Positions 1-64,000 of a stretch of 64,000 bases of DNA are shown one piece after another. Each line of letters starts with the position of its first letter. Positions within the stretch are counted from its first letter, which is position 1. A program made the position numbers and the translations under genes. Source of the DNA: Candidatus Deferrimicrobiaceae bacterium (GTDB taxonomy: Bacteria > Desulfobacterota > Deferrimicrobia > Deferrimicrobiales > Deferrimicrobiaceae); contig DASXVV010000014.1 of the NCBI GenBank assembly GCA_036504035.1, positions 124,001 to 188,000 on the forward strand. The letters run 5' to 3'. The notes below the pieces were generated by a model. It made no database searches. It saw only the letters and a program-made list of their open reading frames with translations, and was not told the origin of the DNA.

Positions 1-396
1 ATTCTGCAGGAGCAGCGGAAGCTGTCTCTCGGGGCGGTCGACAACGTCGCGCTCGCGGCCACGACGGCCGATGTGGCGAAGCGCATCGGTGCGTGTTCCG
101 ATCCGTGCGCGAGAGAATTCAGCGCCTCCGGAGTCCGCGCGATCGTCTCCGACCGCTTCCTCGTAGACGAGTTTCTCGAGAAACGGGTGTCCGTCTTCAT
201 CGAGATCCCGGACGAAGAAGTCCAGCGCGAGATCGGGAAACGCGCGACGGCCGAAGGGAAAGACCCCGAATCCTATTCCGAGGACGCGGTCAGGGCCGAT
301 CTCCGGCGCGAGCGGTCCCGGCTCGAAGTGCAGAACTGGTATTACAAGGCGGCGGCGGGCGCCCGGATATTCCTGTCTCCCATGGAGGAGAAATGA
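1..396 (+). CDS. C-terminal fragment of an unrecognised protein
   Basis: The frame is open from base 1 to the TGA at 394-396, so this is the last 131 residues of a gene that starts before the window; a GTG at 73 is an internal candidate start only. The visible part is soluble and rich in charged residues. The stretch IPDEEVQREI, followed by a charged helix and a final NWYY segment, recalls the chaperone domain of SurA/PpiD-type periplasmic isomerases, but the likeness is weak and no catalytic domain is visible. It overlaps queD by four bases (ATGA), which suggests co-transcription and translational coupling. Function unassigned. Confidence 0.6.
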   Translation: MLQEQRKLSLGAVDNVALAATTADVAKRIGACSDPCAREFSASGVRAIVSDRFLVDEFLEKRVSVFIEIPDEEVQREIGKRATAEGKDPESYSEDAVRADLRRERSRLEVQNWYYKAAAGARIFLSPMEEK

Positions 397-776
397 GCAA
401 AGAACTGTACACCCTGACGGTCAAATCCGATTTCGCGGCAGCGCACCGGCTGCGGGAATACGACGGGAACTGCGAGCGGCTCCACGGCCACAACTGGCTC
501 GTCGAAGTCTCCGTCACGACGGGAACCCTCGATGCCCGTGGCATGGCGGTCGATTTCCGGGTCATAAAAACGGCCCTCAACGAAGTGCTGGGGCAGCTCG
601 ACCACGCCTACCTGAACGACGTCTCACCGTTTTCCGAGATCAACCCCTCCTCCGAAAACATCTCCCGGTTCATCTACGACGAGGTGACCGGCCGTATGCC
701 CCCGACGGTCCGCGTCTCAAGCGTAGTCGTCTGGGAATCCACCGATGCACGGGCCGAATATTCCCGCGTCGACTGA
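393..776 (+). CDS. queD: 6-carboxy-tetrahydropterin synthase (QueD/PTPS family)
   Basis: This cytoplasmic zinc enzyme converts dihydroneopterin triphosphate to 6-carboxy-5,6,7,8-tetrahydropterin in queuosine/7-deazaguanine synthesis. The 127-residue length fits the family. The N-terminal FAAAHRL supplies the first zinc histidine, and CERLHGHNW has the catalytic cysteine three residues before the HGH zinc ligands. LDHAYLND and the late VVWEST glutamate fit the remaining catalytic and pterin-binding residues. The ATG at 393 overlaps the previous stop codon and follows a GGAGGA ribosome site. queA and tgt lie far downstream in the same window. A eukaryote-like PTPS activity is possible but less likely. 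Confidence 0.92.
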   Translation: MSKELYTLTVKSDFAAAHRLREYDGNCERLHGHNWLVEVSVTTGTLDARGMAVDFRVIKTALNEVLGQLDHAYLNDVSPFSEINPSSENISRFIYDEVTGRMPPTVRVSSVVVWESTDARAEYSRVD

Positions 777-1072
777 TGGCCTGCCCGCCCGGGCCTCGGG
801 TTGGCACCGAGTGTTGAATTGTTAAACAAGCCGTTGAATAAATATACACTTCGCAACATGCCGGAATATAAAGACTATTCCAGATCCCCTCCCATCATGT
901 AAAGAAATGGATACAACCCGCTCCCGCGGGCGTTTTGCCGTCCGGACGAATCGGAACAAATAATCCTTACAAAACGATATGTTATGCCTCGCCTTTTCTG
1001 CAGGCCGTTTTGGGCATGTCCGATGCACAAGAGGAGTGCAGCGGAATGGCCCGCTAAAAGGAGGTGAGAAAA
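777..1072 (+). promoter_or_regulatory. intergenic control region of the H-like/NrfD operon
   Basis: No gene is supported in these 296 bases between queD and the small peptide gene. The stretch from about 815 to 980 is clearly richer in A and T than its surroundings. It contains the perfect inverted repeat TTGTT-A-AACAA at 819-829 and a candidate sigma-54 promoter near 1011-1027. A strong ribosome site (AAAGGAGGTGAG) ends the region just before the ATG at 1073. The layout looks like an upstream activator site plus an activator-dependent promoter. Confidence 0.5.
1011..1027 (+). promoter_or_regulatory. candidate sigma-54 promoter
   Basis: GG at 1013-1014 and GC at 1025-1026 are separated by exactly ten bases, as at -24/-12 elements. 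The left element reads GGGCATG against the consensus TGGCACG, and the right element reads ATGCA against TTGCA. A transcript would begin near 1038, leaving about 35 bases before the ATG at 1073 with its ribosome site. A sigma-54-dependent regulator is encoded at 5596-6951, which makes the site plausible. The match is imperfect and unproven. Confidence 0.4.
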
Positions 1073-1138
1073 ATGGCATATCTCCTGATCGGCATCGTCA
1101 TGTTGCTCGTCGGAACCTCGAACCCTGGCAGGGCGTAG
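1073..1138 (+). CDS. 21-residue single-span membrane peptide
   Basis: The ATG at 1073 is preceded by a near-perfect ribosome site, AAAGGAGGTGAG, and the frame ends at TAG 1136-1138, only 12 bases before the next gene. The product is a hydrophobic stretch (YLLIGIVMLLVG) with a short polar tail (TSNPGRA), the size and pattern of small subunits such as CydX or KdpF, although it is not one of these by sequence. As first gene of the operon with the ferredoxin/NrfD pair, it may be a small accessory subunit. The alternative is a leader peptide. The strong ribosome site is the main reason for calling it. Confidence 0.5.
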   Translation: MAYLLIGIVMLLVGTSNPGRA

Positions 1139-1150
1139 CGGGAGGCAACC

Positions 1151-1867
1151 ATGAAAGAAGGTCAGTGTCCATTTCTCGAAGTGACCACAGTGACCTTTTG
1201 CAAGGCTTTTCCGATGCGAAAGATGATCCCTGTGGACAAGAACTCGCCCCAGAAGGGGATGTGCAACGGGACCGGCTTTCGCAAGTGCATGACCTACAAG
1301 GACCGCGGGGGAGGCCGGGTGGAGGAGTGCGAGCGGATCCGGGGATTTTCGCAGAAATCGGACTACTATCTCCATCCCCGGCACGTCTGGGTCTCCCTCT
1401 CCGACGAATGCCGCACGAAGGTCAAGGTGGGGATCGACGATTTCGCCCAGAAGCTCATCGGGAAGGTCGACCGGATCTCCCTCCCCGCCGAAGGATCGGT
1501 CGTCAAGGAGAACAGCATCTGCATGATTCTCCATGCAGGTCCACGGACCGTGCGGATGGTCGCGCCGCTCGACGGGGTGGTGCTTTCGACCAACCCGAGG
1601 TTGACGAACGATCCTTCGGCCGTGAATCGCGCGCCCTACGAGGACGGCTGGATTCTCTCCATGTCGTCCACCGGAGAAGGCATCAAGCGGCTGTTTCATG
1701 GTGGAGCAGCGCGTAGCTGGTTCGAATGGGAAGTGGAAAGGCTGCAACGGCTCCTGTCTCCCGGCGCGGTCGCCACGGCGGCCGACGGGGGGGAATGCCT
1801 GGCGGATCTCGGGAGCCGGATGAACGAAGCGCAGTGGGATGAGTTGTCGGCCCTGTTCTTCGGCTAG
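1151..1867 (+). CDS. soluble H-protein-like protein with Cys-rich N-terminus
   Basis: 238 residues. Residues 1-60 carry five cysteines (6, 17, 38, 46, 60) in a pattern that could bind metal. Residues about 75-175 follow the fold of glycine cleavage H protein: HPRHVWV, then VGIDDFAQKLIGKVDRISLP, a APLDGVV turn and the late PYEDGWIL. The lipoyl lysine is absent: where ESVKAAS is expected the chain reads HAGPRTV. The C-terminal 60 residues form a domain shared with the other two H-like proteins of this operon (WFEWEVERL, then ADGG). There is no signal peptide or membrane span, so it should be cytoplasmic. No GcvT, GcvP or lipoate genes are nearby. Role unknown, probably a structural or docking partner of the ferredoxin/NrfD complex. 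Confidence 0.85.
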   Translation: MKEGQCPFLEVTTVTFCKAFPMRKMIPVDKNSPQKGMCNGTGFRKCMTYKDRGGGRVEECERIRGFSQKSDYYLHPRHVWVSLSDECRTKVKVGIDDFAQKLIGKVDRISLPAEGSVVKENSICMILHAGPRTVRMVAPLDGVVLSTNPRLTNDPSAVNRAPYEDGWILSMSSTGEGIKRLFHGGAARSWFEWEVERLQRLLSPGAVATAADGGECLADLGSRMNEAQWDELSALFFG

Positions 1868-1919
1868 CGCCAAAGGGTCGGACGCGCAGGTTCCACTCAC
1901 AGGAGAAGGAGGTCTGGTC

Positions 1920-2576
1920 ATGGTGTTCCTGCTGGTTCTTCTGACGATCGTGGTCGTGATTTGCGTTCAGCAACTGGCCCGCGTGATCGAGCAGCATCGT
2001 TTGGTGGGGCCGGCCACCGCGTTCCGCGGGATCGCCGCCGCCGGGCAGACGTTCGTCCACGAGGGGCACACGTGGGCCCGCCTCGACACGTCGGGCGAGG
2101 CGAAGATCGGCATCGACCATTTCCTGATGAAGGTCCTTGGGGGCGCCGACCGGGTCTCGTGCCCAGCCCCCGGCCGGATCGTGAGCCAGGGCGAGCGGAT
2201 CTTCTCGGTCTGGCGCAACGGCCGTGAGGTCGAGCTGGTCTCCCCGATCGAGGGCGTCGTCGTCTCGCTGAACGAGAGCGCGGATCTCAACACGGAAACG
2301 GCGAAGAAGGATCCTTACGCCGCGGGATGGCTGTTCTCGATCCGGCCGCGGAATCTGGCGGAGAGTCTCAGCCACGTCCGCAGTCTCGAGCAGGCGGCCG
2401 GCTGGTTCGACAGCGAGGTGAAGCGCTTCTCTACATTCCTCGTCGAGGGTTCGGTCCGTTACGCCGGCGTTGGCGCGACGATGCAGGACGGCGGCCAGTA
2501 TCCCGCCGGCATCATCGAAAAAATGGGCGAGGAGCAGTTCAAGGCGTTCCAGCGCCGTTTCCTTTCCCGAATTTAA
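1920..2576 (+). CDS. membrane-anchored H-protein-like protein
   Basis: 218 residues, second of three H-like paralogues. Residues 1-20 are one membrane span; the positive residues after it (R and H near 21-27) favour a cytoplasmic position for the rest. The H-like domain has HEGHTWARL, IGIDHFLMKVLGGADRVSCP and SPIEGVVVSLNE, ending in DPYAAGWLFSI. The lysine position is replaced by a WRNGREV turn, so lipoylation is unlikely. The tail carries WFDSEVKRF and MQDGG, shared with the genes on either side. The ATG at 1920 follows AAGGAGG. It sits directly before the ferredoxin gene, and its membrane anchor fits a subunit of that complex. Confidence 0.85.
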   Translation: MVFLLVLLTIVVVICVQQLARVIEQHRLVGPATAFRGIAAAGQTFVHEGHTWARLDTSGEAKIGIDHFLMKVLGGADRVSCPAPGRIVSQGERIFSVWRNGREVELVSPIEGVVVSLNESADLNTETAKKDPYAAGWLFSIRPRNLAESLSHVRSLEQAAGWFDSEVKRFSTFLVEGSVRYAGVGATMQDGGQYPAGIIEKMGEEQFKAFQRRFLSRI

Positions 2577-2592
2577 CCCGGGGGTCATTGCA

Positions 2593-3513
2593 ATGAGCAT
2601 GAACCGCAGGAACTTTCTGAAGTTCGCCGGACTGGCAGGCGGCACGATCGCAGCCGCGACGGCGGGAAAGGCCCTCGCCGCAGGAACGGGAAGCGGCGGG
2701 GGAGCCGTCGGAAGCGAAACCGAATTCGTAGGGATGCTCGTCGATACCACAAAGTGCATCGGTTGCCGAAGCTGCGAGGAAGCGTGCAACCAGGCGAACA
2801 ACTTGCCGGCCCCCAAGGAGTCGTTCTCCTCGGAGGAAGTATTCAAGCTTCGCCGCGACACGACGCCCGAGGCGTTTACCGTCGTCAACCGGTACGAGAA
2901 CCCGAAAGACCCGAGCAAGCCGATCTTCGCACGGAAGCAGTGCATGCACTGCAACCAGCCGGGCTGCGCCTCCGCCTGCCTGGTCCGTGCGCTCGAGAAG
3001 AAACCGGAAGGGCCGATCGTCTACAACAAGGAACGGTGCATGGGATGCCGCTATTGCATGATCGCCTGCCCCTTCGACATCCCCAAGTACGAGTACCAGA
3101 GCGCCACCCCCTTCGTGAAGAAATGCATCTTCTGCTATTCGCGCCTGAAGAAAGGTGAAAAGCCGGCGTGCGCCGAGGCCTGCCCGGAAGGGGCGACGCT
3201 GTTCGGCACCCGTCGCGAACTTCTCGAGGAAGCGCGCCGGCGGATCTACACCGAGCCGGACCGATACCACAACAAGGTCTACGGCGAGCACGAGGTCGGC
3301 GGCACCGGATGGCTCTACCTGTCCAGCGTCCCGTTCGAGAAGATCGGGATGAAGACGAACCTCGGCACCACGCCGCTTCCCGAGCACACCTCCGGGTTCC
3401 TGTTCGGTGTACCGCACGTGTTCGTCCTCTGGCCGACGCTTCTTGCGGGCCTCGCCTACATGAACCGGGACAAGGGAGACGACGGGCAGGGAGGGGGCAA
3501 AGGCCATGAGTGA
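2593..3513 (+). CDS. Tat-exported 4Fe-4S ferredoxin subunit (HybA/NrfC-like)
   Basis: 306 residues. MNRRNFLKFAG is a classic twin-arginine signal. Four cysteine clusters follow: CIGCRSCEEAC, CMHCNQPGCASAC, CMGCRYCMIAC and CIFCYS with a later CAEACP, enough for four [4Fe-4S] centres. A hydrophobic C-terminal segment (FLFGVPHVFVLWPTLLAG) would anchor it to the outer face of the inner membrane. This is the architecture of HybA-type electron carriers that pass electrons between a periplasmic partner and a quinone-reactive NrfD-type protein, encoded next with an eight-base overlap. No hydrogenase, nitrite reductase or molybdopterin subunit accompanies it, so the donor or acceptor is unknown. The ATG at 2599 is a possible alternative start. 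Confidence 0.93.
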   Translation: MSMNRRNFLKFAGLAGGTIAAATAGKALAAGTGSGGGAVGSETEFVGMLVDTTKCIGCRSCEEACNQANNLPAPKESFSSEEVFKLRRDTTPEAFTVVNRYENPKDPSKPIFARKQCMHCNQPGCASACLVRALEKKPEGPIVYNKERCMGCRYCMIACPFDIPKYEYQSATPFVKKCIFCYSRLKKGEKPACAEACPEGATLFGTRRELLEEARRRIYTEPDRYHNKVYGEHEVGGTGWLYLSSVPFEKIGMKTNLGTTPLPEHTSGFLFGVPHVFVLWPTLLAGLAYMNRDKGDDGQGGGKGHE

Positions 3514-4813
3514 ACGGACAGCAACAAACAACATCCGCGTGGTGAAGGACGCGCCGAAATCCTTCTCTGAAAATTTCCGGGAGTTCCTGACGTTCATCCG
3601 GAGCGAGCTGAAGCCCAAGGGGCCGGTAATCACGAAGTTCAACGTCATCAGCGGCATCATCATCGTCGTCGGGTTCGTCCTGATCGGCCTGCGTTTCTGG
3701 AAGGGGCTGGGCGCGACGACCAACTTGTCACAGGAATATCCGTGGGGAATCTGGATCGGCTTCGACGTCATCACCGGCGTCGCGTTCGCGGGCGGCGCCT
3801 ACGTCCTGACCTTCGTCGTCGACATCCTTCGGTTCAAGAAATACGAGCCGATCCTGCGGGCCACCGTGCTCAACGGATTCCTGGCCTACTGCTTCTACGC
3901 CGGGGCGCTCCTGCTCGACTTGGGGCGTCCCTGGAACGTCGTGAACCCGATCATCGGGAACGGGTTCGGCTTCAGCTCGGTACTCTTCCTGGTCGCCTGG
4001 CACTTCCTGCTCTACACGCTCTGCCAATTCCTGGAATTCTCGCCGGTCGTCGCCCAGTGGCTCGGCTGGCCCCGGGTCAAGAAGATCGTCCAGGGAATGA
4101 CGACGGGCGCCGTGATCTTCGGGATCACGCTCTCGACGCTGCACCAGTCCGGCCTCGGCGCGCTCTTCCTGCTCGCCCCGACCAAGATCCACCCGCTCTG
4201 GTACTCGCACAACATCCCGATCCTGTTCTTCGTTTCGAGCGTGTTCGCCGGCCTTTCGATGGTCATCATCGAGAGCACGTTCACGCACAAGATCTTCGCC
4301 GACAAGGTCGGCCACACGCTGCACGCCAACCATGACGACATCCTGCTGGGCCTGGGCAAGGGGTGCGCCGGCGCGATGTTCGCCTACCTGTTCCTCAAGG
4401 TGATCGACCTGATCCACGGGCAGCACTACGATCTTCTTCTCACGCCGATGGGCTACTGGTATCTGCTCGAGATGATCGGGTTCATCGTGCTTCCGATGAT
4501 CCTGTTCATCAAGGGAGTGACCTCCCGGAACGTGAAGCTAGTGCAGACCACGGCCTTCGTGACCGCGATCGGGATCATCATCAACCGGCTCAACTTCTCG
4601 GTCATCGCCTTCAAGTGGGATTCGGCGGTGCACTATTACCCGAACTGGATCGAGGTGTGGGTCACCGCGACCGTGATCTGCCTCGAGATCTGGGCGTTCC
4701 GCTGGGTCATCAATCGCATGCCGATCCTGCAGGACCACGAACATGAGGGAGCGGTGGAAACGGAATCCATCCCGTCCAAGGAGGCTTCGAAATGGAAGGT
4801 TTTAGCTTCGTAG
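3506..4813 (+). CDS. NrfD/HybB-type integral membrane quinone-reactive protein
   Basis: 435 residues with about ten membrane spans. The spacing and composition match HybB-type members of the NrfD/PsrC family: a short cytoplasmic N-terminus, then GIIIVVGFVLIGL, PWGIWIGFDVITGVAFAGG, LDLGRPWNVVNP, TLHQSGLGALFLLAP and FVSSVFAGLSMVIIES. Such proteins exchange electrons between the quinone pool and the periplasmic ferredoxin subunit. The start overlaps the ferredoxin gene, and the 3' end overlaps the next H-like gene by 22 bases and contains its ribosome site. The pair is therefore a genetic unit set between two membrane-anchored H-like proteins. Confidence 0.92.
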   Translation: MSERTATNNIRVVKDAPKSFSENFREFLTFIRSELKPKGPVITKFNVISGIIIVVGFVLIGLRFWKGLGATTNLSQEYPWGIWIGFDVITGVAFAGGAYVLTFVVDILRFKKYEPILRATVLNGFLAYCFYAGALLLDLGRPWNVVNPIIGNGFGFSSVLFLVAWHFLLYTLCQFLEFSPVVAQWLGWPRVKKIVQGMTTGAVIFGITLSTLHQSGLGALFLLAPTKIHPLWYSHNIPILFFVSSVFAGLSMVIIESTFTHKIFADKVGHTLHANHDDILLGLGKGCAGAMFAYLFLKVIDLIHGQHYDLLLTPMGYWYLLEMIGFIVLPMILFIKGVTSRNVKLVQTTAFVTAIGIIINRLNFSVIAFKWDSAVHYYPNWIEVWVTATVICLEIWAFRWVINRMPILQDHEHEGAVETESIPSKEASKWKVLAS

Positions 4814-5487
4814 ACATCTATGCCACGAAGGGGATCGAATATCTCCTGACGATCGCGTTCCTTTCCGGCTTCCTGTTCTTTGCGGTGCGGTTCCTGTTCC
4901 GGGTGGCCAACGCGCCGCCGGCTCCGATCGAGGCCCGCGAGGAGTCCGTCGACTGGTTCCGGGTTCCCCAGGGGCTCTTCTTTCACCGGGGGCACGGCTG
5001 GCTCAAGCGCGAAGACGCCGACGTCGTCCGGCTCGGGATGGACGACTATGCCCGGAAGCTGGTCGGAAGCGTCAACGCGATCGACCTGCCCGAGGTCGGG
5101 ACGTCTCTTGCCCAGGGCGAGACCGGTTGGGGGTTCAAGGTCGACGGCAAGACGATCCCGATGCTTTCGCCGGTCGGCGGCCGCGTGATCGCGGTCAATG
5201 CTGCGGTGCTGTCCGACCCCAAGCTCCTGTCGGGCGATCCGTTCGGGGAAGGGTGGCTGCTGAAAGTGAAGCCGTCCAAGCTCTCGACCGACCTGAAGAA
5301 CCTTCTGTCGGGCGATCTCGCGCGCCGCTGGATCGAGGGCGCGGTCGAATCGCTCCGGATCGAGTCGGGCGCGACCGTCGGCGCCACCATCCAGGACGGC
5401 GGCATCCCGGTGGACGGCATCGCACGCGCGCTCTACGGCGAGGAATGGATCGAGCGGGTGAAGGAGCAGTTCCTCACATCGGGCTGA
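4792..5487 (+). CDS. membrane-anchored H-protein-like protein
   Basis: 231 residues, third H-like paralogue and the closest to real H protein. A membrane span lies at about residues 16-40 (YLLTIAFLSGFLFFAVRFLF), with arginines behind it, which suggests a cytoplasmic domain. The H-like domain reads FHRGHGWLKR, LGMDDYARKLVGSVNAIDLPEVG, SPVGGRVIAVNAAVL and DPFGEGWLLKVKP. A lysine occurs in VDGKTIP, but one residue off the lipoyl position and without the ESVKA context. The C-terminal domain with WIEGAVESL and IQDGG is shared with the other two. The ATG follows AAGGAGG inside the NrfD gene, so translation is coupled to it. Confidence 0.86.
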   Translation: MEGFSFVDIYATKGIEYLLTIAFLSGFLFFAVRFLFRVANAPPAPIEAREESVDWFRVPQGLFFHRGHGWLKREDADVVRLGMDDYARKLVGSVNAIDLPEVGTSLAQGETGWGFKVDGKTIPMLSPVGGRVIAVNAAVLSDPKLLSGDPFGEGWLLKVKPSKLSTDLKNLLSGDLARRWIEGAVESLRIESGATVGATIQDGGIPVDGIARALYGEEWIERVKEQFLTSG

Positions 5488-5518
5488 GGCGGGTCCCCTG
5501 TTCGATCCGGCAGTCCGG

Positions 5519-5550
5519 CCGGCCTCCTGGAAAATCACACGGGGGGCCGG
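5519..5550. terminator. stem-loop between converging operons
   Basis: CCGGCCTCC at 5519-5527 pairs, with a mismatch, with GGGGGGCCGG at 5541-5550 around a 13-base loop. It lies between the end of the H-like operon and the converging sigma-54 regulator gene. There is no T run, so it may be a structure used by either strand rather than a classic intrinsic terminator. Confidence 0.3.
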
Positions 5551-5595
5551 CGGTCGTTTGGGCGGAGCGCGCGGCGGGGAGGGGCACCCGGGGGA

Positions 5596-6951
<1,356 letters not shown>

Positions 6952-6956
6952 GCGCC

Positions 6957-7502
6957 CTACCTCCCGCCGTTCATTGTCGCGAGTATCGTCTCGAAGCATT
7001 GCCGGCAATATCCGCTTCCCTTGAGGTCCACGTCCATGATCGTATTCGACAGGTACATGAGGCAACGCCTGTCGTGGCAGTGCACGAGCCCGAAGTTGTG
7101 ACCCAGCTCGTGCAGGCTTTCCTTGTGAAGCCGCCCGAAGAAGAGCCTCTCGTCGTGGGGAAGCCCGTGGAACGTCTGCTCGAGCCGGGCGAGCGAGACG
7201 ATCGAAGCCGTCCCGCCGAGTTGCGCCTCCCCGAAGACGTACGTCAGGATGGGGATGTGGAGGTCCTCCGCGATGATCCCCTGTATCTTCAGAGCGTCGC
7301 CCGGAACCTCGAGCAGGATCTCCTTGAGGATCCGGGTGGAGTGAAACTGGCCTCGCGCGGGGTCGAAGCTTTCTCCGGGAATCTCCATGTTCTCCATCAC
7401 TTCCACTGGCATATTAAGGTAAGACCTTAGGTCATGTTGCAGCCAGTGGATCGCTTTGGGGGCGATGTCACCGACCGGCCTGATGTAGATTGCCCGCTTG
7501 AT
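6957..7502 (-). CDS. amzA: archaemetzincin metalloprotease, probable non-ATG start
   Basis: The zinc motif HELGHNFGLVHC continues to C-x4-C, LM and a later C-x2-C, the complete archaemetzincin signature with its extra zinc site. The first ATG (7412) gives 151 residues, but the in-frame DNA upstream encodes a convincing family N-terminus, IYIRPVGDIAPKAIHWL, ending at an in-frame TGA (7518-7520). No ATG, GTG or TTG occurs in that stretch. The ATC at 7502-7500 lies eight bases after GGGGAG and gives 181 residues, about the family norm. I choose it as the start, though a sequencing error is possible. Substrate is unknown. It lies between kinase and regulator genes. Confidence 0.85.
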   Translation of the reverse strand: MKRAIYIRPVGDIAPKAIHWLQHDLRSYLNMPVEVMENMEIPGESFDPARGQFHSTRILKEILLEVPGDALKIQGIIAEDLHIPILTYVFGEAQLGGTASIVSLARLEQTFHGLPHDERLFFGRLHKESLHELGHNFGLVHCHDRRCLMYLSNTIMDVDLKGSGYCRQCFETILATMNGGR

Positions 7503-7517
7503 GTTTTCCGCTCCCCG

Positions 7518-9113
7518 TCAGCCTTCGATCGGCAGGATGACGGTCATGCGGGTCCCGACGCCCACGGTGCTGTCGATCCCGATCGAGCCGTTGTGCTTCT
7601 GGATGATGCCGTTCGCGACGGAGAGGCCAAGGCCCGTCCCCTTGCCCTTGGTCGTGAAGAACGGGTCGAAGATCTCCTGGATGCTCTCCGGCTTGATCCC
7701 CGACCCCGTGTCGGCGATGTCGATCCGGATCGTGGCGTCGTCCCCTCGGAAGCGGCAGGCGATCGTCAGCGTCCCTCCGTTGTCCATCGCCTCGACAGCG
7801 TTGACCATCAGGTTGATCAGCACGTTCTTGATCTGGGACGGGTCGGCGCTGATCCTCGGGATGGGCTCGATATCCTTGTGGACCGAGACGGAGTTCGCTT
7901 CCAGCTTGCCCTGGATCAGCGCAAGCGACTCCTCGATGAGTTCGTTGGCGTCGGTTGGCTTCTTGGTTGGATCCTTGGGCCGGGAGAACTCGAGGAGGTT
8001 GAGGACGATCCCCGTCGTCCGCTCGACCTCGCGCCCCATCGTGCCCAGGTATTTCTCGCAGTCGCCCATGAGCCCGTTCCCGGGGCCGTGCTCCTTCAGC
8101 TTGCGCTGCAGAAGCTTGATGTAGGTGTAGACGCCGGTCAGCGGGTTGTTGATCTCGTGGGCGACGGTCGCCACGATCTTCCCCAGGGCGGTCAACTTCT
8201 CGCCCTGCAGCAGCTTGGCCTGCGTCGCCTCGAGCTCATCCGCCTTCTCGGAATACCGCTGCTCGAGCTGGTCCATGTACTCGATCACCTTGTCGTTCGC
8301 CCCCGACAGCTTCTCGGTCATCTGGTTGAAAGAGCGGGCCAGAAAGCCGAGCTCGTCGTTGGAATGGACGGGAATGACGTGCCGGAGCTCGCCGTTCGCG
8401 ACGATGATGGTGCCTAGGAAAAGGTCCTTGATGGGCCGGTTCAGGAACCGGTTGAGGACGACGACGACGATGATCGCGATCATGGCGATGAAGGCGGCGT
8501 TCAAGAGGACGATCTGGCGGCGTGCGACGGCCAGGCTCCGGTCGACGTCGCTCAGCGACTGGGTGATGTCGATGACGCCCAATACCCGCTGGGTAGGGGG
8601 GTGGACATGGCAGTCGGCCAGGGAGCAGTCTTTTTCATTGTAGATCGGATTGATCATCCCGAGAACGCGGTGGCCGTCGGTCGACTTGAAGATGCGGGTG
8701 CGCTCGCGGGCGACCATCTCCCGGCGGGGGCCGCCCCCGCTGTGGCAGCCCAGGCAGGCCTCGGTGCGCTTGTCGGCCATGGCGCCTTTTTCGGCGGCGT
8801 TGGTCGAGAACACGATCCGGCCTTCCCGGTCGTAGATCCGGACCCGTTCGATGCCCTCTTGCTCGCCGATCGTCTTCATGATCCGGTAGGCCTGTTCCTT
8901 GCGGTTTTCCATCATCTCGGTGCGGATGGATTGCCGGATCGTGTCGCTCAGCTTGAGGGCGGTGCTTCGGATGGTCTGGTCGAAGTGGATCTGCTGGAAG
9001 CGGAGGGAGATGTAGGCCTGGTAGCCGTTGATGACGCAGACGGCGAGGGCGATGTGGATGAAGAGCTTGCCGCCGATGGTCTGGTACCACCGGATATGGT
9101 GCAACCGCTTCAT
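7518..9113 (-). CDS. membrane histidine kinase with periplasmic c-type heme motifs
   Basis: 531 residues. A membrane span near residues 15-35 is followed by a periplasmic domain and a second span near 205-225 (IVLLNAAFIAMIAIIVVVVL). The periplasmic domain has heme motifs CLGCH and CSLADCH (C-x4-CH), so it could carry one or two covalent hemes and sense redox state or a small ligand. A HAMP linker, a coiled coil, the HisKA box ATVAHEINNPLTG and an ATPase domain (NVLINLMVNAVEAM, DTGSGI, GTGLGLS) follow. It ends 15 bases before the proposed archaemetzincin start and probably phosphorylates the sigma-54 regulator at 5596-6951. Confidence 0.93.
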   Translation of the reverse strand: MKRLHHIRWYQTIGGKLFIHIALAVCVINGYQAYISLRFQQIHFDQTIRSTALKLSDTIRQSIRTEMMENRKEQAYRIMKTIGEQEGIERVRIYDREGRIVFSTNAAEKGAMADKRTEACLGCHSGGGPRREMVARERTRIFKSTDGHRVLGMINPIYNEKDCSLADCHVHPPTQRVLGVIDITQSLSDVDRSLAVARRQIVLLNAAFIAMIAIIVVVVLNRFLNRPIKDLFLGTIIVANGELRHVIPVHSNDELGFLARSFNQMTEKLSGANDKVIEYMDQLEQRYSEKADELEATQAKLLQGEKLTALGKIVATVAHEINNPLTGVYTYIKLLQRKLKEHGPGNGLMGDCEKYLGTMGREVERTTGIVLNLLEFSRPKDPTKKPTDANELIEESLALIQGKLEANSVSVHKDIEPIPRISADPSQIKNVLINLMVNAVEAMDNGGTLTIACRFRGDDATIRIDIADTGSGIKPESIQEIFDPFFTTKGKGTGLGLSVANGIIQKHNGSIGIDSTVGVGTRMTVILPIEG

Positions 9114-9164
9114 CGTGTCGATGCCCGCCCTTCTCGTGCGAGAACCGGTTATTTCAAGCGTGCG

Positions 9165-9368
9165 TCAAGAGGCCTGGTTTGCCTCGGCAGCGTTGAGCGC
9201 CTCGAGCAGCGTTTTCAGGTCGATCCCGTGGACCCTGGCGCCGTGTTCGACGTTTTCGTAGGCCGAGAGCTGGCACTCGGCGCAGTCGATGCCGAACCGC
9301 GAGAATACGGGGATCGTCTTGGGGCAGTTTCGGAGCACATCTTCGATCTTCATCTCTTTCGTGATCAT
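9165..9368 (-). CDS. DUF1858-domain protein
   Basis: 67 residues. It matches the small DUF1858 fold (MKIEDVLRNCPKTIPVFSRFG then IDCAEC), with cysteines 15, 29 and 32. Proteins of this type are often found beside redox enzymes and iron-sulfur or di-iron repair proteins, but their activity is not established. The DCAEC pair could bind a metal or be redox-active. It lies 51 bases upstream of the heme kinase on the same strand, so it may be the first gene of that regulatory operon. A GATCGTTT-type leader with no obvious ribosome site precedes it. Confidence 0.8.
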   Translation of the reverse strand: MITKEMKIEDVLRNCPKTIPVFSRFGIDCAECQLSAYENVEHGARVHGIDLKTLLEALNAAEANQAS

Positions 9369-9423
9369 CGTTTCCCTCGCCCACGGGTAGTTCGTGCCCG
9401 ATCAGTCTAACACGGCGATCCGG

Positions 9424-10263
9424 TCATGACAGTGGAAGGAAACGCAATTCCGGGGCGGCCGGGATGCGTCCCTGCGTGGCCGCGAGCGCGTAGAACAGGT
9501 TCAGCCCCTCCTGTTCCCGCTGGCTAAGGTTCCACGACAGGTTATTCCAGTAATCCATTCGGAAATCAAGGGGAATCCAGTCTGGGCCGATCGAGCCCTC
9601 GGCATCGTCCGACACCGATTCGCGCGCCATCGCCTTGGCCGAAAGGAGGGTCCGGACGAACGACGCGAGCCGGGCGCCCTTCGTTTCGGCGGCGGCGCGG
9701 GAGACGATCCAGAGGGCGAAAACGAACGGCTTTCCCGTTTCCCGCAGCCACCAGCTTCCGAGGTCGGTGATGCAGGGCGCCACCCGGCCGAGAGCCGCCC
9801 GGATCGCCGCATCGCCGATGGTCAGGCAGGCGGGGAAGCGGCGCAGCGCCTCTTCCGGCGGAAGCGGCGACCTGACGAGCGGGTTGTCCCGGTGCAGGAA
9901 GCGGCGTATCAGGATCTCGAGCAGGACGACCGAAGTATCGGACGCCTCGGTCATCGCGACGGGGCCTTCGGGCAGGGCATCGAGCGGCCGGTTCGACAGG
10001 AGCAGGACGCTCATCACCTTCTCGCGACTGGCGATCGAGATGTCGGGGACCAGCAGGTAGCGGTCGGGATGCGTGGCGTATTCGATGGACGAGGAGGGGG
10101 AGATGTCGAGCGCGCCTTCGCTGAGCATCCGGTTCAGCTCGCGGGGGTGGCCTTCGACGAACTCGACCGTCCCGGGCGGCAGGATCTGCTCAAGCGCCCT
10201 GAATATGGGATAAACGTTTGCGTAAGGAATCCTGCCTACGCGCAGCGGCTGATCGTGGCTCAT
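9424..10263 (-). CDS. mqnA: menaquinone biosynthesis enzyme MqnA
   Basis: 279 residues. It starts LRVGRIPYANVYPIF and has ALDISPSSSIEYA, hallmarks of MqnA, a periplasmic-binding-protein fold enzyme. MqnA (chorismate dehydratase) makes 3-enolpyruvyl-benzoate at the head of the futalosine route to menaquinone. The ATG at 10263 overlaps the permease stop (ATGA), so I prefer it over in-frame starts further upstream, which would lie inside the permease gene. The other mqn genes are not in the window. Menaquinone fits the quinone-linked operon nearby. The last gene of a five-gene minus-strand operon. Confidence 0.9.
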   Translation of the reverse strand: MSHDQPLRVGRIPYANVYPIFRALEQILPPGTVEFVEGHPRELNRMLSEGALDISPSSSIEYATHPDRYLLVPDISIASREKVMSVLLLSNRPLDALPEGPVAMTEASDTSVVLLEILIRRFLHRDNPLVRSPLPPEEALRRFPACLTIGDAAIRAALGRVAPCITDLGSWWLRETGKPFVFALWIVSRAAAETKGARLASFVRTLLSAKAMARESVSDDAEGSIGPDWIPLDFRMDYWNNLSWNLSQREQEGLNLFYALAATQGRIPAAPELRFLPLS

Positions 10264-11465
10264 TCGTACCTCAACGCCTCGATGGGGTTCATGGCTGCGG
10301 CTTTTTTCGCCGGGTACACTCCAAAGAAGATACCCACGAACAGGGAAAAGGTAAACGAGAGAAGTACTGCCCAGAGCGGCACCTCGACCGGCATCCGGGG
10401 AAAGGCCCATCGCAGGGCGGCCGCTCCGGCGGCGCCGGCCGCGAGCCCGAGCACGCCGCCTGCCGCAGACAGCGCCGTCGCCTCGAAGAGGAACTGGAGC
10501 AGGATGTCGCGGTTCCTGGCCCCGACCGCCTTGCGGATGCCGATCTCGTTGGTCCGCTCCTTCACGGTCACGAGCATGATGTTCATGATGCCGATGCCGC
10601 CGACGAGCAGGGAGATGCCGGCGATGCCGCCGAGCACGTAAGTGAGCGTGTCGAGGATGGTGAAGAGCGAGGAGAGGATCGCGCGCTGGTCGGTGACCGT
10701 GAAGTCCTCGTGCCGGTTGTGCGCGTGGAACAGCAGCGCGGTCGCGAGCGACTTCCCGCTGTCGATGTCGTTCATGTTGCGGACGGAGACGATGATCTCG
10801 AAGAGGGAGTCGAGGTCGAACAGGTCCTGCGCCGCCCGGACCGGGATGAAGACGATGTCGTCGATGTCGATGCCCAGGGAGACGCCCTTGCTCTCCATGA
10901 TGCCGACGACCCGGTAGCGGGCGCCGTTCAGCTTGACGACCTGGCCGAGCGCGTTCGCGTTGCCGAACAGCTCCTTCCGGACGGTGCGCCCGATGACGCA
11001 GACACGGCGCTTCGCGTCGACGTCCGCCCCGGTCACGAACGACCCGATCTCGACGTGCAGGTTGCGGACGGCCGAGAATTCGGGGGTGACGCCCAGAACG
11101 CTCACGTTGCGCGTCCGGCCCGACTGCCGCACCTCGGCGGAGCCGAACACCACGGGGGCGACGCCGCCGAAGAGGTATCCCTTCTTCTCGAGGATCTTCG
11201 CGTCGCTCATCGTGAGCTTGTGGCGGGCGGGGCCGACGATGGGCGGGCCGCCGCGCGTCTCGATCTTGCCCGGCGTGATGATGAGGATATTGCTGCCGAG
11301 GCCCGCGAATTGACGCTCGACGTAATTCTTGGTGCCCGTCCCGAGCGAGACGAGCAGGACCACCGCGGCGACGCCGATGACGACCCCGAGCATGGTGAGC
11401 GCTGCGCGAAGCCGGTTCGCGCGAAGCGCCTCGAAGGCGACCAGGAGGTATTCGAGCGGGCTCAT
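10260..11465 (-). CDS. MacB-like ABC transporter permease
   Basis: 401 residues. An N-terminal span (LTMLGVVIGVAAVVLLVSLG), a large periplasmic MacB core domain and three C-terminal spans (TLTYVLGGIAGISLLVGGIGIMN, then two more) match MacB/LolC/FtsX-type permeases. NEIGIRKAVGA and the closing PAKKAAAMNPIEALR are characteristic motifs. It would work with the ATPase and the HlyD-like adaptor encoded just upstream as a mechanotransmission-type exporter of a peptide, lipid or toxic compound. ATGA overlaps on both sides show tight coupling. Substrate not predictable. Confidence 0.93.
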   Translation of the reverse strand: MSPLEYLLVAFEALRANRLRAALTMLGVVIGVAAVVLLVSLGTGTKNYVERQFAGLGSNILIITPGKIETRGGPPIVGPARHKLTMSDAKILEKKGYLFGGVAPVVFGSAEVRQSGRTRNVSVLGVTPEFSAVRNLHVEIGSFVTGADVDAKRRVCVIGRTVRKELFGNANALGQVVKLNGARYRVVGIMESKGVSLGIDIDDIVFIPVRAAQDLFDLDSLFEIIVSVRNMNDIDSGKSLATALLFHAHNRHEDFTVTDQRAILSSLFTILDTLTYVLGGIAGISLLVGGIGIMNIMLVTVKERTNEIGIRKAVGARNRDILLQFLFEATALSAAGGVLGLAAGAAGAAALRWAFPRMPVEVPLWAVLLSFTFSLFVGIFFGVYPAKKAAAMNPIEALRYE

Positions 11466-12172
11466 CCGCGTCTTTCCCGGAACGCGTCTTCCGACAGCAT
11501 GCGGCCGTCGACGATGTAGACGGTCCGGTGCGCGCGTCGCGCGATGAGGGGGTCGTGCGTGACGAGGACCACCGTGACGCCCTCCCCGTTCAACCGTGTG
11601 AGGATGGACAGCACCTCCTCCCCGGTTTTCGAGTCGAGGTTCCCGGTCGGCTCGTCGGCGAGCAGCAGCGAAGGGTGGTTGACCAGCGCCCGCGCGATCG
11701 CCACGCGCTGGCGCTGCCCCCCGGACAGCTCGTTCGACAGGTGGCGGCTACGCTCGGAAAGGCCGACGATGGCGAGCGCCTCCTCGGCAAGCCGCGCGCG
11801 GTCGGCCCGGGGGACGCCGGCGTAAAGGAGAGGAAGCTCGACGTTGCGGCGGGCGGTCGCGCGGGGAAGCAGGTGGAATACCTGGAAGACGAAGCCGATC
11901 TCTCGGTTTCGCAGCCGGGCCAACTCGTCGGAGGAAAGCGTGGCGACGTCGGTGCCCTTGATCGTATAGGTGCCGTTTGTCGGGACGTCGAGACAGCCGA
12001 GGATGTTCATGAGCGTGGACTTCCCCGAGCCGGAGGGGCCCATGACCGCGAGGAATTCGCCGGGGAGCACTTCGAGGTCGATCCCCTCGATCCCGGTCAC
12101 GACCTGCCCGCCGGTCGCGTATTGCCTGGAGACGCCGGAAAGCCTGAGGAGCGGTTCAGCGTCGGCGGGCAA
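11462..12172 (-). CDS. ABC transporter ATPase (LolD/MacB type)
   Basis: 236 residues. Walker A is GPSGSGKST, the Q-loop is VFQVF, the signature is LSGGQRQRVAIARAL and Walker B is LLLADEPTGNLD, with the H-loop in LVTHD. It drives the MacB-like permease encoded next. The start given is a TTG at 12172 that overlaps the adaptor gene by 17 bases; an in-frame start slightly downstream is possible. In Gram-negative bacteria such a trio usually needs an outer-membrane TolC partner, which is not in this window. Confidence 0.93.
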   Translation of the reverse strand: MPADAEPLLRLSGVSRQYATGGQVVTGIEGIDLEVLPGEFLAVMGPSGSGKSTLMNILGCLDVPTNGTYTIKGTDVATLSSDELARLRNREIGFVFQVFHLLPRATARRNVELPLLYAGVPRADRARLAEEALAIVGLSERSRHLSNELSGGQRQRVAIARALVNHPSLLLADEPTGNLDSKTGEEVLSILTRLNGEGVTVVLVTHDPLIARRAHRTVYIVDGRMLSEDAFRERRG

Positions 12173-13403
12173 CGACGCGCACCCCGGGGGCGAGGTCTTT
12201 CTGCTCGAGCGAGATGACGACCGGATCGCCGGGCGAGAGGCCGGAGAGGATCTCGGTCCGGTCCCAGTTGCCGATGCCCGTCGCGACGTCGCGGCGGGCG
12301 ACTTTGCCGTCCGAAATGACGTAGACGAACTTCTTTCCTTCCCGCTCCATGATGGCCGACGAGGGCACCTGCAGCGTTTTTTCCTTGCGGCCGACCACGA
12401 CCTCGATGTCGGCCGACATCCCGAGCCGCAGCGGATGGGGCGGGGAGACGGCCACCACCCGGATCACGTTGGCGCGGGAAACGTCCTTGGAAGCTTCGAC
12501 GACCGGCATGACTTCGGAGACGCGCCCCTCGAAGGTCTGCCCCTGGTAGGCGTCGGGGAGGAGCCGACATTTCTGGCCGACGCGGACGCGCGCCGACTCG
12601 GTCTCGTCGATCTGCGCCTCGATGTAGGTGGCGGAGGGATCGGCCAGCACGAAGAGGGGAGAGCCGGCGATCTTGGTTTCGCCGACCTCGACCAGCTTCT
12701 TCGTGATGATTCCGGAGAAGGGGGCGACGATCGAAAGTTTGCGCTCGCGCTCTGCCACGAGCCTGGCCCGGGTGCGAGCCGAGAGGATCCGGCTCTTGTC
12801 GGCCTCGATCTCGCGTTCCAGCGCCTGGACGGCGGCGGCGCCGCTTTCGGATAGGCGGACCATCTCCCGGGTGTCGTTCAGCCGCGTGTCGACGGATTCT
12901 TTTTCGGAGAGGGGGAGAAACCCTTCGCGGTGGAGCGACTCGGCCCTGCGCTGGTCGGCCGTCGCCTGCTTCAGGGCGTTCTCGGCGCGGGCGAGGTCGG
13001 CGCGATAACGCTGGAGCGCCTCGTCGCGCCGGGCTTCGGCGCCCCGGAGAGCGGCCTCGGCGGTCCGGGCGTCCTCGGCGGCGGCCTCGGCTTCCCGGGC
13101 CATCTCGGGGTCGACGCCGCGGGCGAGCAGCTCGCCCTTGCGAACCGAACTCCCGGCATCGACACGCACTTCGACGAAGCGGATGCCCGTGATCATCGCC
13201 TCCGGCGACAGGGTGGCTTCCCGCACGGCCTTGACGGTTCCGGCCGAGACCGCGGTGACGATCTCCTCGATCGGCGCCCGGACGGCGGGGAAGGTGTCCA
13301 CGGGCGTGCCGGCGCCGGCACGGATACGATAGGCCGCGAACAGCGCCGCCGTGACGACGAGCGCCCCGGCGATCACCCGGATCAGGAGGGATCGAGTCTT
13401 CAA
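12156..13403 (-). CDS. periplasmic adaptor (HlyD/MacA family)
   Basis: 415 residues. One N-terminal span (VIAGALVVTAALFAAYRI), a lipoyl-like half (VTAVSAGTVKAV), a long coiled-coil hairpin at about residues 95-230 rich in alanine, arginine and glutamate, then IVAPFSGIITKKLVEVGE and a beta-barrel and membrane-proximal domain (LRLGMSADIEVVVG) match RND/MacA-type adaptors. It should bridge the MacB-like permease to an outer-membrane channel. The TTG start overlaps the cheY stop (TTGA), so the adaptor is translated directly after a response regulator, an unusual arrangement. Confidence 0.92.
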   Translation of the reverse strand: MKTRSLLIRVIAGALVVTAALFAAYRIRAGAGTPVDTFPAVRAPIEEIVTAVSAGTVKAVREATLSPEAMITGIRFVEVRVDAGSSVRKGELLARGVDPEMAREAEAAAEDARTAEAALRGAEARRDEALQRYRADLARAENALKQATADQRRAESLHREGFLPLSEKESVDTRLNDTREMVRLSESGAAAVQALEREIEADKSRILSARTRARLVAERERKLSIVAPFSGIITKKLVEVGETKIAGSPLFVLADPSATYIEAQIDETESARVRVGQKCRLLPDAYQGQTFEGRVSEVMPVVEASKDVSRANVIRVVAVSPPHPLRLGMSADIEVVVGRKEKTLQVPSSAIMEREGKKFVYVISDGKVARRDVATGIGNWDRTEILSGLSPGDPVVISLEQKDLAPGVRVVARRR

Positions 13404-13783
13404 CGCGCGGAAACTTTGAGGTAGCCTTCGAGGAGCTCCCGGATATTTTCCGCCGTGAACGGCTTGCGCAAGAGGTTGTTGGCTCCCCGGATGATCGCTT
13501 CCTTGCCCATGGGGCCTTTCCCCTCGGTCGAGACGACCAGGACCGGAAGCGCGTCCCAGGCCGGGTTGTCCCTGATCCGGGAGATGAGGTCGAGCCCGTT
13601 CATGACGGGCATGTTGATGTCGGTGAGCACGAGGTCGACCGATGCGGCCGAAAGGATTTCGAGGGCGTCCTGCCCGTGCTGCGCCTCGAGAATCTTGTCG
13701 ATCCGGAGGCCCGTCTCGGTGATCCGGTTCGAGATGACCTTCCGCATCGTCCTGGAGTCGTCCACGATCAGGATCGTCGTCAT
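13400..13783 (-). CDS. single-domain CheY-like response regulator
   Basis: 127 residues, only a receiver domain. It shows the DD pair (LIVDDSRTMRK), the phospho-acceptor in VLTDINMPVMNG, the switch residue in VVSTEGKG and the lysine in LLRKPF. It has no output domain, so it acts by binding a partner or as part of a phosphorelay. It is the first gene of an operon with an efflux ABC system and mqnA, and lies back to back with ilvA and its linked kinase. That kinase (15392-17047) has no receiver of its own and is a possible partner. Confidence 0.93.
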   Translation of the reverse strand: MTTILIVDDSRTMRKVISNRITETGLRIDKILEAQHGQDALEILSAASVDLVLTDINMPVMNGLDLISRIRDNPAWDALPVLVVSTEGKGPMGKEAIIRGANNLLRKPFTAENIRELLEGYLKVSAR

Positions 13784-13862
13784 AGGTGCGCTCCCCGTTC
13801 GGAATTACAGTAATATATCATTGCAAGAACGATCGGAAATCCGCAACGAGGGGCAGGAGCGT
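13784..13862. promoter_or_regulatory. divergent promoter region, cheY-like operon / ilvA
   Basis: These 79 bases separate two divergent operons and include the AT-rich run TTACAGTAATATATCATT around 13805-13822, where promoters for both directions would be expected. CAGGAG at 13855-13860 serves as ribosome site for ilvA. I see no clear operator or attenuator hairpin. Confidence 0.4.
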
Positions 13863-15395
13863 TTGCAGAAGCTGGTTCGGCAAATCCTGACCTCCCGCGT
13901 CTACGAGGCGGCGGTCGAGACGCCGCTCGACGAGGCGCCCGTCCTCTCCCGCGCCCTCGGCAACCGGGTCCTGCTCAAGCGCGAAGACCTCCAGCCGATA
14001 TTCTCCTTCAAGATCCGGGGCGCCTACAACAAGATTGCGCAACTGACCGACGCGGAGCGGCAGCGCGGCGTGATCGCCGCATCGGCCGGGAACCACGCCC
14101 AGGGCGTTGCCTATTCCGCACGGAAGCTCGGCATCCGGGCCGTGATCGTCATGCCCGCGACGACCCCGCAGATCAAGGTGTCGGCGGTGGCGGCGCTCGG
14201 GGCCGAGATCGTCCTCCACGGGGAGGGCTATTCCGATTCCGCCGAGCACTGCGCCCGGCTGGCCGACGAGAGCCGCATGACGGTCGTCCATCCGTTCGAC
14301 GACGAACTCGTGATCGCCGGCCAGGGAACGGTGGGCGACGAGCTCTTGCGGCAGAGCGGCGGCCGTCTCGATGCCGTGTTCGTCCCGGTGGGCGGAGGCG
14401 GGTTGATCGCCGGTATCGGCAGCTATCTCAAGGCGCTGCGCCCCGAGATCCGCGTGGTCGGCGTCGAGCCGTCCGACAGCGACGCCATGGCGCGGTCGCT
14501 CGAGAAAGGGCGACGCGTCCGCCTCGATACGGTCGGCATCTTCGCCGACGGCGTGGCGGTGCGCGAGGTGGGGAAGCTGACGTTCGAGCTTTGCCGCCAA
14601 TGCGTCGACGAGATCGTCCGGGTCGACGTCGACGAGCTGTGCAGCGCCATCAAGGCGAACTACGAGGCGACCCGCTCGATCGTCGAGCCCGCCGGCGCGC
14701 TGGGGCTCGCCGGGCTCCGGAAATACGTGCGCCTGAACCGGCCCTCGGGAAAGACGCTGGTCGCGATCAACTCGGGCGCCAACATGAATTTCGAGCGGCT
14801 GCGCTATGTGGCCGAGCGCACCCAGATCGGCGAGCAGCAGGAAGCGCTGTTCGCCGTCACGATCCCGGAACGTCCCGGCAGCCTCAAGCGGTTCTGCAGC
14901 GAGGTGCTTGGCGACCGCAATATCACCGAGTTCAACTATCGGCTCTCCGGCCGCGCGTCGGCGCAGATCTTCGTCGGCATCTCGATCCGCGACGGCGCCG
15001 AGCGGTTCGCTTTCACGAGACGTCTTGCCTCCACAGGGTTCGACAGCATCGACCTCACCGAGAACGACCTGGCCAAGACGCACATCCGTCACATGGTGGG
15101 CGGTCGTTCGTCCGAGGCGGGGGGCGAGGTCCTCTACCGGTTCTGGTTCCCCGAGCGCCCGGGCGCGCTCGCGCGCTTCCTCGAAAAGATGGGGGAGAGC
15201 TGGAACATCTCGCTGTTCCATTACCGGATGCAGGGGCTCGACTACGGCTGGGTGCTCATCGGGCTCGAAATCCCTGCGGGCGACAAGACGAAATTCCGGA
15301 TGTTCCTCAACCAGCTGGGATATCGATACGTCGAAGAGACGCAAAATCCCGCTTATCGCCTGTTCCTGCACGCGCCGGGCGAATCGGCGTCATGA
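13863..15395 (+). CDS. ilvA: threonine dehydratase, biosynthetic type
   Basis: 510 residues, close to the 514 of the E. coli enzyme. It is a PLP enzyme that deaminates threonine to 2-oxobutanoate, the first step to isoleucine. The PLP lysine is in SFKIRGAYNK, the phosphate-binding loop is in VGGGGLIAG, and two ACT-like regulatory repeats occupy about residues 320-510 (FAVTIPERPGSLKRF and RFWFPERPGALARF), so isoleucine feedback is likely. I chose the TTG at 13863 because CAGGAG lies just upstream and the length fits; a TTG at 13821 lacks a ribosome site. The stop overlaps the next gene (ATGA). Confidence 0.94.
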   Translation: MQKLVRQILTSRVYEAAVETPLDEAPVLSRALGNRVLLKREDLQPIFSFKIRGAYNKIAQLTDAERQRGVIAASAGNHAQGVAYSARKLGIRAVIVMPATTPQIKVSAVAALGAEIVLHGEGYSDSAEHCARLADESRMTVVHPFDDELVIAGQGTVGDELLRQSGGRLDAVFVPVGGGGLIAGIGSYLKALRPEIRVVGVEPSDSDAMARSLEKGRRVRLDTVGIFADGVAVREVGKLTFELCRQCVDEIVRVDVDELCSAIKANYEATRSIVEPAGALGLAGLRKYVRLNRPSGKTLVAINSGANMNFERLRYVAERTQIGEQQEALFAVTIPERPGSLKRFCSEVLGDRNITEFNYRLSGRASAQIFVGISIRDGAERFAFTRRLASTGFDSIDLTENDLAKTHIRHMVGGRSSEAGGEVLYRFWFPERPGALARFLEKMGESWNISLFHYRMQGLDYGWVLIGLEIPAGDKTKFRMFLNQLGYRYVEETQNPAYRLFLHAPGESAS

Positions 15396-17047
15396 ACCGG
15401 GGGATGCCGGCCGGGGGCGTCGCCTGTCTCGTCCTCTGCGCAATCCTCCTGCTTTCTCTTCCTGATGCCCGAGCCGACGCCGGAGTGCCCGCAGCCCGGA
15501 ACCGCCTGCGCGTCCTGATCCGCCCGAAGGCGGCGCTGGCATCCCCGTCCTCCAAGTCCGGCAGTCAGCTCCCCTCCGGCATGGTCGTCGATATCCTCAC
15601 TGAAATATCCCGCCGGGGCGGGTGGACGCTTTCCTGGGTCGAAATCCCGCCGGACGGCGACGTCGCGGCGGCGCTTCGCACCGGCAAGGGGGACATCGCG
15701 GGCGACTGGGGGATCACCGATGCGCGAAGCCGGGAATTCCTGTTCTCCGATCCTTACCTGACCCTGCCGGTCAATATCATCGTCCGGAAGGGGGAGAAGG
15801 CCCCCGCGACCCCCGAGGCGCTCGCCGGTCTCCGGATCGCCGTCGTGGCGCGCAATATCGCGGACGACCTGCTGACGCCCCGCGCCGATCTCCGGCTGGT
15901 CCGCCACACCTCCCTCTCCGAGGCGTTGTTCGACCTATTGTCCGGAAACGTGGACGCGTTGGCCCACCTGGGGCCCGTTCTGCTGAAGGAGGCCCAGACC
16001 GCCGGGATCGACGATCGGATCGTTGTCCTCGAGCCGCCGATCGCCGAAAGCCCGCGCGCATTCACGATGCTGAAAGGAAACGAGGAGACGATCGCGCGCC
16101 TCGACCGTGAGCTGGCCCGCTTCATTGCCACGCCGGAGTATCGCCGCATCCACGAGAAGTGGTTCGGCAAGCCGAAGCCCTACTGGGATGCCCGCCGGAT
16201 CGTCGCCGCGAACATCGCCTTCCTCTTCCTGGTCGGGCTGGCGATGTGGGGGTGGCGAACCGTCATGCTGCTCCGCGCGAATGCCCGGATCGCCGCCAGC
16301 GAGGCCGCGTGCGAGCGCGCCCAGAAATACGAGGCGGTTGCCCTGCTCGCCGGGGGCATGGCGCACAATCTCAACAACTTGCTGACGGTCATCAGCGGGC
16401 ATGGTGAAATCGTACGCGCCGAAACCGGCCTCGATGATCCGCGGCAAAGGAACATCGGCGAAATCCTCGATGCGGCCGACCGGGCGGCAGCCCTGACCGG
16501 GCAGCTGCTGGCGTTCAGCCGCCAGTCCACCATTTTCCGGAAGGTCGAGCGGATCGATGTGCTCCTGACTGCGGCCCTCCCTTCGATCCGGGCCCTCTCG
16601 GGAACCCGGATCGAGCTGTCCGTCGCGCCGGAAGCCGGAGAGGCGAGGGTGTCCGTCGATCCTGGGCTGTTCGAGAAAATGATCCTGGAGATCGTGAAGA
16701 ACGCCTGCGAGGCGATGCCGGCCGGCGGCCGGTTGCGGATTGCCACCGGCCGGGCCGAGGATCCGGCCGTTCCCGAAAGGGACCGCCGGGCGCCCGCCCC
16801 GGGCCGCTATGCGACGCTCCTGTTTGCGGACACGGGGTGCGGCATGGATCCGGACACATTGGCGAACGTATTCACCCCTTTCCGGACCACGAAGGAATTC
16901 GGGCGGGGGATGGGGCTGCCTTCCGTCTTCGGACTCGTGAAGCAGAGCGACGGGTTCATCGACGTGGAAAGCACGCCGGGCGCGGGCACGAAGATCACCG
17001 TTTATCTGCCGTTGGCGGAAGAAGGGCGGGGGAAGACGGCTCAGTAG
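15392..17047 (+). CDS. histidine kinase with SBP_bac_3 (amino-acid-binding type) sensor
   Basis: 551 residues. A signal-like span (residues 8-28) precedes a periplasmic domain of the extracellular solute-binding family 3 (MVVDILTEISRRGGW, GDWGITDARSREFLFSDPY), as in BvgS/EvgS sensors. A span near residues 270-290 leads to a short linker and a kinase core with GGMAHNLNNLLTVISGH as H-box, then EIVKNACEAM, DTGCGM and GRGMGLP. There is no receiver domain. It overlaps ilvA by four bases, so an amino-acid-responsive sensor made together with threonine dehydratase is likely. The neighbouring cheY-like gene is a candidate partner. Confidence 0.9.
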   Translation: MNRGMPAGGVACLVLCAILLLSLPDARADAGVPAARNRLRVLIRPKAALASPSSKSGSQLPSGMVVDILTEISRRGGWTLSWVEIPPDGDVAAALRTGKGDIAGDWGITDARSREFLFSDPYLTLPVNIIVRKGEKAPATPEALAGLRIAVVARNIADDLLTPRADLRLVRHTSLSEALFDLLSGNVDALAHLGPVLLKEAQTAGIDDRIVVLEPPIAESPRAFTMLKGNEETIARLDRELARFIATPEYRRIHEKWFGKPKPYWDARRIVAANIAFLFLVGLAMWGWRTVMLLRANARIAASEAACERAQKYEAVALLAGGMAHNLNNLLTVISGHGEIVRAETGLDDPRQRNIGEILDAADRAAALTGQLLAFSRQSTIFRKVERIDVLLTAALPSIRALSGTRIELSVAPEAGEARVSVDPGLFEKMILEIVKNACEAMPAGGRLRIATGRAEDPAVPERDRRAPAPGRYATLLFADTGCGMDPDTLANVFTPFRTTKEFGRGMGLPSVFGLVKQSDGFIDVESTPGAGTKITVYLPLAEEGRGKTAQ

Positions 17048-17259
17048 TGCGGCGGAGGCGGTTCTTCGCCGGGATCGGTGGTGCCGCCCCGGTTCATCTC
17101 GCCCACCTGGTCGCGGAGCTGTTCCATCTCCCGCCTCAGCCGCTCGATGGCGCGTTCCTGGCGGTAGACGGCGTCGCTCAGCTCCTGGACCGTCCGTTCC
17201 TGTTGCATATATCTGATTTCGAGTTCGGTCAGCCGGGTTTCCATGGCCCCATGATACAC
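17041..17259 (-). CDS. slyX: SlyX family coiled-coil protein
   Basis: 72 residues. Apart from the tail it is one charged coiled coil (METRLTELEIRYMQQERTVQ, then QLRDQVGEM), and it ends in PPPPHY, the C-terminal signature of SlyX. The family is widespread in proteobacteria but its function is not known. METRL at 17244 is the family-like start, so the first five residues may not be translated. It is tail to tail with the ilvA-linked kinase and overlaps it by seven bases. Confidence 0.8.
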   Translation of the reverse strand: MYHGAMETRLTELEIRYMQQERTVQELSDAVYRQERAIERLRREMEQLRDQVGEMNRGGTTDPGEEPPPPHY

Positions 17260-17306
17260 CGCGGATTCCTTGACGAACCGCGCCGAAACGAAAATAATCG
17301 AGGGAT

Positions 17307-17894
17307 ATGCGGATCGTGGCGGGGAAATGGGGCGGACGGACGCTGCGCGCTCCCCGCGGCATGGCGGTGCGGCCGACGACCGACCGGGTCCGCGAGGCGT
17401 TGTTCAGCATCCTGGGCGGCCGTGTCGAACGGCGGGCGGTGCTCGACCTTTTTGGCGGCACGGGCGCCCTGGCGATCGAGGCGCTCTCCCGCGGCGCCGC
17501 CTCCGCGGTGCTGGCCGAGCCCGATCCCGACGCGTTCGCGGCGTTGACCGCCAATCTCGCGTCGATCGGGGCGTCGGATGCCGAGACGATCAAGGGCGAC
17601 TTCCGGAAGGCGATCCGGCGGCTCGCGGGGCAGGGGCGACGGTTCGATCTCGTGTTCCTCGACCCGCCTTACGGCAAGGGGATGGCCGCATCGGCCTCGA
17701 AGGCGCTGACCGAAGCCGGCCTGCTGGCGGAAGGGGCGATCGTGGTCGTCGAAGAGGCGTCCCGCACGCCCGACGAGGCCTTCCCGGCGGGCTGGGATGT
17801 GCAGGTCGACCGCCGGTACGGCGACACGCGCCTGAAGATATTCGCGGTAACGGCACCACCAGCCAGCGGGCGAACGCCCGGACAGGAGCCATAG
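17307..17894 (+). CDS. rsmD: 16S rRNA (guanine966-N2)-methyltransferase
   Basis: 195 residues. The start MRIVAGKWGGRTL, followed by RPTTDRVREALFSIL, is highly typical of RsmD. The AdoMet-binding motif is VLDLFGGTGALAIEAL and the catalytic motif is FLDPPYGKG. It methylates G966 of 16S rRNA in the 30S subunit. It is followed at once by coaD, a conserved pairing in many bacteria, with overlapping or adjacent stop and start codons. Confidence 0.95.
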   Translation: MRIVAGKWGGRTLRAPRGMAVRPTTDRVREALFSILGGRVERRAVLDLFGGTGALAIEALSRGAASAVLAEPDPDAFAALTANLASIGASDAETIKGDFRKAIRRLAGQGRRFDLVFLDPPYGKGMAASASKALTEAGLLAEGAIVVVEEASRTPDEAFPAGWDVQVDRRYGDTRLKIFAVTAPPASGRTPGQEP

Positions 17895-17899
17895 TGCCG

Positions 17900-18391
17900 A
17901 TGAAGACGGTTGCAGTCTACCCGGGGTCTTTCGATCCGCCCACCTTCGGACACCTCGACATCATCGAGCGCGGCTCGCGCGTCTTCTCGAAGGTGATCGT
18001 GTCGGTGGCGTTCAACATCCGCAAGAAGACCATGTTCACCCCCGAAGAGCGGGTCGAGATGCTGCGGGCGATGACCGCGCCGCTTGACAACGTCGAGGTC
18101 GACGCCTTCGACGGGCTGCTGGCCGACTACGCGGTCGCGAAGGAAGCCAACGTGGTGCTGCGCGGGCTGCGCGCGGTGTCCGATTTCGAGTTCGAGTTCC
18201 AGATGGCGCACGTCAATCGCAAGCTGGCGCCCAAGCTCGACACGGTCATCATGATGACCGGCGACAAGCACATCTACATCAGTTCGAGCATCGTGAAGGA
18301 AGTGGCGCGATTGCACGGCAAGATCGACGACATGGTCCCGGCACTCGTCCGCGACCGCATCGCCGCCAAGATCCGGCAAGAGCAGTCATAA
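17900..18391 (+). CDS. coaD: phosphopantetheine adenylyltransferase
   Basis: 163 residues. VYPGSFDPPTFGHLDIIERG contains the nucleotidyltransferase T/HxGH motif (TFGH), and ISSSIVKEVA is the second ATP-binding motif. It transfers AMP from ATP to 4'-phosphopantetheine, the fourth step of coenzyme A synthesis. The ATG at 17900 is used; a GTG at 17894 overlaps the rsmD stop and sits at better spacing from AGGAG (17884-17888), which would add two residues. CoaBC for the preceding step is at 47326-48552. Confidence 0.96.
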   Translation: MKTVAVYPGSFDPPTFGHLDIIERGSRVFSKVIVSVAFNIRKKTMFTPEERVEMLRAMTAPLDNVEVDAFDGLLADYAVAKEANVVLRGLRAVSDFEFEFQMAHVNRKLAPKLDTVIMMTGDKHIYISSSIVKEVARLHGKIDDMVPALVRDRIAAKIRQEQS

Positions 18392-18420
18392 TCCCCAAAA
18401 AGGGAAAGGAGCACCATCCG

Positions 18421-19617
18421 ATGAAACTGGCAGGCAGGACGTCCAAGATCAAGCCGTCGCCGACGCTCGCGATCACCAGCAAAGCCAAGGCGATGAAAGC
18501 GCAGGGGATCGATGTCGTCGGCTTCGGCGCGGGCGAGCCGGATTTCGACACGCCCGACCACATCAAGGCCGTCGCCAAGAAAGCGCTCGATGACGGATAC
18601 ACGAAATACACCCCCGTCCCCGGCTCCCCCGAGCTGAAGGCCGCGATCATCGCCAAGCTCAAGCGCGACAACGGGCTCGAATACGCCCCCGCCAACATCA
18701 TCGTGTCGCTGGGCGCGAAGCACTCGATCTACAACGTGGCGCAGGCCGCGTGGGAAGAGGACGACGAGATCATCATTCCCGCCCCCTACTGGGTCTCCTA
18801 CCCCGACATCGTGCTCCTGGCGGGCGCGACGCCGGTGATCATCGAGGCCAAGCAGGAGAACGGCTTCAAGGTGACGCCCGAGCAGCTCGACCGGGCGATC
18901 ACGCCGAAGACCAAGTGCTTCATCCTCAACAGCCCGAGCAACCCGTCCGGCGCGGCCTACACCAAGACCGAGCTCAAGGCGCTGGCCGAGGTGATCGTCC
19001 GCCGCGACATCATGGTGCTGTCCGACGAGATCTACGAGAAGCTGATCTACGACGGCTTCGAGTTCTCCTCGATCGCGCAGTTCGGCGAAGAGATCAAGAA
19101 GCGCACGATCCTGGTCAACGGCCTGTCGAAGGCCTACTCGATGACCGGCTGGCGCATCGGCTACGTCGCCGCCGACAAGGCGCTCGTCGAGGCGATGACC
19201 AACATCCAGAGCCAGAGCACGAGCAACCCGGTGTCGTTCTGCGACAAGGCGTCGGTCGAGGCGCTCAACGGGCCGCAGGAGTTCATGGGGCTCTGGGTCG
19301 CCGAGTTCGACCGCCGGCGCCGCTACATCACCGACCGGCTCAACGCGATGCCGGGCGTCAAGTGTCTCCTGCCGCAGGGCGCGTTCTACGTGTTCCCCAA
19401 CTTCTCGGGCGTCTACGGCAAGACGACGCCGTCGGGCAAGGTCCTGACCAATTCGACCGAGCTGTCGGCGTGGCTGCTCGAGGAGCACAACGTGGCGCTG
19501 GTCCCGGGCGTGGCGTTCGGCGACGACGCCTGCCAGCGGCTGTCGTACGCGATGTCGATGAAGGCCATCGAGAAGGGCGTCGACCGGATCGACGCGGCGG
19601 TCAAGTCGCTGAAGTAG
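18421..19617 (+). CDS. aspC: aspartate aminotransferase (class I, subgroup Ib)
   Basis: 398 residues. PLP-dependent fold I transaminase. FGAGEPDFDTPDHIK near the start and the PLP lysine K237 in NGLSKAYSMTGWRIGY are diagnostic of the thermophile/Rhizobium-type aspartate transaminase family; LNSPSNPSGAAY and SDEIYEKLIYDG complete the cofactor pocket. It interconverts aspartate and oxaloacetate with 2-oxoglutarate; some relatives also accept prephenate. The ATG follows GGGAAAGGAGC. It is monocistronic or follows coaD after 29 bases, and a stem-loop follows. Confidence 0.94.
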   Translation: MKLAGRTSKIKPSPTLAITSKAKAMKAQGIDVVGFGAGEPDFDTPDHIKAVAKKALDDGYTKYTPVPGSPELKAAIIAKLKRDNGLEYAPANIIVSLGAKHSIYNVAQAAWEEDDEIIIPAPYWVSYPDIVLLAGATPVIIEAKQENGFKVTPEQLDRAITPKTKCFILNSPSNPSGAAYTKTELKALAEVIVRRDIMVLSDEIYEKLIYDGFEFSSIAQFGEEIKKRTILVNGLSKAYSMTGWRIGYVAADKALVEAMTNIQSQSTSNPVSFCDKASVEALNGPQEFMGLWVAEFDRRRRYITDRLNAMPGVKCLLPQGAFYVFPNFSGVYGKTTPSGKVLTNSTELSAWLLEEHNVALVPGVAFGDDACQRLSYAMSMKAIEKGVDRIDAAVKSLK

Positions 19618-19653
19618 ATCGGGGCGGCAGGCAGCCGCAGTGAAAGTACGCGA

Positions 19654-19708
19654 GGGCGGGGGCCGGAACAAGGGCTTCCCGCCCTTGTCGTTCCGGATAT
19701 CCCGCCCC
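19654..19708. terminator. large stem-loop at a converging junction
   Basis: GGAACAAGGGC (19665-19675) pairs with GCCCTTGT-CG-TTCC (19681-19694), and outside it GGGCGGG pairs with CCCGCCC near 19702-19708. It lies 37 bases after the aminotransferase stop and just before the converging TMTC-like gene. There is no T run, but the position suggests a bidirectional terminator. Confidence 0.55.
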
Positions 19709-19722
19709 GGGACTCTTGAGGT

Positions 19723-21414
19723 TCAGGCGCCGTTTCGGGGAGATTCCTCTGCCGGAAGGTGCCTGCGGATGATGTCGATGTTTTCTCGGGCATAGTCATA
19801 CGAGGGATTCAGGCGGAGAGCCTCCTGGAACAACAGCATCGCCTCGCGGGTCCATCCCTTCCGGGCCTTGATGACGCCCAGGTACGTGAGGGCCACGTGG
19901 CTGAGGGGGCGGAGTTCAAGCGCGCGATTGACATGGACTTCCATCTTGTCGAGATTTCCCCGCCGGAACTCGATCCCCGCCAGGTTGATCCTCGTTTGAG
20001 CGTTGTCATCCCGGATGGCGATGACTTCATTCAGGATCCGCTCGGCTTCCGCGAACGATTCTTTTTCCATGTAGGTAGCCGCGAGCCCGTTCTTCGCATA
20101 AAGGCTTCCCGGGGCATCCGCCACGGCCGTCGACCACATGGCCAGCGAATCACGCCAAACCTGCAAGCGCAGGGCGGTCCCTGCCGCGGCGGCCAGGACC
20201 AGCACCCCGATGACCGCGACCGCCCCTTTGCGGAATGCCATCGATCGTCCTGAAGATGCGGCCTCCTTCCATACCGACGCAACGACAAAGGCCAGGCCCA
20301 GCAGCGGGATGTAAAGATAGCGGTCCGCCATTCGGGCCGGGAACAGGATCGTCACGAGACCGCATACCGGCAACAGCGCGGCGAAGAACCATGCGATTCC
20401 GAAGGAGACCAGCGGGCGACGGCGGGCAAGGAGCAGGGTGGCGACCCCGATGGCGCCGATGCAAAGCCAGGATGCGAGCACGGCGGGATCAGAGAACCCC
20501 GATCTCAGCGGCACATCGCAGAACACCTTCAGGTCGACCGGCGCCAGGGCGTTCCGGATGTAGCCGAGGAGATACGGCCCCGCGCTTGCCGCGCGGACGT
20601 GGAAAGAAACCGGTCCCCAGGCCTCCATCACCAGGACCCGGCTGCGAAGGATCAGGAATGCGATGGATAGCGCGGCGAATGGGAGGAGCGTCTTCGCCGA
20701 CTTTGTGCGGTTGCCGGCCCAGATCAGGTGAAGGATGAGGAGCGGCGGTAGGACCAGTGCGACGATCTTGGACAGAAGCGCCAGGACGAACGAGGCGAGC
20801 GACAGGGCGAGATGCCTGCGATTTCCGGATTCTTCGGCCCGGAGGAATTGCAGAAGCGACAGCAGCATGAACAGGGCGCATAGGATGTCCGCCCGTGCGC
20901 TGATGTAGCCGACCGGCTCCGAATGGGCCGGGTGGACCGAAAAAAGGAGCGTCGCGCCCAGCGCCGCGGAAGGGGCGGCGGTGAGATGCAGGAGTGTCCG
21001 GTAAAGAACGATGCATGTCAGCAGGTGCAGGGCGACGTTCGTCGCGTGGAAACCGGCGGGATTCCCCCCCCAGAGCGCGTAATCGAGCGCAAAGGTGGCC
21101 GTCGTCAGCGGACGGTAGTACGGATTGTCGAATCCGGTGCCCGCCGCATCGCCGGAAAAAAGGAATCGGGGGATATTCCCCAGGTCGTGCAGGTAGGCAT
21201 TCCGGAGGATGAAATCGAAATCGTCCCATACGAACTGGTTCCGGATGCCGATCGAAAAGGTGCCCAGCACGAAGAGGGCGATGATCCAGGGGCGGTAATC
21301 GATCGACAAACTGCCGGGCGCGCGCATCAACACGGGCCCCTCGCAATGCACTGGGCCAAGCGCTGCGCCGGAAACCGGGAGATGACCCGGATGGGCGATG
21401 GGGACAACCTTCAT
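19723..21414 (-). CDS. TMTC-like membrane glycosyltransferase with TPR tail
   Basis: 563 residues. About ten membrane spans occupy residues 35-390. NQFVWDDFDFILRN with its acidic pair in the first periplasmic loop is the hallmark of TMTC/PMT-like GT-C transferases, and PYYRPLTTATFALDYALWG and HPAHSEPVGYISARAD follow. The C-terminal 160 residues are TPR repeats (FAEAERILNEVIAIRDDNA, REAMLLFQEALRLNPSYDYA). It probably transfers a sugar from a lipid carrier to a protein or cell-wall target outside the membrane. An ATG at 21327, ten bases after GAGGGG, may be the true start. A second copy lies directly upstream. Confidence 0.82.
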   Translation of the reverse strand: MKVVPIAHPGHLPVSGAALGPVHCEGPVLMRAPGSLSIDYRPWIIALFVLGTFSIGIRNQFVWDDFDFILRNAYLHDLGNIPRFLFSGDAAGTGFDNPYYRPLTTATFALDYALWGGNPAGFHATNVALHLLTCIVLYRTLLHLTAAPSAALGATLLFSVHPAHSEPVGYISARADILCALFMLLSLLQFLRAEESGNRRHLALSLASFVLALLSKIVALVLPPLLILHLIWAGNRTKSAKTLLPFAALSIAFLILRSRVLVMEAWGPVSFHVRAASAGPYLLGYIRNALAPVDLKVFCDVPLRSGFSDPAVLASWLCIGAIGVATLLLARRRPLVSFGIAWFFAALLPVCGLVTILFPARMADRYLYIPLLGLAFVVASVWKEAASSGRSMAFRKGAVAVIGVLVLAAAAGTALRLQVWRDSLAMWSTAVADAPGSLYAKNGLAATYMEKESFAEAERILNEVIAIRDDNAQTRINLAGIEFRRGNLDKMEVHVNRALELRPLSHVALTYLGVIKARKGWTREAMLLFQEALRLNPSYDYARENIDIIRRHLPAEESPRNGA

Positions 21415-21475
21415 TCAGACAGTCTAATGGCGGTCGTTTCGGGGGCGCATCAGGTGAAACCCCGATATGCCCCGA

Positions 21476-23170
21476 TCAACCCAGTTCGTCCTTCGTCTGG
21501 CGCAGGAGCATCTCGAGGTTGATCCGGGCGTCGGTGTAATAGGGATTCAGGCGGATCGCCTCCCTGAACAGAAGGATCGCTTCCTGGTTCCAACCCTTCT
21601 CCGCCTTGACGATCGCCAGAAGATTGAGCGCGATCGGATTGAACGGCTCCAGCTGGAGCGCCCTGAGGGTGTAGCGTTCCGCCGCCTTCAAGTTGGAACG
21701 GCGGAGCTCGATAAGGCACAGGTTGATGTAGGGCGTGGCCCTGTCATTCTCAAGCGTAATGGCCGCTTTGAGCGTTCTTTCGGCCTCGGGCAGATTGCCT
21801 GCGATCCGCAGCGCACAACCGTATGCGTTGATGACATAAGGATTCGACGGGGCTTCCGCCGCAGCGGCTTGCCAGAAAGTCAACTGGTCGTGCCAGGTTT
21901 CCAGCCGCCCTGCGGTCTGAAAGGAGAAGGCCAGGATGCAGGCCACCACGACGGGGAGCAGCGCCGCTTTTCCCCACCGGAATCGGCGCTGGGAGGGTAA
22001 TTTCTCGATCAGGACCGAGACGGCGATGGCCAGCCCGACCAGGGGGATATAGAGGTATCGATCGGCGATCGGGGTCGGGTACAGTTTCATGAAGATTCCG
22101 CACACGGGAACCAGCGCCACGAAGAACCATCCGGCGCCGAATACGACCGCCGGGCAGCGCCGGGCAAGACGAAACAGGACGAATCCGACCGTTAGAAGGA
22201 AGAGCCAGGATGCGACGACGCCCGGCTCCCAAGGGGACTTTGCGGGCGGAAAGTCGTAATAGACGCCGAGATCGACCGGCACGAAGGCATTCTTGATGTA
22301 AATGACAAGGTGGATCCCCGCGTTCGCCACCCGGTCCAGGATGGGGTCGGTCCCCCAGGTTTCCATCTTGAGAACCCAGCTCCTTGCCGCCATGAAGGCC
22401 AGAGCAAGCACACCGAACGGGATCAGGGTTATCCATCGGGACCGGTCGCGACGAAACTGCAGGAGATGAAGCGCCAGCAATGGAATGATCGCCAGGGCGA
22501 CGATCTTGGAGAGGAGCCCCATGGCAAAGGCGGCCAGAGATAGCGCGAGATACCGGTGCTTTTCCGAATCCTCGAAACGGAAATAGGCCAGGCAGGCCGC
22601 GAGCATGAAAAAGGCGCAAAGCAGGTCCGCCCGCGCGCTGATGTACCCGACCGGCTCGGATTGGACCGGATCCACCGCAAAGAGCAACGATGCCGCCAGG
22701 GCGGAGACGTTCCGATGTGTGAAGCTTCGAGCCGTGAAGAACAGGGCGATGGTCGTCGTCAGATGAAAAATGAGGTTCGTCAGGTGGAACCCGGCTGCGC
22801 GCTCTCCCCAGATCGCATAGTCGATTGCGAAGGTGGCCGTGGTCAGCGGACGGTAGTACGGGTTCATGCCGCCGGTGCCCGTCGCATCTCCGGACAGGAA
22901 GAATTTCGGCAGATTGGACAGATCCTGCAGAAACGGATTCCGCACGATGAAGAGGACGTCGTCCCAGACGAAACCGTTGCGGATTGCCCCGAAGAAGGTT
23001 GCCAGGATCGCGATAACCAGAATGGCGATCGACGGCATCGCATTCCGGATGCCGCGATCCCCGGGAGCGCGCGAATCGGCCGCCGCCATGCCCATCAGGC
23101 GGTGGAGACAGGAAGGGCATTCGGGGGAGGGGAAAGGATACGGATCGGGAGAAACGGCCATGATGGGCAC
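21476..23170 (-). CDS. TMTC-like membrane glycosyltransferase with TPR tail, second copy
   Basis: 564 residues, tandem paralogue of the next gene, sharing order and motifs throughout: GFVWDDVLFIVRN, PYYRPLTTATFAIDYAIWG, EPVGYISARADLL and PVCGIF followed by ADRYLYIPLVGLA. TPR repeats close the protein (LPEAERTLKAAITLEND, EAILLFREAIRLNPYYTDA). The first 45 residues are proline-rich and unlike a signal, so translation may begin further in, for instance at MPSIAILVIAI. It is likely a GT-C enzyme using a polyprenyl-linked sugar. The two copies probably arose by duplication and then diverged in the N-terminus and loops. Confidence 0.82.
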   Translation of the reverse strand: MPIMAVSPDPYPFPSPECPSCLHRLMGMAAADSRAPGDRGIRNAMPSIAILVIAILATFFGAIRNGFVWDDVLFIVRNPFLQDLSNLPKFFLSGDATGTGGMNPYYRPLTTATFAIDYAIWGERAAGFHLTNLIFHLTTTIALFFTARSFTHRNVSALAASLLFAVDPVQSEPVGYISARADLLCAFFMLAACLAYFRFEDSEKHRYLALSLAAFAMGLLSKIVALAIIPLLALHLLQFRRDRSRWITLIPFGVLALAFMAARSWVLKMETWGTDPILDRVANAGIHLVIYIKNAFVPVDLGVYYDFPPAKSPWEPGVVASWLFLLTVGFVLFRLARRCPAVVFGAGWFFVALVPVCGIFMKLYPTPIADRYLYIPLVGLAIAVSVLIEKLPSQRRFRWGKAALLPVVVACILAFSFQTAGRLETWHDQLTFWQAAAAEAPSNPYVINAYGCALRIAGNLPEAERTLKAAITLENDRATPYINLCLIELRRSNLKAAERYTLRALQLEPFNPIALNLLAIVKAEKGWNQEAILLFREAIRLNPYYTDARINLEMLLRQTKDELG

Positions 23171-23400
23171 AGTCTAGTCTCCGGCATGGCCTCTGCGCAT
23201 CGGGGGAATACCGGATTCAAGCCCGGAAAGGCCCCGTTCGATGAACGCCGTCGAGCTTGACCGACCTGCCTGCCCCGATCGCCCCTGGAAGACCGCCGGG
23301 GATTAGAGAAAAACCCTACACCTGCCTCCCTTTATCCTACAAAGCGCGGTACCTCGTCTTACGGAGTTTTCGCTCTCTCCTGCCGAAGAGACCCTCCGTG
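23171..23400. other. intergenic region before the chemotaxis cluster
   Basis: 230 bases lie between the TMTC-like gene (leftward) and the chemotaxis operon (rightward). The frame of the first chemotaxis gene stays open back to an ATG at 23257, but that 48-residue extension is proline-rich and unlike the family. Promoters for both directions should be here. I could not identify a convincing sigma-28 or sigma-70 element. Confidence 0.4.
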
Positions 23401-25212
23401 ATGAAAATATCCCTTTCATGGTTCGGGACCGATCGGCGGCGTGCCCGCTGGTCCGCCGACCTGCGCGAAGCCGAAGGTGCCCTCCGCGGTCTCTCGGAAA
23501 AGACCGAGTCGGAATTCCTCGGGATCGGCGCGCAGCTCCAGGATTTCCACCACCGGGCCGGCGAGATCACCGGGATGTCCTCCGCCATCGCCGGCATCGT
23601 ATCCGCGGAAGGCGGTCCCGATGGCGTCGGGGCGCTCCAAGGTCTCCTCGACCGAATGGAGGCCTACCTGTCCCATTCCGCGGAGGAAGCCGTCCGTGTC
23701 GCCGCCATCCTTTCCGAAACGGGTGAATTGCTCCGAGGTTTCGACGAACCGCTTGCGGGATTCCGGAAGCTGACCCGAATCCTTCGCATCCTGGGCATTT
23801 CGACCAAGATCGAAAGCGCTCGGCTCGGCGGGGAAGTGGCGTCCGGATTCGAGACTGTCGCGGACCACGTCGAGCGGCTGGCCCGGATGGTCGAGGAGAA
23901 GACCCTCGCGATCGAAGCCCAGAAAGTGTCGCTTGCCAACCTGATCGAGAGCCGCCTCGCATCCGTCCTTGACCTGCAGAGAAACCAGAAGGGGAGAGGG
24001 CAGCAGATTCTCGCCGAGACGCGCGGCAGCATCGCATTCCTCGCATCGACGCGCGGCAAGTGCTCGGAGGCCTCCGGATCGATCGCTTCCCGGTCCGAAG
24101 AGGTCGGCCGGAACATTGCCGAGGTCGTGATGTCGATGCAGTCCCATGACATCACCCGGCAGCAGCTCGAGCACGTCTCCGAGGCGATCGCCGATCTCGC
24201 AAGATCGCCTGAAGGGACAGCTGACGTGTGCCGGCTTCAGTCCGCCCATCTCGCCCACGCCCGGGAGGAACTTCTTTCCGCGGTCGCCCGGATCCAGGAG
24301 AACCTTCGCGGAATCGCCCGGAATGTCGCCGACATGTCGAAGGATGCGAAAGGGCTGTCCGGCATGCTGGACCGGACCGGCCAATCCTTCCTGGTCGACA
24401 TGCAAAAGAAGTTGGGGCACGTGACCGCATCGCTGGGGGAAGCAGCGGATTCCGCGCGGGAGCTCGGCGTCGTCATGGAGACCGTGTCGGGGACGTCGGC
24501 GAACATGATGCGCTTCGTGGCCGATGTCGAGACCTTCGGCTCCGAGATCGAGCTGATCGCGCTCAACGCCGCGATCAAGGCCACCCGTTCCGAAACGCGC
24601 GTCGAAGCCCTGCGCGTCCTGGCGGAATCGATCCAGATGCTCTCCAAGGATGCCCACCGGCATGCCGGCGCCGTCTCGAAAGGGTTGAAGGCGATATCCG
24701 GCCAGACGAATCTGCTCCGGACCGCACCGAGTTCCGAACACGGGGGGGCCGCGGGCGCCGATGCATCCGATCTCGACGAGATCGGGCGGGCCCTTTCCTG
24801 GATCATGGGCCACATGCAGTCGGCCAACGAGACGCTTGAGACGTCCCTCAGACAACTGGACGGAGAGACGGCTTCTCTTTCGGAAGACATCGAGCGGGCC
24901 GTGCTCGGGATCACGGCGCACGAAATGGTGGCCGCAGTGATCGGGGCGGCCTCCGAGACGCTGGACCGGATTGCCGCCGAGGCGGGAAAAGGGCACTCGG
25001 CAGGGATCGATTCCGGCAGCGCCCTGCACCTTCGGGAGCTCGCCGAGCGCTACACCATGGCGCAGGAGCGGGAGGTCCATCAGGCGATGTCGGCAGGCAG
25101 GTCGCCCGCCGCTTCCGCGTGGGCACCGCCGCCCGCCGCATTTGTGCCGTCGGGTCCGAACGACGGGTTGCCGGATCCCGATTCGCTCGGCGACAACGTC
25201 GAGCTTTTCTAG
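23401..25212 (+). CDS. soluble receptor-like chemotaxis protein with CheZ-like motif
   Basis: 603 residues, predicted almost wholly helical with no membrane span. FGSEIELIALNAAIKATRSE at about residues 380-400 resembles the tip of methyl-accepting receptors, but the following GRGFAVVA-type half is replaced. In the middle MQSHDITRQQ puts D250 and Q254 in the D-x3-Q spacing of the CheZ phosphatase motif (QDLTGQ). The last 70 residues are flexible and rich in alanine and proline. It opens the chemotaxis operon, followed by STAS and CheY. It may be a cytoplasmic signalling partner or a CheY phosphatase; both are inferences. The ATG at 23401 is preferred over 23257. Confidence 0.75.
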   Translation: MKISLSWFGTDRRRARWSADLREAEGALRGLSEKTESEFLGIGAQLQDFHHRAGEITGMSSAIAGIVSAEGGPDGVGALQGLLDRMEAYLSHSAEEAVRVAAILSETGELLRGFDEPLAGFRKLTRILRILGISTKIESARLGGEVASGFETVADHVERLARMVEEKTLAIEAQKVSLANLIESRLASVLDLQRNQKGRGQQILAETRGSIAFLASTRGKCSEASGSIASRSEEVGRNIAEVVMSMQSHDITRQQLEHVSEAIADLARSPEGTADVCRLQSAHLAHAREELLSAVARIQENLRGIARNVADMSKDAKGLSGMLDRTGQSFLVDMQKKLGHVTASLGEAADSARELGVVMETVSGTSANMMRFVADVETFGSEIELIALNAAIKATRSETRVEALRVLAESIQMLSKDAHRHAGAVSKGLKAISGQTNLLRTAPSSEHGGAAGADASDLDEIGRALSWIMGHMQSANETLETSLRQLDGETASLSEDIERAVLGITAHEMVAAVIGAASETLDRIAAEAGKGHSAGIDSGSALHLRELAERYTMAQEREVHQAMSAGRSPAASAWAPPPAAFVPSGPNDGLPDPDSLGDNVELF

Positions 25213-25236
25213 AACAGCGCCACCAAGGAGGCGGAC

Positions 25237-25569
25237 ATGTCGTATCCCCAGGACGGGACACCGGCGAACGTGACATTCGGCGGCGCCCTCACGATCGGCA
25301 ATGCGGCGGCGCATCGGGAAACGATGCTGGATGCGTTCCGGTCCGGGGGGGATGCGCGCATCCGGATCGAGGCGGCGCCCGAGGCTGATCTGTCCTTCGT
25401 CCAGCTTCTCTGCTCCGCGCACCGGACCTTTGCCGCCGCGGGGCGGGATTTGTCGATCGAGGGGAGTTTGCCCGGTTCGCTTCACCGGGTGGCCGAGGAT
25501 TCGGGAATCGGCCGGTTCAGCTGCGGTTCGAACGACAAGGATTGTGTCTGGAAAAGGGAGGGCGCGTGA
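25237..25569 (+). CDS. STAS-domain protein
   Basis: 110 residues. The pattern FGGALTIGNAAAHRETMLDAF, followed by IRIEAAPEADLSFVQLLCSAH, is that of STAS domains such as anti-anti-sigma factors; the usual phospho-acceptor serine position reads DLSFVQL, with serine present. It ends with a short cysteine-containing tail (CGSNDKDC). STAS genes of this sort are often the second gene of large chemotaxis operons of deltaproteobacteria, but their role there is not known. The stop overlaps the start of cheY. Confidence 0.8.
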   Translation: MSYPQDGTPANVTFGGALTIGNAAAHRETMLDAFRSGGDARIRIEAAPEADLSFVQLLCSAHRTFAAAGRDLSIEGSLPGSLHRVAEDSGIGRFSCGSNDKDCVWKREGA

Positions 25570-25937
25570 TGGGCAAGCGGATTCTGATCGTGGACGACTC
25601 GGCGAGCATGCGGCAGATGGTCGGCTTCACCCTCCGGGGGGCCGGGTACGAGGTGGTCGAGGCGGTGGACGGGCGCGACGGTGTCTCCAAGCTGGGCGGC
25701 GGTCTGTTCAACATGATCCTGACCGACCTGAACATGCCGAACCTCGACGGCCTGGGGCTGATCCGGGCGGTTCGTTCCTCCGCGTCCCACAAGTTCGTCC
25801 CCGTCGTCATGCTGACCACCGAATCGCAGGACGAAAAGAAGCAGGAAGGGAAGGCGGCCGGCGCCACGGGCTGGATCGTCAAGCCTTTCAAGCCGGAGCA
25901 GCTCCTGGCCGTCGCGCGGAAGGTGCTCGGCGGATGA
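25569..25937 (+). CDS. cheY: chemotaxis response regulator CheY
   Basis: 122 residues. The receiver domain shows LIVDDSASMRQMV, the phosphorylation aspartate in ILTDLNMPNLDG, the threonine in MLTTES and the lysine in VKPFKPEQ. It is the likely main output of CheA, which is encoded next with an ATGA overlap. The ATG at 25569 follows GGGAGGG at good spacing; a GTG three bases earlier is possible. It would control the flagellar switch or another motility or surface function; no flagellar genes are in the window. Confidence 0.95.
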   Translation: MGKRILIVDDSASMRQMVGFTLRGAGYEVVEAVDGRDGVSKLGGGLFNMILTDLNMPNLDGLGLIRAVRSSASHKFVPVVMLTTESQDEKKQEGKAAGATGWIVKPFKPEQLLAVARKVLGG

Positions 25938-28087
25938 GCGAGGACCACGCCGCGGTCTTCCGGGAGGAAGCGTTCGAGCTTCTGGGCGAATTGGAGTCGT
26001 CGCTCCTGTCGCTCGAGGAATCGCCGGAGGATTCCGAGATCATCGGGCGCGTTTTCCGAGCCATGCACACGATCAAGGGCTCCGGCGCCATGTTCGGCTT
26101 CGACGCCGTCGCCGCGTTCACGCACGAGGTCGAGACCGTGTTCGACCTCGTGCGCAAGGGGGAGATGGCCGTCACGAAGCCGCTGGTCGACGCCACGCTG
26201 GCCGCGCGCGACCGGATCCGGATCATGCTGGACATTTCCGCGGGCGGGGAAAGCGAGACGGAACGTGCGGAAACGGAGGCGCTCGTCGCACGATTCAGGG
26301 CGATGGTTCCTTCTGCTCCCGGCGTGGCGGAGGAACCCAAGGCGGAGGGGCTCAAGCGGGCGGCGGGGGAGGAAAAGGTTACTGCGGAACCCGCGCCAGA
26401 GCTTGTGACCTATCGCATTCGCTTCCGCCCACCGGAGGACATGTTCCGGCGCGGGAGCAATCCGGTTTCGCTGCTGGCCGAACTCCAGGAACTGGGCGAC
26501 CTTCGGATCGTGGCGATGACCGATGGGATTCCGCCGCTCGAGGTCGTCGACCCGGAAAAATGCTACCTGAGCTGGGACGCGGTCCTCACGACCGGCCGGG
26601 GCGAGAACGCGATCCGGGACGTATTCATCTTCGTCGACGAGCCGGGGGTGCTCACGATCGACGTCATCGATTCCAGCGGGAACCAGCCGTCGGAAGGCGA
26701 CTACAAGAAGCTGGGCGACATCCTGATGGAGCGGGGCGATCTGGTCGAGGAAAAGCTGCGGGCGGCGCTCGGCAAGCAGAAGCGGCTCGGCGAGCTGCTC
26801 GTCGAGTCGGGAATCGTCAGGCCGGGGCAGGTCCGATCGGCGCTGGTCGAGCAGAAGATCGTCAAGGAGCAGCGGGAAAAGCGGCAGGCGGCCGAGAACG
26901 CCGCCAGCGTCCGGGTGCCGGCGGGACGTCTCGACGTGCTCGTCAACCTGGTGGGGGAGCTGGTCACGGTCCAGGCGCGTTTCAGCCAGGCCGCGGCGGA
27001 ACGAAGCGATTCGGAGCTCGTCGCAGTGGCCGAGGAAGTCGAGCGGTTGATCGCCGACCTCCGGGACAACGTGATGAACATCCGGATGCTCCCGATCGGC
27101 ACGTCGTTCGCCAAGTTCCGGCGGTTGCTGCGGGACCTGTCCGCGGAGCTCGGGAAAGAGATCGATCTGGCCACCGAGGGCGAGGATACCGAGCTCGACA
27201 AGACGGTCATCGACAAGCTGAACGATCCGCTCGTCCACATCATCCGCAATAGCATCGATCACGGGATCGAGCTGCCTTCCGTCCGCGAGTCGGCCGGGAA
27301 GCCCCGGCGTGGCACCATCCGTCTGTCCGCGATCCACTCGGGCGCGCACGTCCTCATCCGGATCGAGGACGACGGGGCGGGGCTCGACAAGGAGGCGATC
27401 CGGGCGAAGGCCGCCGAGAAAGGGCTGATCCCGCCGGGCGCGCAGCTGTCCGACAAGGAGCTGTTCAACCTGATCCTCTTGCCCGGCTTTTCCACCGCGA
27501 AGAAGGTCAGCAGCGTTTCGGGCCGCGGCGTCGGGATGGACGTCGTCAAGCAGGCGATCGATGTGCTGCGCGGCACGATCGACATCGCCAGCGTGCGGGG
27601 GCAGGGATCGGTCATCACGATCAAGCTGCCGCTGACGCTCGCCATCATCGACGGGTTCCTCGTGTCGGTCGGCGACGGGTATTTCGTCCTGCCGCTGGCC
27701 TCGGTCTCCGAGTGCGTCGAGCTATCCCATGCCGAAACCGAGGGCGCCCACGGTCGCCACATCGCCAACGTCCGGGGGCAGATCGTTCCCTATATCCGAT
27801 TGCGCGACCGCTTCGCGATCGAAGGGGAACGCCCGCAGATCGAGCACATCGTCATCACCGAGTTCGACGAGACGCGCGTCGGCTTCGTCGTCGACCGCGT
27901 GGTCGGCGAGCACCAGACGGTGATCAAGTCGCTGGGACGAATCTACAGCGGCATCCAGGGCATATCCGGCGCCACGATCCTGGGAGACGGCACCGTCGCA
28001 CTCATTCTCGACATCCAGCGGATCGCCCGGGAGGTCGAGGACGAAGAAGTCGGCCTACCAGACGCCCGCACGATATCCGCAACCTGA
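25934..28087 (+). CDS. cheA: chemotaxis histidine kinase CheA, variant linker
   Basis: 717 residues. P1 (Hpt) has H45 in RAMHTIKGSGAMFGF. In place of an ordinary P2, residues about 155-255 form an unfamiliar domain, followed by helical repeats YKKLGDILMERGDLVEEKL and LGELLVESGIVRPGQV that resemble the GspE/MshE N-terminal domain. Dimerisation (PAGRLDVLVNLVGELV), ATPase (LVHIIRNSIDHGIE, DDGAGLD, GRGVGMDVV) and CheW-like P5 domains follow. It autophosphorylates under receptor control and passes phosphate to CheY and CheB. The altered linker may change how it binds its response regulators. Confidence 0.95.
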   Translation: MSEDHAAVFREEAFELLGELESSLLSLEESPEDSEIIGRVFRAMHTIKGSGAMFGFDAVAAFTHEVETVFDLVRKGEMAVTKPLVDATLAARDRIRIMLDISAGGESETERAETEALVARFRAMVPSAPGVAEEPKAEGLKRAAGEEKVTAEPAPELVTYRIRFRPPEDMFRRGSNPVSLLAELQELGDLRIVAMTDGIPPLEVVDPEKCYLSWDAVLTTGRGENAIRDVFIFVDEPGVLTIDVIDSSGNQPSEGDYKKLGDILMERGDLVEEKLRAALGKQKRLGELLVESGIVRPGQVRSALVEQKIVKEQREKRQAAENAASVRVPAGRLDVLVNLVGELVTVQARFSQAAAERSDSELVAVAEEVERLIADLRDNVMNIRMLPIGTSFAKFRRLLRDLSAELGKEIDLATEGEDTELDKTVIDKLNDPLVHIIRNSIDHGIELPSVRESAGKPRRGTIRLSAIHSGAHVLIRIEDDGAGLDKEAIRAKAAEKGLIPPGAQLSDKELFNLILLPGFSTAKKVSSVSGRGVGMDVVKQAIDVLRGTIDIASVRGQGSVITIKLPLTLAIIDGFLVSVGDGYFVLPLASVSECVELSHAETEGAHGRHIANVRGQIVPYIRLRDRFAIEGERPQIEHIVITEFDETRVGFVVDRVVGEHQTVIKSLGRIYSGIQGISGATILGDGTVALILDIQRIAREVEDEEVGLPDARTISAT

Positions 28088-28123
28088 TTTCGCAAACTCC
28101 ATGACGGAGAGGAGAAACAACGC

Positions 28124-30886
28124 ATGAGATGGTACCTGGACCAGAAGATCGGCACCAAGCTTCTGATGGGCTTCTGCCTGGTGGCGGTGATCGCGGGAGT
28201 GATCGGCTACGTGGGCATCACGAATATCCGGAAGATCGAAGCAGCGGATTCCTCCCTGTACCTGGAGACGACCGTGCCGCTCGGAGAGATCGGTCAGATT
28301 TCGGGATGGTTCCACAGGATGCGAACGAACACGCTTGAATTCATGCTGGCGGACAGCGCGGCGGGCCGCGAGGATGCCAGGAAAAAGATCATGGACAGGC
28401 GTGACGACATCGCCAAGGCCATGGACTCCTTTCCCAAAACGCTCCAGACAGACGAGGGAAAGCAGAGATTCGCCAAGTTCAAGGAAGAGATCCAGGCCTA
28501 CTACAAGGCGCAGGACCAGATCATGTCGCTCTCGCAGGCGGGAAAGATGGCCGAAGCGAAGGCGCTCTTCAATGGCGAGGGGAAACGCGCGCGGACCGCG
28601 GCCCAGGCCGAGATCGACTGGTTCTTCGACATGAAGCTCAAGATCGCAAAGCAGACGGCCGACCAGAATGGCGCCCTTGCGAACAAGGCGGTCAGGTTCG
28701 CCTTGGGGCTGACCGGCATCGGATTCCTCCTGTCGATCGGCCTCGGCCTGTTCATCAGCCGGCTGATCGGCAACCCGGTGCGCGAGATGGCGGAGGCGGC
28801 GGGCCGGATGGCGAAGGGCGACGTGGACGTGTCGATCGCGGCGAAGTCGCGTGACGAGATCGGGCTGCTTGCCGAGGCGTTCCAGGGGATGATCCATAAC
28901 ATCCAGGGGGCTGCTGTGGCCGCCGAGAAGATCGCGGGAGGCAACCTGACGGTCGAAATCGTGGCGAAGTCCGACAAGGACGTCCTCGCCAACAGCCTGA
29001 TCCGGGTCGTCGCCTCGCTGCGTAGCCTCGTGGCCGAATCGGAGCAGCTGACGAAAGCCGCGGTCGAAGGGAAGCTCGACACGCGGGCCGACCTTTCGAA
29101 GTTCCAGGGAGGCTACCAGGAGATCATCGGGGGGGTCAACAAGACGCTGGACGCGGTGATCGGGCCGCTGAACGTTGCGGCCGAATACGTCGAGCGGATC
29201 GCGAAGGGCGACATCCCGCCGAAGATCACCGACACCTACCAAGGCGATTTCAACGAGATCAAGAACAACCTGAACGCATGCATCGACGGCATGGGCGGCC
29301 TCGTCGAAGCCAACGGCATCCTGCAGCGGATGGCGGTGAACGATTACACCAAGAAGGTCGAAGGAAATTATCAGGGCATCTTCGCCGAAGTCGCGAACGC
29401 GACGAACCTGGTGCGCGAGCGGGTGAAGCACGTGGTCGAGATCTGCGAAAACATCGCCGAGGGCAATTTCACGGAGGACCTGATCGCGTGCCGCAAGCTC
29501 GGCAGGCGTTCGGATAACGACAACCTGGTCCCGTCAATCGTGAAGATGATGACGGCGATCGACACGCTCGTCAACGACATGAACCTGCTCGCACAGGCCG
29601 CGGTGGACGGCAAACTCGACAGCCGGGCGGACGCCGGCAAGCATCACGGCGATTACGGCCGCATCGTGAAGGGGATCAACGACACGCTCGACGCGGTCAT
29701 CGGGCCGCTGAATGTCGCGGCAGAGTACGTCGAGCGGATCTCGAAGGGCGACCTGCCGCCGAAGATCAGCGATCAGTACAACGGCGATTTCAACGAGATC
29801 AAAAACAACCTGAACGTCCTGATCGAGTCGATGGATAAGGTGACGAACGTCGCGCAGGAGATCTCGAAGGGCAACCTGATGGTCGACGTCCGGGAGCGGT
29901 CCGGAGAGGACGAGCTGATGAAGGCGATCAAGCAGATGGTTGCCCGGCTGACCGAGGTGGTCGGCGACGTCAAGTCGGCTTCCGACAACGTCGCATCCGG
30001 CAGCCAGAACATGAGCGCGACCTCGGAGCAGATGTCGAAGGGGGCCACGCAGCAGGCGGCCGCAGCCGAGGAAGCGTCCTCCTCGATGGAGCAGATGGCC
30101 TCCAACATCAAGCAGAACGCCGACAACGCGAACCAGACCGAGAAGATCGCGATCAAGGCTTCGGAAGATGCCCGCGAGGGCGGGCAGGCCGTCGCCGAGA
30201 CGGTCAACGCGATGCGCGAGATCGCGACCAAGATCTCGATCATCGAGGAGATCGCGCGGCAGACCAACATGCTGGCGCTGAACGCCGCGATCGAAGCGGC
30301 CCGGGCGGGCGAGCACGGCAAGGGCTTCGCGGTCGTGGCCTCCGAGGTCCGGAAGCTGGCCGAACGCAGTCAGGCGGCGGCGGGCGAGATCAGCACCCTG
30401 TCCTCCTCCAGCGTCGAGGTCGCCGAGAAGGCCGGGACGATGCTGGCCGCGATCATTCCCGACATCCAGAAGACCGCAGAGCTGGTCCAGGAAATCTCGT
30501 CGGCGAGCAACGAGCAGAACAGCGGCGCCGAGCAGATCAACAAGGCGATCCAGCAGCTCGATCAGGTCATCCAGCAAAATGCCGGGGCGGCCGAGGAAAT
30601 GGCCTCCACGGCCGAGGAACTGTCCTCCCAGGCGGAACAGCTGCTCTCCACCATCTCCTTCTTCCGGATCGGCGGGAACGCCGGAACCCGAAGCAATATG
30701 CTGCCCGAGGCGCGACCGGCGTCCAGGGCGATTCCCAGCGGGCACGTCCCGATGAAGGGCATCACCCCGAAGGCGATGCGCCCCAACGGCCATGCAACCC
30801 CGGGAAACGGGGGCGCCAACGGTTTTGCGCTCGACCTCGGCGACGGGGGACACGACAAGCTCGACGCCGAATTCGAACGTTATTAA
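28124..30886 (+). CDS. poly-HAMP methyl-accepting chemotaxis protein
   Basis: 920 residues. Two membrane spans (residues 11-33 and about 191-212) enclose a four-helix-bundle ligand domain. A long chain of HAMP-like modules fills about residues 215-620, including two nearly identical modules 180 residues apart ([19 protein letters not shown] in both). The signalling domain has [19 protein letters not shown], then [14 protein letters not shown]. There is no terminal NWETF-type tail. It is the main receptor of this cluster, and the poly-HAMP chain may pass or damp the signal over a long distance. The ATG follows GGAGAGGAG. Ligand unknown. Confidence 0.95.
29053..29282 (+). repeat. intragenic HAMP-module repeat, copy 1
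   Basis: This stretch of the receptor gene matches 29593-29822 at both DNA and protein level, offset by exactly 540 bases (180 codons). The best-conserved part codes for [19 protein letters not shown] and KGDIPPKI, then [11 protein letters not shown]. It reflects duplication of a two-HAMP unit. Confidence 0.8.
29593..29822 (+). repeat. intragenic HAMP-module repeat, copy 2
   Basis: Second copy of the unit at 29053-29282, with scattered silent changes and a few substitutions (KGDLPPKI for KGDIPPKI). Such near-identical in-frame repeats could recombine and change the receptor by 180 residues. Confidence 0.8.
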
Positions 30887-30913
30887 CCCGGGGAGGGAAG
30901 GAGGAGCATCGAC

Positions 30914-31417
30914 ATGAGCGTCAACGGCATCAGCGAAGCGCGTCAGTATCTCACCTTCCGGCTCGACGACGAGGTGTTCGCCCTCGACGTCGGGCAGGTC
31001 CGGGAGATCCTGGATTTCACGACCATCACGAAGATCCCGCAGACCCCCGACTTCATGCGGGGGGTCATCAACCTGCGCGGCAGCGTCGTCCCCGTCGTCG
31101 ACATGCGGCTCAAGTTCGGGATGGGCGTGACGGAAAAGACGGTCAACACCTGCATCGTCGTGGTCGAGGTGCAGCTCGAAGGGGAAAGCACGATCATCGG
31201 GGCGCTGGTCGACGCGGTCCAGGAAGTTTTCGAGCTGGAACCGACGCAGATCGAGCCCGCGCCCCGGATCGGGACGCGGTTGCGGACCGAATTCCTTAAA
31301 GGGATGGGGAAGCGGGAAAACCGCTTCATCATGATCCTCGACATCGACCGGGTCTTCACCGTCGAAGAGCTTTCCATCGTCCAGGGGACATCGGCCTCGG
31401 AAGTCGAGTCGGCCTGA
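30914..31417 (+). CDS. cheW: chemotaxis coupling protein CheW
   Basis: 167 residues with the single CheW SH3-like fold: YLTFRLDDEVFALDVGQVREIL, then GVINLRGSVVPVVDMRLKFG. It links receptor tips to the P5 domain of CheA in the signalling array. It follows the main receptor gene by 27 bases with GGAGGGAAGGAGG as ribosome site. A short insert (VEVQLEGESTIIG) extends one loop. The only separate CheW in the window. Confidence 0.95.
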   Translation: MSVNGISEARQYLTFRLDDEVFALDVGQVREILDFTTITKIPQTPDFMRGVINLRGSVVPVVDMRLKFGMGVTEKTVNTCIVVVEVQLEGESTIIGALVDAVQEVFELEPTQIEPAPRIGTRLRTEFLKGMGKRENRFIMILDIDRVFTVEELSIVQGTSASEVESA

Positions 31418-31419
31418 CA

Positions 31420-32028
31420 TTGGCATTCACGTACTTCTTCCGCGATTACCACACGCTGAACCACGCCGTATCCTCGGTCGTCCCGTACGCTTCGGGGCGA
31501 CCGAGGATACGGGTCTGGGATGCCGGCTGCGCCCACGGGCCGGAGCCGTACACGCTCGCGATCGCCTTCGCCGAATCGATGGGGCGCTTCGCTTTCCGGA
31601 ACCTCCGGATCGACGCGACCGACCTCGACGGCAGCAACCTGTTCGGGGACATCATCCGGGAAGGCGTCTACCCGCTGGAGGAGCTGCAGCGGATCCCGTC
31701 CGACCTGTTCGGGAAATACTTCGCCGCGGGGCCATCCGAGGGGACGTTCCGGATCTCGGACGAGATCAGGGGACGGCTGTCGTACCGGCGGCACGACCTG
31801 CTGTCGCTTTCCCCGCCGGGCGAGGAGTACAGCCTCGTCCTCTGCAAGAACGTGCTGCTGCACCTGCAGCCCGCCGAACGGATCGAGGTGATCCGGATGT
31901 TCCATCGGGCGCTGGCGCCCGGCGGCTTCTTCGCGACGGAACAGACCCCAAAAATACCGGAAGGGCTCGACGGCTTGTTCGAACAGGTCACGCCCGACGC
32001 GCAGCTCTTCCGGAAACGGCTGTCATGA
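31420..32028 (+). CDS. CheR-like methyltransferase domain without the N-terminal domain
   Basis: 202 residues. Related to the catalytic half of CheR: RVWDAGCAHGPEPYTLAIAF corresponds to the SAM-binding SAGCSTGEEPYTLA, and LVLCKNVLLHLQPAER to the CRNVIIYFD motif. The helical CheR N-terminal domain that recognises receptors is missing, and key positions differ. A normal cheR lies at 35929-36801 in the same operon. Start is a TTG without a good ribosome site, two bases after the cheW stop, so translation may depend on coupling. It could methylate a different target or act only as a SAM sensor. Confidence 0.75.
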   Translation: MAFTYFFRDYHTLNHAVSSVVPYASGRPRIRVWDAGCAHGPEPYTLAIAFAESMGRFAFRNLRIDATDLDGSNLFGDIIREGVYPLEELQRIPSDLFGKYFAAGPSEGTFRISDEIRGRLSYRRHDLLSLSPPGEEYSLVLCKNVLLHLQPAERIEVIRMFHRALAPGGFFATEQTPKIPEGLDGLFEQVTPDAQLFRKRLS

Positions 32029-32618
32029 AAGTCCACCCGCTTCGGTCCAACCCCGCGATTTACAGCTGCAACGCCTATCTCGTGACCGGCGACTGGAAAC
32101 GGATCGAGGATGTGAATACGCTCGTCGACATCGGGACCGACGCCTATGTGCTCGAAGAAATCGGCGCGATACCGACGGGAATCGGAAAAACGCCGGTCGA
32201 ACAGGTGGTGCTGACCCACCATCATTTCGACCACGCGGGGGGGCTTGGCGAGATCCGGGAGCGGTACAACCCGGTCGTCCGGTCCTGGTCCGATCGCCTT
32301 TCCGGCGAATCCGCGCCGCTCGGGGACGGGGAGATGATAAGGCTGGGCGACCGGGAATGCGAGGTCCTCCACGTGCCCGGCCACTCGCAGGATTCCATCT
32401 GCATCTATTGCGAAGCGGAGCGCTTCCTGTTCTCGGGCGATACCCCGGTCCGGGTCTTGTCTCCAGGCGGGAGTTACACCGACCGATACCTCCAGGCGAT
32501 CGAACGTCTGGCCAAGCTCCCGATCGACGTCATCTACCCGGGGCACGATGCGCCCATCACTGGAAACGTATCGGAAATCATCCGGACCACGCTTCGGAAC
32601 GCGACGGCCGGTAACTGA
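32025..32618 (+). CDS. metallo-beta-lactamase-fold protein in the chemotaxis operon
   Basis: 197 residues. The metal motifs are intact: LTHHHFDHAGG (HxHxDH), HVPGHSQDS, FSGDTP and YPGHDAP. Fold and length match small hydrolases of the glyoxalase II type. It overlaps the neighbouring genes on both sides (ATGA, TGATG), so it is a genuine operon member rather than an insertion. MBL-fold di-iron proteins are known as cytoplasmic oxygen sensors in spirochaete chemotaxis, but their metal motif differs; whether this one is an enzyme or a sensor cannot be told from sequence. Confidence 0.85.
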   Translation: MKVHPLRSNPAIYSCNAYLVTGDWKRIEDVNTLVDIGTDAYVLEEIGAIPTGIGKTPVEQVVLTHHHFDHAGGLGEIRERYNPVVRSWSDRLSGESAPLGDGEMIRLGDRECEVLHVPGHSQDSICIYCEAERFLFSGDTPVRVLSPGGSYTDRYLQAIERLAKLPIDVIYPGHDAPITGNVSEIIRTTLRNATAGN

Positions 32619-35530
32619 TGGGGATCATGCCGGCGGCTGGGCCCGTCATCAACCCGGATATCGACTACATCTTATTTTTCAAGGGAGTGTCGTTCGCGTT
32701 CCTGGCGATGGTTTGCTTGATCATTCGGCAGGAAGGCGACCGGCGGCTCCCATGGGAATTCCTGGCGGGATTCGGGTTCCTCCATGCGATCAAGGACCTC
32801 CTTTCGCTGGCGACGCTTCTTCATGCGGATATCCCGTCGTTCCCCGGATTCGTCACGGCATTGCGCGGCGCGTATCTCCTTTCCCTCCTCGAGTTCGGAA
32901 GAGAAGGGCTGCGACGTCGCGGTGTCCGGGTTCCTCCCCGTCAGGCGCATCTCCTGGTGCTGATGGGCGCCATGGCCTACGGTTACTGGGGCGGGCGGCC
33001 CTTCTTAGACAATCGGGTCCACCTGGCGATCGGCATCCCCGCGGCGCTGGCCGTCGCCGCTGCGTTGTTCCCGCTGGGGCCCGCATTCCCCGGGAAGCTG
33101 ATGCTGCGGTTCGCATCGGCCGGGTTCGTCGCCTATGCGCTGCTGCTGCCCGCCTCGGGAGGCGCAGCTTCGTCTCTGATCGACCGCCACATGCTTTCTT
33201 TCGGGGGGGCGATCATCCCGATCGGAATGGTCCAGGGGGGCGTGGTCGTCCTGACGGCCACGATGCTCTGGATCGCCTTCCAGCGCGTGCATGCCGGCAT
33301 TCGATCGGCGACCGGGCGGCGATACGGCATGCTCTTCAGCACGGGCTTCCTCTGCCTGTATGGCCTGATCGTCGTTGCCGGTTATTTCGTCACGACATAC
33401 CTCGGAAACTCCGAGCGGCGTTATCTCGATTCGGAAATACGGTCCCACCTGACGACCATGAACCACCTCATGCGGAAGACCGTCCCCGATGCCGAATCGG
33501 AAGCGCTCATCCGCGCCCGTAAGGATGATCCCCTGCGACCCGCCTGGGGCATCCTGGATGCCTCGGGTTGCACGGTTTTCCCCCCTCCGCCACGCCATCA
33601 CCGTCCCCCCCCGCCGGGCCGGCCCCCGCCCGGACAACCTCCACCCGATTTCCCGAAACCGCTTCCGGGGCACGAGGCATGGTTCAAACCGGATTTCCGC
33701 GAGAAGGCGGGTGAATTGCTCCCCTTTCGGCCGAATGGGGGCGGGGAATACGTTCTGTTCGGTCACGTCTGGCGGGCGGGCCTGATGCCCACCGGGATCG
33801 CCGGTCGCGACCTGCTGGTCCTGCAACCGGCGGAGCGGATCTGGCGCCAACGCGCGATCGGGATCGGAATCACCTTCGGCATCTTCCTGCTGACGTTCGC
33901 GGTCTACGACGCGACGCGACGGTTGTCCTTCGTCCAGATGCGCGCCATCGTGTCCGAAAAGCGGTTCGGATCCCTGTTCGAGCGCGTCCCCGAAGCGGCA
34001 TTCCTCATCGAGGAATCGTCCTGGCGCATTATCGAGGGGAATCCCAACGCCGTCGCGCTGCTCGGATACGAGCGTTCCGAGTTCCCCTCGCTTCGATTGA
34101 CCGACCTCCTGAACGTGAAGGACCACGTCATCGTCGAGTCGTTCCTGTCGACTTTTTCCGAAGGGGCCGCCATCAATCGCGAGCTGACTTTCCTGCGGAA
34201 GGACGGGCTGCAGGTTCCCGTCGAGGTCGTCGGCGGGCGTCTGCGCCATGGGCAGGGCGATGCCGTGCTCCTGCTGGCGCGCGACATCACCGATCGCATC
34301 TCGTGGGAGGCGAACCTGAGGACTGTCTGGGAATCCGCGATCGAATCCTCCCGCATGAAGTCGGAATTCCTGGCCAACATGAGCCACGAGATCAGGACGC
34401 CGATGAACGGCGTGCTGGGGATGCTCGACCTGGTGCTCGACACCTACCTGACGCAGACGCAGCGCGAATACCTCGAGATGTCGAGGGCTTCGGCGGAGAA
34501 CCTGATGTCGCTGATCAACGACGTCCTCGACATCTCCAGGATCGAGGCGGGCCGGATGGAACTCGAAACCGTTCCGTTCTCCGTCGACGAACTGCTGCAA
34601 AGCGCCCTCGGGCCGCTCTATTCGACGGCCAAGGGAAAGGGAATCCGGATGTGCCTCGAGGTCGGGAAGTCGGTTCCGCCCCGGGTATGCGGCGACCCCG
34701 TCCGTCTCCGGCAGGTGCTCATGAACCTTGCCGGAAACGCCGTCAAGTTCACGGAAAACGGGTCCGTCACGGTATCCGTCGAAACGGCGGGTTCCCCCGG
34801 TGCGGGGATGCCGCTCCGGTTCCGGGTGGCCGATACCGGGATCGGAATCCCGAAGGACCGGCAGGAGGCGATCTTCCAGGCATTCACGCAGGTCGACAGC
34901 TCCATCACGCGCAAGTTCGGCGGAAGCGGGCTCGGGCTGAATATCGCGTTTCGCCTGGTCCGGTTGATGGGCGGCGAACTGGCCGTCGAAAGTGTCGAAG
35001 GGGAGGGAAGCGTCTTCCGATTCGACCTGGAAATGGCAAGCGCGGAAGGGGAAGCCCCGGGAGCGAGGCCGCGTCCGCTTGACGGGTCGGGCGATTCGCG
35101 CGGCGGCCGGGATCTGAAGGTCCTCGTCGTCGAGGACAACGCCATCAACCGGGAGCTGGCGAGAATCATGCTCGAGGGAGAGGGGTGGGGCGTGAAGCTG
35201 GCATCGGCCGGTCCCGAGGCAATCGCGCATTTTTCCCGGGAGTCGTTCGACCTGGTGTTGATGGATATCCAGATGCCGGGAATGGACGGGATCGAAGTCA
35301 CCCGCAGGATCAAGAGTGTCGATGCCGGGCGCGGCAGGCATACGCCGGTCGTCGCTCTGACGGCGCATGCCCTGGCGGGCGACAAGGACAGGTTCCTGGC
35401 GTCGGGCCTGGACGGCTACGTCGCCAAGCCGGTTTGCCGGGTGGCGCTCGTCGAGGAAATACGGCGACTGGTTTTCAAACGACCCGAAGGCGCAATAGCG
35501 AATTCGGAATCATACGAAGGAAGGATCTGA
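32618..35530 (+). CDS. hybrid histidine kinase: 7-span sensor, PAS, kinase, receiver
   Basis: 970 residues. Residues 1-260 carry about seven spans. A periplasmic loop follows, with a proline-rich insert (HHRPPPPGRPPPGQPPPD) near residues 325-350. A further span near 410-430, a PAS domain (FGSLFERVPEAAFLIE), HisKA (NMSHEIRTPMNGVLGML), ATPase (NLAGNAVKF, DTGIGIP, GGSGLGLNI) and a receiver domain (LVLMDIQMPGMDG) complete it. It probably feeds phosphate to the single receiver encoded four bases later. Its place inside the che operon suggests that it modulates the same output. Confidence 0.9.
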   Translation: MGIMPAAGPVINPDIDYILFFKGVSFAFLAMVCLIIRQEGDRRLPWEFLAGFGFLHAIKDLLSLATLLHADIPSFPGFVTALRGAYLLSLLEFGREGLRRRGVRVPPRQAHLLVLMGAMAYGYWGGRPFLDNRVHLAIGIPAALAVAAALFPLGPAFPGKLMLRFASAGFVAYALLLPASGGAASSLIDRHMLSFGGAIIPIGMVQGGVVVLTATMLWIAFQRVHAGIRSATGRRYGMLFSTGFLCLYGLIVVAGYFVTTYLGNSERRYLDSEIRSHLTTMNHLMRKTVPDAESEALIRARKDDPLRPAWGILDASGCTVFPPPPRHHRPPPPGRPPPGQPPPDFPKPLPGHEAWFKPDFREKAGELLPFRPNGGGEYVLFGHVWRAGLMPTGIAGRDLLVLQPAERIWRQRAIGIGITFGIFLLTFAVYDATRRLSFVQMRAIVSEKRFGSLFERVPEAAFLIEESSWRIIEGNPNAVALLGYERSEFPSLRLTDLLNVKDHVIVESFLSTFSEGAAINRELTFLRKDGLQVPVEVVGGRLRHGQGDAVLLLARDITDRISWEANLRTVWESAIESSRMKSEFLANMSHEIRTPMNGVLGMLDLVLDTYLTQTQREYLEMSRASAENLMSLINDVLDISRIEAGRMELETVPFSVDELLQSALGPLYSTAKGKGIRMCLEVGKSVPPRVCGDPVRLRQVLMNLAGNAVKFTENGSVTVSVETAGSPGAGMPLRFRVADTGIGIPKDRQEAIFQAFTQVDSSITRKFGGSGLGLNIAFRLVRLMGGELAVESVEGEGSVFRFDLEMASAEGEAPGARPRPLDGSGDSRGGRDLKVLVVEDNAINRELARIMLEGEGWGVKLASAGPEAIAHFSRESFDLVLMDIQMPGMDGIEVTRRIKSVDAGRGRHTPVVALTAHALAGDKDRFLASGLDGYVAKPVCRVALVEEIRRLVFKRPEGAIANSESYEGRI

Positions 35531-35533
35531 AGC

Positions 35534-35932
35534 ATGAGGACGCTGATCGTGGACGACGATTTCATCTCCAGGAAGGTGCTGACGGGGCTTTTGTCCCCGG
35601 TGGCGGATTGCGATGTCGCCATCGACGGAAAGGAGGCCGTTCTCGCCTTCCGGCTCGCGCTGGAGGAGAACCGGACTTACGACCTGCTGTGCATGGACGT
35701 CATGATGCCCAGGCTCGACGGCGTCGGCGCGTTGAAGAATATCCGGGCGATCGAAGCCGAGCATGGCGTCGTCGGGGCCGCTGAGGTCAAGGCGCTCATG
35801 GTGACCGCGTTGGGCGACCCGAAGACGGTCTTCGATGCGTACTACTTGGGCGGCGCGACCTCCTACCTCGTCAAGCCGGTCCGCAGGGAGAAGCTGTTCG
35901 ACGAGCTGCGGGAGTTCGGGCTGATAAAATGA
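35534..35932 (+). CDS. CheY-like response regulator
   Basis: 132 residues, receiver domain only: LIVDDDFISRKVL, the phospho-acceptor in CMDVMMPRLDG, MVTALGD and LVKPVRREKL. An extended loop (EAEHGVVGAAEVKA) separates helix 3 and strand 4, a feature of receivers that work with hybrid kinases. It overlaps cheR by four bases. It may be a second CheY, or a phosphate sink that removes phosphate from CheA, since no CheZ, CheC or CheX gene is present. Confidence 0.93.
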   Translation: MRTLIVDDDFISRKVLTGLLSPVADCDVAIDGKEAVLAFRLALEENRTYDLLCMDVMMPRLDGVGALKNIRAIEAEHGVVGAAEVKALMVTALGDPKTVFDAYYLGGATSYLVKPVRREKLFDELREFGLIK

Positions 35933-36797
35933 GCAATCGGGAAGAAGCCGAGGCGTTGCCCGATGTCGGGCTCAGGATGACGGAGTCCGACTTCCGGAAG
36001 TTGAGCGCGTTCATCCACCAGGTGTGCGGAATCTCCCTCTCCGACCAGAAGCGGACGATGCTCGAATCGCGCCTGCAGAAACGGCTGCGGGCGCTCGGGA
36101 TGGCGTCGTTCCGCGAGTACTGCGCCCACGTTACCTCGGATGCGGAGGACGAATCCGAACGGATCCGGATGATCGACCTGGTGACGACCAACAAGACCGA
36201 TTTCTTCCGCGAGGCCAACCATCTGCATTATCTGGTCGACAAGGCCTTGCCGCCGGCGGTTGCGGCCGGATGGGGGACTTCCAGGCCGCTGTCCGTGTGG
36301 AGCGCAGGCTGCTCGACCGGAGAGGAGCCCTACACGCTGGCGATGGTGCTCTCCGAATTTGCGGAGAGCGTCCCCGGATTCCGGTTCGACATCCTGGGGA
36401 CCGATATCTCCACCCGGGTGCTCGAAGCGGCCCGCCGGGCCGTCTACGATTCCGACAAGATCGCGCCGGTTCCGATGCCGATCCGGCGGAAATATCTGCT
36501 GCGGTCCCGGGATCGGGAAAGCGGGGCGGTCCGGATCGTCCCGGAGCTGCGGTCGCTTGTTCGTTTCCGGCGGCTCAATTTCCTCGAAAGCGATTTCGGG
36601 CTTCGGGAGCCGATGGACGTGGTCTTCTGCAGGAACGTCATCATCTATTTCGACAAGCCGACCCAGGAAACGATTCTTTGCCGGATCGCGCGTCACGTGA
36701 CCCCGGGCGGCTACGTCTTCATGGGGCATTCCGAAACCCTGTTCGGACTGCGCGTCCCGCTGGTCCAGGTCGCGCCGACCGTTTATCGGAAGCAGGC

Positions 36798-36801
<4 letters not shown>
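35929..36801 (+). CDS. cheR: chemotaxis protein methyltransferase CheR
   Basis: 290 residues. Both CheR domains are present: the N-terminal helical domain (FRKLSAFIHQVCGISLSDQK) and the SAM-dependent domain with VWSAGCSTGEEPYTLAMVL and VFCRNVIIYFDK. It methylates glutamates on receptor helices to adapt the response. Overlaps the preceding receiver and the following cheD by four bases each. The C-terminus has no TPR extension. Confidence 0.95.
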
Positions 36802-38365
<1,564 letters not shown>

Positions 38366-38402
38366 GGAGGATTATAGTATTGGGGCAAGAATGGGAGGCA
38401 AC

Positions 38403-39029
38403 GTGATCCGCGTATTCGTGATCGACGACCACGAGATGCTCCGCAGGGGCCTCGAGATGGTGTTCGAGAAGACCTCCGATATCCGCCTGGCCGGCGAGGC
38501 GGGGCGCCGGGAGGCGGCCTTCGCGCAGCTTGACCCGGCGAAGCACGACGTCGTGCTGCTCGACATCTCCCTTCCGGGCGACGACGGGCTGACGATCCTC
38601 AAGGAGATCAAGGGGCGCTTTCCGTCGCTGCCCGTCCTCATGGTCAGCGCCCACCCCGAGGAGCATTACGGGGTGGCCGCGCTTCGCAGCGGCGCCTCGG
38701 GCTACGTTTGCAAGGACAGCGGCATCGAGCCGTTGCTTGCCGCCATTCGCAAGGTTGTCCACAATAAGGTCTGGCTGAGCGACGCCATGGCCGAAATCCT
38801 GGCGTTCGGCAAGCAGCAGGACTTCGGATTGCCCGAAACGCTTTCCGAGCGGGAACTTCAGGTCCTGCGGCGGATCGCGGGGGGGGAGAGCAACAAGGAG
38901 ATCGCCGCCGGGCTGTCGATCAGCATCAAGACGGTCTCGACCTACAAGACGCGCATCCTTCAGAAGACCGGCCGCAAGTCGACCGCCGAGCTGATCCGGT
39001 ATGCCTTCGACAACGGATTGGTGGAATAG
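38403..39029 (+). CDS. LuxR/NarL-type response regulator
   Basis: 208 residues. The receiver has VIDDHEMLRRGL and the phosphorylation site in VVLLDISLPGDDG; the C-terminal LuxR helix-turn-helix reads LSERELQVLRRIAGGESNKE, then IKTVSTYKTRI. I prefer the GTG at 38403, which follows GGGAGG at good spacing and gives the usual MIRVFVIDDH start; the ATG at 38391 lies only 12 bases after a TATAGT box (38373-38378) that may be its promoter. It probably pairs with the MASE1 kinase encoded next. Confidence 0.92.
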   Translation: MIRVFVIDDHEMLRRGLEMVFEKTSDIRLAGEAGRREAAFAQLDPAKHDVVLLDISLPGDDGLTILKEIKGRFPSLPVLMVSAHPEEHYGVAALRSGASGYVCKDSGIEPLLAAIRKVVHNKVWLSDAMAEILAFGKQQDFGLPETLSERELQVLRRIAGGESNKEIAAGLSISIKTVSTYKTRILQKTGRKSTAELIRYAFDNGLVE

Positions 39030-39033
39030 CGCT

Positions 39034-40725
39034 TTGATCCGGCCCGGGCATCGCACGGAGACCGTCCTCCTCGTCCTCGTAGCGGGGATGGTCAATTTCC
39101 TGTTCTCGCAACTGGGACTGTATTTCTTCAGGGGGCCCGCGGGGACCGCAGCGATCTGGCCGGCGAGCGGTTTCCAGCTGGCCCTGTTCATCCTCGGGGG
39201 GCGGGAACGGTGGGTCCCGGTCGCATTGGTCGTCCTGGTGTCGAATGCGGCGTCGAACCTGGTTTCGGGCACCGGGGCCGGCACCACTTTTTTCTTTGTG
39301 GCGGCGAATCTCTCGGAAAGCCTGATGGCCGCGTGGCTCCTCTGGCGCCTGTCTCCCGCCGGGATCCGGTTCACGAACCTGCGGGACACCCTGAATTTCA
39401 TCCTGCTGGCCGCTCTGGCCTGCACCGCCCTGGCGGCCCTCCTGGGCGCCACCATTGTCTCGGCGGAGACCGGAGCCCCGTTCGGGGCTGCCTGGCAGAG
39501 GTGGTGGCTCCGCCACGCCTGCGGGATGATGCTGGTCACGCCGCTCGTCATCGAGTGGGCCTCCGACGGCTTTCGGATATGCAAAGCGGATAAACGTCGT
39601 ATCGGCGAGGGGTTCGCGGCTTTTTCCCTGATCCTGGCGGTCATGGCCTTCTTCATCTACCCGGCCGAGGGGGGCGACCGGATCCACCGGAGCTACACCC
39701 TTCTCCCGTTCCTGGTCTGGATCGTCCTGCGCCTGGGATCCAGGGGCACGGTGGTCGCCAACGCATTCCTCGGCGCCACGCTGCTCGGGTTCGGGCTCCA
39801 GCATGCGGGCACCCCCGGGTGGAATGGGGGCGACCTCATCCTGGAACCGCAACTGTTCGCCGGGATCATGACCGGCTCCCTCATGGTCCTGTCGGCTGCG
39901 ATCTCCGAGCGGGGCCGGGCCGAGAAGGCACTCCAGCATCTCAACGCGTCGCTCGAGCGCCAGGTCGCCGAGCGGACGGAGACCATCGAGAGGAAAGCCG
40001 AGAAGCTGCGGGCCGCCAACGCCGAGCTCGACGCTTTTTCGGTATCCGCCTCCCACGACCTTCGTGCGCCCCTGCGGGCGCTGCGCGGATTCGGCCGTGC
40101 CCTCCGGGAGGATTGCGGGGATCGGCTCGGCGACGAGGGAAAATTTTTCCTCGACCGGATGCGGGATGCTTCAATGAAGATGGAATCCGTCATCGACGGG
40201 TTGATGGCGGTGTCCCGCGTCTCGCGGGCCGAGATGCGCAACGGGCCGGTGGAGTTGGCCGGGATCGCCCGGGAAGTCGCGGCCGAGATGGCCGAGCGCT
40301 ATCCGGCGCGGGAAGTCTCCTTCGTCGCGCCGGAGCGGATGGATGCCTCCGGCGATCCCAGGATGGTGCGGCTGATCTACCAGAACCTGCTCGACAACGC
40401 CTGGAAGTTTACCGGTAAAAACCCGGACCCGCGGGTCTCGGTCGGCGTCGAGGATCACGGCCATGGGCCGGAATATTTCGTGCGCGACAACGGGGCCGGA
40501 TTCGACATGGAATTCGCCGACGACCTCTTTGCGCCGTTCCGGCGGCTGCATTCCCAGGACGAGTTCCCCGGCACGGGTATCGGACTGGCGACGGTCCGGC
40601 GGGCCGTCGCCAGGCACGGCGGAACCATCCACGTCGAATCGAAGGTCGGCCGGGGGACGACGTTCCATTTCACACTTTCGACAGGGGAAACATTTTTCCC
40701 GCCAATTCCGATGGGGCCGACATGA
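39034..40725 (+). CDS. MASE1-domain histidine kinase
   Basis: 563 residues. About eight spans over residues 10-300 match the MASE1 sensor (FFRGPAGTAAIWPASGFQLA, WLRHACGMMLVTPLVIEW). A coiled coil (LNASLERQVAERTETIERKA) leads to the HisKA box VSASHDLRAPLRALRGFG and the ATPase domain (NLLDNAWKFTG, GTGIGLATVRR). The true start is uncertain: the TTG at 39034, after the regulator's stop, seems best, since an ATG at 39001 would overlap the regulator by 29 bases with no ribosome site. MASE1 ligands are unknown. Overlaps the next gene by four bases. Confidence 0.9.
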   Translation: MIRPGHRTETVLLVLVAGMVNFLFSQLGLYFFRGPAGTAAIWPASGFQLALFILGGRERWVPVALVVLVSNAASNLVSGTGAGTTFFFVAANLSESLMAAWLLWRLSPAGIRFTNLRDTLNFILLAALACTALAALLGATIVSAETGAPFGAAWQRWWLRHACGMMLVTPLVIEWASDGFRICKADKRRIGEGFAAFSLILAVMAFFIYPAEGGDRIHRSYTLLPFLVWIVLRLGSRGTVVANAFLGATLLGFGLQHAGTPGWNGGDLILEPQLFAGIMTGSLMVLSAAISERGRAEKALQHLNASLERQVAERTETIERKAEKLRAANAELDAFSVSASHDLRAPLRALRGFGRALREDCGDRLGDEGKFFLDRMRDASMKMESVIDGLMAVSRVSRAEMRNGPVELAGIAREVAAEMAERYPAREVSFVAPERMDASGDPRMVRLIYQNLLDNAWKFTGKNPDPRVSVGVEDHGHGPEYFVRDNGAGFDMEFADDLFAPFRRLHSQDEFPGTGIGLATVRRAVARHGGTIHVESKVGRGTTFHFTLSTGETFFPPIPMGPT

Positions 40726-42296
40726 CGCACGACGCCAGGGACATCACACCTGAAAATATCCTGCTGATCGAGGATTCGCAGGCGGACACCTACCTGATCG
40801 GGCGGGAGCTTGCAGCCGCATGGCCTGCCGTTCGGGTGTCGTGCGTCTCGAGCCGGAACGCCCTCGCGGAAAAGCTCGCCGACGGCCGGTGGGACGTCGT
40901 GCTCTCGGACTACGACCTGCCAGGCTTCTCCGGTCCGGCGGCGCTGGCGCTTTGCCTCGAGATGGCGCCCGGCACCCCGTTCATGGTCGTCTCCGGAAAG
41001 ATCGGCGAAGATGCGGCCGTCTCCATGATGAAGGCCGGCGCCTGCAACTACATCGTGAAGGATCGCCTCTCCATGCTGGTCCCGGCGATCGAGCGGGAGA
41101 TCCGGGAGGCGCGGCTGCGACAGGAGCACCTGTCGCTCGAGCGGCAGTTCCTCCGGGCACAGCGGCTCGAAAACATCGGGATGATGGCCAGCGGCATCGC
41201 GCACGATCTCAACAACATCTTCCTGCCGATCAAGATGGTGACCGGCCTGCTGAAGCGTCGACTGACCGACGAGGAGGGGCGGAAATACATCGCGCTGCTC
41301 GAGGACAGCACTAACAAGGGAAGCGATTTGACGGGCCAGATGCTCTCGTTCCTCCGGGGCGACAAGACCGTCGACAAAACGGAGACGGTCGGAGCGGACG
41401 ACCTGCTGCAGGACCTGCTGAAGATGATCGGCACGAGTTTTCCGAAGCAGATCACGGTCGTCGACGATTCGGACGGCCCCTTGTGGCCGGTCCTGGGGAA
41501 CGCCAACCAGATCCACCAAGCGCTGCTCAACCTCTGCATCAATGCGCGGGATGCCATGCCCGGAGGCGGCACGCTTCGCGTGGGGGGGGCCAACGTGACG
41601 CTGGATGCGGAATCGGCGAAGGCACTGTCCGAGGACGCCCGCGAAGGCGACTTCGTCGCGTTTTCGGTGACGGACATGGGGGGCGGAATCTCCGCAAGCC
41701 TGCAGGAGCGGATCTTCGATGCCTTCTTCACCACCAAGCCGGTCGGGATGGGGACCGGCCTCGGGCTGTCGACGGTCCTGAAGATCGCCCGGAATCACCA
41801 AGGTTTCGTCACTTTGCGGAGCGTCGAAGGGAGCGGGAGCGTGTTTACCGTCTTCATCCCCGCGGCCTTATCCGGTCCAAAGTCGGCGGCGCCGCCGGAT
41901 GCCCCGGATCAGTCGATGCTCGCCGAGAAAGGCGAGACCATCCTGGTCGTGGACGACGAAAAAGCGATCCTGCACCTGGTCAAGGAAGCGCTCGAATCAG
42001 TCGGATACCGGGTGTTGACCGCATCGGACGGCGCGGAGGCGCTGCACCGCTTCGGGGAGCATCACGAGACGATCTCGGCGGTCGTGCTCGATTACATGAT
42101 GCCGGTCCTCGACGGTCCGGAGACGGTCCGCACCATCCGGAGAATCTCGCCCGGCGTACCGATCCTGTATATTTCGGGGTCCGATCCCGAACAAGTAGCG
42201 AAACACGGGGAAGGGGTACAGGGCGTGCTGGCCAAGCCGTTCTCGATGGATGCGCTGTTGTCGCAGGTGAGGGATGTGATCAACCGGTCGAAGTAG
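40722..42296 (+). CDS. REC-histidine kinase-REC signalling protein
   Basis: 524 residues, cytoplasmic, no spans. An N-terminal receiver (LLIEDSQADTYLIGREL, VVLSDYDLPGFSG) is followed by a HisKA box (MASGIAHDLNNIFLPIK), an ATPase domain (LLNLCINARDAMPGGG, GMGTGLGLSTV) and a C-terminal receiver (LVVDDEKAILHLV, VVLDYMMPVLDG). This lets it accept phosphate at the front, autophosphorylate, and end at its own receiver. With the MASE1 kinase just upstream it could form a relay. The final output is not evident. Confidence 0.92.
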   Translation: MTHDARDITPENILLIEDSQADTYLIGRELAAAWPAVRVSCVSSRNALAEKLADGRWDVVLSDYDLPGFSGPAALALCLEMAPGTPFMVVSGKIGEDAAVSMMKAGACNYIVKDRLSMLVPAIEREIREARLRQEHLSLERQFLRAQRLENIGMMASGIAHDLNNIFLPIKMVTGLLKRRLTDEEGRKYIALLEDSTNKGSDLTGQMLSFLRGDKTVDKTETVGADDLLQDLLKMIGTSFPKQITVVDDSDGPLWPVLGNANQIHQALLNLCINARDAMPGGGTLRVGGANVTLDAESAKALSEDAREGDFVAFSVTDMGGGISASLQERIFDAFFTTKPVGMGTGLGLSTVLKIARNHQGFVTLRSVEGSGSVFTVFIPAALSGPKSAAPPDAPDQSMLAEKGETILVVDDEKAILHLVKEALESVGYRVLTASDGAEALHRFGEHHETISAVVLDYMMPVLDGPETVRTIRRISPGVPILYISGSDPEQVAKHGEGVQGVLAKPFSMDALLSQVRDVINRSK

Positions 42297-42303
42297 GGGC
42301 GGG

Positions 42304-42332
42304 GCGGGCGGAGCCGGGACGACTCCGCCCGC
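42304..42332. terminator. strong stem-loop at a converging junction
   Basis: GCGGGCGGAG (42304-42313) pairs perfectly with CTCCGCCCGC (42323-42332) around a nine-base loop. It lies eight bases after the REC-kinase-REC stop and ten before the aldolase stop on the other strand. The A-rich bases ATAAAAAG follow it on the plus strand, so it lacks a T run for that strand, but it is placed to end both transcripts. Confidence 0.6.
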
Positions 42333-42341
42333 ATAAAAAGG

Positions 42342-43622
42342 TCAGTCGTCGAAGTTGCCGGCCGCCCCCTTGTCGCCGCCGATCGACTTCGCCTTTTCGT
42401 GGATGCGCGCGTCGGTCCAGTCGGCCGGATCCTCGATCCGCGTTCCCTTCGGGCCCAGGTCGTGCGACCCGGCTTTCAGGATCGCGTCGATCGCCAGCGG
42501 CGCCGTGTCCTTCGCGTTGAACACGTTGGTCATCATGCCGTAGGCGAAATCGGCGACCCGCTTCGCCATCCGCTCGCGTATCGCCGCGGGCTGCGCAAGA
42601 AGCTTGTTCTCGAACGGCAGGTTCAGGCTCTTGTAGTCGCCCTTCCTCCATCCCTTATCATTCGCGTAGGCGACCATCTCGGCCCAAAGTTCCTCGGTCA
42701 TCCCTTCGCCCGGCACCTTGATGAAATTGCCGTTCGCGTCGAGCTGCGCGTTGCCGTAGTCGTTGACCTCGAGACCCCACGAGACCATCTGGAGCGCGGT
42801 GGCGACGTTGGCCTTCGTCGTCGAGGTGCGGTTCGCGATCTCGCGCAGCCGCTCGGAGCTGTTGCCCGAGGTGCCGTGCTGCGCGCCGCTGACGTTGTAC
42901 GGGGCGATCGCCTGGTGAACCTTGGCGGTGAGATCGACCTGGATGCCGGCGTCGGACGCCTCGAGGCCGTGGGAGGTGCCGTTGTTGAGCGCGATCCAGT
43001 CGGGGTGGATGCCTCGGGCATTGAGCCCCCCGATCAGGAAGCGCGCTTCCTCGGGCGTGGAGAGCCCGGATGCGCCCTTGATCTCGCCGACCTCGGTCTC
43101 GAGGCCCGCCCACGACGGGATGAGCGGGTTGACCGCAATATTGGCGAGCAGGTTGAGGTCGTCGGGCTGGTGGGAGGCGTCGACGGCGATCGAGGTGATG
43201 CCCGCCTCGAACATCGTGGGGATTTCCGTCATCGCGGCGGCGAGGTCCTTGGCGTCCTTGATCCCGTAATGGTCGGCGTGGATCGCCACCGGGACCGTGA
43301 TGCCCATCTCGTTGCACAGCGCGTCGACGAAGGTCGCCATGTTCCAGTAGCTGACGGGGCAGTAGGACTTCTGCCCGCCCTCGGACTTCGCGATCTCGAT
43401 GATGACCGGGCAGTTGGCGCGCTGGGCCGCCATGAGCGCCCCGCGGGCGACAAGCGTGCTGCGGGCGTTGCAGGCCATCGTGATGGCCTTTCCGCGCGCC
43501 TGCATGGCGCGGTCGATCACCTTGCCGCTGACCAGCAAGGCCCGCGAGTTGGGGAACAGCTTCCGGATATTGGGCGGCCGGCCGACGGCCAGCGCTTTCT
43601 CGAAATCGGCGGAGTAGGTCAA
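42342..43622 (-). CDS. class II (zinc) aldolase, fructose-bisphosphate aldolase type
   Basis: 426 residues, longer than the usual 350. VAIHADHYG carries the zinc-binding H-x-D-H, LETEVGEIKG the metal-linked glutamates, LNNGTSHG another zinc histidine, and QHGTSGNSS the phosphate loop, in the order of class II fructose-bisphosphate aldolases. It cleaves or forms fructose 1,6-bisphosphate in glycolysis and gluconeogenesis; a tagatose or other sugar-phosphate substrate is possible. The TTG at 43622 follows GGAGGATCCC. A perfect -10 box lies upstream. Confidence 0.85.
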   Translation of the reverse strand: MTYSADFEKALAVGRPPNIRKLFPNSRALLVSGKVIDRAMQARGKAITMACNARSTLVARGALMAAQRANCPVIIEIAKSEGGQKSYCPVSYWNMATFVDALCNEMGITVPVAIHADHYGIKDAKDLAAAMTEIPTMFEAGITSIAVDASHQPDDLNLLANIAVNPLIPSWAGLETEVGEIKGASGLSTPEEARFLIGGLNARGIHPDWIALNNGTSHGLEASDAGIQVDLTAKVHQAIAPYNVSGAQHGTSGNSSERLREIANRTSTTKANVATALQMVSWGLEVNDYGNAQLDANGNFIKVPGEGMTEELWAEMVAYANDKGWRKGDYKSLNLPFENKLLAQPAAIRERMAKRVADFAYGMMTNVFNAKDTAPLAIDAILKAGSHDLGPKGTRIEDPADWTDARIHEKAKSIGGDKGAAGNFDD

Positions 43623-43652
43623 GGGATCCTCCAAAGGATATTTGATGGCGGG

Positions 43653-43658
43653 ATTATA
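43653..43658 (-). promoter_or_regulatory. -10 box TATAAT for the aldolase gene
   Basis: Read on the minus strand this is a perfect TATAAT, 31 bases before the TTG start, leaving room for the leader and ribosome site. The -35 region is weak (best hexamers match at two positions), so activation or an extended contact may be needed. Confidence 0.5.
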
Positions 43659-43677
43659 GCATCCGGCCTCGGTACGC

Positions 43678-44091
43678 TTACAGCGGGCGTTCCCCGGTCT
43701 TCCTGAAGCGGAAGTAGTCCGCCAGGATCTGCGCGTGGTCGAACGCGATCGGGGAAGGCAGCTTCTCCTCGGTGAACAGGCCCGCCTCTGCGGCGTCGTC
43801 CATCCCGTGCGGGTTGCCCGCGGCCGTGCCGACGAAGACGGTGGAGATCGTGTGCTGGCGCGGGTCGCGATCGGGATCGGAATAGACCCCAAGCAGCGCG
43901 GTCAGGGTGACGCGGAGACCCGTCTCCTCGAGCGCCTCGCGCACCGCCGCGTCGCGGACGTTTTCCCCGACGTCCACGAAGCCCCCCGGGATCGCCCACC
44001 CCGGCGGCGGATTCTTCCGGCGGATCAGCACGATGCCGCCCTCCGTCTCGATGATGACGTCTACCGTCGGAACCGGGTTCTGATACCTCAT
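43678..44091 (-). CDS. Nudix hydrolase (ADP-ribose pyrophosphatase-like)
   Basis: 137 residues. The Nudix box is complete: G-x5-E-x7-REALEETG in [20 protein letters not shown], then ETGL. Such enzymes hydrolyse nucleoside diphosphates linked to another group; PGWAIPGGF and the small size fit the MutT/ADP-ribose group, but the substrate cannot be fixed. The ATG at 44091 follows GGAGGGC. It is divergent from the mannose-1-phosphate guanylyltransferase-like gene, 83 bases away, and lies downstream of nothing on its strand. Confidence 0.9.
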
Positions 44092-44174
44092 GGATGCCCT
44101 CCGGGGATATACTGTCCGGATTATATGGTCATTCGGCAAGGACCGAATCAATTCTCTTTCCGGAGGGTTTCCGC

Positions 44175-46673
44175 ATGAAGGCTGTGGTGATGGCGGGCGG
44201 TTTCGGCACGCGGCTGCGTCCGCTGACCGAGAAACTGCCCAAGCCGATGGCGTACGTCGCGAATCGCCCCATGATGGAACATGTCATCCGCCTGCTCGGC
44301 AAGTCCGGCATCACCGATCTGGACGTCCTGCTCTACTTCTTCCCGGAAAAGATCAGCGCCTACTTCGGCGACGGCGCCCCCTGGGGGGCCTCCATGCACT
44401 ACATCACGGCGGAAGCGGATTACGGGACCGCCGGCGCCGTAAAGAACGGCGAGGAGCGCCTGACCGACACCTTCATGGTCATCAGCGCCGACATCATCAC
44501 CGACTTCGACCTGTCGAAGGCGATCGCCTTCCACAAGGCGCAGAAGGCGGCTTGCACCATCGTGCTCACCCGCGTCCCCAATCCGCTGCAGTACGGCATC
44601 GTCATGACCGAGGACGATGGCCGCATCAACCGCTTCCTCGAGAAGCCTTCCTGGGGCGAGGTGTTCACCGACACGATCAACACGGGCATCTACATCCTCG
44701 AGCCCGAGGTGCTGAATCTCATTCCCCCCAAAAAGAACTTCGATTTCAGCAAGAACCTTTTCCCCGCGATGCTGGCGCGCGGCGACCGGCTGATGGGCTA
44801 CGTTGCGGAAGGGTACTGGAAAGACGTCGGCAACCTCGACGAATATCTCAACGTCCAGCTCGACGTGCTGTCGGGCAAGGCGAGGGTCGACGTCGAAGGG
44901 CGGCTGGCCGGGACCACCAACGTCCGGATCGGCGAGGGGTCCCACGTCGACTACACCGCCGAGCTGAAGAACGTCATCCTCGGTCGCGATTGCCGGATCG
45001 GACCGGGCGTCGTGGCCGAGAACGTCAGCTTCGGCGACGGCTGCGTCGTCGAGGACGGCGCGGTGATCCAGTCGAGCGTCGTGTGGCCCCGCACGAAGAT
45101 CGGAAAAGGGGCCCGCATCCTCGAGAACATCATCGGCGCCGACGTCGAGATCTCCGAGGGGGCGTTCCTCGCCGAGCGGGCGGTGATCAGCGACCATTGC
45201 CGGATCGGGCGACAGGCGACGGTCAAGGCCAACGTCAAGGTGTGGCCGCACAAGACGGTCGAGGACGGCGCCGTCCTCTCCGCGTCGCTCATCTGGGGCG
45301 AGAAGTGGTCGCGGTCGCTGTTCGGAGTCTACGGCATCAACGGCCTGGCCAACCTCGAGATCTCCCCCGAGTTCGCCGCCAAGCTGGGGGCCGCCTTCGC
45401 GGCCACCTTCGGCAAGAAAGTGATGGTATCCACGAGCCGCGACAGCCACAAGACGTCCCGGATGATCAATCGCGCGATCATGACCGGCCTTCTTTCCGTG
45501 GGCGTCGACGTCCACGACTACGGCACGACGCCGCTGCCGGTCGTCCGCTACCTGTCGCGCAGCCGGCGCGAGGAGAAGGGGGGCATCCATGCGCGCAAGA
45601 GCCCCTTCAACCCGGCCTGGATCGACATCAAGTTCTTCGACGAAAACGGGCTCGACATCCCGGTGGCGCACGAGAAGAGCGTCGAATCGCTCTTCTTCCG
45701 CGAGGATTTCGTCCGGGCCGAGATGGACGAGACGGGCGAGATCACCTTTCCCGTGGGCGGCGTCGAGACCTACGTGAGCGGCTTCCTGAAGACCGTCAAC
45801 GCCGACGCGATCCGCGCGCGCGCGTTCAACCTCGTCATCGACTATTCGTACGGGGCGTCGACGATGATCTTTCCCCGCATCCTGGGGCAGCTCGGCGTCG
45901 AGACGGTGGCGCTCAACGCGATCCTCGACCAGGCGCGGCTGACGCGCACGCAGGAGGAGTTCGACCGGGGGTTGCACCACCTGACCACGATCGCGCGCTC
46001 GCTCGCGGCCGACTTCGGGGTGATGCTCGACGCGGGGGGAGAGAAGGTGTTCCTCGTCGACGAGAAGGGCGACCTCATCCCCGACTGGGTCGCGCTCCAG
46101 GTCGTGACGCTCCTCCTTTGCCGCCAGAAGCGGGCGGGAAAGATCGGCGTGCCGGTCACCGCCTCCCGGAATATCGAGAAGATCGCGTCGAAGTACGGCA
46201 TGGAGGTGATCCGCACGCGCACGCTGCCGCGATCGCTGGTCGAAGCCGCCACGCGGGAGGACGTCGTCTTCGTCGGCGACGGCGACGGCGGATACGTGTT
46301 CCCGAAATTCCAGCCGGCCTTCGACGGCATGTTCGCCATCGTCAAGCTGATGGAGCTTCTGGCCGGCGAGGAGCGGACGCTTTCCGATATCTACCGCGAG
46401 GTTGCGCCGACGTTCCTGGTCCGGCGGAAGATCCCCTGCGCGTGGGAGAACAAGGGCGCCCTCATGCGAACGCTGACCGCGCACGCCAAGGGGAAAGAGA
46501 GCCAGTTCGTCGACGGGGTCAAGATCTTCGAGGGCGAAGACTGGGTGCTCATCTACCCGAGCCAGGACGAGGCCTATTTCCACCTGTGCGTCGAGTCCGA
46601 CGAGCGCAGCAAGGCCGATCAGCTGGCCGACCATTACGTCGACCTGTTCGCCGGATGGAGCGGCGCGCTGTGA
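44175..46673 (+). CDS. sugar-1-phosphate nucleotidyltransferase / phosphomutase-like fusion
   Basis: 832 residues in three parts. Residues 1-235 are a nucleotidyltransferase ([20 protein letters not shown]). Residues 250-370 are left-handed beta-helix repeats (VNVRIGEG-type turns such as [15 protein letters not shown]). Residues 375-832 match phosphoglucomutase/phosphomannomutase, but its metal loop DGDGDR reads DAGGEK and the TASHNP active-site loop reads RKSPFNP. It likely makes GDP-mannose or UDP-glucose for envelope sugars, with a doubtful mutase half. The ATG follows GGAGGG. The leader has the inverted repeat ATTCGG-N6-CCGAAT (44131-44148) and TATACT at 44108. Confidence 0.88.
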
Positions 46674-47329
46674 CAGGCGTCGAGAGCGTCTACCGGGTCC
46701 ACGTCCTGCCGGTCGGCCCGCTCCAGGAGAACTGCGCGATCGTCGAGCACATCGCGTCCCGGACGGCCGCTGCGATCGATCCTGGCGACGAGGGCGAGTC
46801 GATCCTCTCCTTTCTCGCCGAACGGGGGCTGGCGCTGACGACGATCCTGGTGACGCATGGCCACTTCGACCACGTCGGGGCGGTCGGCCTCCTCAAGGAG
46901 CGGACCGGGGCGAAGGTCCACGCTCACGCGGCCGATGTCGACCTGATCCGGCAGGCATCGGCGCACGGCGCGCTTTACGGCATCCCGGTCGATCCGGTGC
47001 CGCCCCCCGACGTATTGGTGGAAGACGGCGACACGGTGGCTTTCGGCGACGACGGATTCCGGGTGCTTCATACCCCCGGGCATTCTGCGGGCAGCGTCAC
47101 CTTCGTGCTCGCCGGCCACGCCTTCGTCGGCGACCTGATCTTCGCGGGCTCGATCGGCCGAACCGACCTGCCGGGCGGGGCGCTGCCCGACCTGATGCGA
47201 TCGGTCCGGGAAAAGATCTTCACGCTGGGGGACGCGGTCACGCTGATCCCGGGACACGGCCCCGACACGACGGTCGGGCGCGAGAAGCGGAGCAATCCTT
47301 TTTTCGCGGGCGATCGGGGCGGGCGATGA
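46670..47329 (+). CDS. metallo-beta-lactamase-fold hydrolase (glyoxalase II-like)
   Basis: 219 residues. It resembles the YcbL group: VLPVGPLQENCAIVE at the start, then LVTHGHFDHVGAV (HxHxDH), HTPGHSAGS, FVGDLIF, GRTDLPGG and LIPGHGPDT for the two-metal site. Likely a thioester or lactoylglutathione-type hydrolase; substrate unproven. GTG start overlaps the preceding stop (GTGA), and the stop overlaps coaBC, so a transcript runs from the nucleotidyltransferase fusion into coenzyme A and DNA repair genes. Confidence 0.9.
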   Translation: MTGVESVYRVHVLPVGPLQENCAIVEHIASRTAAAIDPGDEGESILSFLAERGLALTTILVTHGHFDHVGAVGLLKERTGAKVHAHAADVDLIRQASAHGALYGIPVDPVPPPDVLVEDGDTVAFGDDGFRVLHTPGHSAGSVTFVLAGHAFVGDLIFAGSIGRTDLPGGALPDLMRSVREKIFTLGDAVTLIPGHGPDTTVGREKRSNPFFAGDRGGR

Positions 47330-48552
47330 ACGAAGGGCGGAGAGGTGCATTGGGCGTGCTGGCGGGCAAGGAGATCGTGCTCGGGGTGACGGGGGGCATC
47401 GCGGCCTACAAGGCGTGCGAGATCATTCGCGAATTCAGGAAGGGCGGGGCGAGTGTCCACGTCGTGCTGACGGCCTCGGGAGCGCAGTTCATCACGGCGC
47501 TGACGCTCCAGACGCTGTCGGGCAACCCGGTCGTGACCGACCTGTTCAACCTGGTCTCCGAATCCGAAATCGGGCACATTTCGCTCGCGCAGCGGGCCGA
47601 CCTCTTGCTCGTGGCGCCCGCGACCGCCAACATCCTCGGCAAGATCCGGAACGGCATCGCCGACGACATGCTCTCGACCGTGGTGATGGCCACCGACGCG
47701 CCGGTGCTGGTCGCCCCGGCCATGAACTCGCAGATGTATGCCTCGTGCGCGGTCCGGGAGAACATCGAGGTGCTCCGCGCCCGCGGCGTCCACTTCGTCG
47801 ACCCGGGCGAAGGCGAGCTGGCGTGCGGCACGTTCGGGCCCGGGCGGCTGGCCGATCCGGCCCGCATCGTAGAGATGGTCCGCATCCTGCTGTCCGACAA
47901 GCCGCTATCGGGGAAGAAGGTCGTGGTCAGCGCGGGCCCCACCACCGAGCCGGTCGACCCGGTCCGTTTCCTGACCAACCGCTCCTCGGGAAAGATGGGC
48001 TACGCCCTGGCGCGCGTCGCCCGCCGGCTCGGCGCGTCGGTCACGCTCGTCTCGGGTCCCGTCGCGCTGCCCGACCCGTTTTTCGTCGAGACGGTGCGCG
48101 TCGCGTCCGCGGCCCAGATGCGCGATGCGGTGCTGGCGGCGTCCGAGCGTGCCGATGTCGTGGTGATGGCGGCCGCGGTCGCCGATTTCCGCGCGGCCGA
48201 TGCGCCGACGCGCAAGATCAAGAAAGAGGCCTTCGCGGGAACGATCGCGCTGGTTCCCACGGTCGATATCCTGGCCGAACTGGGGGAAGACAAGGGAAAT
48301 CGCGTCCTGATCGGTTTCGCGGCCGAGACCGGCGATCCCGAGGAAAACGCGCGGGGAAAGCTGTCCCGGAAACATCTCGACGCGATCGTCGCCAACGACG
48401 TCTCCCGCGCCGACATCGGCTTCGGCGCCGACGAGAACGAGGTCCGCCTCTTCCTGTCCGGCGGCGCGTCGGTCGAGATTCCGCGGGCCGACAAGGAGTC
48501 GGTCGCCGAATCGATCTTGACGACGCTCTGCGCGAGAGGGGTCATCGCATGA
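47326..48552 (+). CDS. coaBC: phosphopantothenoylcysteine decarboxylase / synthase
   Basis: 408 residues. The flavin-binding CoaC half ([14 protein letters not shown], active-site region [20 protein letters not shown], then APAMNSQMY) decarboxylates phosphopantothenoylcysteine; the CoaB half ([31 protein letters not shown]) joins phosphopantothenate and cysteine. Together with CoaD at 17900 two steps of coenzyme A synthesis are present. Translation might begin a few codons in, at the residue before LAGKEIVLG. Overlaps its neighbours by four bases at both ends. Confidence 0.96.
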
Positions 48553-49268
48553 CGTCCCCGCGCGTGACGCCGGCGTTCGTCGCCGAATATCTCGCCGAGA
48601 TCGGCGTCGCGTTCGTGCCGAAAACGCCCGGGAAGCGGCCTTCGAAGCCCGCCCCGGCCGGGGCCGACGTTCCTGCCGGGGCCGCGGGGAATGCCGGCGC
48701 GATTCCGGCCGATGCGCCCGGTACGCTCGACGCGCTCCGGGTCGAGGCGCTGGCATGCCGCCGCTGCCCGCTGCGCGACCAGGCGACGCAGGTTGTTTTC
48801 GGCGTCGGCAACCCGCACGCCCGCCTGATGTTCATCGGGGAAGGGCCCGGTGCCGACGAGGATGCGCAGGGCGAGCCGTTCGTGGGAGCGGCCGGCAAGC
48901 GGCTTAACACCTGGATTCCGCGGCTGGGGCTTTTGCGCGAGGACGTCTACATCGCCAACATCGTGAAATGCCGTCCGCCCGGGAATCGCGCTCCGCTGCC
49001 GGGCGAGGCCGAGGTCTGCACCCCGTGGCTCGAACGGCAGATCGCGCTTATCCGGCCCGAGGCGATCTGCCTGCTAGGCTCGACCGCGCTAAGGTTCCTT
49101 CTCGGGGGTGAACCCAAGATCACCCGGGAGCGGGGGCAATGGCGGGAGTACCAGGGAATCCCGGTCCTCCCGACCTATCACCCGGCCTACATCCTGCGCG
49201 ATCCCCGCCGGGAGGAAGAGGTGTTCCAGGATATGGCGACGCTGAAGGGGTGGCTCGATGCCCGTTGA
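48549..49268 (+). CDS. family 4 uracil-DNA glycosylase (4Fe-4S)
   Basis: 239 residues. CRRCPL gives the first two cluster cysteines and [17 protein letters not shown] (C-x15-C) the others, the [4Fe-4S] arrangement of UDGa-type enzymes. [20 protein letters not shown] is motif A and HPAYILR is motif B. It excises uracil from DNA. The first 70 residues are an alanine/proline-rich tail after a short helix, as in SPO1-polymerase-related homologues. It overlaps coaBC by four bases and the methyltransferase by eleven. Confidence 0.94.
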
Positions 49269-50463
49269 AGAAGGGGGCGCGCTCCCGCTTGTCCGCGTCA
49301 GCCGACGGGCCGAGGAGCGGATCAACGCAGGCCACGCCTGGATCTTCGGCGACGACCTGCGCGAGACGCCGCCCGGCGTCGCGCTTGGAACCTGGGTTCG
49401 AGTCGAGTCGCGGTCGGGCCTCCCGCTCGGCACGGCGATGCTCAACCTGCAAAGCCGGATTGCACTCCGGATCGTCTCGCGGGAGACGATCTCGCCGGGC
49501 CGTGACTTTATTGCCCGCCGCCTCCGCGAGGCACGCGAGCGCAGGTCTGCCGCCGGGTGGGGGGACGAGACGGCGATGCGGCTGTGCTTTTCCGAGGCCG
49601 ACGCGATGCCCGGCCTCGTCGTCGACCGGTTCGGCGACGTTCTTTCCGTCCAGATCCTCACCGCGGGGATGGAGACTTATCGGGAGGAGATCCTCGCGGA
49701 ACTCGTCGCGTCGCACCATCCGCGCCTGGTCTATGAGCGCTCCGAGGGGGGCGCGCGGAAGCACGAGGGATTGCCCGAGCGCAAAGGGCCCGTTTTCGGG
49801 GAAGGGTCGTCGGAGTCTCTCATCGAGACCGACGGGGTCCGTTTTCTCGTCGACGTCGAGCGGGGGCCCAAGACCGGTTTCTTCCTCGACCAGCGGGCGA
49901 ACCGGCGGATCGTCCGGGACCTCGCGGGGGGCCGCTCCGTGCTCGACGGCTTCTGCTCGACCGGCGGCTTCGGGCTCTACGCTCTGGCAGGAGGGGCCTC
50001 CGACGTGCTCGCGGTCGATTCTTCCGACTACGCCATCGAGGCCGCGCGCGGGAATGCCGAACGCAACGGCTATTCCTCCCGGTGGGAGGGACGGGCCGCC
50101 AACCTCTTCCAGGAGCTTCGCGACTTGTCGGCCTCGGGCCGCCGCTTCGGGCTCGTGGTGCTCGATCCGCCGGCGTTCGCCAAGGCGCGGGAGGGCCGCG
50201 AGGGGGCGATCCGCGGTTACCGCGACGTCAACCGGCTCGGGCTGTCGCTGCTTTCGCCCGGCGGATTGCTGGCCACCGCGTCCTGCACCCAGCTGGTCGA
50301 CCTTCCGATGTGGAAGGAAGCATTGCGCGGCGCCGCCGCCGACGCGCGTGCCGACCTCGAACTCGTGGCCGCCGGCGGGCCTCCGCCCGACCATCCGGTG
50401 CTGCTCGGCATGCCCGAGACCGACTACCTCAAGTTTGCCGTCTGGAGGAAAAGGCTTCCATGA
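49258..50463 (+). CDS. rlmI: RlmI-like 23S rRNA (cytosine-5) methyltransferase
   Basis: 401 residues. An N-terminal PUA-like domain (RINAGHAWIFGDDL) precedes an EEHEE-type domain and a SAM-binding domain (VLDGFCSTGGFGLYALAGGA, VLDPPAFAK, LATASCTQLV). TGFFLDQRANR is characteristic of the RlmI/RlmK group. RlmI makes m5C1962 in 23S rRNA; orthology with that exact specificity is inferred. It starts inside the glycosylase gene and its stop overlaps the nfeD start. Confidence 0.9.
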   Translation: MPVEEGGALPLVRVSRRAEERINAGHAWIFGDDLRETPPGVALGTWVRVESRSGLPLGTAMLNLQSRIALRIVSRETISPGRDFIARRLREARERRSAAGWGDETAMRLCFSEADAMPGLVVDRFGDVLSVQILTAGMETYREEILAELVASHHPRLVYERSEGGARKHEGLPERKGPVFGEGSSESLIETDGVRFLVDVERGPKTGFFLDQRANRRIVRDLAGGRSVLDGFCSTGGFGLYALAGGASDVLAVDSSDYAIEAARGNAERNGYSSRWEGRAANLFQELRDLSASGRRFGLVVLDPPAFAKAREGREGAIRGYRDVNRLGLSLLSPGGLLATASCTQLVDLPMWKEALRGAAADARADLELVAAGGPPPDHPVLLGMPETDYLKFAVWRKRLP

Positions 50464-51782
50464 AGCGCGTGATCCCATTCCTCATCGCACTGCTCCTCCT
50501 GCCGGGATTCCGGGCAGGGGCGGTCTCCGGCAATACGGCGACACCCCCGGTATTGGTGGCGACGATCGCCGCGTCGATCAACCCGGTGACGGCCGACTAT
50601 CTTTCAAGCGCGATCGCCCGCGCCGAGGAAGAGCATGCGGGTCTTCTGGTCGTCGAACTCGACACGCCCGGCGGGCTCGAAAGCGCGATGCGCCAGATGG
50701 TGCGCGGCATTCTCGGGTCGCGCGTCCCGGTCGCCGTCTACGTGTCGCCCTCCGGGGCACGGGCCGCGTCGGCCGGTGTGCTCGTCACGCTGGCTTCCGA
50801 TGTCGCGGCGATGGCGCCCGGCACCAATATCGGGGCGGCGCATCCGGTCGGTATCGGCGGCGGGACGATGGACAACACGATGGCCGGCAAGGTCGAGAAC
50901 GATTCGGCCGCCTATGCCCGGTCGCTGGCGGCGCGCAAGGGCCGCAATCCCGCCTGGGCCGAGAGCGCCGTCCGGAAGAGCGCGTCGCTGACCGAGCGCG
51001 AGGCGCTCGACAACGGGGTGATCGACCTGGTCTCCCCGAGCCTGGCCGTCCTGCTGGCGCAGGTCGACGGCCGGACGGTCCGCAAGGAGACCGGGAACGT
51101 CACGCTCCGGACGCGGGACGCCCGGGTCGTCCGCTACCCGATGGATTTCCGCCATCGGGCGCTTTCCGCGCTGGCCGACCCGAACATCGCGTACATCCTG
51201 CTGATGGTCGGCATCTACGGACTCTTCTTCGAGCTGTCCAACCCCGGCGCCGTGTTTCCCGGCGTGGTGGGCGGCATCTCACTGATCCTGGGCTTCTATG
51301 CCATGCAGACGCTTTCGGCCGATTACGCGGGCCTTCTCATGATCCTGCTGGGCGTCGTCCTGTTCCTGCTCGAGGTGAAGGTGCATTCCTACGGCACGCT
51401 GTCGATCGGCGGGACGGTCGCCATGCTCCTCGGCACCCTCATGCTCTTCCGCACCTCGGCCGATCCCTGGCTGCGCATCTCCTGGAGCGTCGTGGGGACG
51501 ATGGTCGGCGTCTCCGTCCTCTTCTTCTCGGCGGTCGTCCGGCTCGTGGTCAAAAGCCGGCGGGCGCAGCCGATGACCGGGTCCGAGGGGATGATCGGGG
51601 CGGTCGGCGAGGCGCGCGCCGATTTCGACGCGGCCGGCCGGGGGAAGGTCTTCGTCCAGGGCGAGCAGTGGGACGCGCGCTGCGACCGGCCCGTCTCGCG
51701 CGGGGACGCCGTGACCGTCTCGGGCCGCGAAGGGATGACGCTCCGGGTGCAACCCGTCCCGCAACGGCAACAAACGAACTGA
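50460..51782 (+). CDS. NfeD-type membrane serine protease
   Basis: 440 residues. A signal peptide (residues 1-22) precedes a ClpP-like protease domain whose serine lies in SGARAASAGVLV and whose lysine base is in the helix ARSLAARKGRN. Four to five spans (IAYILLMVGIYGLFFEL, ISLILGFYAM, LLMILLGVVLFLLEV and others) and a C-terminal OB-fold (GMIGAVGEARADF) follow. This is the long NfeD form known to pair with stomatin-like proteins, and the slipin gene is 27 bases downstream. It probably trims slipin or other membrane proteins. Confidence 0.94.
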   Translation: MKRVIPFLIALLLLPGFRAGAVSGNTATPPVLVATIAASINPVTADYLSSAIARAEEEHAGLLVVELDTPGGLESAMRQMVRGILGSRVPVAVYVSPSGARAASAGVLVTLASDVAAMAPGTNIGAAHPVGIGGGTMDNTMAGKVENDSAAYARSLAARKGRNPAWAESAVRKSASLTEREALDNGVIDLVSPSLAVLLAQVDGRTVRKETGNVTLRTRDARVVRYPMDFRHRALSALADPNIAYILLMVGIYGLFFELSNPGAVFPGVVGGISLILGFYAMQTLSADYAGLLMILLGVVLFLLEVKVHSYGTLSIGGTVAMLLGTLMLFRTSADPWLRISWSVVGTMVGVSVLFFSAVVRLVVKSRRAQPMTGSEGMIGAVGEARADFDAAGRGKVFVQGEQWDARCDRPVSRGDAVTVSGREGMTLRVQPVPQRQQTN

Positions 51783-51809
51783 TCCCGCACAAAAAACTCG
51801 GAGGTCATC

Positions 51810-52628
51810 ATGCCCATCTATCTCGCGCTCCTCGTACTCGTGGTGCTGTTTCTCTACAACGCCATCAAGATCCTCAACGAATACGAGCGCGGAGTCGTCT
51901 TCCGGCTAGGGCGCGTGATCGGGGCCAAGGGGCCCGGCCTCATCCTGCTGATCCCCGGCATCGACAAGATGGTGCGCGTGGGCTTGCGGGTCGTGGCGCT
52001 CGACGTGCCGGCCCAGGACGTCATCACGCGCGACAACGTGTCGATCAAGGTGAGCGCGGTCGTCTATTTCCGGGTCATCGATCCCAACCGGGCGATCATC
52101 AGCGTCGAGAACTACCTGTATGCGACCTCGCAGCTTGCGCAGACGACGCTGCGCTCGGTCTGCGGGCAGGCGAACCTCGACGAACTCCTCTCCGAGCGAG
52201 AGAAGATCAACGACCACGTGCAGGAGATCCTCGACAAGGACACCGAGCCCTGGGGCGTCAAGGTGGCCAAGGTCGAGGTGAAGCAGATCGACCTGCCGCA
52301 GGAGATGCAGCGGGCGATGGCAAAGCAGGCCGAGGCCGAGCGCGAGCGGCGAGCGAAGGTCATCGGGGCCGAAGGCGAATTCCAGGCGGCCCAGAAGCTG
52401 ACCGACGCGGCCGAGATCATCGGCACCCATCCGATCGCCCTCCAGCTCCGCTACCTGCAGACGCTGCGGGAGGTGGCAGCGGAGAACAATTCGACGACGA
52501 TCTTCCCGGTGCCGATCGACCTGTTCACGCCATTCATCGATATGGCGAAGCGCATGGTTGCCGCGCCCCCGGCGCCCGTAGCCGTGACCGCCCCCGAAAA
52601 GGCGCAGGCTCCGAACGCCGAAGGTTGA
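51810..52628 (+). CDS. slipin (stomatin/prohibitin-like, SPFH domain)
   Basis: 272 residues. One N-terminal span ([19 protein letters not shown]), then [20 protein letters not shown] and [20 protein letters not shown] of the Band 7 domain, and a coiled coil ([20 protein letters not shown]). It should form membrane microdomain oligomers. The C-terminus is a short flexible alanine/proline tail, the sort of region NfeD proteases cut in archaea. The ATG follows CTCGGAGGTC. Paired with nfeD just upstream. Confidence 0.95.
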
Positions 52629-52638
52629 TGCCGGAGAC

Positions 52639-53964
52639 ATGCTGCATCCGTTGCCTTTGAATCGCCGGGCCATGGCCATCTTCCTGGCCGGTGCGCTCGC
52701 GACCTCGGTCGCCGCCGGGTGCGCCGCGAAAAAGCCACGCAAGTCACCCTTGCCGCCGGCTCCCCCGGCGCCCGTCGAGCGGAAGATCCGGCTGGCGCCG
52801 CCGCCGCAGTGCCCGGTGCCCGGAGGAACGTCACTGCCGGCCGTCCCGCCCGAGCGGCTCGACCGTGAGAAGCCCCCCTCGCCGCTCCCCCCGGTCGTCA
52901 CAGGGAAACTGTCCGCCCCCGACCGGATCGTCCGGGTCCTGGTCGCAGGGCCCGCCGCCTCCGTCGCGGTCGACGGATGCCCGGTCCATGCCTGGCGCGA
53001 CGACGGCGCACCGACCGGCGAAATGAACGGCCGGATCACGTTTACGGCCGAAGGTTCGCGGATCCGGTTCGGCACGACGCGCATCGAGGGGCCGGTCGAC
53101 GTCGGGAGCGACGGGTTGTTCACGGTTGCAGGACGCCGGCTGCCGCCGGGCCGCGTGCGAATCCTTAACCGGCAGGGCAAGCTCATCGCCATCTCCGCGC
53201 TGTCGCTCGAGGAATACGTCGCCGCGGTCCTGAGCCGGGAAGCTTCTCCCGCCTTCCGGCCCGAGGCGCTGGCGGCGCTGGCGATCGCCATCCGGACCTA
53301 TGCGGTCAATGCGGCGGCGAAGCCGCGCGATCCCGCGTACGACCTGCTGAACGGCGTCGACGACCAGGTGTTCGACGGGATCGAAAAGGTGCTGCCGCAA
53401 TTCCGGGCCGCGGCCGCGGAGACACGCGGTGTCTTGATCTGGTACGGGGACGCCCTCGCGAGCGCCAACTATCACTCGACCTGCGGCGGGAGGACCGAGG
53501 ACGCCGCCGATGCCTGGGGAAGGCCGTTCCCTTACCTGCGGTCCGTCGCCTGCGACGACTGCCGGGAGAGCCCGGCCTGGAAGTGGGAATATCGCCTGCC
53601 ATCCGACGAGGGGAAGCGGGTGGCCCGAGCCCTGGGCCTTCGCGTGCGTGACAACCTCAAGATCGAGATCGTCGCCACGACCCCGACCGGACGCGCCGCC
53701 CGCATCCGTCTTTCGTCCGGCGGCGTCTCGCGGGAGACCGCAGCGGCCGTCTTCCGGCAGGCACTGGGCTCGACGAAGGTCAAGAGCCTCAAGATGGCGA
53801 TCGCCCGCGCCGGCGACGGCTGGAAGATCGCAGGGGAAGGCTACGGCCACGGCGTCGGCCTGTGCCAATGGGGCGCCAACGGAATGGCCGGCCGCGGGTG
53901 CGATTTCCGGGAGATTCTCTCCCGGTATTATCCGGGGACGCGGCTTTCCGGAGGGACAACTTGA
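52639..53964 (+). CDS. SpoIID/LytB-like lipoprotein, putative septal peptidoglycan amidase
   Basis: 441 residues. The signal ends in a lipobox (SVAAGC), so it should be a lipoprotein; a proline-rich linker follows. Residues about 150-430 are a SpoIID domain: SLEEYVAAVLSREASPAFRP, TYAVNAAA, YHSTCGGRTEDA and YGHGVGLCQWGANGMA. SpoIID-type lytic enzymes act on denuded glycan strands, and in non-sporulating bacteria related LytB proteins act in cell division. No sporulation genes are present. ATG at 52672 is an alternative start. Overlaps queA by four bases. Confidence 0.9.
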   Translation: MLHPLPLNRRAMAIFLAGALATSVAAGCAAKKPRKSPLPPAPPAPVERKIRLAPPPQCPVPGGTSLPAVPPERLDREKPPSPLPPVVTGKLSAPDRIVRVLVAGPAASVAVDGCPVHAWRDDGAPTGEMNGRITFTAEGSRIRFGTTRIEGPVDVGSDGLFTVAGRRLPPGRVRILNRQGKLIAISALSLEEYVAAVLSREASPAFRPEALAALAIAIRTYAVNAAAKPRDPAYDLLNGVDDQVFDGIEKVLPQFRAAAAETRGVLIWYGDALASANYHSTCGGRTEDAADAWGRPFPYLRSVACDDCRESPAWKWEYRLPSDEGKRVARALGLRVRDNLKIEIVATTPTGRAARIRLSSGGVSRETAAAVFRQALGSTKVKSLKMAIARAGDGWKIAGEGYGHGVGLCQWGANGMAGRGCDFREILSRYYPGTRLSGGTT

Positions 53965-55019
53965 AGACCGGCATGCTCGAATTCGACCTGCCCGACGCGC
54001 TGATCGCCCAGCATCCCGCCGCAAGGCGGCGCGACGCCCGGCTGATGACGGTCGACCGGGGGGTCGGGGCGATCGGCCATCGACGGTTCGCCGAATTTCC
54101 GTCGCTCCTGCGGGCGGGCGACCTGCTCGTGCTCAACGACACGCGGGTGATCCGGGGGCGGCTGCGCTCGAAGCGGCCGACCGGAGGGGCGGTCGAGATC
54201 TTCCTGCTCTCGCAATCGGTCGACGCGGCTTCGGATCAGCGCGTGGAGACGTGGCTTGCGCTCGCCCGCCCCTCCAAGCGGCTTCAGGCCGGAGACGCGT
54301 TCGACGTCGGGGAGGGCGTGACGGCCACGCTGCTCGCTGCGGAGGGCGACGGTCGCTGGACCGTCCGGCTGACGGCTCCCGGGCCGGTCGAGCCGGCCCG
54401 AGAACGGGCGGGCGAGATTCCGCTGCCGCCCTACATCCGGCGCAGCCCCGGGGATGCGAATCTTTCCGAGGATGCCACCCGGTACCAGACGGTGTTCGCG
54501 CGACGTCCCGGGTCCGTGGCCGCGCCGACCGCCGGTCTGCATTTCGATCCCGAGCTGCTCGACGAGGTTCGCCGGCTCGGCGTCTCGATTGCCTATGTCA
54601 CCCTGTCCGTCGGCTACGGGACCTTCTCTCCCATCCGCACCGAATCGGTCGAGGATTACGACATCCACGCCGAGCGATACCGCCTGCCGGAAGAGACCGC
54701 AGAGGCCGTCGCAAGCGCCCGTGCCCGCGGGGGACGCGTCGTCGCCGTCGGCACGACTTCGGTCCGCACGCTCGAAACGTGCGCGGCGGATGGCGGGCTG
54801 GTTTGTCCCGGCGAAGGGGAGACGCGCATCTTTCTCTATCCCGGCCGCCCGTTTCGGGTCGTCGATGCGATGCTGACCAATTTCCACCTGCCGAAATCCA
54901 GCCTGCTGGCCCTTGTCATGGCGTTCGGAGGCATCGACCTCGTCCGTTCCGCCTATGCCGAAGCCGTTGCCGGACGTTACCGTTTCTTCAGCTACGGCGA
55001 CGCGATGTTCCTCTCATGA
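53961..55019 (+). CDS. queA: S-adenosylmethionine:tRNA ribosyltransferase-isomerase
   Basis: 352 residues. FDLPDALIAQHPAARRRDAR at the start and FHLPKSSLLALVMAFGG near the end, with APTAGLHFDPELL and TLSVGYGTFSPI between, identify QueA. It transfers the ribosyl part of S-adenosylmethionine to preQ1 in tRNA to make epoxyqueuosine. The start is a TTG at 53961 that overlaps the lipoprotein stop and follows GGAGGGA. queD and tgt are elsewhere in this window. Overlaps the following kinase gene by four bases. Confidence 0.95.
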   Translation: MKTGMLEFDLPDALIAQHPAARRRDARLMTVDRGVGAIGHRRFAEFPSLLRAGDLLVLNDTRVIRGRLRSKRPTGGAVEIFLLSQSVDAASDQRVETWLALARPSKRLQAGDAFDVGEGVTATLLAAEGDGRWTVRLTAPGPVEPARERAGEIPLPPYIRRSPGDANLSEDATRYQTVFARRPGSVAAPTAGLHFDPELLDEVRRLGVSIAYVTLSVGYGTFSPIRTESVEDYDIHAERYRLPEETAEAVASARARGGRVVAVGTTSVRTLETCAADGGLVCPGEGETRIFLYPGRPFRVVDAMLTNFHLPKSSLLALVMAFGGIDLVRSAYAEAVAGRYRFFSYGDAMFLS

Positions 55020-56818
55020 CGAGACGCGGCCCGGCGATCCTCGCCCTGCTTCTGTTGGCCGGCATCGCCCTTTCAGGATGCCGGGCCCCCTGGCGGACCG
55101 CACCCGAAACGGCCCGGTTGACCGGCGTCCTCCAGGTGTCGATGTGCGACAACCTGGCGACACCGTGTCCCCCGGCGAATGGGCCGGGCTGGGACTGCGT
55201 GGCGCTCGGCCCCTCCGGCGTGGCCCGTCCGATTCCGCACCGGGAAGGGGTCGGGTGGATCCGCCTCGCGTTCACGCTCCAAGACATCAATCGGTGGCAC
55301 TCTCCGTCGCTGTTCATCTCCAACCCGGCCGACGCCGAGGAGGTCTGGATCAACGGGGTCCGCATCGGCGGGGAAGGGATCATCGGGCAACGGTACGTTA
55401 CTGTTCCCGGGGCGGTCCGCGTGATCGAGATCCCCAACGGCGTGCTCCGGGTCGGCGGGAATGTCTTGACGATGCGGGCGCTGTTCGCCGCCAGGAACGT
55501 CGACCTGTTCAACGGTCCCATCCGGATCGGGAAAAACAACCGGATTCTCCTCGAGGCGGAACGGGTAAACACCTGGACCATCGCCATGGAATCGGCCTTC
55601 ATGACGATGTTCCTGCTGGCCATCGCTTTCTATATATTTCTCATGTCCACGGCAGGGGTTCGGACCGATTACCTGCTGTTCGTCTCCTTCACCGCCGTGT
55701 ACGCAACAACCTTCCTGATCGGGAGCCTGCTCTTCCGCTACCTCGGGTTAGCGTGGAATTCGATCGATTCGCTTGCGGGATTCCTGGCGACGGCGACCCC
55801 GATCCTGATGCTGCCTCTTGTCGCGAGCATCACGGCTGCCCGCTTCGGAGTCCTTTGCTGGCTTCTCTCCGCCTCGACGGCTGGATTCATTGTGATGCAG
55901 GCGTTTCTTCCCCCATTGACGGCGCTGACCGCCTTGGCCATGCCATGGAAGGTCCTTCTTGCCCTTTTGGGATGCTATTACCTGTTGCTGTCGGCCCGGG
56001 CCGTATCCGCCAGGCGGGAGGATTCCATCCCCGTCCTCGTGGGCGTCGCCGCCTATGTCATCGGGTCGCGGATCGAAGTCTACTGGGGGTTGAATTTCCA
56101 GGACTATTCGATGGGATTCCTCATCCTCTCCATGTTGTATGCCCTGACGTCCCGGCACGCCAGGATGCAATCCCGGCTGGTGTCCGTGTCCTCGCGGCTT
56201 CTCGATGCCCACGAAGCGGAGCGGAGCCGTCTGGCGCGCGATATACACGACGGCATCGGGCAGTCGCTGCTTGCCCTCAAGCTCCGGCTCCAGTTGTTCT
56301 CCTCGAAGGCGAGGGGAGGAGAGCGGCCGTTACCCGAAACGCTTGACAGCCTGACGAAAGAAGTCTCGGGCATCATCGAGGACGTCCGCCGTATCTCCGT
56401 CGACCTGCGCCCCTCCTTCATGGAAACGATGAGCCTTCTCGAGGCGATCCGATGGTTCGCGGAATCCTTCGTGGGGCAGGGCGGGATCGAGGTTCGGGTG
56501 CACGGGGGGGAGGCCGAGATGGACGACCCGCCATCCCGGGTCAAGGACAACCTCTACCGCGCCCTCCAGGAGATCCTGTCCAACGTGGTCAAGCATGCCC
56601 GGGCCACCCGGATCGACGTCTCGCTGTACCGTTCGGAGAAAGAGATGATCCTGAAGGTGTCCGACAACGGGGTCGGGATCGTCGCCGGGGAAGGGAAGCC
56701 CGCCGGCATCGGTCTGACCACGATGCAGGAGCGGGCAGAGCTCCTGGGGGGGCGCTGCTCCCTGGAGAGCGTCCCGGGTGCCGGAACGACCGTGACCCTG
56801 GAGGTGCCGCTGCCATGA
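55016..56818 (+). CDS. NarX/DegS-type histidine kinase with a lipobox and 7-span sensor
   Basis: 600 residues. The N-terminus is a signal ending in LSGC, a full lipobox. A jelly-roll-like periplasmic domain (EEVWINGVRIGGEG) and seven spans over about residues 190-385 resemble 7TMR-DISM sensors. A helix (LLDAHEAERSRLARDIHDG) carries the HisKA_3 histidine, and the ATPase domain has LQEILSNVVKHARA, DNGVGI and GIGLTTMQERAELLGG. Its partner is the regulator encoded next with a four-base overlap. A lipidated kinase N-terminus would be unusual; processing is unproven. Confidence 0.92.
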   Translation: MTRRGPAILALLLLAGIALSGCRAPWRTAPETARLTGVLQVSMCDNLATPCPPANGPGWDCVALGPSGVARPIPHREGVGWIRLAFTLQDINRWHSPSLFISNPADAEEVWINGVRIGGEGIIGQRYVTVPGAVRVIEIPNGVLRVGGNVLTMRALFAARNVDLFNGPIRIGKNNRILLEAERVNTWTIAMESAFMTMFLLAIAFYIFLMSTAGVRTDYLLFVSFTAVYATTFLIGSLLFRYLGLAWNSIDSLAGFLATATPILMLPLVASITAARFGVLCWLLSASTAGFIVMQAFLPPLTALTALAMPWKVLLALLGCYYLLLSARAVSARREDSIPVLVGVAAYVIGSRIEVYWGLNFQDYSMGFLILSMLYALTSRHARMQSRLVSVSSRLLDAHEAERSRLARDIHDGIGQSLLALKLRLQLFSSKARGGERPLPETLDSLTKEVSGIIEDVRRISVDLRPSFMETMSLLEAIRWFAESFVGQGGIEVRVHGGEAEMDDPPSRVKDNLYRALQEILSNVVKHARATRIDVSLYRSEKEMILKVSDNGVGIVAGEGKPAGIGLTTMQERAELLGGRCSLESVPGAGTTVTLEVPLP

Positions 56819-57435
56819 TCCGCGTCCTGATCGCCGACGACCACGCGATCTTCCGGCAGGGGCTGTCCGAGCTGCTGTCCGGCCGTGAGCAGGTCCTCCT
56901 GGCGGGCAGCGCGCGCGATGGGAGCGAGGCGTTGTCCATGACCCGGGAGCTTCGCCCCGACGTGCTGATCCTCGATATCTCCATGCCGGTCATGGACGGC
57001 TTCGAGGTGACGCGCAGGATCCGGGCCGAAGGCCTCCCGGTCAAGGTGCTCATCCTGTCGATGCACAAGGAGGCGTCAAGCGTCCGGCGCGCCCTCGAAT
57101 CCGGCGCCGACGGCTACATGCTGAAGGAGGAGGCGTTCGACGACCTGGAGCAGGCGATCGCCTCGATCGTCGGGGGCAGCCGCTTCCTGAGTGCCCCGGT
57201 GAGGGCCGCGTTGTCCGGATCGGGCAACGGGGAGATGCAGGAAACGCTCACACCGCGCGAGCGGGAGGTCGTTTCCCTGATCGCTGCCGGCAAGACGACC
57301 CGGGAGATCGCCGTGCAGCTCGGGATCGGGGTCAAGACCGTCGAGACGCACCGGCAGCATGTCATGGACAAGCTGGGGTTTCACAAGACCGCCCAGATCG
57401 CCATCTACGCCATCAAGGAAGGGTTGGCCGAATAA
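56815..57435 (+). CDS. NarL/LuxR-type response regulator
   Basis: 206 residues. Receiver: LIADDHAIFRQGLSELL, phospho-acceptor in LILDISMPVMDGFE and a lysine in MLKEEAFDDL. DNA-binding domain: LTPREREVVSLIAAGKTTRE, then GVKTVETHRQHVM. Pairs with the NarX-type kinase upstream by overlap. Its target may include the sugar genes that begin 71 bases downstream, because a 16-base palindrome lies in that gap; this is inference. Confidence 0.94.
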   Translation: MIRVLIADDHAIFRQGLSELLSGREQVLLAGSARDGSEALSMTRELRPDVLILDISMPVMDGFEVTRRIRAEGLPVKVLILSMHKEASSVRRALESGADGYMLKEEAFDDLEQAIASIVGGSRFLSAPVRAALSGSGNGEMQETLTPREREVVSLIAAGKTTREIAVQLGIGVKTVETHRQHVMDKLGFHKTAQIAIYAIKEGLAE

Positions 57436-57456
57436 TCCCCGGAGGAAGAGGGTCGG

Positions 57457-57472
57457 TCAGGTGTTCACCTGA
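57457..57472. promoter_or_regulatory. 16-base palindrome, candidate operator
   Basis: TCAGGTG-TT-CACCTGA is a perfect inverted repeat in the 71-base gap between a NarL-type regulator and a glycosyltransferase gene. The two-base centre is too short for a stable hairpin loop, so a binding site for a dimeric regulator is more likely than a terminator. A CTAGACT element near 57494 could be the -10 of the downstream gene. Confidence 0.45.
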
Positions 57473-57506
57473 TTCCCGGGCCGGGCCGGGCCGCTAGACT
57501 GGACCG

Positions 57507-58517
57507 ATGCAGAGTGTCCTCACGCCGTACGCGGCCGACGCTTCCCCCCGGCCGTCCCGATTCCCCGGATCGATCGAGTCCCGGGTTCGCCTTTCGATCG
57601 TCATTCCCGTCTACAACGGCGCCACGACCATCGAGACGTTGACCGACGCCGTCGTATCCGCGAATCCCGGCTATCGCCTCCAGGTCGTCCTCGTCAACGA
57701 CGCCAGCTTCGACGCCTCGCGCGCCATCTGCACCGGGATCGCCCGCCGGCACTCCGGGACCGTCACTTTCGTCGATCTCGCCCGCAACGTCGGCGAGCAC
57801 AATGCCGTCATGGCCGGCCTGGCCCACGCGACCGGCGATTTCTGCGTCATCATGGACGACGATTTCCAGAACCCACCCGCCGAGGCCTACCGGCTGGCCG
57901 ACGAGGCGGTGCGGTCCGGCCGCGACATCGTCTTCGCTGCCTATCCCGTCAAGCGGCATCACTGGGCCAGGAACCTGGGCAGTCGTCTGGTCAACGCGGC
58001 GGCGCGACGCCTCATGAAGCTCCCCGATGGCCTGTACCTCTCCAGCTTCAAGTGCCTCAGCCGGTTCGCGGTCAACCATGTCACCGCCTACCGCGGACCG
58101 TTCCCCTACGTCGACGGCCTCGCGCTCCGCGTCACGCGGAACATCGGCGTCATCACGACCACGCACGCCCCGACCCGGAAAGACCGCTCCGGCTACACCG
58201 CGTCGAAGCTGCTCCGCCTCTGGGCAACCATGTCGGTCAACTTCTCGGTCGTTCCGCTGCGGGTGAGCACGCTGCTGGGCGTATTCTTCAGCCTGCTCGG
58301 CATCGCCGGCGCCGTCTATGCCACCGTCGAAAAACTGCAGAATCCGGGCCTCCCGATCGGCTGGCCGTCGCTGATCGTGGCGATTACCCTGTTTTCCGGG
58401 GTTCAGCTGCTCATCCTCGGCGTGGTGGGGGAATATCTCGGCCAGCTGGTCCTGACGGTCAACGGGACCCCGCAGTACGTGGTTCGCCAGGTCGTCGAAG
58501 GCACCGATGGAAAGTAG
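57507..58517 (+). CDS. family 2 glycosyltransferase with two C-terminal spans (GtrB/ArnC-like)
   Basis: 336 residues. The GT-A domain starts LSIVIPVYNGATTIETL, with VLVNDASFD and the catalytic metal motif IMDDDFQNPP. Two spans (TLLGVFFSLLGIAGAVYAT, LIVAITLFSGVQLLILGVVG) near the end are typical of polyprenyl-phosphate glycosyltransferases such as GtrB or ArnC. It probably loads a sugar onto undecaprenyl phosphate at the inner face of the membrane. It overlaps the methyltransferase gene by eleven bases and opens the deoxysugar group. Confidence 0.9.
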   Translation: MQSVLTPYAADASPRPSRFPGSIESRVRLSIVIPVYNGATTIETLTDAVVSANPGYRLQVVLVNDASFDASRAICTGIARRHSGTVTFVDLARNVGEHNAVMAGLAHATGDFCVIMDDDFQNPPAEAYRLADEAVRSGRDIVFAAYPVKRHHWARNLGSRLVNAAARRLMKLPDGLYLSSFKCLSRFAVNHVTAYRGPFPYVDGLALRVTRNIGVITTTHAPTRKDRSGYTASKLLRLWATMSVNFSVVPLRVSTLLGVFFSLLGIAGAVYATVEKLQNPGLPIGWPSLIVAITLFSGVQLLILGVVGEYLGQLVLTVNGTPQYVVRQVVEGTDGK

Positions 58518-59235
58518 CGAGTACGCCGCCATGCGGGCCGTCGAGGACGACCACTGGTGGTACAGGGGGCTTCGCGCCCTCGCGCTCGACCGGCTCGGCG
58601 ATTCGCAGCGGATCCTCGACGTCGGGTGCGGGACGGGCGGCATGCTCGATCGCTTTCGCGACCGCCAGGCCGTGGGCGTCGACTGTTCGCGGGTTGCTCT
58701 GGAGCTTTCCCGGGAGCGGGGGCTCCGTGGCTTGTGCGCTGCCTCCGCCTGCGCGCTTCCTTTCCGCTCCGAAAGTTTCGACGCGGTCCTGGCGCTCGAC
58801 GTGATCTACCACCGGGCCGTCGCCGACGAGGGCGCCGCGCTGCGCGAGTGCGGGCGGGTTCTCAGGCCCGGCGGGATATTTCTCCTGCAGGTTCCCGCCT
58901 ATCGTCGGCTCGCCGGTCGTCACGACCTCCGTGTCCACGGGGCGCGCCGTTACACCGCGGAGGCCGTCCGCCGGCTGGTCCTCGCTGCCGGCTTCGAGAT
59001 CGTCGAGCTGACCTATCGCAACCTTGCAGCCCTGCCTTTCGCGTTCATCCGGCGTTGCCTCGTCGAGAAAGCCGGCTCCCGGGTCGATCGGGGAGGCGCG
59101 TCGGAGCTGCGTCCCCTCCCGGCTCCCTTGAACGCCCTGCTGGCACTGGCGATGCGCGTTGAAAACGCGTTCCTCGACCTCGGGTCGCTGCCCGCCGGTC
59201 TATCGGTCTGGTGCCAGGCGAAGCGGCCCGGATGA
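58507..59235 (+). CDS. class I SAM-dependent methyltransferase
   Basis: 242 residues. The SAM-binding motif is ILDVGCGTGGMLDRF, with the acidic motif VGVDCSRVAL and FDAVLALDVIYH after it (Methyltransf_11 fold). The N-terminal MRAVEDDHWWYRGLRALAL is shared with methyltransferases found in glycan clusters. It sits between a polyprenyl glycosyltransferase and sugar-modifying genes, so a sugar or glycolipid substrate is likely. Starts inside the previous gene. Confidence 0.88.
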   Translation: MESSEYAAMRAVEDDHWWYRGLRALALDRLGDSQRILDVGCGTGGMLDRFRDRQAVGVDCSRVALELSRERGLRGLCAASACALPFRSESFDAVLALDVIYHRAVADEGAALRECGRVLRPGGIFLLQVPAYRRLAGRHDLRVHGARRYTAEAVRRLVLAAGFEIVELTYRNLAALPFAFIRRCLVEKAGSRVDRGGASELRPLPAPLNALLALAMRVENAFLDLGSLPAGLSVWCQAKRPG

Positions 59236-59432
59236 TGCCGAAGGGAAAGACCCTCGACTTCCTGCTGCCGGCGATTCTTCCGGTGGGCCTGGCGATCGCG
59301 GCCGCCGGGGGGGCCGACCGGTGTCTTCGCAACGCGCTCGAGCTGGAGCCCGAAAACCCGGTCGCCCTGAACACGCCGGGCGTCGTCAACGGCACCCGCC
59401 TGCAAGTCGACCAGGCCGCCGCCTCCAACTGA
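59232..59432 (+). CDS. small hypothetical protein, uncertain
   Basis: 66 residues if translated from the ATG that overlaps the methyltransferase stop (ATGATG). A hydrophobic stretch (LLPAILPVGLAIAAAGG) is followed by LRNALELEPENPVALN, which looks like half of a TPR repeat. It fills the only sizable gap before the fdtA-like gene. It may be a short remnant of a larger protein or not a gene at all; no family recognised. Confidence 0.35.
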   Translation: MMPKGKTLDFLLPAILPVGLAIAAAGGADRCLRNALELEPENPVALNTPGVVNGTRLQVDQAAASN

Positions 59433-59444
59433 CCCCGCGCTCCC

Positions 59445-59813
59445 GTGGCCTTCCTCCTGGATATCCCCACGTTCGAGGACCGTCGCGGTTCCCTGTCCGT
59501 CCTCGACGCCGACCTTCCGTTCCCCGTTCGACGCATCTACTACATCTACGGGACCGCCCCCGGCGTCACCCGGGCCGGGCATCGACACAAGGTCAACCGG
59601 CAGCTGCTCGTCTGCGTCGCCGGGCGGTGCGAGATCCGCGTGAACGACGGCTCGGGGGACCGCTCGTTTCCCCTCGAGAATCCGCATACGGGGCTCCTTC
59701 TCGATGCGAGCGACTGGCACCTCATCCGAAACCTCAGCCCCGATGCGGTCCTCCTGGTGATGGCGTCCGAAGCGTACGACCCGGGCGACTATATCGACGA
59801 GCCGTACCCTTGA
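59445..59813 (+). CDS. fdtA: dTDP-4-oxo-6-deoxyglucose 3,4-ketoisomerase-like cupin (FdtA/QdtA)
   Basis: 122 residues, one cupin fold: FEDRRGSLSVLDADLPFPV, then RRIYYIYG, RAGHRHKVNRQLLVCVAG and LDASDWHLIRNLS. The histidine pair GHRHK and the acid-rich pocket match FdtA/QdtA/WxcM ketoisomerases, which prepare dTDP-6-deoxy-3-keto sugars for amination. The start is GTG at 59445 with no clear ribosome site. It overlaps the aminotransferase gene (TTGA), its usual partner. rmlA and rmlB are not in this window. Confidence 0.86.
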   Translation: MAFLLDIPTFEDRRGSLSVLDADLPFPVRRIYYIYGTAPGVTRAGHRHKVNRQLLVCVAGRCEIRVNDGSGDRSFPLENPHTGLLLDASDWHLIRNLSPDAVLLVMASEAYDPGDYIDEPYP

Positions 59814-60895
59814 TCCCGTTCGAGGAACTTGCGCGCGCCAACCGTCCCTTCGAGGCGGCGCTTCGGAGGGCATTCGAAGATACGCTCGCCTCCGGGCGGT
59901 ACATCCTGGGCGGACAGGTCGAGGCGTTCGAGGCTGCGCTGGCCGACTCCCTCGGGATGCGGCATGCGATCGGCGTCGGCTCCGGGTTCGATGCGATCGC
60001 CCTCGCATTCATGGCGATCGGGCTCCGCGAAGGGGAGGTCGTGGTTCCGGCCAACACTTGCATGGCCACGATCCTCGCGGTGATGCGATGCGGCCTGACG
60101 CCGGTCCTTTCCGATCCCGATCCCGGCACGCTCCAGCTCGACCCCGCCGACGTCGTACGGCGGTTGACGCCGCGCACGGTGGCGATCCTGCCGGTCCACC
60201 TGTACGGGCTCGTCTGCGACATGAAGTCGATCGGCGCGATCGCGTCCGAGCGCGGATTGCGTATCGTGGAGGATTGCGCGCAGGCACAGGGCGCTTCCTT
60301 TCGGGGGCGTCCTGTCGGCTCGTTCGGAGACGCTTCGGCCTTCAGCTTCTATCCCACGAAAAACCTGGGGGCGCTCGGAGACGGTGGAGCCGTGGCCACG
60401 AACGATGATGCGACGGCGGCCTCGGTCCGGATGCTCAGGAATTACGGCTATCGCGCACGGGGCATTGCGGGGGCGGTCGGATTCAATTCCCGGCTCGATG
60501 CCCTGCAGGCGGCATTCCTGCTTGCGAAGCTTCCGCATCTCGAAGAGATCTGCCGACGGAAGAACGCGATCGCCTCGACGTACGACCGGGGGCTCTCCCC
60601 CGCATTCCGCCGGCCGGTTGCGGTTCCCGGGGCCAACTGCGCCCGGCACCTCTACCCGGTGCTTCATCCGCGCCGGGACGAATTCCGCGAATATCTCGAA
60701 GCCCGCGGGATCGGGACCGAGATCCACTATCCCGTCTCGGCCAGTCGGCAACCCTTGCTGTCGGGATCTGGAGGAGGCCGCTATCCCGTCGCCGAAGCCG
60801 CGGCGGACATGATCGTCAGCCTTCCCTGCTCGATCGGGCACACCGACGACGAGATCGATGCCGTCGTGGAAGCTGCGAACCGTTTCGCGCGATAA
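59810..60895 (+). CDS. fdtB: DegT/DnrJ/EryC1 sugar aminotransferase (FdtB/QdtB-like)
   Basis: 361 residues. PLP-dependent: the lysine is in FSFYPTKNLGALGDGGA; IGVGSGFDAIALAFMAIG and VVPANTCMATILAVM form the cofactor pocket. With the upstream FdtA-like isomerase it would make a dTDP-3-amino-3,6-dideoxyhexose for O-antigen or another surface glycan. Start is a TTG at 59810 overlapping the previous stop. An acetyltransferase (FdtC) is absent. A stem-loop follows. Confidence 0.9.
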   Translation: MIPFEELARANRPFEAALRRAFEDTLASGRYILGGQVEAFEAALADSLGMRHAIGVGSGFDAIALAFMAIGLREGEVVVPANTCMATILAVMRCGLTPVLSDPDPGTLQLDPADVVRRLTPRTVAILPVHLYGLVCDMKSIGAIASERGLRIVEDCAQAQGASFRGRPVGSFGDASAFSFYPTKNLGALGDGGAVATNDDATAASVRMLRNYGYRARGIAGAVGFNSRLDALQAAFLLAKLPHLEEICRRKNAIASTYDRGLSPAFRRPVAVPGANCARHLYPVLHPRRDEFREYLEARGIGTEIHYPVSASRQPLLSGSGGGRYPVAEAAADMIVSLPCSIGHTDDEIDAVVEAANRFAR

Positions 60896-60906
60896 TCTCC
60901 TCCTGC

Positions 60907-60928
60907 GGGGCGAATCCGCCCCGGCTTT
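60907..60928 (+). terminator. intrinsic terminator-like stem-loop after fdtB
   Basis: GGGGCG (60907-60912) pairs with CGCCCC (60917-60922) around AATC, followed by GGCTTTCC. It lies 12 bases after the fdtB-like stop and before a secreted-protein gene with its own ribosome site. The T run is short (three). Confidence 0.6.
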
Positions 60929-60958
60929 CCGACATCACAAGCAGGGGAGGGGATCGCC

Positions 60959-61498
60959 ATGAAAAGGGCAATGTCGCTCATCCTTGGGATGATCTTGGCC
61001 TGTGCGCTCTCGCCGCTTGCCGCACGGGCGTCCGGGGGCCGGCTGGCGATGGATGAAGGCGGAGGGGGAGGCATGGACGTCAACCTGATCGTGCGCGAGA
61101 TTCGGGTGACCCCCAGCCGGGTGCACCCGGGGGAGCCGGTCCGGATCGAGATGGTCGTCGAGAACCATGCGGAAGGGGCCGGGACCGTATGGGCCCGCGT
61201 CACGGCCAACGGTCGCGAAGTCGACGGCCATTTCTACACCTTCGGTTGGGGCGGGGAGGGGGGCCGCCTGACGAAGGAATCGTTCACTTGGGACACGAAT
61301 GGCATCGCGCCCGGCGAATACCGGATCAAGGGCGAGGTCTATGCGCCTGAAGACACCTCGCCCTCGGACAATGCGATGGGAATTTCGGAGCCGGTCGTCG
61401 TCCTTGCCCCGGGCTCGGCCGAGCCGTCGGGCGGAAGCGTCGTCGCGCGCGATCCGCGCTACCATCCTGCCGGGGACGTCGCTCCCAACCGATACTGA
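60959..61498 (+). CDS. secreted CARDB-domain protein
   Basis: 179 residues. A clean signal peptide (residues 1-24, ending AARASG) precedes a glycine-rich segment (EGGGGGMD) and one CARDB/immunoglobulin-like domain: IREIRVTPSRVHPGEPVRI-type start, VENHAEGAG, and LAPGEYRI-type strands ending DNAMGISEPVVV. Such domains mediate binding at the cell surface or in the periplasm. The ATG follows GGGGAGGGGAT. No enzyme motif. It lies between the amino-sugar genes and a glycosyltransferase but may be a separate unit. Confidence 0.8.
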   Translation: MKRAMSLILGMILACALSPLAARASGGRLAMDEGGGGGMDVNLIVREIRVTPSRVHPGEPVRIEMVVENHAEGAGTVWARVTANGREVDGHFYTFGWGGEGGRLTKESFTWDTNGIAPGEYRIKGEVYAPEDTSPSDNAMGISEPVVVLAPGSAEPSGGSVVARDPRYHPAGDVAPNRY

Positions 61499-61540
61499 CC
61501 GAATCCCGCTGCATGAACGCCGGCGGCCTGAGAAGGAAGT

Positions 61541-61569
61541 TCGACGCGGACGCGATCGAAAGCTATAAT
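61541..61569 (+). promoter_or_regulatory. sigma-70-type promoter, possibly leaderless start
   Basis: TCGACG (61541-61546, four of six positions of TTGACA) and a perfect TATAAT (61564-61569) are 17 bases apart. The glycosyltransferase ATG at 61578 is only eight bases beyond the -10 box, so transcription would begin at or next to the start codon, giving a leaderless message. Confidence 0.55.
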
Positions 61570-61577
61570 CGGCCACT

Positions 61578-62348
61578 ATGATGCACGGGCTCAAGATCGT
61601 CGTCGTCATGCCGGCCTACAACGCCGAGAAGACGCTGGCATGGACCTACGGCGAGATTCCGTTGGATATCGTCGACCAGGTGATCCTGGTCGACGACCAT
61701 TCTCGCGACCGAACGATCGACGAGGCGCGCCGGATCGGGATCACATACATCGCCCACCCCGAGAACCGCGGCTACGGCGGCAACCAGAAGACCTGCTACG
61801 AAGCCGCGCTGAAAGCGGGAGCCGATATCGTCGTCATGCTTCACCCCGACTACCAGTACACGCCGAAGCTGATTCCCGCGATGGCGGGCATGATCGCGTC
61901 GGGAGAGTTCGACGTCGTGCTGGGTTCTCGCATCCTCGGGACCGGTGCGAGGAAGGGCGGGATGCCCTTCTACAAATATGTCAGCAACCGCATCCTGACG
62001 CTGGCGCAGAACTGGCTCGTCGGCCAGAAGCTTTCCGAGTACCACACCGGCTTCCGGGCGTTCGGCCGGAAGGTGCTCGAGACGCTGCCGCTGCTCGAGA
62101 ACTCCGACGACTTCGTCTTCGACAACCAGATGCTGGTGCAGGCGATCCGATTTGGCTTCAGGATCGGGGAGATCTCCTGCCCGACCCGCTACATGCCCGA
62201 GGCGTCCTCGATCAATTTCCGGCGCAGCGTGCAGTACGGGCTGGGCGTCCTCGCCACCTCGCTCCGGTATGCCGCCTGGCGTGCCGGCATGCGGAACCAG
62301 CCATTCCTCGACGCTTCCGGCCGCCGGATCCCCGCCGGAAAACCCTGA
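61578..62348 (+). CDS. family 2 glycosyltransferase (DPM1-like, soluble)
   Basis: 256 residues. GT-A fold: VVVMPAYNAEKTLAWTYGEI, ILVDDHSRD and the divergent metal motif MLHPDYQYTP, where other members have DxD-type acids. RGYGGNQKTCYEAALKAGAD and VLGSRIL are typical of the dolichol-phosphate-mannose synthase group. Unlike the gene at 57507 it has no clear C-terminal spans. Donor and acceptor unknown. A strong promoter lies immediately before it, so it is separately transcribed, with tgt 22 bases downstream. Confidence 0.88.
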   Translation: MMHGLKIVVVMPAYNAEKTLAWTYGEIPLDIVDQVILVDDHSRDRTIDEARRIGITYIAHPENRGYGGNQKTCYEAALKAGADIVVMLHPDYQYTPKLIPAMAGMIASGEFDVVLGSRILGTGARKGGMPFYKYVSNRILTLAQNWLVGQKLSEYHTGFRAFGRKVLETLPLLENSDDFVFDNQMLVQAIRFGFRIGEISCPTRYMPEASSINFRRSVQYGLGVLATSLRYAAWRAGMRNQPFLDASGRRIPAGKP

Positions 62349-62369
62349 CCAGAACGATCGGAGGCACGC

Positions 62370-63479
62370 TTGCCCATCGCTTTCCAGGTGACCGCCCGCT
62401 GCGCGGACACCGCCGCACGGAACGGGATCGTTACCACCGAGCACGGGTCGTTCGACACGCCGGCGTTTATGCCGGTCGGCACCTCGGCCACCGTCAAGGG
62501 GATGCTGCCAGAGCAGCTCAAGGCGAGCGGTTTCGGTTGCATCCTGTCGAACACCTACCATCTTTACCTTCGCCCCGGCCACGAGCGGATCCGTCGCCTG
62601 GGTGGGCTCCACAAGTTCATGGGGTGGGATCGCAATATCCTGACCGACAGCGGCGGCTTCCAGGTGTTCTCCCTGGCCACGTTGCGAAAGGTGCAGGATG
62701 AGGGCGTCACCTTCCGCTCGCACATCGACGGGTCGCTCCATTCGCTCACGCCGGAGCTCGCGACCTCCATCCAGGAGGCGCTGGGCTCCGATATCCGGAT
62801 GGCGTTCGACGAATGCGTGGGATACCCGGCCGACCGGAGTGCGGTCGAAGAGGCGCTCCGGCGCACGACCGACTGGGCGAAGCGGTGCCGGGACGCCGCG
62901 CGGCGCGAAGAAGGCGGCATCTTCGCCATCGTCCAGGGAGGGATGCATCCCGATCTCCGGGCGCGCAGCGCGGCCGAGCTGGTGGCGCTCGACTTTCCCG
63001 GCTACGCGATCGGCGGGGTGAGTGTCGGCGAGGGCAAGGAGCTGCAGTGGGGAACGGTCGCCCACACGGCGCCGCTCCTGCCCGAGAGCAAGCCGCGCTA
63101 CCTGATGGGCGTCGGGACGCCGCAGGATATCCTTCACGCGGTCTCCTGCGGGGTCGACATGTTCGACTGCGTCATGCCCACGCGCAACGCCCGGAACGGC
63201 ACGCTGTTCACCTCGGCGGGGACGCTCACGATCAAGCAGGCGCAATACGCCGACGATCCGGCCCCCCTCGACGAGGCGTGCGATTGCCACACCTGCAGGA
63301 CCTTTTCCCGCGCCTATCTTCGGCACCTGTACCTGCAGCACGAGGTGCTGTCCTCCGTCCTCCTGACCGTCCACAACCTGCACTTCTATGCCGGCTGGAT
63401 GGCGCGCATCCGTGACGCAATTGCCCGTGGAAATCTGGGGCGATTTGTGAAAGAATCGGGCGTTTACGACAACCGTTAG
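62370..63479 (+). CDS. tgt: queuine/preQ1 tRNA-ribosyltransferase
   Basis: 369 residues. TILTDSGGFQVFSL-type active site appears as LTDSGGFQVFSLATL with the first aspartate, the nucleophile aspartate is in MFDCVMPTRNARNG, and the zinc site is CDCHTC with a later H in YLQHEVL. It exchanges guanine 34 for preQ1 in tRNAs with GUN anticodons. TTG start after GGAGG. It is followed by yajC and secD, an arrangement conserved across many bacteria. queA and queD are elsewhere in this window. Confidence 0.97.
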   Translation: MPIAFQVTARCADTAARNGIVTTEHGSFDTPAFMPVGTSATVKGMLPEQLKASGFGCILSNTYHLYLRPGHERIRRLGGLHKFMGWDRNILTDSGGFQVFSLATLRKVQDEGVTFRSHIDGSLHSLTPELATSIQEALGSDIRMAFDECVGYPADRSAVEEALRRTTDWAKRCRDAARREEGGIFAIVQGGMHPDLRARSAAELVALDFPGYAIGGVSVGEGKELQWGTVAHTAPLLPESKPRYLMGVGTPQDILHAVSCGVDMFDCVMPTRNARNGTLFTSAGTLTIKQAQYADDPAPLDEACDCHTCRTFSRAYLRHLYLQHEVLSSVLLTVHNLHFYAGWMARIRDAIARGNLGRFVKESGVYDNR

Positions 63480-63504
63480 CAAAATTACCGGAGGTTCTCC
63501 CGTC

Positions 63505-63867
63505 ATGATGTTTTTCACCGGTGTAGCGTACGCGATGGGCCCGAGCGGCAGCGGCGGCGGAGCGGGAGGAGGGCTCGGCAGCATCGCGCAGCTTGCCCCG
63601 CTTCTGCTCATGTTCGTCATCTTCTATTTCCTGCTGATCCGTCCCCAGCAGAAGCAGGCCAAGAAGCATCAGGAATTTCTCAAGGCGCTCAAGGTCGGCG
63701 ACCGGGTCATCACCACCGGCGGGCTTTTCGGCCAGATCACCGGCCTGACCGAGCAGGCCATCACGCTCGAGATCGCCGACAAGATCCGGGTCAAGGTGGC
63801 GCGCAACGGCATCGCCGGCCCCGCCCAGGAATCCGCGGCCGTCGAGGCCAAGGCCTCCAAGGAATAA
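63505..63867 (+). CDS. yajC: preprotein translocase accessory subunit YajC
   Basis: 120 residues. After a glycine-rich segment one span (IAQLAPLLLMFVIFYFLLIR) leads to PQQKQAKKHQEFLKALKVGD, the YajC signature, and VITTGGLFGQITGL. It joins SecD and SecF in the holo-translocon. The ATG at 63505 follows GGAGG; the adjacent ATG at 63508 is equally possible. Followed by secD after 27 bases. Confidence 0.97.
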   Translation: MMFFTGVAYAMGPSGSGGGAGGGLGSIAQLAPLLLMFVIFYFLLIRPQQKQAKKHQEFLKALKVGDRVITTGGLFGQITGLTEQAITLEIADKIRVKVARNGIAGPAQESAAVEAKASKE

Positions 63868-63894
63868 CAGGCATCGAAAGGAGCAACACCCGAC

Positions 63895-64000
63895 ATGTGG
63901 AAAAGCATCACGTGGCGAGCCACGCTGATCGCCGTATTGACGGCGGTCTCCATCGTGCTGATTCTGCCCAGCCTGACCGATCCGAAGCCAGGCTCCCTGC
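63895..64000 (+). CDS. secD: protein translocase subunit SecD, N-terminal fragment
   Basis: The frame opens at ATG 63895 after AAAGGAGC and runs off the end of the window; 35 residues are visible. They contain the first span (ATLIAVLTAVSIVLILPSL) and the start of the periplasmic part. Identity rests mainly on the position after tgt and yajC, where secD is nearly always found, and on the SecD-like first helix. SecD uses the proton gradient to help export proteins. Confidence 0.85.
   Translation, partial: MWKSITWRATLIAVLTAVSIVLILPSLTDPKPGSL

Follow-up and report, generated by a model that had tools for sequence, protein, structure and literature searches.

A probable CheZ-type phosphatase of phospho-CheY on a chemoreceptor scaffold in a Candidatus Deferrimicrobiaceae bacterium

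The gene located at positions 23401-25212 (plus strand) encodes a 603-residue helical protein, hereafter X, in which translation has revealed a tandem-duplicated receptor-type hairpin and a CheZ-like motif. X is likely to be a CheZ-type phosphatase of phosphorylated CheY (CheY~P) carried on a chemoreceptor scaffold, and it probably serves as a built-in off-switch for bacteria that have been reported without CheZ. An earlier note on this DNA had proposed that X may be a phosphatase that arose from a receptor scaffold or was fused to one, and this proposal is the best fit to an invariant D-x3-Q motif, an in-register match to the CheZ profile, a CheZ-like tail, with CheZ-like spacing, in the relatives, and a gene adjacent to cheY in clusters that lack known phosphatases. 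Positions correspond to the window, that is, the whole stretch of 64,000 nucleotides analysed (contig DASXVV010000014.1, positions 124,001 to 188,000), unless another locus is named.

The homology of X to the signalling domain of methyl-accepting chemotaxis proteins (MCP; PF00015, MCPsignal) was found with 39.2 bits, above the cut-off of 34.6, with more than one stretch matched and the best one at residues 130-248. The profile of the X family also matched solved receptor cytoplasmic domains (e.g. 2ch7, E 2.3e-36), and MCPsignal was matched in all 35 family members scanned. When both units of X were compared with hhalign, a value of 98.7% over 228 columns was obtained; judged by these profiles, X is composed of two receptor-type hairpins in one chain that originated by tandem duplication. 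The CheZ-like motif is held by unit 1, and the equivalent site is degenerate in unit 2, with E508 in place of the D and A512 in place of the Q in the counterpart HEMVAA identified by the alignment of the unit profiles (residues 507-512; 24919-24936, plus strand). The AlphaFold2 model of X, obtained from a three-sequence alignment, was all-helical (pLDDT 72, pTM 0.48), with helix breaks at residues 143-144 and 397-400 and disorder from residue 562. The best structural match of this three-sequence model was a designed single-chain four-helix bundle (Z 19.6, model residues 20-528), which fits a single-chain pseudo-dimer without proving one. CheZ was absent among the matches listed in these structure searches, and receptors appeared among generic helical bundles; the searches do not discriminate.

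Relatives of X were found in the same genus (61%), in an uncultured Geobacter metagenome-assembled genome (MAG; 38%) and, more distantly, in Gemmobacter. Matches to the X profile were present in 63 of the 345 genomes of the phylum sampled, some of the weak ones being ordinary receptors. The analysed set included 42 long members (mostly 600-670 residues) and 14 short members (mostly 410-490 residues), which were aligned separately for the conservation counts. In the short members there is a single unit, the receptor tip is intact, the N-terminus has a hydrophobic segment and the C-terminal elements are as in X; their NAAIEAAR sequence is followed by the motif (FQDITRQ) 113-117 residues downstream. 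The pattern D-x2-[RT]-Q was used as member filter, and among matches with E < 1e-20 it dropped one protein (L073), which keeps the D and the Q as D-RMS-Q. A second search, made within the Gemmobacter order, yielded 12 matches with E < 1e-20, chosen by profile score alone without the motif filter. No relative was found in the plasmid search, and no description of the family in the open literature searched, outside which most subscription journals lie.

The earlier note had identified in X the sequence MQSHDITRQQ with D250 and Q254, which has been confirmed by translation and begins at M246. The putative catalytic motif, as delimited by conservation and by hhalign alignment to CheZ, comprises residues 247-259 (QSHDITRQQLEHV; 24139-24177, plus strand), with the codons of D250 at 24148-24150 and Q254 at 24160-24162. 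D-x3-Q alone is at chance in a single sequence (1.0 expected from the composition of X and two observed, at D250 and D324), and therefore the weight of the observation rests on the relatives; the wider CheZ-like pattern [FHQSY][QH]D[ILMV][TSAV]xQ was found in 17 of 20000 shuffles. Just seven columns are invariant among the 42 long members (Q247, D250, R253, Q254, N389, M553 and F603), and the first four, identical in every long relative, fall inside the motif. M553 belongs to another conserved element, RYTMxxERxxH (residues 550-560; 25048-25080, plus strand), recognized in the long relatives, where Y551, T552, R557 and H560 are each kept in 41 of 42. The D and the Q are present in all 14 short relatives, in the context QFQDxxRQ with R or T before the Q, and in all 12 alphaproteobacterial relatives of the second search, in contexts such as QIGDSTRQR. 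Burial of D250 and Q254 inside a coiled coil, named in the earlier note as an outcome that would refute its proposal, was not what the helical wheel analysis indicated: the angle between these residues and the hydrophobic face is 112-171 degrees (102-170 in CheZ), the hydropathy around the motif has equal phase in X and CheZ, and the D and Q are on the exposed face of both.

A receptor-like tip was located in each unit. The tip of unit 1 (residues about 128-151, LRILGISTKIESARLGGEVASGF; 23782-23853, plus strand) was assigned from the best MCPsignal stretch and the predicted helix break at 143-144, and its E138 and F150 are conserved in 40 of the 42 long relatives. This tip is absent from the earlier note, as are the internal duplication, the conserved C-terminal tail and the STAS gene that separates X from cheY. 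The tip of unit 2 (residues 382-402, EIELIALNAAIKATRSETRVE; 24544-24606, plus strand), recognized from MCPsignal, conservation and the model, is degenerate after LNAAIKATR (residues 388-396), as had been proposed from the sequence, with E398 where 41 of 42 long relatives have G and V401 where 38 of 42 have G. The E and R of NAAIEAAR together with a G-x2-G-x-G turn, taken as the mark of an intact tip, were not found in X (NAAIKATRSETRV) and are intact in the short relatives only; in the long forms this E and R are variable and the CheZ-like motif is 100% conserved. X and the MCP signalling domain share a homologous helical hairpin, with the tip intact in the short relatives, but in the long forms neither HAMP nor ligand domains were found by Pfam scans, the tips are degenerate, a CheZ-like catalytic helix is carried and the tail has not the form of the pentapeptide bound by CheR/CheB. 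X is considered homologous to receptors and, because the tip fails, is probably not a working receptor.

When the motif region of X was compared with CheZ proteins of the same phylum, collected with PF04344, hhalign gave a profile-profile match of 94.2% (E 1.2e-7, 62 columns) with the D and Q in register, and the short forms also gave 94.2%. Values were 2.8% for unit 2 of X, which has lost the motif, and 0.7% for ordinary receptors used as control, with at most 0.5% in 60 runs with column-shuffled CheZ alignments and 0.5% with reversed CheZ. The match was 91.7% with the D and Q masked and 17% with nine motif columns masked, the register being kept, and it reached 37.8% against the three highest-scoring canonical CheZ alone, the strongest match being to CheZ of the same phylum. 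Both common descent (fusion) and convergence could explain this relatedness, since the masked value of 17% is indecisive. X itself had no match to Pfam CheZ up to E 10, and CheZ was not among the matches listed in a PDB sequence-profile search with the family profile. In the scan of 35 members Pfam CheZ was the second most frequent family (20 members, best E 6.5e-5), and the short relatives inspected scored 15-20 bits, below the gathering cut-off of 30.7 bits.

In the AXXFQ motif of CheZ, FQ stands directly before DxxxQ (PMC7750401); the corresponding residues are QFQD in the short forms (F in 13 and Q in 14 of 14), mostly FHD in the long ones and SHD in X. X resembles CheZ in its D-x3-Q, which has an equal helix context ([FS][QH]D[IL][TS]xQ) and an equal exposed face, in a C-terminal linker with an acidic-hydrophobic tail ending in F (as in most CheZ), in its gene adjoining cheY and, for the short forms, in the motif-to-tail spacing. 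It differs in the scaffold, which is the signalling hairpin of receptors and is present twice in the long forms, in the R that precedes the catalytic Q (a position with G or other residues in CheZ), in the single active-type copy of the motif per chain of the long forms and in scores under the Pfam cut-off. As the Pfam score is not reached and the motif context and layout are those of CheZ, X has been filed as CheZ-like in function and not as CheZ. The reaction of X on CheY~P would probably be that of the CheC/CheX/FliY phosphatases, which insert an amide side chain and an acidic residue into the receiver (PMC3035606), but these have another fold and motif, and no match to the CheC/CheX domains (PF04509, PF13690) was found in X.

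Long PF04344 CheZ proteins with a central insert were considered as intermediates bearing a receptor tip and were rejected, the insert being a different domain. These CheZ proteins of the same phylum (500-690 residues) have their N-terminal and catalytic parts separated by a large insert, in which a YELCTNExVKxHI segment is conserved, and examples are L112 (4389-6455), L113 (4603-6288), L116 (4670-6280), L118 (4714-6387) and similar ones.

CheZ has a flexible linker, and most of its affinity for CheY~P comes from a helix at the C-terminus (PMC7750401; PMC1447658). X ends in a disordered linker (residues about 562-596) and the tail GDNVELF (597-603), a candidate CheY-binding peptide delimited by pLDDT and conservation (25084-25209, plus strand); the pLDDT was under 50 over residues 562-603. 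The terminal F is kept in 56 of 56 members and N599 in 41 of 42 long relatives. The tails of alphaproteobacterial relatives (DDLDDILF, DDLADIFF and similar sequences) are close to those of CheZ, for example VDDLLxxLGF. The catalytic Q and the C-terminus are separated by 73-84 residues in 13 of the 14 short forms (107 in the other one) and 64-91 in CheZ. The DNVELF end of X also resembles the receptor pentapeptide tails EFERY and EFEKF of neighbouring MCPs. The pentapeptide bound by CheR/CheB, which is optional among MCPs, has the form x-[HFYW]-x2-[HFYW], and NVELF has V at position 2; nearly all delta-type members have V or I there, and most alphaproteobacterial ones have D or A. The tail could derive from a receptor pentapeptide, and the lack of an aromatic residue at position 2 argues against this origin.

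Downstream of X, a gene for a STAS-domain protein (25237-25569, plus strand; STAS_2, 31.1 bits), whose gene order is kept in most related clusters, precedes cheY (25569-25937, plus strand; Response_reg, 87.6 bits), which encodes the proposed substrate of X, and cheA (25934-28087, plus strand; Hpt, H-kinase_dim, HATPase_c and CheW domains). The stand-alone STAS protein might regulate X or CheA. The gene of X adjoins cheY, either directly or across the STAS gene, in 51 of 56 loci, and in the order of Gemmobacter it usually closes a cheY-cheA-cheW-mcp-cheW-cheR-cheB operon. CheA contains between its Hpt and dimerisation domains an MshEN-like pair of c-di-GMP-binding motifs (KLGDILMERGDLVEEKLRAAL and RLGELLVESGIVRPGQVRSAL), located at about residues 258-306 of the 716-residue stretch scanned (NCBIfam NF053729, 38.6 versus 38), and at least one such motif was detected with a regular expression in 30 of 46 CheA proteins of related clusters, a direct c-di-GMP input to CheA being possible from these motifs. 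Other genes in the window encode a 920-residue receptor with three HAMP_2 and two HAMP matches and an EFERY-type pentapeptide end (28124-30886), a short CheR of 202 residues with a match to the SAM-binding domain only (31420-32028), a longer CheR (35929-36801) and, upstream of X on the minus strand, two tandem paralogues of about 563 residues (19723-21414 and 21476-23170), which are hydrophobic and have apparent C-terminal TPR-like repeats by eye.

The earlier note had stated that no known CheY phosphatase gene is present in the che block. This holds for the che block of the window, which lacks CheZ, CheC and CheX, but it does not extend to the genome, which has no CheZ and no CheC and carries CheX on contig C9: at C9:418387 there are one clear CheX and a weak CheX-like stretch, 47 kb from fliM/fliN. 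In that region (L001) a CheX gene (1369-1860) is followed by the gene of a CheX-like protein (1873-2853) in which the C-terminal domain is apparently receiver-like and by a CheY gene. By coordinates, neither CheZ nor CheC was found within about 10 kb of X, some contigs ending earlier, and CheX was found within 10 kb once (G354). Two genomes with X, G148 and the Gemmobacter genome G357, had no match to CheZ, CheX or CheC. A report of 2008 described Geobacter as lacking cheZ and as requiring 'a CheZ-independent signaling mechanism' (PMC2577667), and the uncultured Geobacter MAG has X beside cheY-cheA and no CheZ. Mutual exclusion of X and CheZ was also considered at the genome level and it fails, as about half of the genomes with X carry CheZ elsewhere. 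Given the CheX of the window genome and these CheZ genes, X is not the sole phosphatase there; it probably acts as phosphatase for its own cluster and not as the only one in the cell.

Other explanations have been weighed against a phosphatase. X may be a receptor-like protein of the array or scaffold type, divergent and catalytically silent, in which the D-x3-Q helix is structural or serves for protein docking; the MCPsignal match in 35 of 35 members, the receptor structure match (E 2.3e-36) and the intact tip of the short relatives are in its favour, but the tip has decayed in the long forms while the motif is 100% conserved, and this motif matches CheZ in register, is on the exposed face as catalysis needs and has a tail at a CheZ-like distance, which makes a silent scaffold unlikely. 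Somewhat less likely still, X would be a sensor or sink that uses its motif and tail to bind CheY~P but does not hydrolyse it, or would act on another response regulator of the cluster (CheB, or the receiver of the hybrid kinase at 32618-35530). Several receiver domains are indeed encoded in the cluster of the window and the STAS protein stands between X and cheY; against this, CheY is the most constant neighbour across the 56 loci, and catalysis is favoured by the retention of the acidic residue together with the glutamine. The H-D-x3-Q spacing of HDITRQQ also recalls the HDxxxQ of a histidine-kinase-type box (HisKA_3-like) with H249 as phosphoacceptor. This assignment is very improbable, as the position of H249 is H in 32 of the 42 long relatives, Q in nine and G in one, and Q in all 14 short ones, and no ATPase domain is present in X.

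In CheZ, Gln147 enters the receiver active site and orients a water molecule, and the lysine of this site is paired with an acidic residue (PMC3035606). If X is a CheZ-type phosphatase, Q254 would similarly position the attacking water and D250 would pair with the active-site lysine of CheY. The two hairpins would pack as a single-chain four-helix bundle, a pseudo-dimer replacing the CheZ homodimer, and the C-terminal tail would capture CheY~P. By sequence and helical wheel, the one invariant D-x3-Q belongs to the descending helix of hairpin 1, where it faces outwards. It is plausible that the short relatives also use their intact tip to tether the phosphatase to the CheA/CheW array, but array binding of X and the other long forms is doubtful because their tips are degenerate. 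More tentatively, X and its relatives may be receptor-phosphatase chimeras, in which CheY~P phosphatase activity is gated by the state of the receptor-like hairpin or of the array; if so, receptor-type signalling inside the array would control the formation of CheY~P as well as its removal.

Many deltaproteobacteria have been recorded without CheZ, with signal termination left open (PMC2577667). If the assignment of X as a CheZ-type phosphatase is true, this missing step would be filled by a widespread cheY-linked family whose receptor scaffold bears a CheZ-like site. The family would illustrate how a phosphatase can be accommodated on a receptor hairpin, and the matches to the MCP signalling domain in such genomes would include probable phosphatases.
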